From contig JAFQFH010000017.1 in NCBI GenBank assembly GCA_017398685.1, positions 1-51,749 of the forward strand: DNA of 51,749 nt, written 5' to 3'. This document shows, piece after piece, positions 1 to 51,749 of the stretch. Source of the DNA: Oscillospiraceae bacterium (GTDB lineage: Bacteria > Bacillota > Clostridia > Oscillospirales > Oscillospiraceae). The notes under the pieces are model-generated. The model searched no databases. It was given only the letters and a program-made list of their open reading frames with translations, and was not told the DNA's origin. Position numbers and translations under genes: made by a program. Numbering within the stretch: the stretch's first letter is position 1; each line of letters opens with the position of its first letter.

Positions 1-59
1 GCCCTCTTTGGATTCTCCCCCAGGTGGGCGGAAGATTGTATGTGTTGAAATATCTTACT

Positions 60-1169
60 TTAGTTTTCGTTCTTTCTTTTTCTTGTTACAAAGGCGGTGC
101 TCAGCAGAGCCAGAGCAAGGATGCTCCACAGGGCCATATTGGAATTATCATCGGTCGAGGGGATGTAATACACATTTTCCACTACCGGTGCTGTGGGGGT
201 CACGGGTGCGGCGCCGCCGGGGACAGGATCATTCTGAGCCGGAGGTGCAGGAGGTGCGGCAGGTTTCCCGGCATCAGGGTCGACATATATTGCAGGGTAA
301 CTTGTGAACGCATTGACGTTGGATTGGTTATATTGAGCGTTAAAAAACAGATCTTTTACTTCTTCACTCCCAAAGGTCATAGTTTTAATATTATAGCAGC
401 GCGCAAATACTTGACTATCGGAAGAGTTTACATAATTCATATCTCCAATGTAGTCGACATGAGTCCACTGTGAGAATGTAGTAATATTGGCAGGGAGCAC
501 CACATTTTCCAAACTTGTACAATCGTTAAATGCCCAGCAGTGAATATGTACTTCGGGACGGTTGTAAGGCAGCACCAAATCTGTAATACTCAGGCTCTTA
601 AATGCACCCGGGGCAATACACAGCTCCCCTGTGCCGCCGGGAGCAAAGGTCAACTTGGTGATATTACACCTTTGAAAAGCCTCTTGGCCTATATAGGTAA
701 CAGTAGAGGGAATAACTACTTCGCCGGTAAGATTTGAAAATCGTAATACAAAGGAGCCAATACTGGTTACACCTTCTTCGATTATCAAACGCTTTACCTC
801 CGCTTTATTATACGGCGTGTCGTCCAATTCTTTCACAGCTTCCCCTTTGCTGTTATAGATAACAGCTTCTCTCCAAACGCCGGAAGCATACTGCTTACCG
901 CAGTCTTTATCCGGCACGGGATTACTGGAGGGGGAAATTGTAAGTGTACCATCTGCTGACAGCGACCAGTCTATGCCGCCCCACGTGCCGCTGTTGCTGC
1001 TCTTAGGAGATGGGGACTTCACCATATCCGGAACAACGCACACATCATGCTCATTTCCGGCCAGAAGGCAGCCCTCCTTGCAGCTGTCCACTGTATCCGC
1101 CCATGCGCTCACAGTACATATGCCCGCCACGATAAACACTAACAATAAAACGCTCAAAAACCTTTTCAT
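60..1169 (-). CDS. BspA-like leucine-rich-repeat surface protein
   Basis: A 369-residue secreted protein. The chosen ATG at 1169 has a strong AGGAGG site and starts a clear signal peptide (MKRFLSVLLL, hydrophobic core, then Ala-rich cleavage region near residue 22). An upstream in-frame extension has no ribosome site and runs through the promoter. The middle (roughly residues 110-290) has repeating hydrophobic units of the LRR_5/BspA type (for example VKRLIIEEGVTSIGS and VVIPSTVTYIGQEAF). A Pro/Ala-rich linker follows, then a C-terminal membrane segment with a positive tail (RKRKNEN), so it is probably membrane- or wall-anchored. No LPxTG motif is visible. The family is extracellular, often adhesive or of unknown ligand; the ligand here is not predictable. 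It is divergent from the 1483 gene and shares its upstream element. Family call is fairly sure, function is not. Confidence 0.8.
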   Translation of the reverse strand: MKRFLSVLLLVFIVAGICTVSAWADTVDSCKEGCLLAGNEHDVCVVPDMVKSPSPKSSNSGTWGGIDWSLSADGTLTISPSSNPVPDKDCGKQYASGVWREAVIYNSKGEAVKELDDTPYNKAEVKRLIIEEGVTSIGSFVLRFSNLTGEVVIPSTVTYIGQEAFQRCNITKLTFAPGGTGELCIAPGAFKSLSITDLVLPYNRPEVHIHCWAFNDCTSLENVVLPANITTFSQWTHVDYIGDMNYVNSSDSQVFARCYNIKTMTFGSEEVKDLFFNAQYNQSNVNAFTSYPAIYVDPDAGKPAAPPAPPAQNDPVPGGAAPVTPTAPVVENVYYIPSTDDNSNMALWSILALALLSTAFVTRKRKNEN

Positions 1170-1212
1170 TGTTGAAATTCCTCCTGTTGCAAATCCAACT
1201 TGAATATGGTAT

Positions 1213-1262
1213 ATTTGTTGTATAATATTGTTGTCGCAAAAAGGTACACCTTTCCGCGGATA
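1213..1262 (-). promoter_or_regulatory. Putative operator/promoter block, copy 1
   Basis: Read on the minus strand this block is almost the same as 1387-1437 on the plus strand. It has an inverted repeat (11-nt arms 1235-1245 and 1248-1258, 2-nt spacer, two mismatches) followed by AACAATATTATACAACAAA, which holds -10-like TATTAT/TATACA. It lies 44 nt upstream of the start at 1169. A shared regulator of both divergent genes is inferred. Confidence 0.6.
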
Positions 1263-1386
1263 AAAAAATGCTCTTATTGCGTTTATACTATCACTAAAAA
1301 ATGGATAATGCAATAGTCAAAGGGGCATAAAACGCATATTTTTTTAATTTACTTTCAGAATAACACCAAGGAAGTTGACGTAATTG

Positions 1387-1437
1387 CATCCGCGGAAAGG
1401 TGTACCTTTCCGCGTGAACAATATTATACAACAAAAA
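1387..1437 (+). promoter_or_regulatory. Putative operator/promoter block, copy 2
   Basis: A perfect inverted repeat, CGCGGAAAGGT (1391-1401) and ACCTTTCCGCG (1404-1414) with a 2-nt spacer, followed by the same AACAATATTATACAACAAA tract as copy 1. It lies 46 nt upstream of the start at 1483. The 125 bp between the two blocks (1263-1386) holds no gene. No convincing -35 is visible at the normal distance, so activator-dependent transcription is possible. Confidence 0.6.
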
Positions 1438-1482
1438 TTTCCCGAATTACTGAAATGAAAGTAAAACGACAGGAGGAAAAAT

Positions 1483-3339
1483 ATGAAAAATCGTAGGCAA
1501 GGCAAGCGGAGAAATGCATCTGGCAAAAAGCTGCTGTGCGTTGTAATCAGCGCTTTGATGTTTGTGACCATGTTTGCCGGTGAATATGATCTGGTAGATG
1601 GTGATGTATCCGTAAACGCAGGTGAAACAGAGCAGACTGTAACGCAGGGTGGTGGCACTCCGGTGCAAGATTCAGCCCCCGTGATCACTTCCAGCGCAGA
1701 GACAAGCAACACAGTCACCATATCCAGCAGCGGCGATGCCACCGCGCAGGTGACAATTCAGAATGCGGAGATCAACACCTCCGGCCCGGAGAGCGCCGTA
1801 ACGGTTACCACCGGTTCAAGTGCCGAGATAACAATTCAGAATGTGGATATCAGCACTGACGGCAATGCCAACGCAATAGATGTTGCTGCCAATTCCAATG
1901 CAACCATTATAGTGGACGGAACTTCAAATAATATCGACGACAGCAAACGTGACAGCGGCTATGGTGACAGCGCGCTGATACATGTGGGCGATAACGCATC
2001 CCTGACCATTCAGGGCGACGGCAGCGAAGAGAATAAACTGGAAGTATCCGGGAAACACACCCACGGCGCCGGAATAGGCAGCAACAACGGAGAAGATTTC
2101 ACCGGAAAAGTAAGCTTTACGGGGGATGTGTATGTAAAATCCGGTGTCTTAGAAAATGGTGCTGCTGTCGGTTCAGGTGATCAGGGAAATTTTGCAGGTG
2201 TAATCAATGTCAGTGACGGTGCTGAGCTGAGAGCGGAAACTGGTCGGAATAATGCTGCAATCGGCGCTGGACAGGGCGGCGATTTTACAGAGAATGCCCA
2301 GGTCAATATAACCGACTCCACAGTAAAGGCAGATACATATAACAATGGCGCTGCAATCGGCGCTGGATATTACGGCAATTTTGAAGGAACGGTGACCATA
2401 GAAAATTCCGATGTCACCGCCGTGGCAGGATCTTTTAACCCCGGAGGAACAAACGGAACAAGGGGAGAGGCCGCTGCCATAGGTGCAGGCTACAATGGAA
2501 ATTTCAGCGGCGAAGTCTCTGTCATAGACTCCAATCTTACCGCTGTGGCATTACATGACGGCGCTGCAATAGGTGCAGGCGGAATTGACAAAACATCTCA
2601 GACGGCAGAGTTTACCGAGGAGGGTGTTGTCAATATTGATAACTCTACTGTTGTTCTGGAAACGCACTCTAAGGGTATTCCTATCGGCGCACCGGAAGAA
2701 AACAGCATCTTCAACGGTACGGTAAATATTACGGGTGAAAGTGAGATAACTCTGGTTGATGTCCTTAACAAAGAAACCGGAGATCAGGCACTTATCGGTG
2801 CAAATGGCACAGGCAATGGTAGTGTCCTCATTGAAGATAGTGTACAGGTAAATTACTGGACGGGTACTCATAACCAAGATGCGTATGTGGGCTTCAGTGA
2901 CGAAAACAAATTTGATATGGCATACCGGAATTCTATGGACGGTGTCTTCACCAAGGCAGACGAGGCAGCACTGAAAGAAATCGTGAAAAATGCTGAGCTT
3001 ACCATCCGCGTCGTTCCCAAGCCTACCCCTGCGCCCACACCCAGCGCCCCCATAAATAACAGCGGCAGCACCACTGTGTGCATCTCCACCGCCTATGACT
3101 TCTGGCGCACCCTTGAAGCCAAGATAAGGAGCTGCCAGCGCGGCGATGAGATAACCGTAAATGTTGCAGACTTTAACGAAATGCCCTGCTATATCCTTGA
3201 GGCTCTGACAGAGTGCGGCGTTGACCTTATCATTGAGTGGAGCGGCGGCGAGGACATAGAAATAAAGCACGACCACGGCATTGAGTATGAGCACGAGGAG
3301 ATAGAATTTACCGTCCTCATAGAACTTCTGAAAAAATAA
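1483..3339 (+). CDS. Secreted beta-helix repeat surface protein
   Basis: A 618-residue exported protein. The ATG at 1483 is preceded by AGGAGG with 5-6 nt spacing. The N-terminus is basic (KNRRQGKRR) and then hydrophobic (about residues 17-33), a signal peptide. Residues ~60-480 are Asn/Gly/Thr/Ser-rich imperfect repeats of about 30 residues, each with the signature GAAIGAG followed by NITDS or TIENS-like strands (several copies between about 190 and 400). This pattern fits a right-handed parallel beta-helix. A Pro-rich linker (TPAPTPSAP) leads to a ~85-residue C-terminal module with acidic/His segments (EIKHDHGIEYEHEE). No LPxTG or membrane anchor is seen, so it may be released or bound non-covalently. 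It is paired with the divergent LRR protein through the duplicated operator. Function unknown; adhesin-like role inferred. Confidence 0.75.
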   Translation: MKNRRQGKRRNASGKKLLCVVISALMFVTMFAGEYDLVDGDVSVNAGETEQTVTQGGGTPVQDSAPVITSSAETSNTVTISSSGDATAQVTIQNAEINTSGPESAVTVTTGSSAEITIQNVDISTDGNANAIDVAANSNATIIVDGTSNNIDDSKRDSGYGDSALIHVGDNASLTIQGDGSEENKLEVSGKHTHGAGIGSNNGEDFTGKVSFTGDVYVKSGVLENGAAVGSGDQGNFAGVINVSDGAELRAETGRNNAAIGAGQGGDFTENAQVNITDSTVKADTYNNGAAIGAGYYGNFEGTVTIENSDVTAVAGSFNPGGTNGTRGEAAAIGAGYNGNFSGEVSVIDSNLTAVALHDGAAIGAGGIDKTSQTAEFTEEGVVNIDNSTVVLETHSKGIPIGAPEENSIFNGTVNITGESEITLVDVLNKETGDQALIGANGTGNGSVLIEDSVQVNYWTGTHNQDAYVGFSDENKFDMAYRNSMDGVFTKADEAALKEIVKNAELTIRVVPKPTPAPTPSAPINNSGSTTVCISTAYDFWRTLEAKIRSCQRGDEITVNVADFNEMPCYILEALTECGVDLIIEWSGGEDIEIKHDHGIEYEHEEIEFTVLIELLKK

Positions 3340-3355
3340 ACCTTCAAAATAAGGG

Positions 3356-3392
3356 ATACGGGCAGCTGACCATTTTGGTCAACTGCCCGTAT
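3356..3392. terminator. Bidirectional terminator between convergent genes
   Basis: A 16-bp stem with one G-T pair (arms 3356-3371 and 3377-3392) and a 5-nt loop. It is followed by TCTTCTTATT on the plus strand and by an AT-rich tract on the minus strand. It lies between the convergent ends at 3339 and 3404. Confidence 0.8.
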
Positions 3393-3403
3393 TCTTCTTA
3401 TTA

Positions 3404-4141
3404 TCAGTCCCCGAATATCCACAGATGGGTCACGCCGAAGGCCTCACGGATAAAGTAATTGAGCGCCAGTATCGGGTTTCCGGGGGAGCAGGCAAAGCCT
3501 GCCGCGTCCACACCCTGCATTCTGGCCATCTCCTTTGCCCTGTACAGATGGTAGTTGCTGGAGAGAATGGTCACATTGCCGTCCGGCTCATCCCCCAGCT
3601 GGCGGATTATCTCAAAGGAGTATTCAAGGTTTTCCATGGTGGAGGTGGCCCGGTGCTCCATTATGATCCGCTCCGGCTCTACCCCCTTATCCACAAGCCA
3701 CTCAAACATGCACTGAGCTTCGGTGATATCCTCACCCTCGCCCTGACCGCCGCTGACAATAACCACGCTCTCCGGATTGAACCAGAGAAATTCCAGTGCG
3801 CCGTTAAGCCGGTAGAGAAGGGAGCGGGAGGGCCGGTCGCCCAGCACCTGAGCTCCCAGTACCACGCCGTACTTTCTGCCGGCGTCCTCATCGGTGCGGG
3901 AGTTTTTCACAATGGGCAGTTCCACTATGCAAAAATAGATAAGCCCTATACATACAAGAATCACGGTCAGCCGCCAGAGCCCGTCCGGGGCAAAGCGGTG
4001 CATGAGAATGAGAAAGCATATGAGCATCAGAGTGTGCCCAATATACGAATAACCGCGCACGGCAAAGTAGAAAAAGCCCGCAAGGAAAAGCAGTATCGCC
4101 ACACTTATTACCCAAGGGGCATTGTGAAGTATCCTGTTCAT
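3404..4141 (-). CDS. YdcF/SanA-family (DUF218) membrane protein
   Basis: A 245-residue protein with two or three N-terminal membrane helices (residues ~8-75) and a DUF218/YdcF domain. Visible signatures are YGVVLGAQVLGDRPS, the VIVSGGQG stretch, the acidic DITEAQ motif and the SSNYHLYRA segment near the C-terminus, all typical of the family. The GTG six codons upstream is part of the ribosome site (GGGAGGA), so the ATG at 4141 is taken as start. It overlaps the stop of the ABC-F gene by one base (TGATG), implying coupled translation. The family is linked to envelope integrity (SanA) in enterobacteria, but its biochemical activity is unsettled. Sitting at the end of a cell-wall operon supports an envelope role by inference. 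Confidence 0.8.
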   Translation of the reverse strand: MNRILHNAPWVISVAILLFLAGFFYFAVRGYSYIGHTLMLICFLILMHRFAPDGLWRLTVILVCIGLIYFCIVELPIVKNSRTDEDAGRKYGVVLGAQVLGDRPSRSLLYRLNGALEFLWFNPESVVIVSGGQGEGEDITEAQCMFEWLVDKGVEPERIIMEHRATSTMENLEYSFEIIRQLGDEPDGNVTILSSNYHLYRAKEMARMQGVDAAGFACSPGNPILALNYFIREAFGVTHLWIFGD

Positions 4142-6003
4142 CAACTTAGTTCCTCCCACTTTTCGTAAAGGAGCAGCAGCTCCTCATCCAGTGCGGCTTT
4201 CTCGCTGTCCAGCTCCATCAGCTTCTGATAGTCCGTAGCAAATTCCTCGGCCATGGCGTCTATCTCGGCGATCTTACTTTCAAGCTTGGCAATCTCCTTT
4301 TCAAGGCGGCTTCTGGCCCTGTCCGCATTGGGCGTTGTGGTCTTTTTGACGGCAGTTTTCTTCTGAATGTTCCGCTCGGCCTGAGAATAAACGGCCTGCC
4401 TTTCAAGCCACTGGCGGTATTCCTCATATCCGCCGCGAAAATCCGTTATGCCGTCCTTGCCCAGCGCCCATATACGGGTGGCGAATTTCTCGATGAAATA
4501 TCTGTCGTGGGAGACGAACAAAAGCGTCTGCTGATAGTCGGACAGTGCGTCCTCTATCCACTCGCGGCTTGCAATGTCCAGATGGTTTGTAGGCTCGTCG
4601 AGAATGAGGAAGTTTATCTCGCTGCCCATCAGCATGCAGAGCTTGAGCCGGCTCTTTTCACCGCCGGAGAGTGCGCCCACCGGGGTGAATACCGCATCCC
4701 CCCGAAAGCCGAAGGCGGCAAGCCTGTCCCGGGCCTCCTGAGGCTGGCAGCGGCAGTCGTAGAGCATGGTGTCCAGCGCTGAGCGGCTGTGGTCTGTGAA
4801 GCTTACTATCTGCGGCAGGTAGGCAGAGCGTACTGCGGCCCCGTGGTAGAGATAGCCCGCGTCCGGCTTTTCCTCACCGGTTATGAGCTTCAAAAGCGTG
4901 GTCTTGCCGGTGCCATTATCGCCGATGAGAGCCACCCGCTCTCCACCTTTCACAAAAAGCTCAAGGTCGGAAAAAAGCGTTCTTTCGCCAAAACCTTTGG
5001 AAAGTCCGTCGGCCACCAATACCTCGTCGCCCTCAAACTCCCGCTCACTGAACTTTACCTTCAGCTTTTTCTGCTCGGTGGGCTTTTCGCTCTGCTGCAA
5101 TCTTTCGATGCGCTTTTCCATGGAGAAGGCCCGCTTGTGCAGCTTGTCCATGCCCATGAAGGCCCATAGATGCATCTGCTCGGCAGCCCGGGTGAGCTGC
5201 TCTATCTTGGCCTGATCCCGCTCGTACTTTTTCAGCTTCTCCTCAAAACGGCGCTGCCGCTCCTGAACGTAGAAGCTGTAGTTACCGCTGTAAAGCTCGG
5301 CCTTGCCCTCTGTTATCTCAATGCAGCGCTGCACCGTCTTGTCCAGAAACCAGCGGTCGTGGCTTATTGTCAGCACTGTGCCTTTGAAGTGCAGCAGATA
5401 GTCCTCCAGCCATTCGGTTGCGTGCAGGTCAAGATGGTTTGTAGGCTCGTCCAGCAGCAGTATGTCCGTGTCCTCAAGGATGAGGCGGGCAAGGTTGACT
5501 CTTGTCTTTTCGCCGCCGGAGAGGGAGTCAAAGCTCTGCTCTCTCATGGCGGGCGGAATGTCCAGACCGTTTGCCACCCGGTTTCTGTCCACTTCCATCT
5601 CGTAGCCGCCAAGCCGCCTGAAATCCTCGCTGAGCCTGTCGTACTCGGCAAGAAGGGCGGGGGACTGGTCATGCTCCATGTCCTTTGCCAGTTTATCAAT
5701 TTTTTCGCTGAGCCTGTAAAGATGCCTGTGGGCATCCTTCAAAACGTCCTCTGTGGTGTAGTGGGGCGGGTACACGGGAATCTGGGAGATAAGCCCCAGC
5801 CGCTTTCCGGGGGCTATCATTATATCCCCCTCGTCGTAGTCTATCTCGCCCACAAGGATGCGGAAAAGGGTAGTCTTGCCGCTGCCGTTGTGGCCCAGTA
5901 TGCCTATCCTTTCACCGCTGGTGACGGAAAAGCTCAGCCCGTCCAGTATATTTTTACCCCGCTCAAAGGATTTAACCAGTGAGCTTACGGATAAGTCTAT
6001 CAT
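4141..6003 (-). CDS. ABC-F family ATPase
   Basis: A 620-residue soluble protein with two ABC domains and no membrane segments. Domain 1 has Walker A GHNGSGKTT (~residues 37-45), signature LSGGEKTR and Walker B LLLDEPTNHLD. The linker is basic and helical (~240-310, the P-site tRNA interaction motif region). Domain 2 has GDNGTGKTT, LSGGEKSR and LILDEPTNHLD. The C-terminus (~540-620) is a charged coiled coil. These are standard for ABC-F proteins (B. subtilis YdiF-like), which bind the ribosome and relieve stalling or antibiotic inhibition. Whether this member gives resistance cannot be told from sequence. The start at 6003 is chosen for the AAGGAG site and the ATGA overlap with the PBP stop; a longer in-frame extension lies inside the PBP gene. 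Confidence 0.93.
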   Translation of the reverse strand: MIDLSVSSLVKSFERGKNILDGLSFSVTSGERIGILGHNGSGKTTLFRILVGEIDYDEGDIMIAPGKRLGLISQIPVYPPHYTTEDVLKDAHRHLYRLSEKIDKLAKDMEHDQSPALLAEYDRLSEDFRRLGGYEMEVDRNRVANGLDIPPAMREQSFDSLSGGEKTRVNLARLILEDTDILLLDEPTNHLDLHATEWLEDYLLHFKGTVLTISHDRWFLDKTVQRCIEITEGKAELYSGNYSFYVQERQRRFEEKLKKYERDQAKIEQLTRAAEQMHLWAFMGMDKLHKRAFSMEKRIERLQQSEKPTEQKKLKVKFSEREFEGDEVLVADGLSKGFGERTLFSDLELFVKGGERVALIGDNGTGKTTLLKLITGEEKPDAGYLYHGAAVRSAYLPQIVSFTDHSRSALDTMLYDCRCQPQEARDRLAAFGFRGDAVFTPVGALSGGEKSRLKLCMLMGSEINFLILDEPTNHLDIASREWIEDALSDYQQTLLFVSHDRYFIEKFATRIWALGKDGITDFRGGYEEYRQWLERQAVYSQAERNIQKKTAVKKTTTPNADRARSRLEKEIAKLESKIAEIDAMAEEFATDYQKLMELDSEKAALDEELLLLYEKWEELS

Positions 6004-7472
6004 TCGTCTGCTCCTTCGGAGTTTGCGATGTACTCCTGCAAAATTCTGCTTGTGGTGTTGCCTGCCACGTAAAGGCCGCCGCCGCCCCGCTCCACCATGG
6101 TAACAAAGGCGTAGGGGTGTTCCTCGTCGTCCAGAAAGCCCACAAACCATGCATGGGTGTCGCCGTCGCCAATTTCGGCGGTGCCGGTCTTGGCGCACAT
6201 ATTAAGTCCGGGGAAAGTGTCCTCGCCGCCGTAGCTGTAGGAGACGTTGTAGCTCATCATCTCCCTGAGCTTTTTGGCGGTGCCGGCCTCCATGAAGCGC
6301 TCTGCCCTGGGGGCCTTGCCGTCATCTATCATCTTCGGCTCCAGAAGCACCCCGTCATTGGCAATGGCGCAGACAAAGCGCAGCATGGCATAGGGGCATA
6401 CAAGGTCAGTGGACTGACCTATGCCCGACCAGCCCAGCTCCGGGTCACCCACAAATTCGGTGGGATAGCTGCCTGCCACTGTTGGAATGCCGTCAAGGCT
6501 CTGCTTATCCAGAAAACCGTACTGTCTGACATATTTTACCATGGTGTCCTGACCCAGCTTCACTGCCATCTGGGCAAAGGCCACGTTGCAGGAATTGGCC
6601 ATGGCCTTTTCAAAGGTCTGGTTATAGTGGGAGTGCATGCACACAATGGGCACACCCGCAATGTAATATTCATCCTCACAGTAATATCGCTTGTCACTGA
6701 GCTGCTCGGTGTTCTCTATTGTGGCGGCGGCGGTGACGAGCTTGAATACCGAGCCGGGGGTGAAGCTTGCAGAGAGGCAGCGGTTGATGTAAGCGCCTTC
6801 CGCCGGCGGGGTCTCAGAGTCAGCAGGGTCTACCGTGGGCAGGGAGATCATACCCAGAAGCTCACCCGTGCGATAATTGCACACCATCATTGCGCTGTTG
6901 CAAAAGCGGGGTCTGTCCCAGCTGTTTGCTATCAGCACATCCTTTTCGCTCTCTGCGATAACGTTCCCCTCTGCGTCCACCGCCACGCGCCACTGGTGCA
7001 CGGTGTGGGGCTCAAAGGGCAGCTCCGTCAGGCTTTCGCCCTCTTCAAGCGGTATTTCCAGTACGGAGAGGTGCTTGTACATGATGTTGTTGAGCGTTGA
7101 ATCTATATTCAGCCGCATCTGGCTGTGCTTTTCCTGGGTAGTGCCGGTGATGATGTCAAAGCCCATGGCCTCATCCCAATATTCTGCCAGAAAGCCGTTG
7201 CCGGTGCGGTTCCAGTAGTCGCCGGTAACGTGGTAGTTTGCCTTCCTTGTTGTGGCGTCGTCGGCAAAGCGGTTTTCAAAGCCGCTGAAATAGGCCAGCA
7301 TCACGCCGTTTCTGTCCAGAAGCTGTCCGGTGGAGCCGGAATTGGAGCGGGAGAAATAAAGGGCCCAGTCCCTGCCGTCGTCCACGTAGCGCAGCACGTA
7401 AACAATCATGCCGCAGATAACGAGAAAGGCGATAAGAAGCAGGGAGACGGAGCGGTTTCTGATCTTTTTCAC
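6000..7472 (-). CDS. Class B penicillin-binding protein (transpeptidase)
   Basis: A 490-residue bitopic protein with a short cytoplasmic tail, one membrane helix (~residues 9-29) and a compact extracytoplasmic part. The transpeptidase motifs are all intact: SVFK (Ser241, Lys244), SCN (294-296) and KTGT (428-431). The length and the short N-terminal region resemble the small PbpA/SpoVD-like class B enzymes that pair with a SEDS polymerase. Here the partner is the gene just upstream. The start is GTG at 7472, overlapping the upstream stop by four bases (GTGA), with GAGGAGG in front. It should cross-link peptidoglycan strands made by the adjacent RodA/FtsW fusion; whether it acts in elongation, division or sporulation is not determinable here. 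Confidence 0.92.
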   Translation of the reverse strand: MKKIRNRSVSLLLIAFLVICGMIVYVLRYVDDGRDWALYFSRSNSGSTGQLLDRNGVMLAYFSGFENRFADDATTRKANYHVTGDYWNRTGNGFLAEYWDEAMGFDIITGTTQEKHSQMRLNIDSTLNNIMYKHLSVLEIPLEEGESLTELPFEPHTVHQWRVAVDAEGNVIAESEKDVLIANSWDRPRFCNSAMMVCNYRTGELLGMISLPTVDPADSETPPAEGAYINRCLSASFTPGSVFKLVTAAATIENTEQLSDKRYYCEDEYYIAGVPIVCMHSHYNQTFEKAMANSCNVAFAQMAVKLGQDTMVKYVRQYGFLDKQSLDGIPTVAGSYPTEFVGDPELGWSGIGQSTDLVCPYAMLRFVCAIANDGVLLEPKMIDDGKAPRAERFMEAGTAKKLREMMSYNVSYSYGGEDTFPGLNMCAKTGTAEIGDGDTHAWFVGFLDDEEHPYAFVTMVERGGGGLYVAGNTTSRILQEYIANSEGADE

Positions 7473-9187
7473 TCTATGTCCTCCTCGTCAAACTCGTCCA
7501 GCTCATCCTCGTATATACCCGCATACTCAGCCGTTTTCACGGCAAAGCTGGCATTCTTCCGGTTGTCCGCGCTCTTTACAAAGGCCATCAGCATCCAGCA
7601 GGAGAGAAGGGAGGAGCCACCCCGCGACACAAAGGGGAAGGTGACACCGGTAAAGGGCAGAATATCCAGCGAACCGAATACATTCAGGGAAAGCTGCACC
7701 AGAAGCATACTCATGGCAGTGCAGGCTGCAATGGCGTAGTAGGCCGAGCGGGCGTGCTGAGCGCTTCTCACGGCGAAAAAGGCAAGGGCAAGTACGGCAA
7801 GCACCATGCACATGCCCACTATCATCCCCAGATCCTCGCTCACAAGGGCGAAAACCATGTCGGTGTTGGCAGCGAAGATATCCTTCAGCCAGCCTTGGCC
7901 TGCACCCTTGCCGAAAAGCCCGCCGGAAGCGGCGGCTGACATGGCGCGGGTCTGCTGGTAGCCCTTGTCGTAGATATCCTCCCACACATGCCCCCATATG
8001 GCAAAGCGCTGGGCAATGTAGGGCTTTATGGTCACGGCCAGCACGCTTGCAAGTCCGGCGCCGGACACGGCCAGCAGAACAGTTGCTATGGAGCCGGAGC
8101 GCATGAAGGATATAACAAGAAAGCTTACAAAGAATATAAGGGCCGTACCAAAGTCGCCGATAAGGGCCATAGCCACAACGCAGATGGCCGAAAAACCGAT
8201 GAAAGAGAAAAGCTCATTGGTGCGGTAGAGCCTGTCCAGCGTGGAGGCACCCGCAAAAATATAAAATACCTTTACAAATTCCGAAGGCTGGAAGGAGTAT
8301 CCACCGAACTCCAGCCAGTTTCTTGCGCCGAATACGGCTTCACTGGTCAGAACGTTCACGCCCAGAAGAAGAATTGCCAGTATCCCCATAGGCACACGCA
8401 AGGAAGAAGTGCGTTTGAGGCTTCTGAACCACCAGCCGTTGAGAAGAAACAGTGCCACGCCCACAATGGTCAGCAAAAGCTGCTTGAACATATCCTCCGG
8501 TGTGGAGGTAGCAGCCACGGACATACCAAGGGCGGTGAGATAGAAAGCCAGCGTTTCCACCTCAAAGCCGGAGCGGTTTATAAAGCGCATCAGGTGATAA
8601 CAAAGCCACTCAAGGCAGATAAGCCCCAGAAAAGCAAGGCAGATAGGCTTGACAAATTCGCTCTCCGCCGTGCACATATGCTCCACCATCAGAAAAAGCT
8701 CGAAAACCGTGAGGTATACAAGGGTTATAGAAGGCTCCACTGCAAGCCCGGCCTGTGTTCTCTGGGCCTCCAGAAGGCTTCTGTGATAGCGGTTTATGTC
8801 CAGAAATCTCAGGAAATTGCCAGCCAGATTGATGGAGTCACCGGAGTGTATCCGTGTGCCGAGAGGCCCCACCTTCATGCCGTTTACCCATACGCCGCCC
8901 TTGGAGAAAATGTCAAAGATGCGCCATTCCCCCTTGTCCGAGCGCACAAGCACCGCGTGCACCCGGCTCATGGAGCGGTTATCTATCCGTATGTCGGCGG
9001 ATAAGGAGCGGCCTATGAGGTTTTCCCAGTGGTATACGGGAATGGCCTCGTCGCCCCGGTATACGTATGACCATATCTCCGCCTCGTAGCGCTCAGAGAG
9101 CATGGAGCGGATGCACCGCACGATTATAAGCACGCTCATGATTATCACCGCGTATTTGGACGTGGTCATGGCGTAAAAAATCAGCAT
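7469..9187 (-). CDS. FHA domain-RodA/FtsW fusion (SEDS glycosyltransferase)
   Basis: A 572-residue protein. One membrane helix (residues ~10-27) precedes a cytoplasmic FHA domain (~50-130) with the phosphothreonine-binding signature residues Gly59-Arg60-Ser61, Ser74-Arg75-x-His77 and Asn102-Gly103. After residue ~150 follows a polytopic RodA/FtsW/SpoVE region with the family motif QPSEFVK in the loop after GGYSF and the RGGSS segment near the end. SEDS proteins polymerise lipid II; the FHA part should bind a Thr-phosphorylated protein. No kinase gene is in the window. ATG 9187 is 12-14 nt from AGGAGGGG, slightly far, so a CTG two codons upstream is an alternative start. It is first in the operon with the class B PBP, ABC-F and YdcF-like genes. 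Confidence 0.9.
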   Translation of the reverse strand: MLIFYAMTTSKYAVIIMSVLIIVRCIRSMLSERYEAEIWSYVYRGDEAIPVYHWENLIGRSLSADIRIDNRSMSRVHAVLVRSDKGEWRIFDIFSKGGVWVNGMKVGPLGTRIHSGDSINLAGNFLRFLDINRYHRSLLEAQRTQAGLAVEPSITLVYLTVFELFLMVEHMCTAESEFVKPICLAFLGLICLEWLCYHLMRFINRSGFEVETLAFYLTALGMSVAATSTPEDMFKQLLLTIVGVALFLLNGWWFRSLKRTSSLRVPMGILAILLLGVNVLTSEAVFGARNWLEFGGYSFQPSEFVKVFYIFAGASTLDRLYRTNELFSFIGFSAICVVAMALIGDFGTALIFFVSFLVISFMRSGSIATVLLAVSGAGLASVLAVTIKPYIAQRFAIWGHVWEDIYDKGYQQTRAMSAAASGGLFGKGAGQGWLKDIFAANTDMVFALVSEDLGMIVGMCMVLAVLALAFFAVRSAQHARSAYYAIAACTAMSMLLVQLSLNVFGSLDILPFTGVTFPFVSRGGSSLLSCWMLMAFVKSADNRKNASFAVKTAEYAGIYEDELDEFDEEDIE

Positions 9188-9228
9188 ATCCAGAGCAGAC
9201 CCCTCCTTTCATAACAATCTATCATAAT

Positions 9229-9258
9229 ATTATAACACAAACGCAGTCTTATTGACAA
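9229..9258 (-). promoter_or_regulatory. Promoter of the cell-wall operon
   Basis: On the minus strand, TTGTCA (9253-9258), an 18-nt spacer and TATAAT (9229-9234). It is the only good promoter upstream of the FHA-RodA gene. Its -35 overlaps the -35 of the divergent promoter. Confidence 0.75.
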
Positions 9259-9280
9259 CAGGCCGCTCCTAAACTAAAAT
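9252..9280 (+). promoter_or_regulatory. Promoter of the Gx/HepS-I gene
   Basis: TTGACA (9252-9257), a 17-nt spacer and TAAAAT (9275-9280), 43 nt before the start at 9323. The -35 shares five bases with the opposite-strand -35, so the two polymerases should exclude each other. Confidence 0.8.
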
Positions 9281-9322
9281 AATGTCAGAATATTTTACAT
9301 ATCACTGAAGGGAGCGGCAGCT

Positions 9323-9835
9323 ATGCCCAAAACAAGAAAGCTTGCGCTTATGGCGCTTTTGAGCACCATAGCTCTTATCATATTTGTCGTGGAGGCGCAG
9401 ATACCGGCTCCCGTGCCTGTGCCCGGCGTGAAGCTGGGCCTTGCCAATATAATCACCCTTGTGGCCATGGTCATCCTTGGCCGGAAGGAGGCAGGCGCCG
9501 TGCTCTTTGTGCGCATTTTCCTGGGCAGTCTTTTTGCAGGCAGCCCCTCCACTCTCATCTACAGCGCCGCTGGCGGCCTTACCGCCTATCTTGTGATGTG
9601 CCTTCTTATCTCTGCCATGAAGGATGAGCGGCTCTGGCTTTTGTCCGCCCTTTCCGCCATCGGTCACAACGCCGGGCAGCTTGGTGCCTGCGCTCTCATT
9701 CTGAAAACTCCGTCCATCTTCGTCTATGCCCCGGTGCTGGCAATTTCCGGCGTGATAACCGGCGTATTCACCGGCCTTGCTGCCATGTATCTTATACGGG
9801 CATTGAGAAAAATGAGATTTGACTATTTCAGATAA
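9323..9835 (+). CDS. Gx transporter family / heptaprenyl diphosphate synthase component I-like membrane protein
   Basis: A 170-residue, very hydrophobic protein with about five membrane helices. The motif region PVPGVKLGLANIITL, the segment RIFLGSLFAG and the later HNAGQL are typical of the Hpre_diP_synt_I (Gx transporter) family. Some members are annotated as subunit I of heptaprenyl diphosphate synthase; others resemble small ECF-type S-components. No prenyl transferase partner gene is next to it, so a transporter-like role is as likely as quinone or prenyl synthesis. The start is preceded by GAAGGGAG. It is alone behind its own promoter; the next gene has a separate promoter. Confidence 0.8.
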   Translation: MPKTRKLALMALLSTIALIIFVVEAQIPAPVPVPGVKLGLANIITLVAMVILGRKEAGAVLFVRIFLGSLFAGSPSTLIYSAAGGLTAYLVMCLLISAMKDERLWLLSALSAIGHNAGQLGACALILKTPSIFVYAPVLAISGVITGVFTGLAAMYLIRALRKMRFDYFR

Positions 9836-9846
9836 TGGGGTATAAT
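9819..9846 (+). promoter_or_regulatory. Promoter of the Mrp-NifX-like pair
   Basis: TTGACT (9819-9824), a 16-nt spacer and a perfect TATAAT (9841-9846). The -35 lies in the last codons of the preceding gene and the start at 9892 is 45 nt downstream. Confidence 0.65.
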
Positions 9847-9891
9847 ATAGCTATCATATAAATATTTATAGTAGAAAGGTCCATGTAAAAA

Positions 9892-10722
9892 ATGAGCGAA
9901 TGCAGTCATGATTGTTCAAGCTGCTCTGAAAACTGCTCCCAGCGCAGTAAAGAGAGCTTTTTAAAGCCCCTGCACGAGGGCTCTTCCGTAAAAAAGGTCA
10001 TTGCCGTAGTCTCCGGCAAGGGCGGCGTGGGCAAGTCCCTTGTTACAAGCCTTATGGCCTCCGAGATGCAGCGCCGCGGCTATAGCTGCGCCGTTCTGGA
10101 TGCGGATATTACCGGCCCCTCCATCCCCAAATCCTTCGGCATCCATGAGCATGCCACCGCCAGTGCCGACTGTATGTTCCCCGTCAGCACCCACACCGGC
10201 ATGCAGATCATGTCCATAAACCTCATCCTTGAGGAAGAAACTGCTCCCGTGGTCTGGCGCGGCCCCGTCATCGCCGGTGCTGTCACCCAGTTCTGGACGG
10301 ACGTTCTCTGGCAGGATGTGGACTATATGTTTGTGGATATGCCTCCCGGAACCGGTGACGTGCCTCTCACCGTGTTCCAGTCCCTGCCCGTTGACGGTAT
10401 CGTCATCGTCACCACTCCTCAGGACCTTGTCAGCATGATCGTTGCCAAGGCCGTAAAAATGGCGGAGATGATGAATGTTCCCGTTCTGGGCATCGTTGAA
10501 AATATGTCCTACTTCAAGTGCCACGACTGCGGAAAAGAGCACGCCATCTTCGGTGAGAGCAAGGTGGAAAAGGTGGCAGGCGAGTTTGAGATAGAAAACT
10601 TTGTCCGTCTGCCTATCGACCCGGTGGTTACTGCCATGGTTGATGCAGGCGAGGTGGAATCTGTCAGCGGCGAGCATATCGCACCCATGGCAGACGTTAT
10701 AGAAAAGGAGCTTAAAATATGA
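9892..10722 (+). CDS. Mrp/NBP35-family P-loop ATPase (Fe-S carrier)
   Basis: A 276-residue cytosolic ATPase of the Mrp/ApbC/NBP35 group, proteins that carry or assemble Fe-S clusters. The N-terminus has a Cys-rich stretch (CSHDCSSCSENC, residues ~4-15) like the N-terminal cluster region of NBP35-type members. Then come the deviant Walker A SGKGGVGKS (~41-49), the DADITGPSIP switch, VDMPPGTGD, and ENMSYFKCHDCG with the CxxC that bridges clusters in the dimer. The start at 9892 has an AAAGG site. It overlaps the next gene by four bases (ATGA). Pairing of an Mrp ATPase with a NifX-like protein is common in anaerobes and suggests a shared metal-cluster maturation job; the client protein is unknown. 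Confidence 0.9.
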   Translation: MSECSHDCSSCSENCSQRSKESFLKPLHEGSSVKKVIAVVSGKGGVGKSLVTSLMASEMQRRGYSCAVLDADITGPSIPKSFGIHEHATASADCMFPVSTHTGMQIMSINLILEEETAPVVWRGPVIAGAVTQFWTDVLWQDVDYMFVDMPPGTGDVPLTVFQSLPVDGIVIVTTPQDLVSMIVAKAVKMAEMMNVPVLGIVENMSYFKCHDCGKEHAIFGESKVEKVAGEFEIENFVRLPIDPVVTAMVDAGEVESVSGEHIAPMADVIEKELKI

Positions 10723-11150
10723 AAATAGCAATTTCTTACAAGGACGGTCAGATTTTTGAGCATTTCGGCCACGCCGAGGTTTTTGCCATCTATGAGTACA
10801 GTGAGGATAAGCCCGAAGAAATGACCAAGATGCTGCTTGAATGCGGCGACAGGCACGGCCACAAGGCTATGGCCGACCTGATGAAGGAAAACGGCGTTGA
10901 GATTGTCATGTCCGGTCACATGGGCACTGAGGCAAAAAATCAGCTTCTGGCCTACGGCATCATTCCCGTGGCAGGCTACTGCGGCGATGCCGACACCGCA
11001 GCAGACATGCTTGTAAGCGGCACTCTCCCCGTTATCGACGAGAGCGCCGGTGCCTGCTCCGGTGGCTGCGGCGGCTGCGGCGGTGGCTGCGGCAGTTGTG
11101 GTGACGAGGGCGAAGAAGGCGGCTGCTCCTGCGGCTGCGGCTGCCACTGA
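10719..11150 (+). CDS. NifB/NifX-domain (dinitrogenase iron-molybdenum cofactor-like) protein
   Basis: A 143-residue protein. Residues 1-~105 form a NifX/NifB-type fold: MKIAISYKDGQIFEHFGHAEVFAIYE, the MSGHMGTEAKNQL loop, and a GDADTAADMLVSG segment. The C-terminal ~30 residues are an extreme Gly/Cys tail (GGCGGCGGGCGSCG and a CSCGCGCH end), probably metal- or Fe-S-binding. No nitrogenase genes are here, and such proteins occur in many non-fixing anaerobes next to Mrp ATPases, as here. It shares a 4-nt overlap with that gene and ends at a strong terminator. Domain call firm, role inferred. Confidence 0.88.
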   Translation: MKIAISYKDGQIFEHFGHAEVFAIYEYSEDKPEEMTKMLLECGDRHGHKAMADLMKENGVEIVMSGHMGTEAKNQLLAYGIIPVAGYCGDADTAADMLVSGTLPVIDESAGACSGGCGGCGGGCGSCGDEGEEGGCSCGCGCH

Positions 11151-11162
11151 TATAAGATATAA

Positions 11163-11194
11163 AAAAAGTACCGATACAAGTCGGTACTTTTTTT
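11163..11194. terminator. Bidirectional terminator
   Basis: A stem with core GTACCGA / TCGGTAC and flanking A/T tracts that extend it (11163-11174 and 11181-11192), 6-nt loop, seven T after it on the plus strand and seven A before it. It serves the converging genes ending at 11150 and 11194. Confidence 0.9.
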
Positions 11195-11397
11195 CATATA
11201 TCCAGTTCTATATGCTCATCCAGTTTTTCAGGTACGTATTTCCCGTTTTTCTTTCTTTGGCGCACACATTCGGTCAAAAGATACTCTATCTGCCCGTTGA
11301 CTGAGCGAAAATCGTCCTCCGCCCATGCGGCAATGGCATTATAGAGGCTGGCGGACAGTCTCAGAGGTATCTGCTTTTTCTCCTTGTTATCTGCCAT
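11194..11397 (-). CDS. Ribbon-helix-helix (Arc-like) DNA-binding protein
   Basis: A 67-residue protein with an Arc/MetJ-type ribbon-helix-helix pattern: a short strand [10 protein letters not shown] (residues ~10-19), helix [11 protein letters not shown], a turn around SVNG and helix [16 protein letters not shown]. The tail is charged. Such proteins are dimeric repressors that insert a beta-strand in the major groove. It is second in a two-gene operon; its start overlaps the stop of the SPFH gene by one base. The promoter of that operon carries two TGATATCA palindromes, a plausible autoregulatory target. No toxin partner is recognisable. Fold call is good; target is inferred. Confidence 0.75.
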
Positions 11398-12401
11398 CAG
11401 TACAGACTTCCTGAATTTACCACGGGCTGAGCGTCATGATTTCCGCAGAGAACTACCAGCAGGTTTGACACCATAGCGGCCTTGCGCTCATCATCCAGCT
11501 CCACCATTTTGCTTTCATTGAGCCGTTCAAGAGCCATTTCAACCATACCGACTGCCCCGTCAACTATCATCTTTCTCGCGTCGATAATAGCGGAGGCCTG
11601 CTGACGCTGGAGCATAACGGCGGCAATTTCGGGGGCGTAGGCCAGATAGGTTATCCTCGCTTCCAGCACCTCAAGCCCCGCGGCATCCACCTTGGACTGT
11701 ATCTCGTCCTTTATCCGCTGTGCCACCACTTCGCTGGAGCCGCGCAGTGAACCCTCATCAGCCACACCGTCGCCGGTGGTGTCCACATTGGGGGCCACGT
11801 CGTAGGGGTAGAGCCGCACGATATTTCTCAGTGCGCTGTCACACTGGAGGGAGAGATATTCCTTGTAGTTGTCCACTTCAAAAACCGCCTTGGCTGTGTC
11901 CACCACACGCCAGATAACGGCAATGCCTATCTCCACCGGGTTACCCAGGCAGTCGTTTATCTTCTGGCGGCTGTTGCTGAGTGTCATTGCCTTGAGGGAG
12001 ATTTTCTTGGAAGCAATCTCCACCTGTGCGCCCTGTCCATTTGCCAGAACAGCCAGAGGCTTTGTGCCGTTGTCCACATCGCCGCTCTGGTTGAGCTTGG
12101 TCTTGGCGGCAGGATTGACCGCAGTGCAGAAGGGATTTACAAAGTAAAAGCCGTTATCCTTCAAAGTGCCTATGTACTTGCCGAAAAGGGTCAGCACCAG
12201 AGCCTCCTGAGGGCCTACAACTTTAAGCCCGCAAAAGGGGATCCAGCCTATAACAAGGTAGATAATGCAAAGTACTATAGGAATGATGTACTCGTAGGTG
12301 GCAAAGAAAATCAAAGCCAGTATGGCAAGGGCGTAGAGAGCTATGGTCAGCAGCAAAACCACCATGCCGTTTTTCTTTTTGTTCAGCACTATTTCTTTCA
12401 T
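11397..12401 (-). CDS. SPFH/Band 7 domain membrane protein
   Basis: A 334-residue protein with two N-terminal membrane helices (~residues 14-55) followed by an SPFH/prohibitin-homology domain. Visible features are [30 protein letters not shown], a long beta-rich middle, the [37 protein letters not shown] segment typical of the stomatin-type helix start, and a short C-terminal coil. These proteins form membrane-bound oligomers linked to microdomains, often of unknown function. The GTG three codons upstream is part of the AAGGAG site, so the ATG at 12401 is preferred. It is the first gene of an operon with the small ribbon-helix-helix protein. Confidence 0.88.
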
Positions 12402-12422
12402 TTTGCTCACTCCTTATCGTTA

Positions 12423-12461
12423 TGATATCAAAATGATATCACAAGAGCGGTCGGCTGTCAA
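12423..12461 (-). promoter_or_regulatory. Promoter with tandem TGATATCA operators
   Basis: On the minus strand TTGACA (12456-12461), a 17-nt spacer and TATCAT (12433-12438). Two perfect 8-bp palindromes TGATATCA lie at 12423-12430 and 12434-12441, 11 bp apart centre to centre (about one helical turn), covering the -10. A repressor dimer pair bound on one face is a natural reading; the RHH protein of the same operon is the candidate. Confidence 0.75.
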
Positions 12462-12463
12462 TA

Positions 12464-12490
12464 TAAAAAGCTCCCTGAATTATCAGGGAG
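12464..12490 (-). terminator. Terminator of the metal-resistance operon
   Basis: An 8-bp stem (12471-12478 and 12483-12490) with a 4-nt loop, followed on the minus strand by CTTTTTAT. It lies just after the ArsR stop. Confidence 0.8.
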
Positions 12491-12496
12491 TTTCAC

Positions 12497-12865
12497 TTAT
12501 TCCAGTATATGCTCCATGCCCTGCTCCACAATGCTTCTCACGTGCTCATCGGCAAGGGAGTAAAACACCGAGCGGCCCTTTTTCTCACTTTTCACCAGCT
12601 TGCTCTGCTTGAGAATTTTAAGCTGATGGGAGATGGCGGACACTGTCATGTTCAGCGCCTCCGCCAGATCGCACACGCAGACCTCCGCCTCGAAAAGTAC
12701 AAAAAGTATCCTCATTCTGGTGGAGTCGCCAAATACCTTGAAAAGCTCCGCCAGATCGTAAAGCTGCTCCTCCGGGGGCAGCTTTTCGCGCACTATGCTC
12801 AAAAGCTCCTCGTGTATCTCCCGGCTTTCGCAGCAGTCGATATTGTCTTTTGTCATAAAAGTCAC
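12497..12865 (-). CDS. ArsR/SmtB-family metal-responsive repressor (Zn/Cd type)
   Basis: A 122-residue winged-helix repressor. The metal sites are readable. The alpha-5 zinc site Asp106-x-His108, ten residues, His119, two residues, Glu122 fits the CzrA/SmtB pattern exactly. The EVCVCDLAE segment (Cys63, Cys65) with an N-terminal Cys pair (Cys11-Cys12) fits the CadC-type alpha-3N thiolate site. So it could sense Zn and soft metals such as Cd or Pb. It follows the P-type ATPase with a one-base gap and is the last gene of the operon, hence autoregulated through the operator at 14979-15000. A start four residues in (MTKDN) is possible. Confidence 0.92.
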   Translation of the reverse strand: MTFMTKDNIDCCESREIHEELLSIVREKLPPEEQLYDLAELFKVFGDSTRMRILFVLFEAEVCVCDLAEALNMTVSAISHQLKILKQSKLVKSEKKGRSVFYSLADEHVRSIVEQGMEHILE

Positions 12866-12866
12866 C

Positions 12867-14732
12867 TCAGATATTTTTCACGTTCAGCATCCTTATGGCG
12901 TTGAGCACAGCCAGCACCATAACACCCACATCGGCAAAGATTGCAAACCACATGTTGCTCAATCCCAGCGCGGTCAGAACAAGGAATAAAAGCTTTATCC
13001 CTATGGCGAAAACTATGTTTTCATACACAATTCTCATGCATTTTTTTGAAATAGCCACTGCTTTTGCAATTTTCCCCGGCTCATCGTCCATCAGCACCAC
13101 ATCCGCGGCCTCAATTGCCGCGTCAGAGCCAAGCGCGCCCATGGCAATACCGATATCCGCCCGGGAGAGCACAGGCGCGTCGTTTATCCCGTCTCCCACA
13201 AAGGCCAGCGCCTGAGCTTTCGGCATGGATGATAAAAGCTCCTCCACCTTTGTCACCTTGTCCTCCGGCAGAAGCCTTGCATATACCTTACTTATCCCAA
13301 GCTCCTTTGCCGTATACTGCGCCGCATTCTCATTGTCACCGGTTAACATAACCAGATCGTGTATACCCATGGAGCGAAGCTTTTCAAGAGCGGGTGCAGC
13401 GCCGTCCTTCGGCGTGTCGGCGAGGACTATCTGCCCCAGGTATTCACTATCCCGGCAGACGTGCACGGCAGTTCCAATCCCGTTATCCTCCGGGCATGAA
13501 ACACCAAGGGCCTCCATAAGCCGCCGGTTGCCAACTGCCACCGTCCTGCCATCTATACAGGCTTTCACACCAAAGCCGCCCAGCTCTTCAATGTTTTCAA
13601 TACGGGCAGGCTCCGGCTTTTTGCCGCTGGCGCTCACTATGCTGCGGGCAATGGGGTGGGTTGAGTTGCATTCCACATGGGCGGCAAGGCTCAAAAGCTG
13701 GTCTTTGGAAATGCTTTTGGCAATAACATTCTTCACGCTGAAGCTGCCCTTTGTGAGTGTGCCGGTCTTATCAAATACGATGCACTTTACTTTTGATAAC
13801 TGCTCAAGATAGTTTGAGCCCTTTATCAGTATACCCTCGCTGCCGGCACCGCCCAGCCCCGCGAAAAAGCTCAGGGGTACACTTATCACAAGGGCGCAGG
13901 GACAGCTTATTACAAGAAAGCTCAAGGCCCTGTATATCCAGTCTCCCCAATTGGGGGCGTTTCCAAAACCGATGCTCACCACAGGCGGCAGCACCGCCAG
14001 AGCGAGGGCGGATATGCACACCACCGGCGTATAGTACCTTGCAAAGCGGGAGATAAAGCTCTCGCTTTTGCTTTTCCTCTCTCCGGCATTTTCCACCAGT
14101 TCCAGTATTCTGGCAACGGTGGAGTCCTCATAGCGTTTGACCGTGCGCACTTTCAAAAGCCCGTGGAGATTTACGCTGCCGCTGAGGACGCTGTCACCGA
14201 CGCTCACATCTCGCGGCAAGCTTTCGCCGGTAAGGGCTGAACAGTCAAGGCTGCTTTCACCCTCGGTCACTGTGCCGTCAATGGGCAGCCGCTCTCCTGG
14301 CAGTACCACGATGATACTGCCGGGGCTGACATCATTCGGATCAATTTTGATAAGCTGTCCGTCTTCGCTTTCAATATTGGCATGCTCCGGCCTTATGTCC
14401 ATGAGAGTGGCAATGCTTCTTCGGCTTTTGCCCACGGCAATGCCTTCAAAAAGCTCGCCCATCTGGAAAAAGAGCATGACCGCCACGGCCTCTGTAAATT
14501 CACCCAGCAGCAACGCACCCACGGTAGCCGCCGCCATGAGAAAGCTCTCATCAAATATCTGCCGGTTTACGATGCCGCGAAAAGCTTTTCTCAGTATGTC
14601 ATAGCCGATAACTATGTAGGCGGCAAGCTGCACCACAGCCCTGAATATGCCCTGAGGAATAAAAAACGCCCCAATAAGCAGCGCAGCGGCGGCAATTATT
14701 CTGTAAAATACTTTTTTCTGCTTTCTGTTCAT
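12867..14732 (-). CDS. cadA: Heavy-metal P1B-type ATPase (Zn/Cd/Pb exporter)
   Basis: A 621-residue polytopic ATPase. It shows the actuator TGES motif (SALTGES, ~167-171), the membrane CPC at 277-279 (SCPCAL) that defines Zn/Cd/Pb (P1B-2) pumps, the phosphorylation motif DKTGTLTKG (Asp321), the SEHP-loop equivalent THPIA, and the hinge GDGINDAPVL near residue 520. It has no N-terminal HMA domain; that domain is encoded by the separate gene just upstream, which ends one base before this start. ZntA/CadA enzymes export divalent soft metals at the cost of ATP. The adjacent CzrA/CadC-like sensor supports Zn/Cd. There is no Cu-type CPC partner set. Assignment is firm; exact metal is inferred. Confidence 0.93.
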   Translation of the reverse strand: MNRKQKKVFYRIIAAAALLIGAFFIPQGIFRAVVQLAAYIVIGYDILRKAFRGIVNRQIFDESFLMAAATVGALLLGEFTEAVAVMLFFQMGELFEGIAVGKSRRSIATLMDIRPEHANIESEDGQLIKIDPNDVSPGSIIVVLPGERLPIDGTVTEGESSLDCSALTGESLPRDVSVGDSVLSGSVNLHGLLKVRTVKRYEDSTVARILELVENAGERKSKSESFISRFARYYTPVVCISALALAVLPPVVSIGFGNAPNWGDWIYRALSFLVISCPCALVISVPLSFFAGLGGAGSEGILIKGSNYLEQLSKVKCIVFDKTGTLTKGSFSVKNVIAKSISKDQLLSLAAHVECNSTHPIARSIVSASGKKPEPARIENIEELGGFGVKACIDGRTVAVGNRRLMEALGVSCPEDNGIGTAVHVCRDSEYLGQIVLADTPKDGAAPALEKLRSMGIHDLVMLTGDNENAAQYTAKELGISKVYARLLPEDKVTKVEELLSSMPKAQALAFVGDGINDAPVLSRADIGIAMGALGSDAAIEAADVVLMDDEPGKIAKAVAISKKCMRIVYENIVFAIGIKLLFLVLTALGLSNMWFAIFADVGVMVLAVLNAIRMLNVKNI

Positions 14733-14951
14733 TCAGTAGTATATCTCGCAGTCCGGCTCTATCTTGCGGCACTTTTTCAGTATCTCGCCCATAACCTTCT
14801 TCACGTCCGCACCCTCTGCAAACTCCACGCTCATATTCAGCGCCATGTAGTTTACACTTGCCGTCACCACACCTTCCACGGTGTTGGCCGCCTGCTCCAT
14901 TTTGGCGGCGCAGTTGGCGCAGTCCACGTCTATCATGTAGGTCTTTTTCAT
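14733..14951 (-). CDS. Stand-alone heavy-metal-associated (HMA) domain protein
   Basis: A 72-residue single HMA domain. The metal motif is DCANCA (residues ~9-14), the soft-metal version with a preceding Asp as found in the N-terminal domains of Zn/Cd/Pb pumps rather than the GMTC of copper proteins. The start at 14951 has a GAGGG site; a start 14 codons upstream would lie at about the transcription start and inside the operator. It is the first gene of the operon and abuts the ATPase that lacks its own HMA domain, so it probably delivers metal to the pump or acts as a detached regulatory domain. Confidence 0.88.
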   Translation of the reverse strand: MKKTYMIDVDCANCAAKMEQAANTVEGVVTASVNYMALNMSVEFAEGADVKKVMGEILKKCRKIEPDCEIYY

Positions 14952-14978
14952 ATTTTTGCCCTCATATCTTTCAATACT

Positions 14979-15034
14979 TGAACAATCATTCAAATGTTCA
15001 AACGTAGTATACTCCCAAGTTTAGCCTCTGTCAA
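14979..15034 (-). promoter_or_regulatory. Promoter and ArsR-type operator of the metal-efflux operon
   Basis: On the minus strand TTGACA (15029-15034), 17-nt spacer, TATACT (15006-15011). Just downstream lies the imperfect palindrome TGAACA ... TGTTCA (14979-15000, 22 bp), with an inner TTGAATGATTGTTCAA-like repeat, as in SmtB/CzrA/CadC operators. The operator covers the likely transcription start. Confidence 0.85.
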
Positions 15035-15110
15035 GTGCAACTATCTGACTACATAATATAATTAACTTAATACAATATACGTAATAAAATTAACGTAAAA
15101 TAATAAACAT

Positions 15111-15146
15111 AAAAAATAACCGCATCACTTGATGCGGTTATTTTTT
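15111..15146. terminator. Terminator of the dehydratase operon
   Basis: A strong stem (about 14 bp, core AACCGCATC / GATGCGGTT) with a short loop and A/T tracts on both sides, so it can work in both directions. It lies 5 nt after the stop at 15152 on the minus strand. The AT-rich stretch 15035-15110 upstream of the efflux promoter holds no visible gene. Confidence 0.9.
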
Positions 15147-15151
15147 GCTTA

Positions 15152-15319
15152 TCAGAGATGTGAGTCTCTTTTTATCTTGTCGTAGTGCTTGAGCAGGAAA
15201 GGCTCGATTGCAGCGGTGAGCTTCATGTCCAGATTGAAAAAATACACCGTGAAGGTCACAACGAAAAGAGCCAGCACCACAGCCGCAAGGCTGAGAATAA
15301 TTTTCCAAATCGCTTTCAT
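15152..15319 (-). CDS. Small single-span membrane protein
   Basis: A 55-residue protein (MKAIWKIILSLAAVVLALFV then TFTVYFFNLDMK and a basic tail ending KRDSHL). One membrane helix spans about residues 5-27; the rest is a short amphipathic tail. AAGGAGG lies 4 nt before the ATG at 15319, and the gene starts 9 nt after the stop of the dehydratase-family subunit, so it is clearly the last gene of that operon. I do not recognise a family. A role as membrane tether or small partner of the operon's enzymes is only a guess. Confidence 0.75.
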   Translation of the reverse strand: MKAIWKIILSLAAVVLALFVVTFTVYFFNLDMKLTAAIEPFLLKHYDKIKRDSHL

Positions 15320-15328
15320 ATTTCCTCC

Positions 15329-16891
15329 TTACCAGGACTCCTGATCCGGCAGCACTTCCAGTGTGGGGTCAATGGGCTCTTCGCCGAATACGGTACGCAT
15401 GTAGTTATTTACCTGATCGCGCACACCCTGTCTTGATACCACGCGGGGGTCGAAAAGGTCGTGGGTGACCCAAACAAGATGTATGCCCCGCTCCCTTGCC
15501 ATTTCCTCAAACTGACCGTGGAAGCCGGAGAGGGCCTTGCAGGCCATGTGCTCCCAGAGAATAACCATGTCAGCGTTGAACTCCTCGCAGAACTCCCAAA
15601 GCTCATCCAGCAGAACCTTGTAGCCGCCGTGGGTGCGGTTGCGCATTATCATGTTCTCGGTGAGCCATGCCATGTCGTATATGGCGGTCTCGCGGTTTTC
15701 GGGAGTGTCTTCCTCTGCCAGTCTTCTGGTGGACACCATGGACAGCATATCTGTCAGCGGCACTATGCCCCAGCAGTTGAGAAGCCAGAGAAGGAAGTCC
15801 ATATAGTAGTGGGACTGTACGCCCCAGACAATGGCACGGTGGCGGTACTCCTTGGCGGCGCGCATCTTCTTTTTGTAGGCTTTTTCCGCAAGGGCGGTGA
15901 TCTTCCTGTCCGCCTTTTCAAACTCAGGTATCTTGCCGCAGATGGCCATGTAGTTTGTCTCGGTGTAAAGGGCAAGGTTGGAGCCAAATACCTGCGGATA
16001 GTCGGTCTTGTTCATCTCAAGCCAGCCAAGACGGCTCTCGGTGGCCACATTGACACGCCTTGCGCACTCAAAGTAATATTTCCAGTCCCATTTTTCGCCG
16101 GTGTGCTCTTCAATGAAGGCAATGGCGTTTCTTATCTCCTGTGCGGCGTATTCCTGCACGTCGTCCTCCCGGTGGCGCAGGGGGGCTGCCAGCTGGAAGC
16201 AGGGCACGCCGTCCTCCAGCTCAAGGCGCTTTGCGATAACGCCGTTGCCAAGGAGTGAGCCGTCGCAGGTGGTGTTGCACTGGATAGCGCAGGCACCCAG
16301 AATGGGTGCGTCGTCGTCAATGGAAACGCCGGCTTCGGCTGCGGGCATGGGGCACACGTCACCGGCAAGGCCGTAGTCCTGAGCCACGTCCAGATAGTGC
16401 AGCACAGCGTGCTGGTTCTGGAGAACGGGCACATAGGTGGAAACGGTCTCGCGGCTGAGACCCTTGAGAGTGGGGAAGCCCATCATCACGGCGGTCATCT
16501 CGTTTTCGTCCACCAGTACGCACTTTTTGGAAAATTCCACATCGTTGCCGATGCGTCTGTCGGCTCTGAAAAGGTTGGAAAGCAGCTTTGCCACATCGTC
16601 CACAACCAGATCAAACTCAGTGTGGGCAATGCGGAGATATTCGCCCCTCAAGCCCTGGGTGTGGCGGTCCACCATCATGGGCACTGCCAGATAGTTTGCC
16701 ATCCAGCGGTAGCGGAACATGGCCTTTATGTTTCGCGGGCACATAAGGAACTTGCCCAGAATGAGCATTATCTTCAGCCAGCAGGAGTAGTCGTACATGG
16801 TGTCTGCAAGGCCGCGCCACTCGCGGCGTTTGCGGACTCTGCCGGTGGTATAGAAATCGCCGAGCCTGTCGGCGCCTATCTGCTTAGCCAT
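15329..16891 (-). CDS. 2-hydroxyacyl-CoA dehydratase/benzoyl-CoA reductase-family subunit (larger)
   Basis: A 520-residue member of the HgdB/FldBC/BcrBC superfamily. It has Cys-rich segments fitting [4Fe-4S] ligation: ACAIQCNTTCDG (~residues 200-210), later a WEHMACKALSG stretch and the terminal RQGVRDQVNNYMRT typical of the family. Enzymes of this family use a low-potential electron from an ATP-dependent activator to remove the 2-hydroxyl of an acyl-CoA or reduce an aromatic ring. Two different subunits form the heterodimer, and the other one lies directly upstream with an 8-nt overlap. ATG 16891 is chosen (GGGAGG, 8-nt spacing) over a GTG two codons earlier. No activator (HgdC/FldI type) or CoA transferase is in the window, so the substrate is open. 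Confidence 0.83.
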   Translation of the reverse strand: MAKQIGADRLGDFYTTGRVRKRREWRGLADTMYDYSCWLKIMLILGKFLMCPRNIKAMFRYRWMANYLAVPMMVDRHTQGLRGEYLRIAHTEFDLVVDDVAKLLSNLFRADRRIGNDVEFSKKCVLVDENEMTAVMMGFPTLKGLSRETVSTYVPVLQNQHAVLHYLDVAQDYGLAGDVCPMPAAEAGVSIDDDAPILGACAIQCNTTCDGSLLGNGVIAKRLELEDGVPCFQLAAPLRHREDDVQEYAAQEIRNAIAFIEEHTGEKWDWKYYFECARRVNVATESRLGWLEMNKTDYPQVFGSNLALYTETNYMAICGKIPEFEKADRKITALAEKAYKKKMRAAKEYRHRAIVWGVQSHYYMDFLLWLLNCWGIVPLTDMLSMVSTRRLAEEDTPENRETAIYDMAWLTENMIMRNRTHGGYKVLLDELWEFCEEFNADMVILWEHMACKALSGFHGQFEEMARERGIHLVWVTHDLFDPRVVSRQGVRDQVNNYMRTVFGEEPIDPTLEVLPDQESW

Positions 16892-18086
16892 TTGCACTAC
16901 CTCCCTGAATTTTCTTTATCTCAATGCTCTCAACAAAGGCCTGAACGCGGGTGCGCATCTGTCCGGAGCCTGCGATGGAATAGGGTCTGTCAACGGAGAG
17001 CACAGGGTAGCCGAAGTCATCGTGGAGAACATGGGAGCCTACCATACGCTCGTAGGCCCAGGGGTCGCAGAACTTTATCTGTTCGTAGATGATGCCGTCG
17101 GCATTGTACTCCTTGGCAAGAGCATTTACGTACTCGCGCCTTGCCACGTTCTTGCCGGTGTTCATGTAGCGTGGGCACTGGCTGGCCTGCATATAGTGGC
17201 GGCATATCTGGGTCAGGGCGTCCTCTGTGTCATTGAGCTCAATGGGGTTTCTGCCGGGGAGCGAGCCGTAGCAGAAGCGGTCTGCACACACGTATGCGCC
17301 GGTCTCCTCAATAAGCTTTATAAAGTCCACATCGTCGATCTCCGAGCCGACAACAACAACTCTTGCCCGGAAGCCGTCCTTCTCGTCCGGCTCGCGGACC
17401 TTAAGCTCTTCAAGGGTTTCTTCCAGCTTGTCAAGAATAAGGTGCTTGGGGGCGGCATAGGTGGCAAGGGTGATTATGTGGAACTCATAGCCGGTGATAC
17501 GGGGCTTGTCTCCCTTTCTGAATTCGCCTATCTCGCGGATAAGGCGGCAGACCTTGTTGTGCTCAGCTACCGCCTTGCGCAGGGCGGCATCGGAAACGTC
17601 AATGCCGAAGGTCTTGCTGAGCGGGTCAAGGATATGGTTTTTGCACTGGAGAGTGTAGAGATTGAGGCCGTTGTCGTCACATTTCATGGGTATTTCAAGG
17701 TACTGGAAGAAAAATTTCTCCTTGTCCTTGCCCACAGCTTTAAGCAGCTCCATGTTCTCAATGCAGCGGTTCATCATGGTGCAGCCGTCCGGCGTGATTA
17801 TACAGTCGGCAAAGTTGAAGCCGCCCTCAATGGCCCTTTCCAGCAGAGCTCTTGAATACTCGCACAGAAAGCTTGTCAGGTAATAGGTACCCATCTCCAT
17901 GGAGCCGGTTCGAGGCGCGCGCAGACGCACTGAGAAGCAACCTTCAAGATTGAGAAGGGGCTCCGGGATGTTCTCACAGGAGTATGCGGCGCATATTTTA
18001 CCCTCGCTCTGCGCCTGAGCTATAAGGGGATTAAATGCGTTTTGGAGAAGATCTTCAAAGTATATAAGATGCTTCAGGTCTTTCAT
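16884..18086 (-). CDS. 2-hydroxyacyl-CoA dehydratase/benzoyl-CoA reductase-family subunit (smaller)
   Basis: A 400-residue partner of the gene downstream. Typical family marks are AYSCENIPEPLLNL near the N-terminus (cluster Cys ~39), TPDGCTMMNRCIEN (~residues 98-111), IKFCDPWAYER (~342-352) and the C-terminal DRPYSIAGSGQMRTRVQAF. Three Cys contexts of this type bind the [4Fe-4S] cluster in HgdB/FldC/BcrC-type proteins. The start has AAAGGAG with 6-nt spacing. Together with the larger subunit it should form a heterodimeric radical-type dehydratase or reductase. The presence of HypA upstream is unusual for this family and hints at a non-standard system. Confidence 0.85.
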   Translation of the reverse strand: MKDLKHLIYFEDLLQNAFNPLIAQAQSEGKICAAYSCENIPEPLLNLEGCFSVRLRAPRTGSMEMGTYYLTSFLCEYSRALLERAIEGGFNFADCIITPDGCTMMNRCIENMELLKAVGKDKEKFFFQYLEIPMKCDDNGLNLYTLQCKNHILDPLSKTFGIDVSDAALRKAVAEHNKVCRLIREIGEFRKGDKPRITGYEFHIITLATYAAPKHLILDKLEETLEELKVREPDEKDGFRARVVVVGSEIDDVDFIKLIEETGAYVCADRFCYGSLPGRNPIELNDTEDALTQICRHYMQASQCPRYMNTGKNVARREYVNALAKEYNADGIIYEQIKFCDPWAYERMVGSHVLHDDFGYPVLSVDRPYSIAGSGQMRTRVQAFVESIEIKKIQGGSANG

Positions 18087-18112
18087 GTCAGTCTCCTTTT
18101 ATAGCAGGGCAG

Positions 18113-18457
18113 TCAGCACGCTTCAATTTCCTTTATGTTCATCTCATTGCCCTGCTGCAGCCAGGTAGTGCCGCTGCCGCAGTGGGGACAGGTTTTCCCG
18201 TATTTCACGGTGGGATAGGTTTTCTTGCAGTTATCGCACCAGGTAATAGCCGGAATGGTCTCGCACTTAAGCTCTGAACCTTCAATAAGCGGCGTTTTCT
18301 TGGCGTACCAGTTCCAGCAGTCTATAAGGTACTCAGGTACAATGCCGGAGACTTCACCAAACTCAAGTGTCACAGCGCTGACCTTGGTAAGTTCATTTTC
18401 CTTTGCAATTTCCTCCACCTGTTTGATGACATAGGTCACAATACTAAGTTCGTGCAT
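18113..18457 (-). CDS. hypA: HypA-like nickel metallochaperone
   Basis: A 114-residue protein beginning MHELSIV, with His2 giving the N-terminal Ni site of HypA/HybF. The middle has EFGEVSGIVPEYLIDCW, standard for HypA, and the zinc loop has CDNC and CPHCG pairs. The upstream in-frame ATG is rejected because AAAGGAG lies 4 nt before ATG 18457. HypA hands nickel to [NiFe]-hydrogenase (or urease) with HypB. Here there is no hypB, hydrogenase or urease gene in view; instead it lies between an Fe-S/FAD oxidoreductase and a dehydratase-family pair in one transcript direction, with gaps of 64 and 26 nt. Either it serves a hydrogenase elsewhere or has been recruited by this system. Confidence 0.9.
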   Translation of the reverse strand: MHELSIVTYVIKQVEEIAKENELTKVSAVTLEFGEVSGIVPEYLIDCWNWYAKKTPLIEGSELKCETIPAITWCDNCKKTYPTVKYGKTCPHCGSGTTWLQQGNEMNIKEIEAC

Positions 18458-18477
18458 AATGCTCCTTTCGCTGTGCA

Positions 18478-18505
18478 TACAGGCACGGGCAAAGCCGTGC
18501 CTGTA
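18478..18505. repeat. Intergenic hairpin inside the oxidoreductase-hypA operon
   Basis: A perfect 11-bp stem TACAGGCACGG / CCGTGCCTGTA (18478-18488, 18495-18505) with a 6-nt loop, in the 64-nt gap between the oxidoreductase stop and hypA. No T-run follows on the minus strand, so it looks like a processing or attenuation hairpin rather than a full terminator. Confidence 0.7.
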
Positions 18506-18521
18506 CCATAGCTATACTCAA

Positions 18522-21287
18522 TTACTTGCTGGCAACCTTCTTCTTGAGGATCTTCACCGCGCGCTTTGCAGCATAGGGGATGATCTCCTTGAACTTATCC
18601 TCGGCGGGGACCATGTGGGAGTTCTGAGGACGGGTTCTCTTCAGGTGGATGGCGTCAAATTCACATCTGGTGGTGCAGACACCGCAGCCGATGCACTTGT
18701 TGGGGTCAACAATACTGCGGCCGCAGCTGAGGCAGCGGGAGGCCTCGGCCTTGATCTGTTCCTCGGTGAAGGTCACGCGCTCATCGCACATGGTCAGCAC
18801 CTTGGTCTTGTCAATACCGTGCTCGGCGCGCTCAGGCTTTTTGTAGCTTTCGGCGGGCAGGACAAGGTTCTTCTTGTCAAGCTCGGTGAACTTGCGGAGA
18901 TTGCGGTGCAGAGTCAGGGACTGGCCCTCGTTCACGAAGCGGTGGATGGACACAGCGCCCTCGCGACCATTGGCAATGGCGTCAATGGTGTAGAGAGGAC
19001 CGGTGGCGCAGTCGCCGCCGACGAAGATATCGTCCTCAGCGCTCTGGAAGGTGATGTTGTCGCAGGCAATGAGCTTGCCGTTTGCGGTAGCTGCCTTGGT
19101 GCCGGTGAGTATCTCGCCGTAGTCGGAGACCTGACCGATGGATACCAGCACGTTGGAGCAGGGGACAGTGATGGTGTCGTTCTCGTCGTACTTGGGTCTG
19201 AATCTGCCGTCTGCATCTCTTACGGACAGGCAGCGCATGAATTCAACGCCGGTGACCTTGCCGTTCTCGCCCAGAATGCGCTTGGGACCCCAGCTGTTGT
19301 TGTAGACAACGCCGTCTGCAAGGCCGGCTTCCTTTTCCTCAACCACAGTGGGCATCTCTTCGTCCTTCTCAAGGCAGTAGAGATCTACCTTGGCAGAACC
19401 CATACGCAGTGCGGTGCGGGCCACGTCGATGGCTGCGTTGCCGCCGCCGATGACGATGGTGTTGCCCTCAAGAGGCTTCTGCTCGTTCTTGTTTACAGCA
19501 CGCAGGAAGTCAAGACCGCCGATAACGCCTTCAAGCTCCTCACCCTCGATGTTGAGCTTGAGGGCCTTCTGAAGACCAACAGCCACATAGAAGGCCTTGT
19601 AGCCCTCGGCGCGAAGCTGCTCAATGGTAACATCCTTGCCAACCTCAACGCCGCACCTGAACTCAACGCCCATCTCGCGCAGCACGTCTATCTCGCTCTT
19701 TACAACTTCCTTGTCAACGCGGAAGCTGGGAATACCGTTGACAAGCATACCGCCGGGAACGGCTTCCTTCTCGAATACGGTGGGCTTGTAGCCCTCGATT
19801 GCCAGGAAGTATGCACAGGACATACCGGCAGGGCCGCCGCCGATGATGGCTATCTTCTGCTCGAAGGGAGCGTAGGTGCAGGAGTTCATGGGAGGAATGT
19901 AGCGGTGCTCATCCTTCATATCCTGCTCGGCGATGAACTTCTTTATCTCGTCGATGGACAGGGGCTTGTCAACAGTGCCGCGGGTGCAGGCGTCCTCGCA
20001 GTATTTACGGCAGATAGAGCCGCAGATGGCGGGGAAGGGGTTATCCTTCTTGATGAGCTTGAGAGCGTCCTTGTAGCGGCCCTCGCTGGCCATCTTTATG
20101 TAGCCCTGAATTGCGATATGGGCGGGGCAGGCCACCTTACAGGGGGCAGTGCCGGTGGGATAGGTCTGAATGGAGCCGATGTTGTTTTTGTAGTTTTTGT
20201 CCCACTTGTGCTCGCCCCAGGCATTGTCATCGGGCAGCTCCTGACGGGGATACTCGATGGGGCCTTCAGTGGTGCAAAGCTTCTGACCCAGACGCACAGC
20301 GCCGGCGGGGCAGGTTTCAACACACTTGCCGCAGGCCACGCACTTCTCGCCGTCGCTCTCTGCAACGTAGGCGGAGGCGGAGAGGTTGGGAGTATTGAAA
20401 AGCTGGGAGGTACGAAGAGCGTTGCAGACACCGAGTGCGCAGTTGCAGATACCGAATATCTTGTTCTCGCCGTCGATGTTGGTTACTTCGTGGACATAGC
20501 CTCTGTCCTCGGCCTTCTGGAGTATCTCCATGGCCTCTTCGTAGGTGATGTCGTGGCCCTTGCCGGTCTCGCGGCAGTAGTCGGCAAAGTCGCCAACGCC
20601 TATGCACCACTCGGCCTCAATGTCGCCGGTGCCTTCGCCGCGTATACGCTGCTGCTTGCGGCAGGAGCAGACTGCAACGCCGATGTGGCCTTCGTACTTT
20701 TTCAGCCAGTGGCTCAGATGCTCAATGGGGAGAGACTGGCTCTCAGCGGGGATTGCCTTCTCAACGGGGATAACGTGCATGCCTATGCCTGCGCCGCCGG
20801 GAGGTACCAGCTCGGTGATACCGGCCAGGGGCAGGTATGCCATGCGCTCGAAGAAGTCGGCTATCTGGGGCTGCTGGTCGCACATGTCAGGATGGATGAG
20901 CATGATCTCTGCGCTGCCGGGAACGAACATATCCAGCACCCAGCGCTTTTCATGGTTGGGGTTCTTGCCGTCCAGGTTTTCCCAGTGGTACTCCACAAGG
21001 CCGCAGTCGCAGATGCAGTCAAGAGCCTTGGTCAGACGCTCATCATCCCAGCCGGTGCGCTCTTTGAGCACTCCGAAAGTGACGGGCTTACGCTTTTTCA
21101 TCTTAAGCGCCAGATCAAGGGTGTCCTCCTCGCACTGCACGCCGTACTTGTCGCGTACAAATATAAGTGCGCGGTTTATGCCCCAGTATTCGGGGGAGTC
21201 GGGGGAGAGTTTTTCAATACCTAACAGAGCTTCTTTTCTGTCAGTTATGACTTTCGCTAATTTGTAGATTTTTTCGTCTCTCGTCAT
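18522..21287 (-). CDS. Multi-cluster Fe-S/FAD NAD(P)-linked oxidoreductase (GltD-like core)
   Basis: A 921-residue fusion. The N-terminal ~280 residues are helical and include a Cys cluster region (CSCRKQQR ... WCIGVGD ... ICNCALGVC). A ferredoxin unit follows (CVACGKCVETCPAGA, ~290-305), then a GltD/DPYD-type Fe-S segment (CKVACPAHIAIQGY ... CGSICRKYCEDAC, ~365-420). A Rossmann FAD motif IAIIGGGPAGMSCAYFLA (~455) and a second nucleotide motif IVIGGGNAAIDVARTA (~590) complete the core. The C-terminus has another ferredoxin pair (CLSCGR ... CIGCGVCTTRC, ~865-890). Such proteins move electrons between NAD(P)H and ferredoxin or a partner enzyme. The ATG at 21287 is chosen over an upstream ATG without ribosome site. 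First gene of the operon; likely electron supplier to the dehydratase-like pair. Confidence 0.85.
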   Translation of the reverse strand: MTRDEKIYKLAKVITDRKEALLGIEKLSPDSPEYWGINRALIFVRDKYGVQCEEDTLDLALKMKKRKPVTFGVLKERTGWDDERLTKALDCICDCGLVEYHWENLDGKNPNHEKRWVLDMFVPGSAEIMLIHPDMCDQQPQIADFFERMAYLPLAGITELVPPGGAGIGMHVIPVEKAIPAESQSLPIEHLSHWLKKYEGHIGVAVCSCRKQQRIRGEGTGDIEAEWCIGVGDFADYCRETGKGHDITYEEAMEILQKAEDRGYVHEVTNIDGENKIFGICNCALGVCNALRTSQLFNTPNLSASAYVAESDGEKCVACGKCVETCPAGAVRLGQKLCTTEGPIEYPRQELPDDNAWGEHKWDKNYKNNIGSIQTYPTGTAPCKVACPAHIAIQGYIKMASEGRYKDALKLIKKDNPFPAICGSICRKYCEDACTRGTVDKPLSIDEIKKFIAEQDMKDEHRYIPPMNSCTYAPFEQKIAIIGGGPAGMSCAYFLAIEGYKPTVFEKEAVPGGMLVNGIPSFRVDKEVVKSEIDVLREMGVEFRCGVEVGKDVTIEQLRAEGYKAFYVAVGLQKALKLNIEGEELEGVIGGLDFLRAVNKNEQKPLEGNTIVIGGGNAAIDVARTALRMGSAKVDLYCLEKDEEMPTVVEEKEAGLADGVVYNNSWGPKRILGENGKVTGVEFMRCLSVRDADGRFRPKYDENDTITVPCSNVLVSIGQVSDYGEILTGTKAATANGKLIACDNITFQSAEDDIFVGGDCATGPLYTIDAIANGREGAVSIHRFVNEGQSLTLHRNLRKFTELDKKNLVLPAESYKKPERAEHGIDKTKVLTMCDERVTFTEEQIKAEASRCLSCGRSIVDPNKCIGCGVCTTRCEFDAIHLKRTRPQNSHMVPAEDKFKEIIPYAAKRAVKILKKKVASK

Positions 21288-21340
21288 AGCAGATACATCC
21301 TTCCTCTTTCTCAAAATTTTATTTATAGACATAGTAATTT

Positions 21341-21392
21341 TGTGACCACTTCACACTGTGACCATTTTACCATTCTGCAAAAAAATTGTCAA
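21341..21392 (-). promoter_or_regulatory. Promoter and putative GntR operator of the oxidoreductase-hypA-dehydratase operon
   Basis: On the minus strand TTGACA (21387-21392), 17-nt spacer, TAAAAT (21364-21369). Two exact TGTGACCA repeats (plus-strand 21341-21348 and 21357-21364), 16 bp apart, start at the -10 and run over the transcription start. GntR/FadR proteins favour TGGTnnnACCA-like sites, and a GntR/FCD gene is divergent next door, so repression by it is likely. Confidence 0.75.
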
Positions 21393-21490
21393 TAAATCCA
21401 CTATCCAAAATGCACATAAAAACGCAAAAAACTCCTATACAATTTTACTTTTTTGTATAAATACCGCAATATAATCTGTCGATTTACATC

Positions 21491-21519
21491 TTCACAAAGA
21501 TCTTGTAATACTGTATAAT
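21491..21519 (+). promoter_or_regulatory. Promoter of the GntR gene
   Basis: TTCACA (21491-21496), a 17-nt spacer and a perfect TATAAT (21514-21519), 36 nt before the start at 21556. Confidence 0.7.
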
Positions 21520-21555
21520 GCCAAATATCAAGCAGATGATTTAAGGAGCACAGGT

Positions 21556-22257
21556 ATGTCTTCACAAAATCAGGATAAACTGAGTGTGCGTGAGAGTTTT
21601 GTGCGCAAGCTCGAAAATAAAATAATCTCCGGTCAGCTCAAACCGGGTGATAAGCTTCCCCCGGCAAAGGAGCTTTGTACTTTGATGGGCGTCAGCCTCA
21701 CTATAGTCAATGCCGGTATGAGCGAGCTTGCCAACAAGGGTTTTATTGAGACTGTACCCCGCCGTGGCAGCTATGTGGCTGACTATAAAAAGAAGGGCAA
21801 CACGGATACCTTTATCTCCGTCATGCGCTATAACGGCGGTACTCTCACCGCTTCTGAGGCCCGCTCCTTTATAGAGACACGAATGGCCCTTGACTCTTTT
21901 GTGATAGGCCTTGTGGCAGAAAGATGCAGTGACGGTGAAATACGTGAGCTTCTCCCTTTGTATGAAAAAATGAAAGAGGAGCAGGACAGGGACATTCTTT
22001 GTACTCAGGTAACGGACTTTTACCATAAGCTTTCCTCTCTCAGCGGCAACAGCTTCATGTCGTTGCTCTACCGCTCCACGGCTGAGCCCCAGGGCTGTGT
22101 CTACCGTATGTATTTTGACAAAAACGGCACGGACACTACAGTCAACACCTGTAAAAAACTTATTGACCTTCTTCTTGAAAGAGACGCGGAAGGGGCAAAA
22201 AAACTTATGCTCACGGCGCTCAGCACCGCTGTTGAGGGTGAAATGGCAATAGTATAA
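21556..22257 (+). CDS. GntR-family regulator with FCD domain
   Basis: A 233-residue regulator. Residues ~10-75 are a GntR winged helix (VRKLENKIISGQLKPGDKLP ... FIETVPRRGSYV). Residues ~90-225 are an all-helical FCD effector domain starting at ARSFIETRMALDSFVIGLVAE, the FadR subgroup. Of the usual metal/ligand His set only part is seen (DFYHKL around residue 155), so ligand binding may differ. It has an AAGGAG site. It is divergent from the HypA/dehydratase operon with 268 nt between, and that operon's promoter bears twin TGTGACCA boxes; control of that operon by a metabolite is inferred. Confidence 0.88.
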   Translation: MSSQNQDKLSVRESFVRKLENKIISGQLKPGDKLPPAKELCTLMGVSLTIVNAGMSELANKGFIETVPRRGSYVADYKKKGNTDTFISVMRYNGGTLTASEARSFIETRMALDSFVIGLVAERCSDGEIRELLPLYEKMKEEQDRDILCTQVTDFYHKLSSLSGNSFMSLLYRSTAEPQGCVYRMYFDKNGTDTTVNTCKKLIDLLLERDAEGAKKLMLTALSTAVEGEMAIV

Positions 22258-22263
22258 AAATAA

Positions 22264-22291
22264 GGACACAGGAAACTCGTTTCCTGTGTCC
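22264..22291. terminator. Terminator between convergent genes
   Basis: A perfect 12-bp stem GGACACAGGAAA / TTTCCTGTGTCC with a 4-nt loop. The T-rich tail (TTATTTTT) is best on the minus strand, serving the gene ending at 22295; it probably also stops the GntR transcript. Confidence 0.85.
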
Positions 22292-22294
22292 TCG

Positions 22295-22873
22295 CTATTT
22301 ATATATACAGATTTTTGCGTCTTTGTCCACGGCCCTTACAAGCCTTGTCATACTGTCCTCATCCACGGCTATACAGCCGCCGGTATAGAGCTTGCTGCCT
22401 GTGCAGTGAAGGAATATGGCAAAGCCCAGACCGGGTATGCCGTCAACATTATAATCAAAAAATATGCCGTAATTATATTCGGGCACGAAATCCGCCATAT
22501 GCTCACCTGAGCATTGGTGTGGATGCTGTCTTATGTCTATGATGCGGTTATACTGCGCCTTATCCCCGCAGCACCAAGTGTGTTCATCCACGCTGATATA
22601 GGGCAGCTTTGAACCCGGGTCTGGCTTTATCCCAAAGGCGCAAACCATGCCAAAGTCCCCAAGCGGGGTTTTGCTGTCATTTTCTGCGGCTCTGCCCACA
22701 CCGGACTTTCCCACATGGGCAGGGCAGTCAAATTCCTTATGCCAGATGTCTTTGCCGTCCTTCAGCCAAAGCTCCAGCACAGCCCGGCTTTCACCCAGAT
22801 ATTCCACCAGAATAAGCTGCTTTACCCGCTGATTGTCCTTGTATTTTTCCAGAAACTCACAGCGCTTATCCAT
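22295..22873 (-). CDS. L,D-transpeptidase (YkuD)-like protein
   Basis: A 192-residue protein without signal peptide or membrane segment. The C-terminal half has the YkuD catalytic pattern: FLHCTGSKLYTGGCIAVDEDS (~residues 155-175) with His and the nucleophile Cys in GGC, plus an earlier SKTPLGDFGMV stretch (~84-94) typical of the fold. A GGAGGAG site lies before ATG 22873; the six-codon extension is the ribosome site itself. Usual YkuD proteins are exported and cross-link peptidoglycan; lacking a signal, this one may be a cytosolic or non-classically exported relative. It is followed by a strong terminator. Confidence 0.75.
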   Translation of the reverse strand: MDKRCEFLEKYKDNQRVKQLILVEYLGESRAVLELWLKDGKDIWHKEFDCPAHVGKSGVGRAAENDSKTPLGDFGMVCAFGIKPDPGSKLPYISVDEHTWCCGDKAQYNRIIDIRQHPHQCSGEHMADFVPEYNYGIFFDYNVDGIPGLGFAIFLHCTGSKLYTGGCIAVDEDSMTRLVRAVDKDAKICIYK

Positions 22874-22909
22874 AAGCACTCCTCCTGTCATATCATTATA
22901 TGACAGCGC

Positions 22910-23344
22910 TTACTTCCCGGTCGAACCGAAACCGCCGGCGCCGCGCTCAGTCTCATCCAGCTCATCCACCAGGTCAAACTCAACGGCCAGATAGGGGATG
23001 ACCACAAGCTGGGCTATACGCTCGCCGCTCTCTATGACCCGTTCTGTCTCTCCATCATTGTGCAGGGCAACTATGTACTCTCCTCTGTAGTCACTGTCGC
23101 AGACTCCCACGCAGTTTGCCGGGCGCAGTCCCTTTTTTGAAGCAAGGCCGCTTCTTGCAAATACCGCGCCGAAGTAGCCCTCCGGAACGGCAAGGGAAAG
23201 TCCTGTGCCTATCATGGCGGTGGCATGGGGGGCAACAGTCACAGGCGCATCAAGGCAGGCATAGAGGTCGTAACCTGCGGCGCTGGCAGAGCCTCTTGTG
23301 GGTATGGTGGCGTTTTCACGCAGCTTCTTTATTTTTATCTGCAT
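22910..23344 (-). CDS. dut: dUTP diphosphatase
   Basis: A 144-residue homotrimeric dUTPase. All five motifs are visible in order: SAAGYDLYA (motif 1), RSGLASKKGL (motif 2), GVCDSDYRGEYIVALHN (motif 3, catalytic Asp in the DSDYRG strand), RIAQLVV (motif 4) and the C-terminal RGAGGFGSTGK (motif 5) that closes over the substrate. It splits dUTP to dUMP and pyrophosphate, keeping uracil out of DNA and feeding dTMP synthesis. The gene ends 36 nt before the YkuD-like gene, probably one transcript from the promoter at 23374-23403. Confidence 0.97.
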   Translation of the reverse strand: MQIKIKKLRENATIPTRGSASAAGYDLYACLDAPVTVAPHATAMIGTGLSLAVPEGYFGAVFARSGLASKKGLRPANCVGVCDSDYRGEYIVALHNDGETERVIESGERIAQLVVIPYLAVEFDLVDELDETERGAGGFGSTGK

Positions 23345-23373
23345 TCTTATCTGTCCTTTACACTTTTTCTACG

Positions 23374-23403
23374 ATTATATCCCCACGCACTCGCTGCCGT
23401 CAA
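23374..23403 (-). promoter_or_regulatory. Promoter of dut
   Basis: On the minus strand TTGACG (23398-23403), 18-nt spacer, TATAAT (23374-23379), 30 nt upstream of the dut start. Confidence 0.75.
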
Positions 23404-23420
23404 GTAAACGGCTCTTTGCG

Positions 23421-23449
23421 TTGACACTGAATTTTGACAATGTTATAAT
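23421..23449 (+). promoter_or_regulatory. Perfect-consensus promoter of the polysaccharide operon
   Basis: TTGACA (23421-23426), exactly 17 nt, TATAAT (23444-23449), 45 nt before the first gene. It is the strongest sigma-70 type promoter in the window and appears to drive all 12 genes to the terminator at 37011. Confidence 0.9.
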
Positions 23450-23494
23450 AAACTGATTTATTGCGTGTATAAATAGAAATCTGGAGAGTGTAGT

Positions 23495-24109
23495 ATGTAC
23501 CGGCGTGTGATAAAGAGATTCCTGGATATAGTGCTTTCTCTGGCGGGGATAATAGTGCTTGCGCTGCCCCTTGCCATTATTGCCCTTGTCATCAGGCTGG
23601 ATTCTCCCGGCCCTGTGTTTTTCAGGCAAAAGCGTTTCGGCATCCACAAGAGCTTTTTTGATATTTTGAAGTTTCGTACCATGCGCACCGATACCCCCAA
23701 GGATATGCCCACCCATATGCTCTCCGACCCTGCAAAATGGATAACCAGAAGCGGCGCATTTCTCAGAAAGACCAGTCTGGACGAACTGCCCCAGCTTTTC
23801 AATATCCTCATGGGTCATATGTCAGTTATAGGGCCAAGACCTGCTTTGTGGAATCAGGAGGATCTTATAGCCGAGCGGGATAAGTACGGTGCAAACGATG
23901 TAATGCCCGGGCTCACCGGCTGGGCGCAGATAAACGGCAGGGATGAGCTGCCCATAGATGTGAAGGCCAGGCTGGACGGTGAATATGCCGAAAAGATAAG
24001 CTTCGCCTTTGACGTAAAATGCTTTATTGGCACTATTACGAGCGTTCTCAGGCATGAGGGCGTGGTCGAGGGCGGTACCGGACAGCTGGAGAAGGACAAA
24101 AAGAAATGA
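23495..24109 (+). CDS. Undecaprenyl-phosphate sugar-1-phosphate transferase (CapM/PglC-like)
   Basis: A 204-residue monotopic phosphoglycosyl transferase, the short form lacking the N-terminal polytopic part of WbaP/WcaJ. One reentrant helix (~8-32) is followed by the catalytic stretch: GPVFFRQKRFG, DILKFRTMR, LRKTSLDELPQLFNILMGHMSVIGPRP, and PGLTGWAQINGRD. The Asp-Glu in the DELPQ motif is the catalytic dyad of the family. It attaches the first sugar phosphate to undecaprenyl phosphate in the membrane. Its pairing with a CapN-like reductase suggests D-FucNAc as first sugar, as in S. aureus Cap5/8; this is inference. It overlaps the next gene by four bases. Confidence 0.92.
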   Translation: MYRRVIKRFLDIVLSLAGIIVLALPLAIIALVIRLDSPGPVFFRQKRFGIHKSFFDILKFRTMRTDTPKDMPTHMLSDPAKWITRSGAFLRKTSLDELPQLFNILMGHMSVIGPRPALWNQEDLIAERDKYGANDVMPGLTGWAQINGRDELPIDVKARLDGEYAEKISFAFDVKCFIGTITSVLRHEGVVEGGTGQLEKDKKK

Positions 24110-24984
24110 AAAAAATTCTCATCACCGGCATAAACAGCTATGTGGGCAAAAGCTTTCTGGACTACATGAAAAACCGCACCGGCTATAAGTGCGTGGCTAT
24201 CAGCATGCGGGACGGCAGCTGGCGTGAGGAGGATTTCTCTTCTTTTGACACGGTCTTTCACGTGGCGGGACTTGCCCATTCCGACAACGGAAAAATAAGC
24301 CCCGAGAAGTCCAGAGCCTACTACAAGGTCAATACGGAGCTTGCGGTGGAGCTGGCAAAAAAATGCAAAAGCGAGGGCGTGGGCCAGTTTATATTCATGA
24401 GCTCCGCCATAGTCTACGGTCACAGCGGCAGAGTAGGGGAGACGCGGCGCATCAGCGCCGATACCCGCTGCACCCCTGCCAACAGCTATGGTGACAGCAA
24501 GCTTCAGGCAGAGCTTGGCCTTAAAAAGCTGGAGGATGAAAGCTTCAAGGTAGTCATTCTCCGTCCGCCCATGATATACGGCAGAGGCTGTAAGGGCAAC
24601 TATCCGGTGCTCTCTCTCTTTGCCCGGAGGCTCCCCATATTTCCCTATGTTGAAAATGAGCGCTCCATGCTGTACATTGAAAACCTCATGGAGTTTGTAA
24701 AGCTCATGATAGATAACGATGAGCGAGGCACTTTCTTCCCCCAGAACGGGGAGTATTCAAATACCTCAGAGCTTGTGGAGCTTATAGCCAAAGCCCAGGG
24801 GAAAAGACTTTTCCTTATTCCCGGCTTTACATGGGCCGTGAAGCTTATGGGTATTTTCACTCCGCTTGTGGACAAGGCCTTCGGTAACTTAAGCTATAAT
24901 ATGTCCATGAGTGATTACAAAAAAGGAAATTACAGGCTCTTTAGCCTTGAAGAGAGCATAAAAAGAACAGAGGACATCCAATGA
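24106..24984 (+). CDS. NAD-dependent sugar epimerase/ketoreductase (CapN-like)
   Basis: A 292-residue extended SDR. Glycine motif TGINSYVG (residues 7-14), catalytic YGDSK (Tyr-x3-Lys, ~127-131), and ILRPPMIYGRGCKGNY with LPIFPYVENERSMLYIENL, which resembles the CapN/WbpV-type group that makes UDP-D-FucNAc or UDP-D-QuiNAc by 4-keto reduction. It lies between the priming transferase and a WbuB-like transferase, with 4-nt overlaps on both sides, the same neighbourhood as capM-capN-capL in S. aureus. It needs a 4,6-dehydrated substrate; no CapD-type dehydratase is in the cluster, so the substrate may come from elsewhere in the genome. Generic UDP-hexose 4-epimerase is the alternative. Confidence 0.82.
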   Translation: MKKILITGINSYVGKSFLDYMKNRTGYKCVAISMRDGSWREEDFSSFDTVFHVAGLAHSDNGKISPEKSRAYYKVNTELAVELAKKCKSEGVGQFIFMSSAIVYGHSGRVGETRRISADTRCTPANSYGDSKLQAELGLKKLEDESFKVVILRPPMIYGRGCKGNYPVLSLFARRLPIFPYVENERSMLYIENLMEFVKLMIDNDERGTFFPQNGEYSNTSELVELIAKAQGKRLFLIPGFTWAVKLMGIFTPLVDKAFGNLSYNMSMSDYKKGNYRLFSLEESIKRTEDIQ

Positions 24985-26219
24985 GCGATATAAAGCACAT
25001 TCTGGTTGTCAGCCAGTATTACTGGCCCGAGGCCTTCCGCATAAACGATATGTGTGCCCAGTGGGTAAAGCGGGGCTATAAGGTGACAGTGCTCACCGGC
25101 ATTCCCAACTACCCCTACGGCAGCTATTTTGAAGGCTATGGGCTTTTCAAAAAGAGAAGAGAGCAGCACGATGGGGTGGATATAATCCGCATCCCGCTCA
25201 TTGCCCGTGGCAAGGGCTCGGTGGGTATGGTTCTCAACTACCTCTCCTTTGTCGTCTCCGGCTTTTTCTGGAAGAGCTTTACAAAGCTCAAAGCCGATCT
25301 GGTCTTCAACTTTGAAGTCTCACCCATGACACAGGCTTTGGTGGGCGTATGGTATGCCCGTCGCCGGAAGATACCCTGTCTTCTCTATGTGCAGGACCTG
25401 TGGCCTGAAAATATCCAGATAGTCACCGGCATCAACTCCACTCTGGTGCTGGGGCCCATCGGCAAAATGGTGGACTATATCTACCGCCGCTGCGACAGGA
25501 TATTTGCCACCTCTCCCAGCTTTGTGAAGATGATAGAAAAGCGGGTGCCGGACTGCAAGGAGCGTATAAGCTACTGGCCGCAGTACGCGGAGGACTTCTA
25601 CCAGCCAAGGCCCAAAGGTTCAAGCCCTCTCATACCCGATGATGAGCGTTTCAAGGTGGCCTTCACCGGCAATGTGGGTCAGGCCCAGGGTCTTGAGATA
25701 CTGCCCCATACCGCCGCAATTCTGAAAGAAAAGTATGCCCATAAGCTTCTTTTCGTAATAGTGGGTGACGGGCGCAGCAAGGAAGCCTTGCAGCAGGAGA
25801 TACGGGCGCAGGGCGTGGAAGATATGTTTCTCATGATAGAACGCCAGAGCGCCGAGACCATTCCGGACATTCTGGGTTCGGCGGATGCGGCCTTTGTCTC
25901 TTTCATGGACAATCCCCTCTTTGAAAATACCATACCCGCCAAGCTCCAGTCCTACATGGCCTGCGGCAAGGCCATCGTGGCCTCAGCCAGCGGGGAGACG
26001 GAGCGGATAGTAAATGAGGCCGGCTGCGGTGTGTGCAGCCCCATCGGGGACGCTGCGGCGCTGGCAGAAAAGCTTGAAAAACTCATGCACAGCGGTGAAA
26101 CCGTAAAAATGGGCGAGAACGCCAGAGCATATTTTGAAAAACATTACGTCAGGGCCAAGCTCCTTGACGATTTTGACAGGTGCCTTGAGGGGCTCCAAGG
26201 AGGAAAAGAATATGTTTAA
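24981..26219 (+). CDS. wbuB: WbuB/CapL-like glycosyltransferase family 4 (L-FucNAc transferase)
   Basis: A 412-residue GT-B enzyme. N-terminal signature HILVVSQYYWPEAFRINDM, then GIPNYPYGSYFEGY, the conserved YVQDLWPENIQ and the C-terminal donor site around FTGNVGQAQGLE, SFMDNPLFENTIPAKLQSYMACGKAIV. These are hallmarks of WbuB-type transferases that add L-FucNAc in E. coli O26 and S. aureus (CapL). The next three genes make UDP-L-FucNAc, matching the donor. Starts in a 4-nt overlap with the SDR gene and ends in an 8-nt overlap with fnlA. Confidence 0.88.
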   Translation: MSDIKHILVVSQYYWPEAFRINDMCAQWVKRGYKVTVLTGIPNYPYGSYFEGYGLFKKRREQHDGVDIIRIPLIARGKGSVGMVLNYLSFVVSGFFWKSFTKLKADLVFNFEVSPMTQALVGVWYARRRKIPCLLYVQDLWPENIQIVTGINSTLVLGPIGKMVDYIYRRCDRIFATSPSFVKMIEKRVPDCKERISYWPQYAEDFYQPRPKGSSPLIPDDERFKVAFTGNVGQAQGLEILPHTAAILKEKYAHKLLFVIVGDGRSKEALQQEIRAQGVEDMFLMIERQSAETIPDILGSADAAFVSFMDNPLFENTIPAKLQSYMACGKAIVASASGETERIVNEAGCGVCSPIGDAAALAEKLEKLMHSGETVKMGENARAYFEKHYVRAKLLDDFDRCLEGLQGGKEYV

Positions 26220-27258
26220 GGACAAAACATTATTTATCAGCGGCGGCACAGGCTCTTTCGGAAATGCAGTTTTAAAGCGCTTTGCCAATACCGACATCGG
26301 TGAGATCCGCATTTTCTCCCGCGATGAGAAGAAGCAGGACGATATGCGCCATGAGCTTCAGGAGAATATGCCCAGAGTGGCAGACAAGGTGAAGTTCTAC
26401 ATAGGCGACGTGCGTGATATCCAGTCAGTGAAAAACGCCATGCACGGTGTGGACTTTATCTTCCATGCGGCTGCCCTCAAACAGGTGCCCTCCTGCGAAT
26501 TTTTCCCGCATGAGGCTGTCAAGACCAATGTTTTCGGTACCGACAATGTGCTCACCGCTGCAATTGACGAGGGCGTAAAGGCAGCTATCTGCCTCTCCAC
26601 CGACAAGGCCGCTTACCCCATAAACGCCATGGGTACCAGCAAGGCTATGATGGAGAAGGTGGTTGTGGCCAAGTCCCGCACCGTCTCTCCCGAAAAGACC
26701 AAGATATGCTGCACCCGCTACGGAAACGTGATGTGCTCCCGCGGCAGCGTAATTCCCCTCTGGATAGATCAGCTCAGTCGTGGCGAGCCTATCACCATCA
26801 CAGAGCCTTCCATGACCCGCTTCATAATGTCTCTTGAGGAAGCAGTTGAACTGGTGCTTTTCGCCTTTGAAAACGGGCAGAGCGGCGATATCCTGGTCCA
26901 GAAGGCCCCCGCATGCACCATCAAGACCCAGGCCGAGGCGGTCTGCCGTCTTTTCGGCGCAGACGAGACAAAGATAAAGGTCATCGGCATACGCCACGGC
27001 GAAAAGATGTACGAAACCTTGCTTACCAACGAGGAATGCGCCAATGCCGAGGATCTTGGTAATTTTTACCGCGTCCCCTGCGACAAGCGCGGCCTTAACT
27101 ACGACAAGTACTTTGTTGAGGGCAATGTCCACCGCACACAGCTCAGTGAGTTCAATTCCAACAACACCCAGATGCTCAATACCCAGCAGGTTATGGACAA
27201 GCTCATGGAGCTTGAGTATATCCGCCACCGCATGAAGAAAATGGGCATCCATTACTGA
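26212..27258 (+). CDS. fnlA: UDP-GlcNAc 4,6-dehydratase/5-epimerase (FnlA/CapE)
   Basis: A 348-residue SDR of the inverting dehydratase group. Motifs: ISGGTGSFGNAV (NAD site, ~8-19), FHAAALKQVPSCE with the altered catalytic region typical of CapE/FlaA1, STDKAAYPINAMGTSKAMMEK (Met in place of the usual Tyr) and CTRYGNVMCSRGSVIP. It catalyses the first step of UDP-L-FucNAc synthesis (C4 oxidation, C6 dehydration, C5 epimerisation of UDP-GlcNAc). ATG 26212 follows AAGGAGG with suitable spacing and sits within the end of wbuB; the longer in-frame start lies inside wbuB. Followed after 8 nt by fnlB. Confidence 0.94.
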   Translation: MFKDKTLFISGGTGSFGNAVLKRFANTDIGEIRIFSRDEKKQDDMRHELQENMPRVADKVKFYIGDVRDIQSVKNAMHGVDFIFHAAALKQVPSCEFFPHEAVKTNVFGTDNVLTAAIDEGVKAAICLSTDKAAYPINAMGTSKAMMEKVVVAKSRTVSPEKTKICCTRYGNVMCSRGSVIPLWIDQLSRGEPITITEPSMTRFIMSLEEAVELVLFAFENGQSGDILVQKAPACTIKTQAEAVCRLFGADETKIKVIGIRHGEKMYETLLTNEECANAEDLGNFYRVPCDKRGLNYDKYFVEGNVHRTQLSEFNSNNTQMLNTQQVMDKLMELEYIRHRMKKMGIHY

Positions 27259-27266
27259 GGTGCAGT

Positions 27267-28472
27267 ATGAATATTCTTGTCACCGGTGCTGCCGGATTTG
27301 TAGGCAAAAACCTCTGCGCCGCCCTGAAAAATATAAAAGACGGCAAGGACAGACGTTTTCCCTCCCTTCAGCTTGACGAAATATTTGAATATACCAGAGC
27401 CCACAGCGACGAAGTCCTTGAGGACTGGTGCCGCAGGACAGACTTTGTTTTCAACCTTGCCGGTGTAAACCGCCCCAAGGATGAGGGCGAGTTTATAAAG
27501 GGCAACCGGGACTTTGGCGAAAAGCTTCTGGGCTTTTTGGAGAGAGCGGGCAACAAGTGCCCCGTCATGCTCTCAAGCTCTCTGCAGGCAAGCCTTGAAG
27601 GCCGCTTTGCAGGTTCGGTGTACGGGAAATCCAAGCTGGCCGGAGAAGAGCTGTTCTTTGATTATGCAAGGCGTACAGGCGCCACCGTTCTGGTCTATCG
27701 CTTCCCAAACCTTTTCGGCAAATGGTGCCGCCCCAACTACAATAGCGCCGTCGCCACCTTTTGCAACAATATGGCAAACGATCTGCCCATCACCGTAAAT
27801 GACAGCTCCACCATGCTCGAGCTTCTCTACATTGACGATCTGGTGGACGAGATGCTCGCGGCTGTTCAGGGCTGTGCACACCGCTGCAATTACGAGGGAA
27901 TGGAGCCGGTGCCGTCAGATGATGGCCGCTTCTGCTACGCACCTGTCACCCACAAGGTCACTCTGGGTGAGATAGTATCGCTTCTTGAGTCTTTCAAGGC
28001 CCAGCCGGAAACTCTCCTCATGCCGGAGATCGCGCCCGGAAGCTTTGCAAAAAAGCTTTACAGCACATATCTTTCATACCTGCCCCGTGAAAAGGCGGCC
28101 TTTCCCCTTAAAATGAACGAGGACGCCAGAGGCAGCTTCACCGAGCTTCTCAAAACCACAGCACATGGCCAGTTCTCCGTGAATATTTCCAAGCCTGGCA
28201 TCACCAAGGGCGAGCACTGGCACAACACCAAGTGGGAGTTTTTCATTGTGGTCTCCGGTCGGGGCCTTATCCGCCAGCGGAAAATAGGCAGCGATGAGGT
28301 GCTGGACTTTTATGTCTCCGGTGACAAAATAGAAGCCGTGCACATGCTGCCCGGCTATACCCACAATATAATCAATCTGTCCGATACCGAGAATATGGTC
28401 ACACTCATGTGGGCCAACGAATGCTTTGACCCCAAAAGACCTGATACTTTCTTTGAGGCGGTGGAAAAATGA
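27267..28472 (+). CDS. fnlB: FnlB/CapF bifunctional epimerase-reductase with cupin
   Basis: A 401-residue two-domain protein. Residues 1-~245 are an SDR with TGAAGFVGKNL, LAGVNRP, SSLQAS and YGKSKLAGE. Residues ~270-400 are a CapF-type cupin with DARGSFTELLKT, KPGITKGEHWHNTKWEFF (zinc-ligand His pair) and MLPGYTHNIIN. In S. aureus CapF the cupin does C3 epimerisation and the SDR reduces C4, giving UDP-6-deoxy-L-TalNAc, the second step to UDP-L-FucNAc. The neighbouring FnlA and FnlC homologues complete the path. Overlaps fnlC by four bases. Confidence 0.94.
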   Translation: MNILVTGAAGFVGKNLCAALKNIKDGKDRRFPSLQLDEIFEYTRAHSDEVLEDWCRRTDFVFNLAGVNRPKDEGEFIKGNRDFGEKLLGFLERAGNKCPVMLSSSLQASLEGRFAGSVYGKSKLAGEELFFDYARRTGATVLVYRFPNLFGKWCRPNYNSAVATFCNNMANDLPITVNDSSTMLELLYIDDLVDEMLAAVQGCAHRCNYEGMEPVPSDDGRFCYAPVTHKVTLGEIVSLLESFKAQPETLLMPEIAPGSFAKKLYSTYLSYLPREKAAFPLKMNEDARGSFTELLKTTAHGQFSVNISKPGITKGEHWHNTKWEFFIVVSGRGLIRQRKIGSDEVLDFYVSGDKIEAVHMLPGYTHNIINLSDTENMVTLMWANECFDPKRPDTFFEAVEK

Positions 28473-29653
28473 GTCTTAAACTGGATTACTCCGATGTGAG
28501 CTTTAAAAATAACGGCAAACTCAAGCTTCTCATAATAGTGGGCACAAGACCGGAAATCATCCGCCTTGCCGCCGTCATCACCAAGGCAAGGCAGTATTTT
28601 GACTGTATTCTGGCCCATACCGGGCAAAACTATGACTATAATCTCAACGGTGTCTTTTTTGAAGATCTGGGTCTGGCTGCACCGGAGGTGTACATGGACG
28701 CTGCCGGCGGCGATCTGGGTGATACCGTGGGCAATATCATCAACTGCTCCTATAAGCTGATGCGCGCCATCGAGCCCGACGCCCTTTTGATTCTGGGCGA
28801 CACCAACTCCTGCCTCTCCGCCATTGCGGCAAAGCGCCTGCATATCCCCATTTTCCACATGGAGGCCGGCAACCGCTGCAAGGACGAGTGCCTGCCGGAG
28901 GAGACCAACCGCAGAATAGTTGACATAATATCCGATGTCAATCTGGCCTATTCCGAGCATGCCCGCCGCTATCTTATTGAGTGCGGCCTGCCAAAAGAGC
29001 GCACCTATGTGACAGGCTCCCCCATGGCGGAGGTTTTGAAGGCCAATTATGAAAAAATCCTGGCCTCCGATATCCACAGCCGTCTGGGGCTTGAAAAAGG
29101 CAAATATATCCTGCTCTCCGCCCACAGGGAGGAGAACATAGACACAGAGAAAAATTTTCTCTCTCTTTTCAACGCTATAAATGCAATAGCCGAAAAGTAC
29201 GATATGCCCATCCTCTACTCCTGCCATCCCCGCAGCGCAAAGCGGCTGGAAGTGAGCGGCTTTGAGCTTGATAAGCGGGTCATCCGCCACGAGCCTTTGG
29301 GCTTTATCGACTATAACTGCCTTCAGATGAACGCCTTTGCCGTTATTTCCGACAGCGGCACTCTCCCGGAGGAGAGCAGCTTTTACATCTCTCAGGGCAA
29401 GCCTTTCCCGGCGGTCTGCATCCGCACCAGTACCGAGCGCCCCGAAGCTTTGGACAAGTCCTGCTTTATCCTTGCAGGGATAGATGATAATTCTCTGCTG
29501 CAGGCGGTGGACACAGCTGTTGCCATGCAGAAAAATGGCGACTACGGCATCCCCGTTCCCGATTATACCGATGAAAACGTGTCCGACAAGGTTGTGAGAC
29601 TTGTACAGTCCTACACAGGCGTTGTCAATAAAATGGTCTGGAGAAAGTACTGA
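28469..29653 (+). CDS. fnlC: FnlC/CapG UDP-N-acetylglucosamine 2-epimerase family protein
   Basis: A 394-residue non-hydrolysing 2-epimerase. Motifs: VGTRPEIIRLAAVI (~25-38), HTGQNYD, LGDTNSCLSA, MEAGNRCKDECLPEETNR and SDSGTLPEESSF in the C-terminal lobe. The MEAGNRC-PEE version with this N-terminal extension fits the CapG/WbjD/FnlC group, which converts UDP-6-deoxy-L-TalNAc to UDP-L-FucNAc, rather than WecB. Third member of the consecutive fnlA-fnlB-fnlC set, so the pathway is complete. Confidence 0.93.
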   Translation: MSLKLDYSDVSFKNNGKLKLLIIVGTRPEIIRLAAVITKARQYFDCILAHTGQNYDYNLNGVFFEDLGLAAPEVYMDAAGGDLGDTVGNIINCSYKLMRAIEPDALLILGDTNSCLSAIAAKRLHIPIFHMEAGNRCKDECLPEETNRRIVDIISDVNLAYSEHARRYLIECGLPKERTYVTGSPMAEVLKANYEKILASDIHSRLGLEKGKYILLSAHREENIDTEKNFLSLFNAINAIAEKYDMPILYSCHPRSAKRLEVSGFELDKRVIRHEPLGFIDYNCLQMNAFAVISDSGTLPEESSFYISQGKPFPAVCIRTSTERPEALDKSCFILAGIDDNSLLQAVDTAVAMQKNGDYGIPVPDYTDENVSDKVVRLVQSYTGVVNKMVWRKY

Positions 29654-29659
29654 TTTTTT

Positions 29660-30874
29660 ATGAGGATTTTGTATATGGATGTGCTGTGCAAAAGCGGCAG
29701 CACCGGCAAAATCGTATATGAGCTTTACAAAAAGGCCAGTGCCGCAGGCCATGAGGCCGCAGTCTCCTACGGCAGAGGGGCAGAGGTGAAAGAGCACAAC
29801 ATCTTCAAGTTCGGTCTGGACTGGGAGACGAAGTTCCACGCCCTTCTCACCCGTATCACCGGCTATACCGGCTGCTTTTCGCCTTTTTCCACCAAAAGAC
29901 TTATAAAGTTTATTGACCGCTTTCAGCCGGATATTATCCATCTCCATGAGCCTCACGCCTATTTTTTGAATCTTAGGCCCTTTTTTGAGTACCTTGCGGC
30001 AAAAAAAATACCTCTTGTCTACACCTTCCACTGTGAGTTTGCCTTTACCGGGAAGTGCGGTCATCCTCTCCAGTGTGAAAACTGGAAAACGGGCTGCGGT
30101 AATTGCCCCAATCTCCGGGACTATCCCAAGACCATTTTCTTTGACCACACGGCGGCAATGCTCAAAGAGAAGCTGAGACTTCTTGAAATGCAGAACATGG
30201 TAATTACATCGCCGTCTCAGTGGCTGGCGGACAGGACGAAGCTTTCCCTTATATCCAATAAGGATGTGCGCACCATTCCCAACGGCATAGATACCGAGAC
30301 ACTGTTCTATCCCAGAGACTTTCAGCATTTACGCGAAAGGCACGGGCTGAAGGACGAAAAGGTGGTTCTGGCTGTAGCTCCCGGCCTGATGGCAGAGCAC
30401 AAGGGCGGGAGGGATGTGCTGCGGCTGGCTGAAAAACTTGAAAATGAAAATATAAAATTCATCCTCATCGGCCTTGAACCGGAGGAGCTTAAGGAAAAAT
30501 TTGCCCCAAACGTCATCGCCCTTGGCAGAACGGAAAATCAGCAGGAGCTTGCAGAGTACTATTCCATGGCGGATGTTTTTGTCATCTGCTCGGATATGGA
30601 AAATCTGCCCACCACCTGCCTTGAAGCTGTATGCTGCGGTACCGCCGTGGCGGGCTATGATGTGGGCGGCACGGCAGAGACTGCACCATATCCCATAGGC
30701 CGTTTCGGCCCCTACGGGGATATTGACGCTCTTTGCAAAAACGTGACGGAGCTTATGGATGCACCGGCCCCACCGGAGCTTTTTGAAAAGCAGAGAGAGC
30801 GTTTTTCCGTGCAGAATATGTTTATTGAGTATATGAGTATCTATACTGAACTTTTGGACGGTAAAGAAAAATGA
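29660..30874 (+). CDS. Glycosyltransferase family 4 (WcaC-like)
   Basis: A 404-residue GT-B glycosyltransferase. The N-terminal MRILYMDVLCKSGSTGKIVYEL and the Cys-rich insertion TGKCGHPLQCENWKTGCGNCPN (~residues 130-151) are typical of the WcaC/colanic-acid-type subgroup. The donor half has IPNGIDTETLFYP, PGLMAEHKGGRD and the acidic motif CSDMENLPTTCLEAVCCG with the EX7E-type Glu pair. It adds a sugar to the lipid-linked repeat on the cytoplasmic face; donor unknown. Starts 6 nt after fnlC and overlaps the next gene by four bases. Confidence 0.85.
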   Translation: MRILYMDVLCKSGSTGKIVYELYKKASAAGHEAAVSYGRGAEVKEHNIFKFGLDWETKFHALLTRITGYTGCFSPFSTKRLIKFIDRFQPDIIHLHEPHAYFLNLRPFFEYLAAKKIPLVYTFHCEFAFTGKCGHPLQCENWKTGCGNCPNLRDYPKTIFFDHTAAMLKEKLRLLEMQNMVITSPSQWLADRTKLSLISNKDVRTIPNGIDTETLFYPRDFQHLRERHGLKDEKVVLAVAPGLMAEHKGGRDVLRLAEKLENENIKFILIGLEPEELKEKFAPNVIALGRTENQQELAEYYSMADVFVICSDMENLPTTCLEAVCCGTAVAGYDVGGTAETAPYPIGRFGPYGDIDALCKNVTELMDAPAPPELFEKQRERFSVQNMFIEYMSIYTELLDGKEK

Positions 30875-32016
30875 AAATCGCGCACATAGGTCTTGCCGCT
30901 TACTATACTGAGGGCATGACATATCAGGACAATCAGCTCTCCGAGCAGAACGCCAGAGACGGCCACGAAGTGCTGTACATATCAAATGCCGCAAAGTACG
31001 TAAACGGCGAGATAGTTGACACCGGCTATGAGGACAGTCTGCTTTCCTCCGGTGTGCGCCTTGTGCGCCTGCCCTATGAGCGCATTGTAAACGGCTATCT
31101 CAGCGAAAAGCTGAGAAAGGTGAAAGGGCTTTACACGCTTCTTTGTGACTTTGCCCCGGATGTGATATTCTCCCACGAGTTCTGCTATCTCTCGGCAGGG
31201 GATGTTATCCGCTATAAAAAGGAGCACCCCGAGGTAAAGCTCTATACCGATATACATACCGACGAGAAAAACAGCGGGCGAAACTGGATATCCATGAACA
31301 TCCAGCACAAAATCATATATCGCGCCCTCTATCAGAAAGCCTATCCCTATCTGGACAGTTTCTTTTATCTCTCTCAGGAAAGAAAAGATTTTGCCGTAAA
31401 GCATTACGGCATGCCCGAGGACAAGATGGAGTTTTACCCTCTGGGCGGCCGGATTCTTACGGACAGTGAGTATGAAGCCCTCCGCAATGAGGGAAGGGCG
31501 GAGCTTGGAGTAAAGGAAGATGAGGTCGTTTTCATCCACTCCGGCAAGCTGGACGCCGCCAAGCGTACCGAGGAGCTTCTGAATGCCTTTGCCGCCGTGC
31601 CGGAGCTTAATGCAAGACTTTTTGTCTGCGGCTCAATCCCAAAGGATATGGAAGAAAAGCTTACAGATCTCTTTGCCCGGGACGAGCGGGTGGTATATCT
31701 TGGCTGGAAAACGGCGGACGAGCTTATAAAGCTCCTTTGCGCGGCAGATTTGTATCTGCAGCCGGGCAGCCAGTCGGCCACTATGGAAAATGCCCTCTGC
31801 TGCCGCACCGGGGTCATGCTATATCCCCATTTGGCCTACACCTCCGACTTTGACGGAGGCAATGTGCTCTGGGTTGAAAACGAAAAGGACATGGAAAAAG
31901 AATTCAATGCCATTCGCTCCGGCAGCATCGACCTTAAAGAACTTGGAAAAAAATCCTCGCTTTTTGCAAGTGAGTACCTTGATTACCGCAAGCTTGCGGC
32001 GAGACTATACGAATAA
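30871..32016 (+). CDS. Glycosyltransferase, GT4-like
   Basis: A 381-residue probable GT-B transferase. The N-terminus (MKIAHIGLAAYYTEGMTYQDNQLS) lacks the classical Gly-rich loop but keeps the HG-type entry. The C-terminal half has HSGKLDAAKRTEELLNAF, VYLGWKTADELIKLLCAADLYLQPGSQS and TMENALCCRTGV, recognisable as a family 4 donor-binding fold. No membrane helix. Acceptor and donor cannot be told. In line with the operon it should build the repeat unit. Fifteen nucleotides separate it from the amidotransferase gene. Confidence 0.75.
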   Translation: MKIAHIGLAAYYTEGMTYQDNQLSEQNARDGHEVLYISNAAKYVNGEIVDTGYEDSLLSSGVRLVRLPYERIVNGYLSEKLRKVKGLYTLLCDFAPDVIFSHEFCYLSAGDVIRYKKEHPEVKLYTDIHTDEKNSGRNWISMNIQHKIIYRALYQKAYPYLDSFFYLSQERKDFAVKHYGMPEDKMEFYPLGGRILTDSEYEALRNEGRAELGVKEDEVVFIHSGKLDAAKRTEELLNAFAAVPELNARLFVCGSIPKDMEEKLTDLFARDERVVYLGWKTADELIKLLCAADLYLQPGSQSATMENALCCRTGVMLYPHLAYTSDFDGGNVLWVENEKDMEKEFNAIRSGSIDLKELGKKSSLFASEYLDYRKLAARLYE

Positions 32017-32031
32017 AAAGAGGTATGCCCC

Positions 32032-33180
32032 ATGTCTCAACTCCGTGAAAAAAGAAAATACCAGCGCTGCACCTGCTGCGTCATGGATACCAGCGACTCC
32101 AAAATAGTATTTGACGAAAAAGGTGTCTGCGATTACTGCAATGACTACTATAAAAATATCCTCCCCGGCTGGAAGGCAAAGCTTGAGGATAAAGAGCTTC
32201 TTGCCCGCACTGCCGAGGAGATAAAGAATAACACGGCAGGCCAGAAGTATAACTGTATCATCGGCATGAGCGGCGGCGTGGACAGCTCATATCTTTGCTA
32301 TGTGGCAAAGGAACTCATGGGCCTCAATCCCCTTGTCTACGTGGTGGACACCGGCTGGAATTTAAAGGTTGCGGACGAGAACATAAAGCGCATCGTGGAG
32401 GCTCTTGAGCTGGACATGGTGACTGACACCGTGGACTGGGAGGAAATGAGGGATTTGCAGCTTGCTTTTCTCCGCTCCCAGCTGCCATATCAGGACTTGC
32501 CTCAGGATCACGCCATTTTTGCCTCCCTTTATAACTACGCCGTCAGCCACGGAATAAAATACGTGCTCACCGGCGCAAACAGCGCTACCGAGTGTATCCG
32601 CCCGCCTATCGAGTGGGTGTATCAGAACGATCTTACCCTCATAAAAGATGTGCACCGCCGTTTTGGCACCGGCAAGCTCAAAAACTTCCCCACCTGCGGC
32701 ATGATAAAGTACCGCCTTTATTACCCCATCTTCAAGGGCATGAAGCGCGTAGCCCCTCTTGACATGGTGGAGTACGATAAGGAGAAGGTCAAAGCCTTCC
32801 TCACCGAGCGCTTTGGCTGGCAGCCCTATTCCAACAAGCACTATGAGGATATCTTCACCCGCTGGTATGAAGGCTGCTATCTGCCGGAGAAATTCGGCTA
32901 TGACAAGAGAAAGTGCTATCTTTCAAATGAGGTGCTGGTAGGCACTGTTGACCGCGAGGCTGCCATAAAGGAGCTTGAAACTGTGGCCTACGACAAGGAA
33001 ACCATGCGCGCTGACACCGCCTTTATCGCGGATAAGCTGGGCGTGAGCCTTGAAGAATTTGAAGAAATTCTCCGCGGCGAAAACAAGACCTATGCCGACT
33101 ATAAAAATTCCTGGTGGGTCATCCAACTGGGTACGATCATCCTCCGCGCTCTGGGTGCAGAGAAAAAGAAATTCAGATAA
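32032..33180 (+). CDS. N-acetyl sugar amidotransferase (WbpG/WbtH-like)
   Basis: A 382-residue PP-loop enzyme. The N-terminal Cys set CTCCVMD (~13-19) and CDYCND (~33-38) probably binds zinc. The ATP pyrophosphatase loop GMSGGVDSS is at ~78-86. Further marks are YVVDTGWN and TGANSATE. WbpG, WbtH and PseA homologues adenylate a sugar carboxyl (or acetamido) group and replace it with ammonia, giving a uronamide or acetamidino sugar. Ammonia normally comes from HisH/HisF-like partners, which are not in this cluster. The TviB-like dehydrogenase three genes on makes a HexNAcA, a possible substrate. Function class firm, substrate inferred. Confidence 0.87.
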   Translation: MSQLREKRKYQRCTCCVMDTSDSKIVFDEKGVCDYCNDYYKNILPGWKAKLEDKELLARTAEEIKNNTAGQKYNCIIGMSGGVDSSYLCYVAKELMGLNPLVYVVDTGWNLKVADENIKRIVEALELDMVTDTVDWEEMRDLQLAFLRSQLPYQDLPQDHAIFASLYNYAVSHGIKYVLTGANSATECIRPPIEWVYQNDLTLIKDVHRRFGTGKLKNFPTCGMIKYRLYYPIFKGMKRVAPLDMVEYDKEKVKAFLTERFGWQPYSNKHYEDIFTRWYEGCYLPEKFGYDKRKCYLSNEVLVGTVDREAAIKELETVAYDKETMRADTAFIADKLGVSLEEFEEILRGENKTYADYKNSWWVIQLGTIILRALGAEKKKFR

Positions 33181-33203
33181 GCTCCGTCCCAAGGAGGGCA
33201 GCA

Positions 33204-34208
33204 ATGAGATTTTCAGTCATTGTCCCGGTTTTCAGGGTTGAAAAATATATCGAGGAATGTCTGGACAGTATTCGCCGGCAGAGCTTTGAAGACTTTGAGT
33301 GTATCATGGTTGATGACGGAAGTGATGACCGGTGCCCGGAAATATGCGATGCCTTTGCTGCAAGGGATACGCGCTTCAAGGTTATCCACAAGGCAAACGG
33401 AGGGATAGTCAGTGCCAGAAAGGCAGGAGCCGAGGCTGCAGAAGGGGACTATATTGTCTGCGTAGACGGAGATGACTTTGTCGATGCCGCGCTTTTGCAG
33501 ACTCTTCACGGCATTATCCAAGAACACTCGCCGGACAGTGTTATCTACGGTGCCAACAGATATACTGACCATGCTGAGGGCTCATTTTACTCAAATGTAC
33601 CTGTCGGATACTATTCCGGTGAAGCTCTGGAGACTATTTTTGATACCTGCCTCTATGACCCCGCCGTGAAAGGTATAAATGACGGCAGTATCCTTTTTTA
33701 TATGTGGTGCAAATGCGTAAAGCGGCAGCATTTTGTTGCATGTCAGAGAGTGGTGGACGAAAGTATCACCAACGGTGAGGACGTGGTTTTCACCCTTCGC
33801 TGGAAAAGCGAAACGCACTGTGCCTGTTTTACGGATTACTGCGGCTATTTCTACCGCTCAAACGAGGGCTCGCTGGAGCGAAGCTTCAAAAGAGACTGTC
33901 TGGACAAGCTGGACTTTCTGACCGGAGAAATGCGGCGTATCTGCCCGGAATTTGATGATAAGATAAATGTATTTTATTTTTACCGGGCTTTGAAATTCTG
34001 CCTGCTTGCAGCCCAGCAGCTTGGATATGGCGGGTATTTGCGCTTTGTCAGGGAGCATTTCAGGAAAGAGCGGATGCTCATTATAAAGTCAGCCCAACTG
34101 AAAAGGCACACTGCGGCCTCCTTTGTGAAATACCAGCTTGTCAGAAACAGGATGTGGCGCATTCTGTATCTTTTGGCAAACACATGGTTTGCCGGTAAAT
34201 TCGGTTAA
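33204..34208 (+). CDS. Glycosyltransferase family 2
   Basis: A 334-residue GT-A enzyme. RFSVIVPVFRVEKYIEECLDSI (residues 2-23) opens the fold, followed by MVDDGSDDRCPEICD (first Asp motif), ANGGIVSARKAG and the DXD-equivalent VDGDDFVD (~91-98). The C-terminal third is basic and amphipathic, as in membrane-associated capsule transferases. ATG 33204 has AAGGAGG 7 nt before it; an in-frame upstream start lies inside the preceding gene. Donor unknown. Confidence 0.88.
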   Translation: MRFSVIVPVFRVEKYIEECLDSIRRQSFEDFECIMVDDGSDDRCPEICDAFAARDTRFKVIHKANGGIVSARKAGAEAAEGDYIVCVDGDDFVDAALLQTLHGIIQEHSPDSVIYGANRYTDHAEGSFYSNVPVGYYSGEALETIFDTCLYDPAVKGINDGSILFYMWCKCVKRQHFVACQRVVDESITNGEDVVFTLRWKSETHCACFTDYCGYFYRSNEGSLERSFKRDCLDKLDFLTGEMRRICPEFDDKINVFYFYRALKFCLLAAQQLGYGGYLRFVREHFRKERMLIIKSAQLKRHTAASFVKYQLVRNRMWRILYLLANTWFAGKFG

Positions 34209-34213
34209 CAGAC

Positions 34214-35668
34214 ATGGACGAAAATGTGAAAGACAATAAAAAAGTTTTTTCCGGTGTGATCTGGCGCTTTGGTCAGGTTTTCGGGGCGCAGGCGGTGAGC
34301 CTTATAGTCTCGATAATTCTGGCAAGGCTGCTGGAACCGGAAGTTTACGGAACAATCGCCCTCGTGACGGTCATAGTCACCGTTTTGCAGGTTTTTGTGG
34401 ACAGCGGTCTGGGCGTGTCACTGGTACAGAAGAAAGATTCGGACGAGCTGGACTTTTCTTCGGTATTCTATTTCAATCTGGCCATGTGCGCTGTTTTGTA
34501 TATACTCATCTTCCTTGCAGCTCCGTACATAGCGCGCTTTTACGAAATAGAAGAGTTGTGCGGCGTTGTGCGCGTCATATCGCTGACGCTGATTATATAT
34601 GGCGTCAAGGGAATACAGCAGACCTATGTGGCAAAGCACTATCTTTTCAAGAAGATGTTTCTTGCCACACTTATCGGCAATCTGGGCGGCGCTGCCGTAG
34701 GTATAGCCATGGCATATCTGGGCTTCGGAGTCTGGGCGCTGGTAGCCCAGAGTCTGGTCAACGCGGGGCTGGATACGCTTTTGCTGTGGATAATGATAGA
34801 ATGGCGGCCCCGGGCCATGTTCTCCTTTACCCGGCTCAGGACTTTGCTGGCCTATGGCTGGAAGCTTCTGGCTTCAAATCTTCTGGAGACGCTGTACAAC
34901 AATCTATGCGCTCTCATAATAGGTAAAAAATATTCGGAGGAAAGTCTGGCGTTCTATAACCGTGGCCGCCAGTTCCCAAATCTCTCGGCGTACATTGTCA
35001 ATTCCTCCGTGGACTATGTGGTGTTTGCGGCAATTGCCGAGGAGCAGAATGACCGGGAGCGGGTTCTGGCCATGACCAGACGCTCAGTTGGTATAAGCTC
35101 GTATTTGATGTGGCCTGTCACGGTAGGTATGGCCGCCTGTGCCGAGCCTTTTGTAAGGGTACTTCTGACGGACAAGTGGCTGCCCTGTGTGCCATATATG
35201 CGGCTGTTCTGCCTTATCTACGCTTTTTATCCCGTGTACACAGCCACTCTTAACGCCATAAAGGCGGTGGGAAGAAGCGATATGTTCCTGTGGCTGGAGC
35301 TGAGCCGGAAATTTATCGGTCTGGGCCTTATAATCCTTTCGGTAAGATACGGCATAATGGCCATGGTCATTGCTGAGCTTGCAGCCTCTCTTATCAGTAT
35401 GGCTATAAACTCCGTGCCCAGTAAAAAGCTTCTGGACTATGGCTTGGTCAGTCAGCTAGGTGATATCCTGCCCTCCATGCTGCTGTCATTTTTCATGGGC
35501 TTTTGCGTGTGGAGTGTGCAGCTTTTGGGCCTTTCCGATATACTTACACTTTTTGTCCAGATAGTTCTGGGCGTTGCCGTGTATACGGCTATGTCCGCAC
35601 TTTTCCGTCTGGACAGCTTCAGATATCTGCTGGGCGTTGCAAAACGCCTTGTCAAACGCAGCGCATAA
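34214..35668 (+). CDS. Wzx-like polysaccharide flippase (MOP superfamily)
   Basis: A 484-residue polytopic protein with about 12-14 membrane helices. N-terminal VIWRFGQVFGAQAVSLIVSIILARLLEPEVYGTIAL is the typical start of PST/WzxC-type oligosaccharide flippases, and the GLGVSLVQKKDSDE and KYSEESLAFYNRGRQFP segments are conserved in that group. It should move the undecaprenyl-linked repeat across the membrane. No Wzy polymerase or Wzz/Wze regulators are nearby. The ribosome site before ATG 34214 is weak; 5 nt separate it from the preceding stop, so coupling is likely. Confidence 0.9.
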   Translation: MDENVKDNKKVFSGVIWRFGQVFGAQAVSLIVSIILARLLEPEVYGTIALVTVIVTVLQVFVDSGLGVSLVQKKDSDELDFSSVFYFNLAMCAVLYILIFLAAPYIARFYEIEELCGVVRVISLTLIIYGVKGIQQTYVAKHYLFKKMFLATLIGNLGGAAVGIAMAYLGFGVWALVAQSLVNAGLDTLLLWIMIEWRPRAMFSFTRLRTLLAYGWKLLASNLLETLYNNLCALIIGKKYSEESLAFYNRGRQFPNLSAYIVNSSVDYVVFAAIAEEQNDRERVLAMTRRSVGISSYLMWPVTVGMAACAEPFVRVLLTDKWLPCVPYMRLFCLIYAFYPVYTATLNAIKAVGRSDMFLWLELSRKFIGLGLIILSVRYGIMAMVIAELAASLISMAINSVPSKKLLDYGLVSQLGDILPSMLLSFFMGFCVWSVQLLGLSDILTLFVQIVLGVAVYTAMSALFRLDSFRYLLGVAKRLVKRSA

Positions 35669-35686
35669 CTAGGGAGGAAAAAAGAT

Positions 35687-36997
35687 ATGTCTTTGTATGA
35701 AAAACTTGTAAAAGGCGAGGAAAAGCTGGCGCTTATCGGCCTTGGCTACGTGGGTATGCCTATAGCCGTGGAATTTGCAAAGAAAGTGAAGGTCATCGGC
35801 TTCAACCACAATCAGGCCAAGATAGACATATATAAAAGCGGCATCGACCCCACCCACGAGGTAGGCGACGAGGCCATAAAGAATACCACCGTAGAGTTCA
35901 CCTCCGACGAGGCAAAGCTCAGAGAGGCCAAGTTCATCATTATCGCCGTGCCTACCCCCATCAATGGCGACAAGACCCCGGACCTCAAGCCCGTGGAGAA
36001 CGCCTCCCGCATCGCAGGGCGCAATCTCACCAAGGGCGCAATCGTGGTGTATGAGTCCACTGTCTATCCCGGTGTCACCGAGGATATCTGTGTCCCCATC
36101 CTTGAGGCTGAGTCCGGCCTCAGATGCGGAGTGGACTTCAAGGTGGGCTACAGCCCCGAGCGCATCAACCCCGGTGACAAGGTACACACCCTCACCACCA
36201 TCACCAAGGTTGTCTCCGGTATGGACAAGGAGTCCCTTGATGAGATAAAGAATGTGTATGACCTTGTCATAAAGGCCGGCACCTATCCCGTCTCCAGCAT
36301 CAAGACAGCCGAGGCCATCAAGGTTGTAGAAAACAGCCAGCGGGATATAAACATCGCCTTCATGAACGAGCTTGCCATGGTCTTTGACCGCATGGGCATC
36401 GACACTCAGGAGGTCATCGGCGGCATGAACACCAAGTGGAACGCCCTTGGCTTCTACCCCGGCCTTGTGGGCGGCCACTGCATCGGCGTTGACCCCTACT
36501 ACTTTACCTATGAGGCTGAGAAGCTGGGCTATCACAGCCAGATAATCCTTGCAGGCCGCAAGGTGAATGACGGTATGGGCGCATTTGTGGCGGATGCTGC
36601 CATAAAGCAGATGATCCTTGCCGGCAAGAATGTCCGCGACAGCAAGGTGGTAATTCTGGGCCTGACCTTCAAGGGCAACTGCCCAGATCTCAGAAACAGC
36701 AAGGTCAAGGACATTATTGACCGCTTTGCCGAGTACGGTGTTTCCGTCATCGTTACCGACCCTCTGGCGGATTCAGCCGAAGCTGTGCGCGAATACGGCG
36801 TGGAGCTTTGCCCTATTGAGAATATCCATGATGCCGACTGCGTGATAATGGCGGTGGATCATGCCCAGTACAAGGAGCTGGGTATGGACGCACTGGATGC
36901 TATGTATGGCGAGGGTGAAAAGGTGTTTGTAGACGTGAAGGGCCTTGTCAGTGTGGACGAGCTTAAGGCACGCGGCTACCGCTATTGGAGACTGTAA
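35687..36997 (+). CDS. Nucleotide sugar dehydrogenase (TviB/WbpA-like UDP-HexNAc 6-dehydrogenase)
   Basis: A 436-residue UDP-sugar dehydrogenase. GLGYVGMPIAVEF (NAD site, ~19-31), VPTPINGDKTPDL, VYESTVYPGVTEDICVP, GYSPERINPGD, the substrate Lys/Asn in KVVENSQRDINIAFMNE and the catalytic Cys in GLVGGHCIGVDPYY are all present. The wording at these motifs is closest to TviB/VipA (UDP-GlcNAc or UDP-GalNAc to the uronic acid), less to UGD. It oxidises C6 twice with NAD+. Last gene of the polysaccharide operon, with AGGGAGG before the start and the terminator 13 nt after its stop. A WbpG-type amidotransferase in the same operon may amidate its product. Confidence 0.93.
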   Translation: MSLYEKLVKGEEKLALIGLGYVGMPIAVEFAKKVKVIGFNHNQAKIDIYKSGIDPTHEVGDEAIKNTTVEFTSDEAKLREAKFIIIAVPTPINGDKTPDLKPVENASRIAGRNLTKGAIVVYESTVYPGVTEDICVPILEAESGLRCGVDFKVGYSPERINPGDKVHTLTTITKVVSGMDKESLDEIKNVYDLVIKAGTYPVSSIKTAEAIKVVENSQRDINIAFMNELAMVFDRMGIDTQEVIGGMNTKWNALGFYPGLVGGHCIGVDPYYFTYEAEKLGYHSQIILAGRKVNDGMGAFVADAAIKQMILAGKNVRDSKVVILGLTFKGNCPDLRNSKVKDIIDRFAEYGVSVIVTDPLADSAEAVREYGVELCPIENIHDADCVIMAVDHAQYKELGMDALDAMYGEGEKVFVDVKGLVSVDELKARGYRYWRL

Positions 36998-37010
36998 AAC
37001 CGGATATCTC

Positions 37011-37043
37011 AAGCTCCTGTGTATACAGCACAGGAGCTTTTTT
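37011..37043 (+). terminator. Terminator of the polysaccharide operon
   Basis: An 11-bp perfect stem AAGCTCCTGTG / CACAGGAGCTT (37011-37021, 37029-37039), 7-nt loop, followed by a T-run. Confidence 0.92.
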
Positions 37044-37064
37044 CATAATTAACGCATTCTTAAT

Positions 37065-37093
37065 TTGCCACAAGGCAATAAAAATGATAAAAT
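37065..37093 (+). promoter_or_regulatory. Promoter of the DUF1538-PII pair
   Basis: TTGCCA (37065-37070), a 17-nt spacer and TAAAAT (37088-37093), 33 nt before the TTG start at 37127. Confidence 0.75.
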
Positions 37094-37126
37094 AATATAG
37101 TAATATTTTTCCCCTGGGGTGATCCT

Positions 37127-38647
37127 TTGAAGCTTCGCAATCCAAAACTGCAAAAAAAACTGGAAGAGGCGCTGGTGGCGGTATTGCCGGTAGTGGGTAT
37201 AGTGCTGGTTTTGTGTTTCAGCATAGCTCCGGTGCAGCCTGCCATACTGTTGGTTTTCCTTTTGGGTGCGCTTTTGGTGATACTTGGCATGATGTTTTTC
37301 ACCCTGGGCGCCGAGATGAGCATGAGCAGTATGGGCGAGCGCGTGGGCGCCCATATGACAGGCACGCGCAAGCTGCCTCTCATTGCACTGCTCTCTTTTA
37401 TCCTTGGCCTTATTATCACCGTATCCGAGCCTGACTTGCAGGTTCTTGCCGCCCAGTTTCCCGGTATACCCTCAAATGTGCTCATTCTCTCCGTGGGCGT
37501 CGGTGTTGGCCTTTTTCTTGTGCTTGCTATTTTAAGAATACTTCTGGGCATAAGCCTCAATGTAATGCTCATCGTTTTGTATATCGGAGTTTTTGCTCTG
37601 GCGTATTTCATCCCGGCGGATTTCCGCGCTCTGGCCTTTGACTCCGGCGGTGTCACCACCGGCCCCATGACGGTTCCCTTTATCATGGCCCTGGGTGTGG
37701 GTATCTCCTCAATACGAAACGACAGCTCCGCTGCGGACGACAGCTTCGGTCTTGTTGCCCTCTGCTCTGTAGGTCCGATCATGGCGGTGCTGGGCCTTGG
37801 CCTTATCTTCAAACCAAGCCACGGCAGCTCCGAAGCGCTCGCTGTTCCTCATATATCTGACTCTGTGGAGCTCTGGCAGACCTTTGCCCACGGTATTCCC
37901 GAATATATGGTGGAAATTGCGGTGGCTTTATTACCCATTGTAGTGTTTTTTGCCGTCTATCAGATAGCGGCTCTCCGACTCAGCGGCAAAAATCTCTATA
38001 AGATACTTATCGGCCTCGTATATACCTATATCGGCCTTGTGCTCTTCCTCACCGGCGCGAATGTGGGATTTATGCCTGCGGGCAGCTATCTTGGCGAGGT
38101 TATTGCGTCCGGTAAGCTGAAAAGTTTACTTATCCCTGTCGGTGCACTGATAGGCTACTTTATTGTAAAAGCCGAGCCTGCGGTGTACGTTCTCAATCAT
38201 CAGGTGGAGGAGATAACCGACGGCTCCATTTCCGCCCGGGCCATGGGTCTGAGCCTTTCCATAGGCGTGGCCTGTTCAGTGGCTTTGTCCATGTTCAGAG
38301 TGCTCACAGGCACTCCTATCATGTACTTTCTCATTCCCGGCTATGCCCTTGCACTTATTCTCAGCTTCTTCACCCCCAGAATATTTACCGCCATCGCCTT
38401 TGACTCCGGCGGCGTGGCCTCCGGCCCTATGACCGCCACCTTCCTTCTGGCTCTGGCACAGGGTGCATGCAGCGCCGTGGGCGGCAACGCGGCAACTGAC
38501 GCTTTCGGCCTTGTTGCAATGGTTGCCATGACCCCGCTTATCACCATCCAGATACTTGGCCTTGTCCACAGGATAAAGAGCCGCAGCCACAGCAAAGCGG
38601 GCGATATCGGGGATATCTACGACGATTATTCCATCATAGAACTGTAA
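37127..38647 (+). CDS. DUF1538 membrane protein with internal duplication
   Basis: A 506-residue polytopic protein with about 12 membrane helices in two homologous halves. Each half ends with the same signature: ALAFDSGGVTTGPMTVPF (~residues 166-183) and AIAFDSGGVASGPMTATF (~422-439), then ...DSFGLVALCSVGPI and TDAFGLVAMVAMTPL. This is DUF1538, a predicted transporter of unknown substrate. The start is TTG with GGGGTGA just before; no upstream ATG is available. The gene is followed after 15 nt by a PII-like protein, which suggests that transport is regulated in the way GlnK regulates AmtB. That link is inference from context. Confidence 0.85.
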   Translation: MKLRNPKLQKKLEEALVAVLPVVGIVLVLCFSIAPVQPAILLVFLLGALLVILGMMFFTLGAEMSMSSMGERVGAHMTGTRKLPLIALLSFILGLIITVSEPDLQVLAAQFPGIPSNVLILSVGVGVGLFLVLAILRILLGISLNVMLIVLYIGVFALAYFIPADFRALAFDSGGVTTGPMTVPFIMALGVGISSIRNDSSAADDSFGLVALCSVGPIMAVLGLGLIFKPSHGSSEALAVPHISDSVELWQTFAHGIPEYMVEIAVALLPIVVFFAVYQIAALRLSGKNLYKILIGLVYTYIGLVLFLTGANVGFMPAGSYLGEVIASGKLKSLLIPVGALIGYFIVKAEPAVYVLNHQVEEITDGSISARAMGLSLSIGVACSVALSMFRVLTGTPIMYFLIPGYALALILSFFTPRIFTAIAFDSGGVASGPMTATFLLALAQGACSAVGGNAATDAFGLVAMVAMTPLITIQILGLVHRIKSRSHSKAGDIGDIYDDYSIIEL

Positions 38648-38662
38648 GGAGGGGAGCGCAGC

Positions 38663-39367
38663 ATGAGCAAGCTATATTTTATGGTCAGTATAATAGACCG
38701 AAGCCTCACAAAACGCTTTTCTGCCTTTTACGAGGCTGAGGGGCTGCCAGTCTCGGTTACAACGCTGGGCGTGGGTACAGCCGCCAGCGAAGTGCTGGAC
38801 TATTTCGGACTGGACGGCGCGGAAAAAAGCGTTATCTTCCACGTCATAAACGGCGACAAGTGGCGCAGTCTCAAGCACCAACTGAGACTTAAAATGAGCC
38901 TCGACGTGCCGGGGGTTGGCATAGTATTTCTCATCCCCGTCAGCAGCGTAGGCGGAATAAAGACTCTCAACTACCTCACCGCAGGACAGGAATTTCAGAA
39001 AGGGGAGGAATCCACCTTGAAAGATACAAAGTTTGAACTTTTGGTGGTCATAGCCAATCAGGGCCATACCGAGCTTATCATGGACGCAGCCCGGGAAGTG
39101 CACGCCACCGGCGGTACAGTTGTCCATGCCAAGGGTACCGGTATCCAGCAGGCGGAGAAGTTCATGGGAGTGACCCTTGTGCCCGAAAAGGAGATGCTCT
39201 TTATAGTCACCAGAAAAGAGCAGAAGAACGACATCATGAGCGCCATCATGCAGAAGGCGGGTACAGGCAGCAAGGCCGGGGCGATAGTTTTCTCCCTGCC
39301 TGTGACCGATACTGCCGGTATGCGCATGATAGAGGAAGTGGACGGGGATTTGACTGCGCTTGACTGA
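38663..39367 (+). CDS. PII-like signalling protein, partner of DUF1538
   Basis: A 234-residue protein that seems to hold two ferredoxin-like halves. Residues ~1-100 (KLYFMVSIIDRSLTKRFSAFY ... GVGIVFLIPVSSVGG) and ~120-225 (FELLVVIANQGHTELIMDAAREVHATGGTVVHAKGTG ... GAIVFSLPVTDTAGM) can be aligned end to end. The second half carries the PII/GlnB-type pattern with the basic GTGI-loop and SLPV strand. No uridylylation Tyr in a standard T-loop is seen. PII proteins bind ATP/ADP and 2-oxoglutarate or other small molecules. With the DUF1538 gene upstream it probably acts on that membrane protein. Confidence 0.8.
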   Translation: MSKLYFMVSIIDRSLTKRFSAFYEAEGLPVSVTTLGVGTAASEVLDYFGLDGAEKSVIFHVINGDKWRSLKHQLRLKMSLDVPGVGIVFLIPVSSVGGIKTLNYLTAGQEFQKGEESTLKDTKFELLVVIANQGHTELIMDAAREVHATGGTVVHAKGTGIQQAEKFMGVTLVPEKEMLFIVTRKEQKNDIMSAIMQKAGTGSKAGAIVFSLPVTDTAGMRMIEEVDGDLTALD

Positions 39368-39393
39368 GCCTATCCCCTCAGCACAAAAAAAGC

Positions 39394-39427
39394 AAAACGC
39401 AGAGGATTTTTACGTCCTCTGCGTTTT
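39394..39427. terminator. Bidirectional terminator
   Basis: A 13-bp stem AAAACGCAGAGGA / TCCTCTGCGTTTT with an 8-nt loop and T-run on the plus strand, A-run on the other side. It separates the converging genes ending at 39367 and 39460. Confidence 0.9.
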
Positions 39428-39459
39428 TTCGTTTGGCGATCTTTAAATTGCCCTTGGGC

Positions 39460-40305
39460 CTATTTGAATCTTGCGGCGTAGCCGCAGCTCTGGCACAGCT
39501 TTTCCACTGCCGTCCGGCGGGAAAAGCCCTCATAGAGCGCCGTAGCTCTGGGAGAGGAAAGAATATCCTCCACGCTCTGGGTGAATATATTCCCCAGTGG
39601 TATATCTCCCTCGTGATCAAGACAGCAGGGAACCACCGTTCCGTCTGCAAGCACGCCTATCTGATCCCTAAGCCCGTAGCAGAAGCTGGGCTGGGCTTCG
39701 GTCTTAACGCTCATATCCGGCCAGTCGAACTTATCCCCCGGCTCCAGATATACCCTTTCTGCAAGACGCAGACTCATGCGGCTTTTCACCCAAGGCTGTG
39801 GAAAGTGTACGCGGAGAATACTCCTGATGTTATCGTTGAGCGTATCAAGACCATTGTTGTTCCATAGCCGCAAAACGCATAATTTGCCCAGTGCCGCCGC
39901 TTTTGCTGCAAAGGCGGCGCAGGCGCTTATATACGCTTCAAGCTCTCCGCCATCGTTGGCTTCAAAGGACTGTAAAGAGATATTCACCTTGTACACAGCG
40001 CCGCTTTCCAAAAGCACGTCTCCTCTTTTTTCAAGGAGGGTGCCGTTTGTGGTGATTATCACCTTGTAGCCCATGTCTGCTGCGGTCTCAAGGAAGCTTT
40101 CAAGCTGAGGGTGCAGCAAAGGCTCGCCCATCAGGTGAAAGTAGAGATAGTCCGTGTACTCCCGCAGCCTGGCTGCGGCAAGGGCAAATTCCTCCACAGT
40201 CATCTGCCGGGGCTTTCGCCTTGTACCGGGGCAGAAGGAGCATTTCAGGTTGCAAACATTGCCGATTTCCAGATATACCTTTTTAAATCTTTTCTCGTTT
40301 GTCAT
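39460..40305 (-). CDS. Radical SAM/SPASM-type protein
   Basis: A 281-residue radical SAM enzyme. The cluster motif is CNLKCSFC (Cys~18, 22, 25 in the CxxxCxxC spacing), followed by GEPLLHP (the GGE-like SAM contact) and TTNGTLL. The C-terminal part has an auxiliary-cluster pattern, CYGL ... VVPCCLDHEGDIPLGN ... LCQSCGYAARF, typical of SPASM/twitch proteins. These act on peptides, proteins or small molecules; no precursor peptide gene is visible near it. It starts 6 nt after the GH2 stop, so they share a transcript. Substrate unknown. Confidence 0.88.
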   Translation of the reverse strand: MTNEKRFKKVYLEIGNVCNLKCSFCPGTRRKPRQMTVEEFALAAARLREYTDYLYFHLMGEPLLHPQLESFLETAADMGYKVIITTNGTLLEKRGDVLLESGAVYKVNISLQSFEANDGGELEAYISACAAFAAKAAALGKLCVLRLWNNNGLDTLNDNIRSILRVHFPQPWVKSRMSLRLAERVYLEPGDKFDWPDMSVKTEAQPSFCYGLRDQIGVLADGTVVPCCLDHEGDIPLGNIFTQSVEDILSSPRATALYEGFSRRTAVEKLCQSCGYAARFK

Positions 40306-40311
40306 CCGGGC

Positions 40312-42006
40312 TTATTCACCCACATCTATTATTTTCCTGACCTTTTCCGGGGCGAGCTTTACAACCTGCCTGTCGTAGCTGATAAGACCGTTCAGCTCGT
40401 CCTCCACGTCGCTGAGTTCGGTGTATATGGCAGCGGCCAGACCCTGCTTCTTTGCAGGAGCAATCTGATTTTGGTAGAGCTCCGTGAGTGCGGCTTCCAG
40501 AGCCTCTTCGGACTTGAAGCGCCTGTAGCCATAGTCTCTTGTGTTGAAGCAGTGGCCCTCGCAGGCCAGATTATAGCCGCCAAATTCGCTTAAAAGCACA
40601 GCTCTGCCCTTCTTGTCTGGCTTGAAGCTGTAGCGGCGGAAGTACACATGGTCGCTTCTCACATCGCTGACGCCCTGATCGTGCCAGCCGGAGGCGTGGT
40701 CAATGGTGCGGGTCTTGTCGAGGGTGAGCACATATTCGTACATTTCCGCAGCGTCAAACTGGCCCCAGCCCTCGTTGAAGGGAACCCAAAGGGCAATACA
40801 GGGGCAGTTATAAAGATGCTCTATCATCTCACGCAGCTCCCGTTTGTACTGTGCGCGCCCCTCGGCATCACTGCGGGCAAAGAGTCTGTAATGATTGTCC
40901 TTAAAGCTGATACCGGTTATAAGCGGGGAGGAGATGGTGAAAAGATTATAGTATCCGCCGCCGTTTATCATGTCCTGCCAGACCAGCATGCCATGCTTGT
41001 CACAGAGATGATACCAGCGCAAAGGCTCCACCTTGATGTGCTTTCTCAGCACGTTGAATCCCATAGCCTTGGCTGTGAGTATGTCAAACTCCATAGCCTC
41101 CTCACAGGCAGGGGTGTACATGCTGTCCGACCAGTAGCCCTGATCCAGAAGCCCGTTGTGGAAGCAGGGCCTGCCGTTGAGGAAAAGGCGCATGATGCCG
41201 TCCTTGTCCTTCTCCACGGAGAATTTGCGCATGGCAAAGTAGCTTTCAAGCTTATCCTCGCCGCAGGTGACGGAGAAATCGTATAAATACGGATCATCCG
41301 GGGACCATGGACGCATATCGGGTACGGGTATGGAGGCGGGCAGGGCATAGCTTTCACCCATAAAATGGGCATAGGCTGTCTCGCTGCCTACGGTTTCTGC
41401 CGCAATCTCAACGGCAGCATTATCAAAGTCCGGCGTGATGCGGAGCTTTTTCACATAGCACTCCGGTACTGCCTCCATCCACACGCTCTGCCAGATACCG
41501 CTCTGGGGAGTGTACCATATGCCGCCGCGCTTTGTATTCTGCTTGCCTCGGCTGTGAGAGCCGGTGTCGCTTATGTCGATTACCCGGACAAGGATATCGG
41601 CCTTGCCGTTGGAAAGGGCTTCGGTGATGTCTGCTTCAAAGGGCAGGTATCCGCCCACATGGCGCACAAGCTCCCGGCCATTGACCCATACCACGGCTTC
41701 CTGATCCACGGCGTCAAAGTGCAGCAGCACCCGCTTGCCTGCAAAGCTTTCGGGAACAGTCACTTCTCTGTGATACCAGAGATATTCGTCGGGGCGCAGA
41801 TTGCGCATAACGCCGGAAAGCTCAGTCTCCGGTGAGAAAGGCACCACGATGCCGCCGTCGTAGCGGGCGGGCGCATTTTCGCTTTTGGTAATGGCGTAAT
41901 CCCATCTGCCGTTGAGGCTCTGCCATGGCTCCCTCACCATCTGAGGTCTGGGATATTCTGGCAGGGGATTATCTCTGGATATTTTATCGGTCCACGGTGT
42001 TTTCAT
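40312..42006 (-). CDS. Glycoside hydrolase family 2 (beta-galactosidase/glucuronidase-like)
   Basis: A 564-residue cytosolic (no signal) GH2 enzyme. The N-terminal sugar-binding jelly roll (~20-190) includes the WYHREVTVPESFAGKRVLLHFDAVD stretch; an immunoglobulin-like part is short; the barrel holds the acid/base motif FNEGWGQFD (Glu in NEG, ~residue 415) and the nucleophile region LLSEFGGYN (Glu, ~485). It is shorter than LacZ and lacks its C-terminal domains, like many Firmicutes GH2 proteins of unassigned specificity. AAGGAG precedes the start. It lies in one operon with the radical SAM gene; the reason is unclear. Confidence 0.88.
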   Translation of the reverse strand: MKTPWTDKISRDNPLPEYPRPQMVREPWQSLNGRWDYAITKSENAPARYDGGIVVPFSPETELSGVMRNLRPDEYLWYHREVTVPESFAGKRVLLHFDAVDQEAVVWVNGRELVRHVGGYLPFEADITEALSNGKADILVRVIDISDTGSHSRGKQNTKRGGIWYTPQSGIWQSVWMEAVPECYVKKLRITPDFDNAAVEIAAETVGSETAYAHFMGESYALPASIPVPDMRPWSPDDPYLYDFSVTCGEDKLESYFAMRKFSVEKDKDGIMRLFLNGRPCFHNGLLDQGYWSDSMYTPACEEAMEFDILTAKAMGFNVLRKHIKVEPLRWYHLCDKHGMLVWQDMINGGGYYNLFTISSPLITGISFKDNHYRLFARSDAEGRAQYKRELREMIEHLYNCPCIALWVPFNEGWGQFDAAEMYEYVLTLDKTRTIDHASGWHDQGVSDVRSDHVYFRRYSFKPDKKGRAVLLSEFGGYNLACEGHCFNTRDYGYRRFKSEEALEAALTELYQNQIAPAKKQGLAAAIYTELSDVEDELNGLISYDRQVVKLAPEKVRKIIDVGE

Positions 42007-42023
42007 ACTCTGTCTCCTTAAAA

Positions 42024-42056
42024 AAACAGCCCGCGCCTTATCTGCACGGGCTGTTT
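42024..42056 (-). terminator. Terminator of the dnaX-ybaB transcript
   Basis: A 10-bp stem AAACAGCCCG / CGGGCTGTTT (42024-42033, 42047-42056) followed on the minus strand by a T-run, 15 nt after the ybaB stop and overlapping the leader of the GH2 gene. Confidence 0.85.
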
Positions 42057-42071
42057 ATACTGCATATCAAC

Positions 42072-42422
42072 TTAGAAAAGTCCCGGCAGGTTGGGCATAC
42101 CGCCCTGAAGTTTTGCCATTGCCTGACTGGTCTTGTCATCGGCCATTTTCAGCGCGCCGTTGACAGCGGCAACTATCATGTCCTGAAGCATTTCAACATC
42201 ATCGGGATCCACCACTTCCGGGTCTATCTCAATGGCCTTGAGAGCTCTGGTGCCAAGGATGGTAGCCTTGACTGCGCCGCCGCCTGCGGTAAACTCAAAC
42301 TCGGTAGACTCCAGCTCCTGCTGCATCTTCAGAAAGTCCTGCTGCATCTTCTGGGCCTGCTTCATCATATTCATCTGGGCGCCGCCACCGGGGAAGCCGC
42401 CGCGAAATCCGCCTTTTGCCAT
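42072..42422 (-). CDS. YbaB/EbfC-family nucleoid-associated protein
   Basis: A 116-residue protein with a Gly-rich N-terminus (MAKGGFRGGFPGGG) and the YbaB core: NMMKQAQKMQQDFLKMQQELE (helix 1), then GGGAVKATILGTRALKAIEIDPEVVDPDDVEMLQDMIVAAVN. It forms dimers that bind DNA. The gene follows dnaX by 19 nt, the widely conserved dnaX-ybaB order; recR, which often comes next, is absent here and a terminator follows instead. Confidence 0.95.
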   Translation of the reverse strand: MAKGGFRGGFPGGGAQMNMMKQAQKMQQDFLKMQQELESTEFEFTAGGGAVKATILGTRALKAIEIDPEVVDPDDVEMLQDMIVAAVNGALKMADDKTSQAMAKLQGGMPNLPGLF

Positions 42423-42441
42423 AATAATTCCTCCGTATTTT

Positions 42442-44082
42442 TTAAATAAAACTTACTTCCTTGAAACTTTTCAGCTCATCCAGACTGCGCTGTACGCCGT
42501 CAGTCTTTTTGAACTCCGACAATATGACCCGTACCTCCCGGCCACAGAGCGAGGCTGCCGCCTGAGCGAATTTACCCAGCACATCCTGTCTGTTCAGCCT
42601 TTCGTACAGGAAGCCGGGGGCAGCATAAATGTTCAGCACATCCCCGTCCATCCGCCCGGTCATTTTCGTCTCATCCGGGAGACTGAACCTTATATTTGGC
42701 GAAAGCTCCGGGGCAGCCTTTTGGCATATCTGCGCCCAGCTAACAGCGGACTCGACCCTGGCTGTGTCAATGGGTTCAGCTTCGTGCTGTTCAGGCTCCG
42801 GCTGCGGTTCAGCTTCCACCGCCTCTGGTGTACGCGGCGGCTCTTCATACATATATTCCGGTTCTTCCGCCAAAACAGGCGGGAACTCAAACTCCGTCTC
42901 AGGCTCAGTCTGGGGCACATAATCTGCCCTGCTGACGATCCCTGATGCAAGCTGGGCCTCCAGCCGCGCCACTCTTGAGCGCAAGGCATTGACGCTTTCA
43001 CCGAGAGTGCTGTCGCAAAGGGAGATGAGACAAAGCTCAACCGTGGTCTTGGGGTTTTTTACGTCCCTGAGACTGTCAAGGTATTTCTGCACTGTTTCCA
43101 TGGCGCAGATAAGCTCCTCAGTCTCCATGCGGCCAGCAAAGCCTTTCAGCGTTTCAGGCTCATATCCGCCGCTGAGAAGCAGAGTTCCCCGCTTGGGGGC
43201 AACCTTGAGCATCAGCACATCACGCAGAAGATCGCTCAGCTCACGAAGAAAGCTGGCGCCGTCCCTGCCGTCCATCCACATTTCGTTGAAATCCGTCAGC
43301 GCCTGCGCGGTGTTGTGCCTTACTATGTGGTCAAGCATGGCTGTTACCCGCCGTTTGCCTGCAAGGCCCATCACCGAGTACACCGTGTCGATTTCTATCC
43401 TGTCATGTGCCGAGCACTGATCCAGAAGACTCAGTGCATCGCGCACACCGCCTTCGGCCAGCCTTGCGATAAGCTCTGCCGCCTCATGGCTGAGATAAAA
43501 GCCCTCTTCCTTGGATATATACTCAAGATACTCCGCTATCTGGGGCGTGTCTATACGGTGGAAGCTGTGTCGCTGGCAGCGGGAGAGAATGGTGGCCGGG
43601 ACCTTCTGAAGCTCGGTTGTGGCCAGAATGAACATCAGATGCTCCGGCGGCTCTTCAAGTATCTTCAAAAGTGCGTTGAAGGCCGAAGTGGAGAGCATAT
43701 GCACCTCGTCTATGATGTACACGCGCTTTTTCACTGCGGCAGGGGAGAATACCGCCTCCTCACGCAAGGCGCGCACATTGTCCACACCGTTGTTGGAAGC
43801 CGCGTCCAGTTCCACCACGTCCAGCACCGTGCCGTCGTTTATGCCCACGCAGGCTGCACACTTTCCGCAGGGGTTGCCGTCCACCGGATCAAGGCAGTTG
43901 ACTGCCTTGGCAAGGATACGGGCGCAGGTGGTCTTACCTGTGCCGCGGGTGCCGATAAAGATATAGGAATGGGAAAGCCGCCCGGCCTTCACCTGATTTT
44001 TCAAAGTGTCCGTCACGTGGGACTGCCCGACTACCTGATCAAAGGTCTGGGGCCTCCACTTGCGGTACAATGCCTGATACAT
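42442..44082 (-). CDS. dnaX: DNA polymerase III subunit gamma/tau
   Basis: A 546-residue clamp-loader ATPase. Start ATG 44082 has AAGGAGGG and begins MYQALYRKWRP, the usual N-terminus; the 41-codon extension runs into the SRP RNA. Walker A GTRGTGKTT (~44-52), the four-Cys zinc module CLDP ... CGKCAAC, Walker B IIDEVHML, sensor-1 ATTE and the arginine-finger SRCQR are present. The C-terminal ~200 residues hold an acidic Pro/Glu-rich linker and the tau-type domain. It loads the sliding clamp and connects polymerases at the fork. Confidence 0.97.
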   Translation of the reverse strand: MYQALYRKWRPQTFDQVVGQSHVTDTLKNQVKAGRLSHSYIFIGTRGTGKTTCARILAKAVNCLDPVDGNPCGKCAACVGINDGTVLDVVELDAASNNGVDNVRALREEAVFSPAAVKKRVYIIDEVHMLSTSAFNALLKILEEPPEHLMFILATTELQKVPATILSRCQRHSFHRIDTPQIAEYLEYISKEEGFYLSHEAAELIARLAEGGVRDALSLLDQCSAHDRIEIDTVYSVMGLAGKRRVTAMLDHIVRHNTAQALTDFNEMWMDGRDGASFLRELSDLLRDVLMLKVAPKRGTLLLSGGYEPETLKGFAGRMETEELICAMETVQKYLDSLRDVKNPKTTVELCLISLCDSTLGESVNALRSRVARLEAQLASGIVSRADYVPQTEPETEFEFPPVLAEEPEYMYEEPPRTPEAVEAEPQPEPEQHEAEPIDTARVESAVSWAQICQKAAPELSPNIRFSLPDETKMTGRMDGDVLNIYAAPGFLYERLNRQDVLGKFAQAAASLCGREVRVILSEFKKTDGVQRSLDELKSFKEVSFI

Positions 44083-44111
44083 GCTCTCCCTCCTTTTGCA
44101 ATAAAATAATA

Positions 44112-44409
44112 GTGGCCCTTGACAAGACTGCACACCCGACTTTGAATAATGCGCTATGCCCGTTACGCCGGCAGCCGGCTCGGATCCGGCAGCCTCACGG
44201 CACACGGAAAGCTCCGCTTAATGCTGCTCGGTTCCCCGCCTGACATGGTTCACGGGTTTCCGTTGCGCGAGACCGGATCGTCATCACTGCTTACCGGGGT
44301 CAGACGACACAGCACACACCCTCGGTCGGGAATTCATCCCTGCTGTAGCGGATTGCAGGCAACAGGGCACCGCTGGCTCCCCGACTAGTGCAGCCTTGTC
44401 AAAAGCCAC
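44112..44409 (-). ncRNA. ffs: Signal recognition particle RNA (large, Firmicutes type)
   Basis: The minus strand reads GGTGCCCTGTTGCCTGC near the 5' side and the highly conserved GTGAACCATGTCAGGCGGGG and ACCGAGCAGCATTAAG in helix 8. The ends pair over about 20 bp (GTGGC..TTGACAAGGCTGCAC with its partner), giving a ~298-nt molecule, the size class with Alu domain found in Firmicutes. The 5' end fits the promoter at 44416-44444. It lies directly upstream of dnaX, a common arrangement. Exact ends are approximate by several nt. Confidence 0.92.
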
Positions 44410-44415
44410 GTTGGT

Positions 44416-44444
44416 ATTTTACTACAAACTTATCATATAATCAA
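44416..44444 (-). promoter_or_regulatory. Promoter of the SRP RNA
   Basis: On the minus strand TTGATT (44439-44444), 17-nt spacer, TAAAAT (44416-44421); the start would fall at about 44409, the first paired base of the RNA. Confidence 0.8.
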
Positions 44445-44456
44445 CGATATTTTTTC

Positions 44457-44484
44457 TTTACAAGATAAAATTATGTGGTATAAT
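44457..44484 (+). promoter_or_regulatory. Promoter of the tRNA locus
   Basis: TTTACA (44457-44462), 16-nt spacer, TATAAT (44479-44484), 38 nt upstream of the tRNA remnant and 150 nt upstream of tRNA-Ala. Confidence 0.65.
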
Positions 44485-44522
44485 AATTTGGCCGCTGAAA
44501 GTGTGGCTTCAAGTCAATATTT

Positions 44523-44550
44523 GGGCCTATAGCTCAGCTGGGAGTCCACC
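44523..44550 (+). pseudogene. tRNA remnant (5' part joined to acceptor end)
   Basis: GGGCCTATAGCTCAGCTGGG followed by AG reads as acceptor plus D-arm of a tRNA, identical over TAGCTCAGCTGGGAG to the intact tRNA downstream. It then jumps to TCCACC, which looks like an acceptor 3' end. The anticodon and T arms are missing, so it cannot fold; an internal deletion is the simplest reading. Confidence 0.65.
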
Positions 44551-44633
44551 CGTGCAAGTTCTATGCCCCACAATCTCAGATGCGAACGCTCCGGCAGGCG
44601 GATGTATCGCATCCCCTCAAAAATTTCATATTC

Positions 44634-44709
44634 GGGCGCGTAGCTCAGCTGGGAGAGCGTACGGTTCGCATCCGTAAGGTCGAGGGTTCGATCCCCTTCG
44701 TGTCCACCA
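44634..44709 (+). tRNA. tRNA-Ala (anticodon CGC)
   Basis: A complete 76-nt cloverleaf with encoded CCA. The anticodon loop is TTCGCAT inside the stem TACGG / CCGTA, giving CGC, which reads GCG (Ala). The acceptor GGGCGCG / CGTGTCC has the G3:U70 pair, the alanine identity element, and discriminator A. D-arm AGCTCAGCTGGGAGAGC and T-arm GAGGGTTCGATCCCCTT are standard. Confidence 0.97.
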
Positions 44710-44712
44710 TTC

Positions 44713-44756
44713 AAAGTTCTGTAAATCTGTTATTTATGCAGATTTACAGAACTTTT
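44713..44756 (+). terminator. Terminator after tRNA-Ala
   Basis: A long stem of about 17 bp (AAGTTCTGTAAATCTG and its complement), 9-nt loop and T-run, starting 4 nt after the tRNA. Confidence 0.9.
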
Positions 44757-44772
44757 TTGATATTTTGCTTTG

Positions 44773-44789
44773 GGATGCGAACCGTGCGC
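44773..44789 (-). repeat. Inverted copy of the tRNA-Ala anticodon arm
   Basis: GGATGCGAACCGT at 44773-44785 is the exact reverse complement of 44661-44673 in the tRNA anticodon arm; the match extends to 16 of 17 nt. It lies between the tRNA terminator and the 3' end of the serine recombinase gene, where an element boundary is expected. Two more GATGCGA heptamers (44579-44585 direct, 44607-44613 inverted) lie upstream of the tRNA. Confidence 0.7.
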
Positions 44790-44812
44790 ATGTATATAGT
44801 TATGTAAACTAA

Positions 44813-46384
44813 TCACAAAGAAAAATTCTTGAATTCATCGAAGGAAACGTTGAATTCTATATCCAGATTGTAGTCGCGGTATACATAGATGGCTTTAACG
44901 AAGTGGGAAATAAACATTTTCTTGGCATCGAAGCTCAGCATATCATAAACATCTGCCCAGCTCTTGAGTCTTTTGTATTCCTCCCGCTCTGCTGACATAC
45001 CGCTTTCCTTTTCATGGAGCTGCCGTTTTGCCTCTTCAAAATTATCGGTAAGGATTCTTATCTGTTCTTTGGCTTCTTCCACAAGCCCACTTATCATGTC
45101 TTCCGGTAAACGGCTCTGACCCCGGATGATTTTTATTATCTCAGCTTGGTAGTCTGAGAGCTCCTTCTGCTTTTCACTGAGCTGGGCATAAGCAATGTTA
45201 TACCTTGCTTTGGCAATATCCAGAGCTTTTTCATGCTGTGCTGCAATTATGCTGTCACAGGGATTTTCTCTTATCTTTTCAAGCTGCATATGGACGACCT
45301 TATCTATTATCCCGTCGAGCTTAGTCACTCCATAACCTGACTGCCCTTCACATTCTCCCGGATGCCGGACATTGTAATGGCACTGGTAGCGCATGCGCGT
45401 CTCTTTTTCTACAGTCCCGTCCCTTCTGGTTCGGTTTCTGCCGCTGGTCGTGAGGGTCAGTCTGTTGCGACAGTGCCCGCAATAAATTTTCCCGGTAAGA
45501 AGGGCCTTGCTTTTCATATTTATCGGTGTATTACTGCGTTGCTGCTTTCTGCCCTGCATAATACTCTGTGCTCTCTCAAACAGCTCCGGCTCTATTATCT
45601 GAAGTGCCGGAATTGCTTTGGACTGTACGTCTCCGTTTTTTATTACGCCTATATAGATTGGGTTTTTCAGCATACGAATTATTGAGGTATTGGGAAAGTT
45701 CCTTCCGTCTTCCCTCATTATTTTATTTTCGGAAAGGAAGCGGCACAGTCTCTGCGCTCCGTAACCCTCATTCACATACTTGTTGAATATGAGTCTTATT
45801 ATCTCCGCAGCGTCTTCGTCAATAACAAGGTCGCTTACCTCTCGGCTTCTCTTATTAACGCGCCCTTGCTTGACTGCTTTATATCCGTATGGCACAGATC
45901 CACCGGTAAAAAGGCCTTCCTCGGTAAGCTGCTCCATGCGGGTCTTCACTCGCACAGAGGTTTTTATGCTCTCGCCGGAGGCCTGCCAATATCTGATGTA
46001 ATTGAGCAGCTTGTCCACATGGCTGTCAAAGCGCTGCTGGCCTTCAACGGCGCTCCATACCTCGACTCCGTTCTTTACAAACCACTCCACGATAAAAGGT
46101 GTCTCATCATCACGTCGGCCCAGACGGTCAAACATATATACAAGGAGAATATCAAAATTACCTTTCACGGCATCTCCCTGTATTTCCTGCACAGCATCCC
46201 GCTCTTTGGCCGAGAGTTTGAAGCCCGAAACGCCCTTTTCATATACTTCTTTGACAATTCGCCATCCGTGATGGCTGTTCACAAACTCACGGCAGAACTG
46301 CTTCTGCATGGGTATATCGTCTTTTTCCACCTGTCCTACAGTGGACACTCTGTATAAACAACAGACTCTTTTATTTTCTTCCAT
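44813..46384 (-). CDS. Large serine recombinase
   Basis: A 523-residue site-specific recombinase. The N-terminal resolvase domain has CCLYRVSTVGQ with the catalytic Ser14, then VYMFDRLGRRDDE with the active-site Arg motif. The Recombinase domain (~150-270) holds PYGYK and NPIYIGVI. A zinc ribbon starts at KIYCGHCRNRL (~310) and ends with YQCHYNVRHPGEC; then a long coiled coil (~390-480) typical of phage/ICE integrases of the TnpX/Int family. ATG 46384 follows AAAGGTG; a GTG three codons earlier is possible. It catalyses integration or excision through a 2-bp staggered cut with a Ser-DNA bond. Its 3' end faces the tRNA-Ala locus. Confidence 0.95.
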   Translation of the reverse strand: MEENKRVCCLYRVSTVGQVEKDDIPMQKQFCREFVNSHHGWRIVKEVYEKGVSGFKLSAKERDAVQEIQGDAVKGNFDILLVYMFDRLGRRDDETPFIVEWFVKNGVEVWSAVEGQQRFDSHVDKLLNYIRYWQASGESIKTSVRVKTRMEQLTEEGLFTGGSVPYGYKAVKQGRVNKRSREVSDLVIDEDAAEIIRLIFNKYVNEGYGAQRLCRFLSENKIMREDGRNFPNTSIIRMLKNPIYIGVIKNGDVQSKAIPALQIIEPELFERAQSIMQGRKQQRSNTPINMKSKALLTGKIYCGHCRNRLTLTTSGRNRTRRDGTVEKETRMRYQCHYNVRHPGECEGQSGYGVTKLDGIIDKVVHMQLEKIRENPCDSIIAAQHEKALDIAKARYNIAYAQLSEKQKELSDYQAEIIKIIRGQSRLPEDMISGLVEEAKEQIRILTDNFEEAKRQLHEKESGMSAEREEYKRLKSWADVYDMLSFDAKKMFISHFVKAIYVYRDYNLDIEFNVSFDEFKNFSL

Positions 46385-46486
46385 AGCACTCACCTTTTAT
46401 ACAAAAAGTCAGCCTATTCTCTATTCAATTATCAAGGTGCACTTTTGTACTTCTATTATCTCATATTTACATCTATTTGCAAATTT

Positions 46487-46642
46487 TCACTCGGTTTTAC
46501 CAGCATTAAACTGTCCCGTCAGCATATCCCTCATTGCCTTTATCAGCTCTGGCCTGCTTTCGGTTCCATAACAGATATTAACTATATTTCCATCTATTTC
46601 TATTGTTTCCTTATGTTCTGTTCTCTCCTTGGTTTCCTTCAT
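46487..46642 (-). CDS. Small protein of unknown function upstream of the recombinase
   Basis: A 51-residue charged protein (MKETKERTEHKETIEIDGNI then VNICYGTESRPELIKAMRDM). The start has a modest GAGG site. It reads in the same direction as the serine recombinase and ends 102 nt before it, so a role as an accessory or directionality factor is conceivable but not shown. It has a beta-beta-alpha look by eye (strands IEIDGNIVNICYG, helix PELIKAMRDML). I do not recognise the family. Confidence 0.5.
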   Translation of the reverse strand: MKETKERTEHKETIEIDGNIVNICYGTESRPELIKAMRDMLTGQFNAGKTE

Positions 46643-47057
46643 ACCCAACCTCAGTATTGCGTCTCACGGTGAGACGCATTTTTCGACAAAGGGCGTACTA
46701 TCTTGCAGTACAGCCCGGGGATTTCACATTCATTTTCTGAAGCAAGTCGGACGGTGGCCAGCATATCCACTCCATAGGACTCTCACCTCCCCCCATGCTT
46801 ATGGCGGGGCGCTCTACTCTGTGACGTGTAGCCAGCGCAAGTATCATTATCAGCATATGCATCTCATGGCCCACAGATTTGCCAAAACTGTATTGCGGTG
46901 TTGGTGTTTATCGCAAGCGCACCCACCGTTCGGCTCCTCACATATGCTTTGTGCCCGGTTGCTCTATTCAATTGTATGGCTTTTATTATCGACTGAGTGT
47001 CAGCCTGTCAAAGCGCACCGCATTGATGCGCTTTAGCCGACGGGCGCTCTCAGTATC
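46643..47057. other. Gene-poor stretch with hairpins and a 0A-box-like site
   Basis: About 415 bp without a convincing gene. It holds a perfect 9-bp hairpin (46658-46666 / 46670-46678), followed by T5 on the plus strand. Next to it is TTTGTCGAAAAA on the minus strand (46679-46690), matching the Spo0A box core TGTCGAA. A second 8-bp stem lies at 47010-47017 / 47027-47034. A possible 25-codon minus-strand ORF (46698-46775) follows a strong GGGGGGAGG site, but nothing else supports it. The 135-codon plus-strand frame across this stretch has no ribosome site or recognisable content. Confidence 0.45.
46679..46690 (-). promoter_or_regulatory. Putative Spo0A-type box
   Basis: TTTGTCGAAAAA on the minus strand contains the full 0A-box core TGTCGAA. 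It lies 37 nt upstream of the 51-aa ORF that precedes the recombinase and ~370 nt from the 3' end of a Spo0A_C gene. Binding by that protein is inferred. Confidence 0.4.
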
Positions 47058-47414
47058 TTAGCTGCGCTCATAGGCACCATAGCGCAAATATGCAACAAGG
47101 ATGTCAATAAACTCGCTGTTAGTGGGTATCTTCTCAAGCTGAATGCCTGCGACACGGTTTATATCCGAGTGGTCATGTCTGTCCCAACAGGAAGCGATGA
47201 CCGTTCTGATGGCATGCTCAACAGAAGCAGGCTTTACCCCGAAGTGCTTTGCAGCATCAGGGTATGCACATTTAGTTAGCCAGTAATGCTCACCCGGACT
47301 CTGGAGAATCTTGTTGACTATGAAAACGATATAGTTAAACCCCACCAGTCTGCCAGAAGCCCCTATACTTCGGAGAAGCTTTGCTACATCTTGTGTCCCT
47401 GTTTGCTTATACAT
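47058..47414 (-). CDS. Stand-alone Spo0A C-terminal (effector) domain protein
   Basis: A 118-residue protein that matches the DNA-binding C-terminal domain of Spo0A and has no receiver domain. Visible family marks: DVAKLLRSIGASGRLVGFNYI (helix A region), KCAYPDAAKHFGVKPASVEHAIRTVI, which carries the recognition helix (compare the SRVERAIRHAIE of Spo0A), and the C-terminal PTNSEFIDILVAYLR. AGGAG precedes ATG 47414. Without a phospho-acceptor domain it should bind 0A-type boxes constitutively or under its own expression control. It lies within AT-rich accessory DNA next to a recombinase, suggesting an element-borne regulator that reads or mimics the host sporulation network. Confidence 0.85.
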   Translation of the reverse strand: MYKQTGTQDVAKLLRSIGASGRLVGFNYIVFIVNKILQSPGEHYWLTKCAYPDAAKHFGVKPASVEHAIRTVIASCWDRHDHSDINRVAGIQLEKIPTNSEFIDILVAYLRYGAYERS

Positions 47415-47640
47415 TTTTTTCTCCTGACTATGTAAATTTGATGTTTCCTTGCTTATATGATACCGTAATTTAGCGTTTTTTGTTGTTCAACCGTTCGAGA
47501 TATACCCATATTAAACCTTGTTTTGCATGTGAAATTATACAGTATCCGACATTTTTATACGAAACTCTATATTTCCTGTCTCAGCAGGACACCTATATTA
47601 AAATATAGATAAAATCATTATTCTGATAAATTCACCGATT

Positions 47641-47666
47641 CAAACCGATACTGTAGAATTGGTTTG
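47641..47666. repeat. Inverted repeat in the XRE gene leader
   Basis: CAAACCGAT (47641-47649) pairs with ATTGGTTTG (47658-47666), 8 of 9 bp, ending at the GAGGTG ribosome site of the XRE gene. It could be the autoregulatory operator or an mRNA hairpin. The rest of the 264-bp gap 47415-47678 holds promoter-like TATAAT (minus strand, upstream of the Spo0A_C gene) and no gene. Confidence 0.5.
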
Positions 47667-47678
47667 AGGTGAAGATAA

Positions 47679-48029
47679 ATGGCGGATTATTCCAAATCAC
47701 TGGGAGAAGTTGTTTACAGAGAGCGTAAGGCTCAAAAAATTACACAGGCACAGCGTGCGGAGTTGGCAGGCACTACTGAGCAGACAATTAGAAAGATTGA
47801 GCACAACAACTCCAACCTCCAAATGAGTGTATTGTTTCCATTACTTAGAGCGTTACATATAGATCCTATGGAGATTTTCTATCCCGAAGCTGCTCAGGAA
47901 ACAAGTGCAAAAAAACAGCTTGATATGCTTGTTGCCCAGTGCAGTGAGGCTCAGTTGGAAGCCATTATCCCTATAGTCAGTGCCGCTATTGAAGTATTCC
48001 AAGGCAATCTTGTTGCGGCAATTAAATAA
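47679..48029 (+). CDS. XRE-family helix-turn-helix regulator
   Basis: A 116-residue regulator. Residues ~7-67 are a Cro/CI-type HTH: LGEVVYRERKAQKITQAQRAELAGTTEQTIRKIEHNNSNLQMSVLFPLLRALHIDPMEIFYP, here shown only by its parts TQAQRAELAGT (helix 2) and TEQTIRKIEHN (recognition helix). The C-terminal ~45 residues are a helical tail probably for dimerisation. GAGGTG lies 7 nt before the ATG. It is divergent from the Spo0A_C gene, the usual place for an element's repressor. Target inferred to be the intergenic region. Confidence 0.85.
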   Translation: MADYSKSLGEVVYRERKAQKITQAQRAELAGTTEQTIRKIEHNNSNLQMSVLFPLLRALHIDPMEIFYPEAAQETSAKKQLDMLVAQCSEAQLEAIIPIVSAAIEVFQGNLVAAIK

Positions 48030-48032
48030 AAA

Positions 48033-48070
48033 CAGAGCCTGCATCCTTTTTGTTAAGGAAGCAGGCTCTG
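48033..48070 (+). terminator. Hairpin after the XRE gene
   Basis: A 10-bp stem CAGAGCCTGC / GCAGGCTCTG with an inner TCCTT / AAGGA stem, 3 nt after the stop. The T-tract is weak (GCTTTAT), so termination may be partial. Confidence 0.7.
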
Positions 48071-48074
48071 CGCT

Positions 48075-48266
48075 TTATGCGTCTGGCTCAGTACTTACAT
48101 GCATTTTCAGTTTTATTACCCCGACAGTGAACTCTCGCTTGCACGCGGGGCAAAATAGTGGAAAGTTGAGAAGTACAGTATCCTAAGTTATTTTTATTTT
48201 GGTCTTGCCGTGACACTTGGGACACCGCAGCCAATGTGATAATTTGTTATTGTCGATTTCCCTCAT
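48075..48266 (-). pseudogene. Cysteine-rich KTR-domain protein, interrupted by an amber codon
   Basis: A 63-codon frame starting MREIDNNKLSHWLRCPKCHG, then KTKIKIT, a TAG at codon 28 (48183-48185), and then DTVLLNFPLFCPACKREFTV to a natural end. Both CxxC pairs (CPKC, CPAC) and the KTK and DTVL-NFPLFCP marks belong to the small Cys-rich KTR protein that is frequent in conjugative elements of Firmicutes. The two halves are in the same frame, so one base change explains the break. No ribosome site is seen. Readthrough or suppression is possible but unsupported; pseudogene preferred. Confidence 0.8.
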
Positions 48267-48379
48267 TCCAATACCAGTTAATTCTCACGGCTAATAGAAT
48301 CTAACATTGCCTTGCCTTAAACATCCGGCTGAAATATTGTGTTGCTTATTACGGCGATGAGTTATGTTAGTATCAATGC

Positions 48380-48709
48380 TTATCCGATTGCGCTGAAATC
48401 AATCATGTCTATGATGCCGTTTATCTCATCTACGCTAAGTCCCTTAAGTTGGCTAAACTGTAAGGTCACAAAAGAGTTTTCCAAATACACATAGGCAAAC
48501 ATATACTTTCCGTTGTGTAGGACGGTTAGTTCCGTCCCGTCGGGAGTGGTATGTGTGTAGGTGGACATAGCGCTGACATCCTCTATTTCACCGAATATTT
48601 CATATTCACTGGAAAGGGTGCCGTAGGGCGAGTTGTAAAGATAGCAGCTTGTTCCTGCGTTGCTGGTGTCATCAGTGGAATAAAAACTGATTGGTATATT
48701 TACATTCCC
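48380..48709 (-). pseudogene. C-terminal gene remnant in frame with the BlaR1-like stop codon
   Basis: An open frame of 109 codons runs directly from the codon after the TAA of the sensor gene (48710-48712) to its own TAG/TAA-type end at 48380, in the same frame. It reads NVNIPISFYSTDDTSNAGTS, later YEIFGEIEDVSA and TTPDGTELTVLHNGKYMFAY, ending IIDMIDFSAIG, which looks like genuine protein and resembles the C-terminal part of a secreted or sensor domain. Only its last 62 codons have an internal ATG (48568), without a ribosome site. It is probably the tail of an older, longer gene left after the PBP-like domain was joined to the M56 part. Family not recognised with certainty. Confidence 0.55.
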
Positions 48710-50953
48710 TTAATCAGCAAGAGCTTTATATGCTGCGAATACGTCTTTTGCAATTTGTCCTGCCGGCCCATTTTCTTCCGCTGTTATTGTGACAACCGCT
48801 ACAGCTATTTGTGGATTTTCATAAGGGGCATATCCGATAAAAATGTGTTCATTCAACAATGAATTGTCGTTTGTTCCAGAGATTTTACCCGATATACGCC
48901 AGTTGCCGAGTGAATCTGTGGAAGATGAAAAATCATTATTTAAATACATGCCTTCACTTTCATAGCAGCTTAGATACATGCCATGTTGTATAGCTTCCCA
49001 CTCTTCCGGAGCAACGCTTTCAATATGACTTAGAAGCACAGGACTATGACCATAAATTAAATTTCCTTCACTGTCAGTTACCTCATGGATTATTGATGCA
49101 GAATAGCGTTGTCCATCGTTTGCGATTGTTGCACAATACTGCGCAAGCTGTATCGGAGTAAATGAACAAAAGCTACGTCCTACAGCAACCTCAAGGGTAT
49201 GACCTATGTTCCAGCTTGCTCCATAGCTTTCAGCTGTCTCTCGATTAGGCATAAGACCATTGCTTGACGGAAGTTCAATTCCTGTTGGCACTCCTAGACC
49301 CATCGAGTGAGCATATCTTTCGATAGCATCTATTCCACAGTCATTTCCCAAAGCATAAAAATAGTAATCACAGCTATCTCTCAACGCAGTTTCCATGTTT
49401 TCATCGGAATGCGATAAGCCTCCGTGCCGATGAATCCAACACTCCGGTGCAACTCCATCGTCAATATACCTGTCAAAAACACCATTGCATGTAATTAAGT
49501 CATCAGCTGTTATTAGCTTTTCACCAGATGCAGCAACTGCGGTGCATGGCAAGAAAACGTGATTAGGCGTAAAACTAATGGTAAGGGGGTTCACTGCTTC
49601 TCCTGTAGCAACAATAGCCAAAGGTGCCCCTGTTTTAACATCCAGTGCCACAAGACAACCGGAAAATCCTGATGCTCCTAAATTAGCAAGATTGTCTTGG
49701 AGTATCTTTTGAGCTTGCTGCTGAAACTCAAGGTCAATAGTAAGACTTATGGTACTTCCGGCATTTAAATATTCTTCAAATGTGCTCGCCGCAGAAGAAT
49801 ACAACGGGAAATTTTCTTCATTTAAGACATTTCCGTTGCGGTCAAGAATAGCGCTACTCAGACGACCAGGAAGATCTTTATTTGAATCACTCTGCCCGGA
49901 ACCATCTTTTTCTTCCAATTCGGAGTTGGAGTCTGTAGTGGCAATTGTTTCGGCAGATGACGCTGTGTACTCAGGCTGACTTGCATCAGCCCCAGTAAAC
50001 GTACATCCGGCAACGATAATAGCAAAAAGAATAAATGCTGCCATATTGCTTAAAAGCATATATGGGCGCTTGGCAACATATTCAACACGCTCTTTCAACG
50101 CTTTTCCTTTCGAACTAAGAGGCGTGACAGCGCAGAGAAGCGGCTCCTGGGATATACAACTAAGATTGATGAGAGTTTCTCCGTATTTTAAACGTTCTTC
50201 TGACATCATGGAGTCTATCACTTTTTGATCACAACTGAGTTCTCCGTCCTGCTTTGAAAGTTTCGCCGCATACCATACGAGAGGGTTATACCAGTGCAAT
50301 GCTATGGCAAGACTGCGAAGTATGGCCCATATATGATCACCCTGTCTGTAATGAGCCCGCTCGTGCATAAGCACATATTTTTCCTGAGAAGTATCAATAT
50401 CTGCGCTTAAATAAATTGCTGGCGGTAACAGCCCAAACAGGCAAGGGCTTTCTATTAACTCACTACTGTATACACGCAGTTCCATAAACGTACCTGTTTC
50501 AGTCCGAGAGCGCCTTAGTTTTGATGCAAAATGAATGTTTGAAAATAGAACGAAAACAATGGTGCATAATGCACCCAGTACATACACGAGAAGAAGATAG
50601 TTTGTGCGTGATTTTTCAGTAGCGGTATGTGTTCCTGTGGCTCTGTCTGTTGGGTGAAGCTCATTTTCATTTTCTGAGTTTGCATTGAAAGGCTCAAAAG
50701 TAGTTTCTTCGCCAGTCAAAAATGGAGTAATTATTACCTCATTTGCACTAGAGCTATTTGGGAAAGCATTTGATGGAACAACATTTAAAACACTTAACGA
50801 ACTATTGCCGATATTAAAAGGAATAAGCAGCCTGATAAGTACGATAAGCCACAGACCATATCGCAACCCCGGGCTAATACGATTTTTGAATAATGTCCTT
50901 AGAGCGATAATGGACACAATTAGTACGGTCGAAGAAAGAATCCAACTAGTCAT
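48710..50953 (-). CDS. blaR1: BlaR1/MecR1-like M56 sensor protease with degenerate PBP2-like domain
   Basis: A 747-residue membrane protein. Residues 1-~320 form the M56 protease with several membrane helices, the zinc motif HERAH (His197, Glu198, His201) and the third ligand in ELSCD (Glu238). After the last helix (~303-317, ending AGC) comes an extracellular linker and a penicillin-binding-protein domain (~360-747) of the class B (PBP2) type: the SCDYYFYALGN and GLGVPTGIELP stretches are PBP2-like. But the SxxK motif is replaced by PNHVFLPC (His465, Leu468 at the Ser and Lys places) and the KTG box reads KISGT. So it cannot be acylated in the normal way. AGGAGGG precedes ATG 50953; it overlaps blaI by 8 nt. 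Confidence 0.85.
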   Translation of the reverse strand: MTSWILSSTVLIVSIIALRTLFKNRISPGLRYGLWLIVLIRLLIPFNIGNSSLSVLNVVPSNAFPNSSSANEVIITPFLTGEETTFEPFNANSENENELHPTDRATGTHTATEKSRTNYLLLVYVLGALCTIVFVLFSNIHFASKLRRSRTETGTFMELRVYSSELIESPCLFGLLPPAIYLSADIDTSQEKYVLMHERAHYRQGDHIWAILRSLAIALHWYNPLVWYAAKLSKQDGELSCDQKVIDSMMSEERLKYGETLINLSCISQEPLLCAVTPLSSKGKALKERVEYVAKRPYMLLSNMAAFILFAIIVAGCTFTGADASQPEYTASSAETIATTDSNSELEEKDGSGQSDSNKDLPGRLSSAILDRNGNVLNEENFPLYSSAASTFEEYLNAGSTISLTIDLEFQQQAQKILQDNLANLGASGFSGCLVALDVKTGAPLAIVATGEAVNPLTISFTPNHVFLPCTAVAASGEKLITADDLITCNGVFDRYIDDGVAPECWIHRHGGLSHSDENMETALRDSCDYYFYALGNDCGIDAIERYAHSMGLGVPTGIELPSSNGLMPNRETAESYGASWNIGHTLEVAVGRSFCSFTPIQLAQYCATIANDGQRYSASIIHEVTDSEGNLIYGHSPVLLSHIESVAPEEWEAIQHGMYLSCYESEGMYLNNDFSSSTDSLGNWRISGKISGTNDNSLLNEHIFIGYAPYENPQIAVAVVTITAEENGPAGQIAKDVFAAYKALAD

Positions 50954-51335
50954 TTTTTCCCTCCTCAGCACGGCGAAGTATGGCGTGCAGCTCGTCTATG
51001 TCTCTTTGACTCAGATTCTGTTTCTCAGTGAGGGCGTTTATAAGGAGACTTACGCTTCCTTTGTAAACACGATCTATAAAACTTCTTGTTTCTCTTTGTA
51101 CTGCATCCTCCCTTTTGACAAAAGGAGAATATGTAAGAACCGCTCCGCTTTCATCGCAACCTATAAGGCCTTTTTCCGTCATGCGTCTGAGCATTGTTAA
51201 TGTGGTAGACCGGGTCCAGCCGATATGTTCTGCCATGTACTCCACAGTTTCTCTTCCGGTACGCGGGCTTTTTTCCCACAGGCATTCCAAAAGTTTCCAC
51301 TCAGTTTCTGTAAGATCAAGATAATCTTTGCTCAT
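50946..51335 (-). CDS. blaI: BlaI/MecI/CopY-family repressor
   Basis: A 129-residue winged-helix repressor. LTETEWKLLECLWEKSPRTGRETVEYM and WTRSTTLTMLRRMTEKGLI form the DNA-binding part; residues ~80-129 are the helical dimer arm, where the BlaR1-type protease cleaves in staphylococci. The partner sensor follows with an 8-nt overlap. Two matching operators lie in its promoter. In the classic system the repressor is cut when the sensor binds beta-lactam, releasing a resistance gene; no beta-lactamase or resistance PBP gene is in the window, so the output is unknown. Confidence 0.92.
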   Translation of the reverse strand: MSKDYLDLTETEWKLLECLWEKSPRTGRETVEYMAEHIGWTRSTTLTMLRRMTEKGLIGCDESGAVLTYSPFVKREDAVQRETRSFIDRVYKGSVSLLINALTEKQNLSQRDIDELHAILRRAEEGKND

Positions 51336-51348
51336 GAGCTCCCTCCTT

Positions 51349-51395
51349 GTCTACATTGTAAACAGAATATATCATATCTTGTTTACAATGTCAAC
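51349..51395 (-). promoter_or_regulatory. Promoter of blaI-blaR1 with two BlaI-type operators
   Basis: On the minus strand TTGACA (51389-51394), 17-nt spacer, TATATT (51366-51371). Two copies of GTTTACAATGT..AC lie in opposite orientation at 51349-51363 and 51381-51395, 32 bp apart (three helical turns). One covers the -35, the other the start region. TACAnnTGTA-like cores match BlaI/MecI operators. Confidence 0.85.
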
Positions 51396-51541
51396 AGGGC
51401 GTTGTATTATATTGATCACTTTATCCCCGCAAGCAGGGCAAGTGTGGCCACACTTGCATAAGAAGAAGATAAAATGTGTATATAAGCATTACTGTGCTAC
51501 CAAATCACACGCGCATCTTTTCGCTGTCAAGACATTACTCC

Positions 51542-51749
51542 TCACTCTTTATATTCATTTCCAAACGGATAATACCGCAGAACATGCTCAACATACTGCA
51601 TGTCACCATAGCTTTCCCAGCCCATCTGCTCTGCCATATACTCGGAAAACTCCATGGCGCTGAGCTGAGAGTAGCCGCCATATTTGGCTCTGGCCCATGA
51701 GATATAGCCAGTGCCGAAGTTATAGCCCTGCAGAGCAAGAGAAATGCAC
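51542..51749 (-). CDS. CwlT-like lysozyme family protein, C-terminal part (cut by window end)
   Basis: The last 68 residues of a protein whose start lies outside the window. It reads LALQGYNFGTGYISWA, then YGGYSQLSAMEFSEYMAEQM and YGDMQYVEHVLRYYP before the stop at 51542. The YNFGTGYI, EFS and QYVEHVLRYY marks match the C-terminal part of the lysozyme-like (slt/CwlT, Tn916 Orf14-type) peptidoglycan hydrolase of conjugative elements. Such enzymes open the wall for the transfer apparatus. Its presence says that conjugation genes probably continue to the right. The 146 bp between it and the BlaI operators hold no gene that I can see. Confidence 0.8.
   Translation of the reverse strand, partial: CISLALQGYNFGTGYISWARAKYGGYSQLSAMEFSEYMAEQMGWESYGDMQYVEHVLRYYPFGNEYKE

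Follow-up and report, generated by a model that had tools for sequence, protein, structure and literature searches.

BlaR1 signalling is the textbook example of sensing in which the beta-lactam is captured covalently. Excerpts of a study of BlaR1 (PMC9834060) describe a loop, EL1, that occupies the sensor groove and is displaced upon acylation, and report that the signal peptidase SpsB cleaves the linker that follows the last helix of Staphylococcus aureus BlaR1, at Gly331, with shedding of the sensor. Signals derived from the cell wall and signalling free of acylation both have precedents, because in Bacillus licheniformis BlaI is the target of a wall-derived dipeptide in the cytoplasm (excerpts of PMC3305447) and overproduced PbpP S301A activates sigma-P in Bacillus thuringiensis, indicating some signalling without acylation (excerpts of PMC8092216).

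The locus described here lies in a 51,749-nucleotide stretch (the window), which is the whole of contig C10 of an Oscillospiraceae genome. An open reading frame of 747 aa on the minus strand (48710..50953) encodes a fusion of an M56 protease with a PBP2-like domain. The Peptidase_M56 domain (residues 4-293; 50075..50944, minus strand) scores 175.5 bits against PF05569, with a cut-off of 31, and keeps the HExxH motif (HERAH, 197-201) and the downstream Glu (E238 of ELSCD); alignment to 8exp and 8exs confirms the gluzincin site, so that this part is intact, as the initial annotation of the DNA had stated. The fusion falls below the cut-off of the curated, generic NCBI model of BlaR1, NF000326 (122.2 vs 400). 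Residues 432-738 match the PBP transpeptidase family of Pfam, and the whole PBP2-like, catalytically dead domain, comprising a DRNG strand and the transpeptidase domain, extends over residues 366-742 (48728..49858, minus strand). Its fold is that of a class B PBP2 transpeptidase, and domains of this type nest within the PBP2 tree, in keeping with the class first proposed for it. A class D-like sensor is disfavoured, the solved structures with sequence similarity to the C-terminal half being PBPs; no class D chain occurs among the 50 matches listed, an absence that is uninformative either way. The dimer/pedestal domain PF03717, which makes many partner contacts in PBP2, is absent from the fusion, in which only two Pfam families were found at E 0.001.

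The catalytic Ser and Lys are lost, as had been noticed from the sequence at the outset. The SxxK-equivalent is H465-V-F-L468, within PNHVFL (49550..49561), the SxN-equivalent is S527-C-D529 (49367..49375) and the KTG-equivalent is K690-I-S692 (48878..48886), all on the minus strand. A protein search in which 7993 candidates were scored listed the best 120 of 1519 matches, among which are 28 further M56-PBP fusions, 5 unfused relatives and the cluster of the query itself; these 34, together with L003, L088 (from the same genome as the fusion) and L136, form a set of 37 derived domains. A second search (7996 candidates scored, 120 of 1442 matches listed) added 55 derived rows, 2 of them fusions, giving 92 rows (31 fusions and 61 stand-alone proteins), all distinct and some near-identical, for example L088 and P0159. 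The set of 37 was compared with 88 catalytic PBP2s, namely 79 of 80 loci (80 kept of 212) and 9 sequences from the same genome and genus, the misframed row C_G_L125 having been left out of the motif counts (89 to 88 catalytic rows).

By alignment columns, the Ser of SxxK is found in 6/37 derived domains and the Lys in 0/37, compared with 88/88 catalytic PBP2s for each, and the six domains that keep the Ser carry Tyr or Met at the Lys position. The SxN Ser is kept in 32/37 and the Asn in 1/37 (88/88 catalytic rows each), and the Lys, Thr and Gly of KTG in 10/37, 2/37 and 0/37 (88/88, 86/88 and 88/88). The wider set of 92 repeats this picture for the SxxK Lys (0/92), SxxK Ser (6/92), SxN Asn (2/92) and the KTG Lys, Thr and Gly (11/92, 2/92 and 3/92), and a second set of PBP2s reads PGSTFKPC in 35/35. 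Columns conserved in PBP2 that are lost in the derived rows include 465, 468, 529, 593 and 690-692, and many scaffold columns are kept, such as P463, P469, C528, G552-G554 and G558; the derived-specific columns 371-372 are an artefact of PBP2 trimming and columns 671-674 look misaligned. Lys468 is replaced by Leu in 71 of the 92 rows, Tyr in 13, Met in 6 and Ala and Phe in 1 each, and Thr466 by Leu in 91/92. Taken together, these replacements look more like a hydrophobic floor than like decay at random.

With nucleophile and general base gone, and with them the KTG Thr and Gly, there is a strong inference that the dead domain cannot be acylated as BlaR1 is. The protein could still be a beta-lactam sensor if it bound the drug non-covalently, as the initial annotation had allowed, or used another nucleophile; its BlaR1-like architecture and pairing with BlaI would fit, and S527 and C528 are kept in 32/37 and 37/37 derived rows. 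Both residues, however, are equally kept in catalytic PBP2s (88/88 each) and so are not new nucleophiles; pocket residues, including any alternative Ser, were judged by alignment columns only. Non-covalent binding is likewise disfavoured because the usual beta-lactam contacts are lost along with the nucleophile in most or all relatives (Lys468 in 37/37, Asn529 in 36/37, Thr691 in 35/37 and Gly692 in 37/37). No beta-lactamase was recognised, by eye and with some Pfam searches, among the ORFs of at least 80 aa between 44 and 51.7 kb. We therefore regard beta-lactam sensing of either kind as very unlikely.

The suspicion that the fusion is an isolated decayed copy among homologues that keep SxxK is ruled out by the single clade that the derived domains form and by the motif loss shared by the 37 and the 92 derived rows. 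At least 30 further M56-PBP fusions and at least 61 stand-alone relatives, all with open frames, have the same kind of losses, so the query fusion is not an isolated case. A functionless domain retained merely through its fusion to M56 would be expected to evolve fast, and the other fusions are indeed only 36-54% identical to the query among the matches listed. The number of open frames (at least 31 fusions and at least 61 stand-alone proteins), many invariant columns, the specific hydrophobic replacements and a dN/dS of about 0.11 in one stand-alone pair (see below) nevertheless largely refute decay without function, which we consider extremely improbable. Since the dead domain is conserved family-wide, what it senses is probably not penicillin chemistry but something else.

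In a quick tree of PBP domains, which still contained the faulty outlier C_G_L125, all 37 derived domains group in a single clade (SH-aLRT 100) nested inside the catalytic PBP2s of related bacteria. The node uniting this clade with 16 PBP2s has an SH-aLRT of 88, and these 16 include L084 from the same genome, with the motifs PGSTFKLC, SCN and GKTGT. Fused and unfused proteins are intermixed: the query's clade has L088 and L136 as its sister group (SH-aLRT 98), and the lipoprotein relatives fall within the other main derived clade. A first tree of the M56 halves united 28 of the 29 fusions (SH-aLRT 98; P0029 outside); several of its M56 rows sat on very long branches, in some cases probably because of a wrong ORF. 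A cleaner tree omitted the locus rows and comprised 31 fusions and 86 other M56 proteins; built freely and quickly, it implies three label changes, two of them forced by starred branches, and constraining all 31 fusions to a single group raises the log likelihood by 15 units over the free tree (p-AU 0.716). A single fusion event is compatible with these data in the sense that such a tree is not rejected.

The second dead PBP2-like protein of the genome, L088 (contig C62, 1198-2409), is unfused and has a signal-peptide-like start; it adjoins a symporter gene and flavoprotein-like genes (named by eye). Its orthologue L136, also stand-alone, has the upstream symporter gene in common and shares 297/403 residues with it, with a dN of 0.166 and a dS of 1.50. 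Judged by these substitutions, the comparison shows purifying selection on the pair at a dN/dS of about 0.11, a rough figure because dS is near saturation and more than four times that of the neighbouring symporter, and one that comes from stand-alone genes rather than the fusion. Over 110 symporter codons dN is 0 and dS 0.34, so that the pseudo-PBP gene is the faster-diverging of the two, silent sites included. Stand-alone copies make up 61 of the 92 rows and show that the dead domain does something without M56, a point against the sensor model set out below. A fusion and a stand-alone lipoprotein may lie on the same contigs in the pairs P0003/P0125 and P0008/P0128, for which the longest contig is 25085 for both members and 5550 for both members, respectively.

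The pairing with BlaI proposed for the fusion is borne out. A gene for a BlaI/MecI-type repressor of 129 aa (50946..51335, minus strand; PF03965, 99.2 bits with a cut-off of 22.6) overlaps the start of the fusion by the 8 nt of its 3' end (ATGACTAG) on the same strand, and the two are therefore probably translated together. Upstream of blaI lies a promoter-like TTGACA-17-TATATT (51366..51394, minus strand) that agrees at 11/12 positions and is the best of 10 matches in the region; the shuffled region averages 7.9 matches, so a match as such is not evidence. Two operator-like dyads accompany it, GTTTACAATGTCAAC overlapping the -35 element (51381..51395) and GTCTACATTGTAAAC between the -10 element and the ribosome-binding site (51349..51363), and they are the sole exact GTTTACAATGTNNAC sites in the assembly of 2,098,227 bases. 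When up to two mismatches are allowed on both strands, GTTTACAATGTNNAC has 75 matches, compared with 13 for the reversed control. The position of these putative dyads around the blaI promoter and their uniqueness as exact sites suggest that BlaI represses its own operon. No regulated gene beyond the blaI-fusion operon was found, and the contig ends just upstream. One-mismatch sites in contigs C14, C34 and C68 were rejected as operator targets, being inside long ORFs; another, at C59:3842-3856 (L143 position 1501), lies upstream of a signal-peptidase-like ORF (by eye) and is a weak lead for a possible second BlaI target.

We believe that the locus encodes a regulatory pair of BlaI and an M56 protein, with a pseudoenzyme as its sensor that derives from PBP2, the elongation transpeptidase, of the same bacterial group, is not acylatable and signals through M56 to BlaI, and give this reading a probability of roughly 0.62. 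The joining of M56 to a PBP2-derived domain, and the pairing of a conserved non-catalytic domain with BlaI, are supported by the sequence comparisons; the later steps we infer by analogy with BlaR1, namely ligand binding in the groove, displacement of a plug, activation of M56 and cleavage of BlaI. A PBP2 transpeptidase domain without the dimer/pedestal domain would have lost its catalytic motifs and joined an M56 protease, possibly once, and its old active-site groove would most likely have been reused for non-covalent docking of a wall peptide or a wall-synthesis partner. In the query's clade a loop motif may sit in this groove as a tethered plug; the ligand would displace the plug and activate M56, and cleavage of BlaI would then free the blaI promoter, with its two dyads, from repression. 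Candidate ligands are muropeptides, lipid II and protein partners.

The loop motif is GEETTFEPF (residues 81-89; 50687..50713, minus strand), in the predicted extracellular loop between membrane helices 2 and 3. The pattern G-x(3-5)-F-x-P-[YF], defined after viewing the alignment (an earlier, narrower pattern matched 13/14), occurs in this loop in 14/14 fusions of the query's clade, 0/17 other fusions and 0/86 other M56 proteins. It may dock in the old groove in the manner of EL1 in BlaR1, at least in the query's clade; its absence from 17/31 fusions counts against the plug model, as does the low confidence of this loop in the predicted structure (residues 59-112 under pLDDT 50).

Instead of wall peptides, the dead domain could bind wall-synthesis proteins such as RodA, MreC or the real PBP2 as a decoy or adaptor that reports their state. 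Descent from PBP2 itself speaks for this, and excerpts of published work indicate that a dead class B PBP can retain a structural role (PBP2B of Bacillus subtilis, PMC5656894) and that PbpP S301A, when overproduced, still activates sigma-P (PMC8092216). The missing PF03717 dimer/pedestal domain speaks against it, and we consider the adaptor role somewhat unlikely.

The last predicted membrane helix (residues 302-317; 50003..50050, minus strand) ends in a lipobox-like VAGC317-TFTG, with a charged and then a hydrophobic stretch and the Cys at its end, as in a lipobox, although its position is internal rather than N-terminal. A Cys of this kind closes the last membrane helix in 31/31 fusions, and the lipobox Cys of the lipoprotein relatives falls in the same alignment column as C317. 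The protein could thus be made as one chain and then split, with signal peptidase II cutting before C317 to release the dead domain as a free lipoprotein and M56 signalling for some other reason. The conserved motif, the charged stretch before the helix and the alignment of the lipoprotein Cys with C317 agree with such a split, as does the cut that SpsB makes in S. aureus BlaR1 just past its last helix (excerpts of PMC9834060); type II processing at C317 could do what SpsB does in BlaR1. Against it, GC/AC-type motifs close the helix in all 115 listed M56 proteins (29 fusions including the own cluster, and 86 others), and the 86 others differ in their C-terminal parts. The same motif is found in 22 of the 24 loci scored (of 25) in the family, including L002, and in 7 of the 27 scored (of 29) in the phylum, the M56 lists used for these counts favouring close relatives. 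The conserved TFTG, moreover, goes beyond the needs of a lipobox, and the family locus L118 keeps TFTG with Trp in place of Cys, so the motif may instead serve the junction of helix and sensor. A free lipoprotein unconnected with M56 signalling is therefore unlikely in our judgement.

A broader possibility, which we hold only tentatively and think rather improbable, is that a wide group of M56 sensor-proteases matures via signal peptidase II at the internal lipobox into a membrane protease and a lipid-anchored sensor, the latter being a dead PBP2 in the query's branch that reports on wall synthesis without chemistry. If so, fusion and stand-alone lipoprotein would be two routes to one lipid-anchored pseudo-PBP. 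The genome has two BlaI-type genes, on C10 and C34, and none beside L088. Beside the one on C34 is L002/L134 (5379-8105), the single further M56 gene that was found there, whose product has a repetitive extracellular part and LLAGC closing its last helix; no other M56 gene turned up in this genome.

The surroundings of the operon hint at mobility. To the left of the fusion are a serine recombinase (44813-46393, minus strand; PF00239/PF07508), a Spo0A_C-type protein and an HTH protein, and at the right-hand contig end is a Lysozyme_like fragment of 68 codons (51545-51748, minus strand). Directly after the fusion stop, in the same frame, follows an open stretch of 109 codons (48383-48709, minus strand) whose residues 6-108 share 68% identity with an ORF in contig C29 of the same genome and which is matched in 43/102 genomes of the genus. 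It corresponds to a C-terminal fragment of an anti-sigma-like protein (name by eye), whose intact gene in G427 overlaps a sigma-factor-like gene (both named by eye). Because it matches the C-terminus of this G427 protein, an old M56 sensor that was lost is out as its source, and it looks like a truncated neighbour gene. The recombinase, the Lysozyme_like fragment and the truncated remnant may mark an integrated mobile element with blaI and the fusion as its cargo, and such an element would also explain the rarity of the pair in relatives. Elsewhere in the window (6000-9187, minus strand), a PBP with a transpeptidase domain adjoins an FtsW/RodA/SpoVE protein bearing an N-terminal FHA domain, an addition that is unusual to our knowledge.

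Among the matches listed for 400 genomes of the family (two candidates scored per genome), a full-length match to the fusion occurs in its own genome only. Matches above 490 bits in 102 genus genomes are confined to its own genome, G479 and G419; the latter two are stand-alone, the G479 protein being identical to that of L003, and the next matches (at most 364 bits) were taken for PBP2 and not individually checked. At the level of the order, with up to four candidates scored in each of 394 genomes, only its own genome passed E 1e-100, and no relatives were among 33 stretches of viral contigs that matched a pattern. Neither fusions of M56 with PBP2, nor PBP sensors that are catalytically dead, nor a lipobox in M56 proteins were the subject of any title or abstract start among the open-licence PubMed Central papers listed.

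A conserved branch that lacks the chemistry and keeps protease and repressor would demonstrate that binding alone can drive the M56 switch, and would separate occupancy of the groove by a loop such as EL1 from acylation. The system also offers a route to a natural wall signal that the BlaR/PBP fold can read, and the lipobox-like Cys near the site at which signal peptidase cuts BlaR1 makes release of the sensor directly testable.

Like BlaR1 and MecR1 as excerpted (PMC9834060), the fusion has the gluzincin site of M56, a long loop predicted between helices 2 and 3, a C-terminal extracellular domain of the transpeptidase family and a BlaI/MecI partner. Unlike their class D-like sensor, its sensor derives from a class B PBP2 and lacks SxxK as well as the SxN Asn and the last two residues (TG) of KTG. 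Other listed M56 proteins (P0036-P0121) are 35-44% identical to it over the M56 part and have the GC/AC motif in common, but their C-terminal parts differ and most are without a Pfam family. With the class B PBP2s (MrdA) of related bacteria the derived domains share fold and descent, in contrast to which they lack PF03717 and the catalytic motifs and are fused to M56 or secreted alone. PbpP, the sigma-P beta-lactam sensor of B. thuringiensis, resembles the fusion in that a PBP serves as the sensor; according to the excerpts (PMC8092216) it differs in needing its active-site serine when expressed from the native promoter, where the fusion has His465 instead, and in acting via RsiP and not BlaI.
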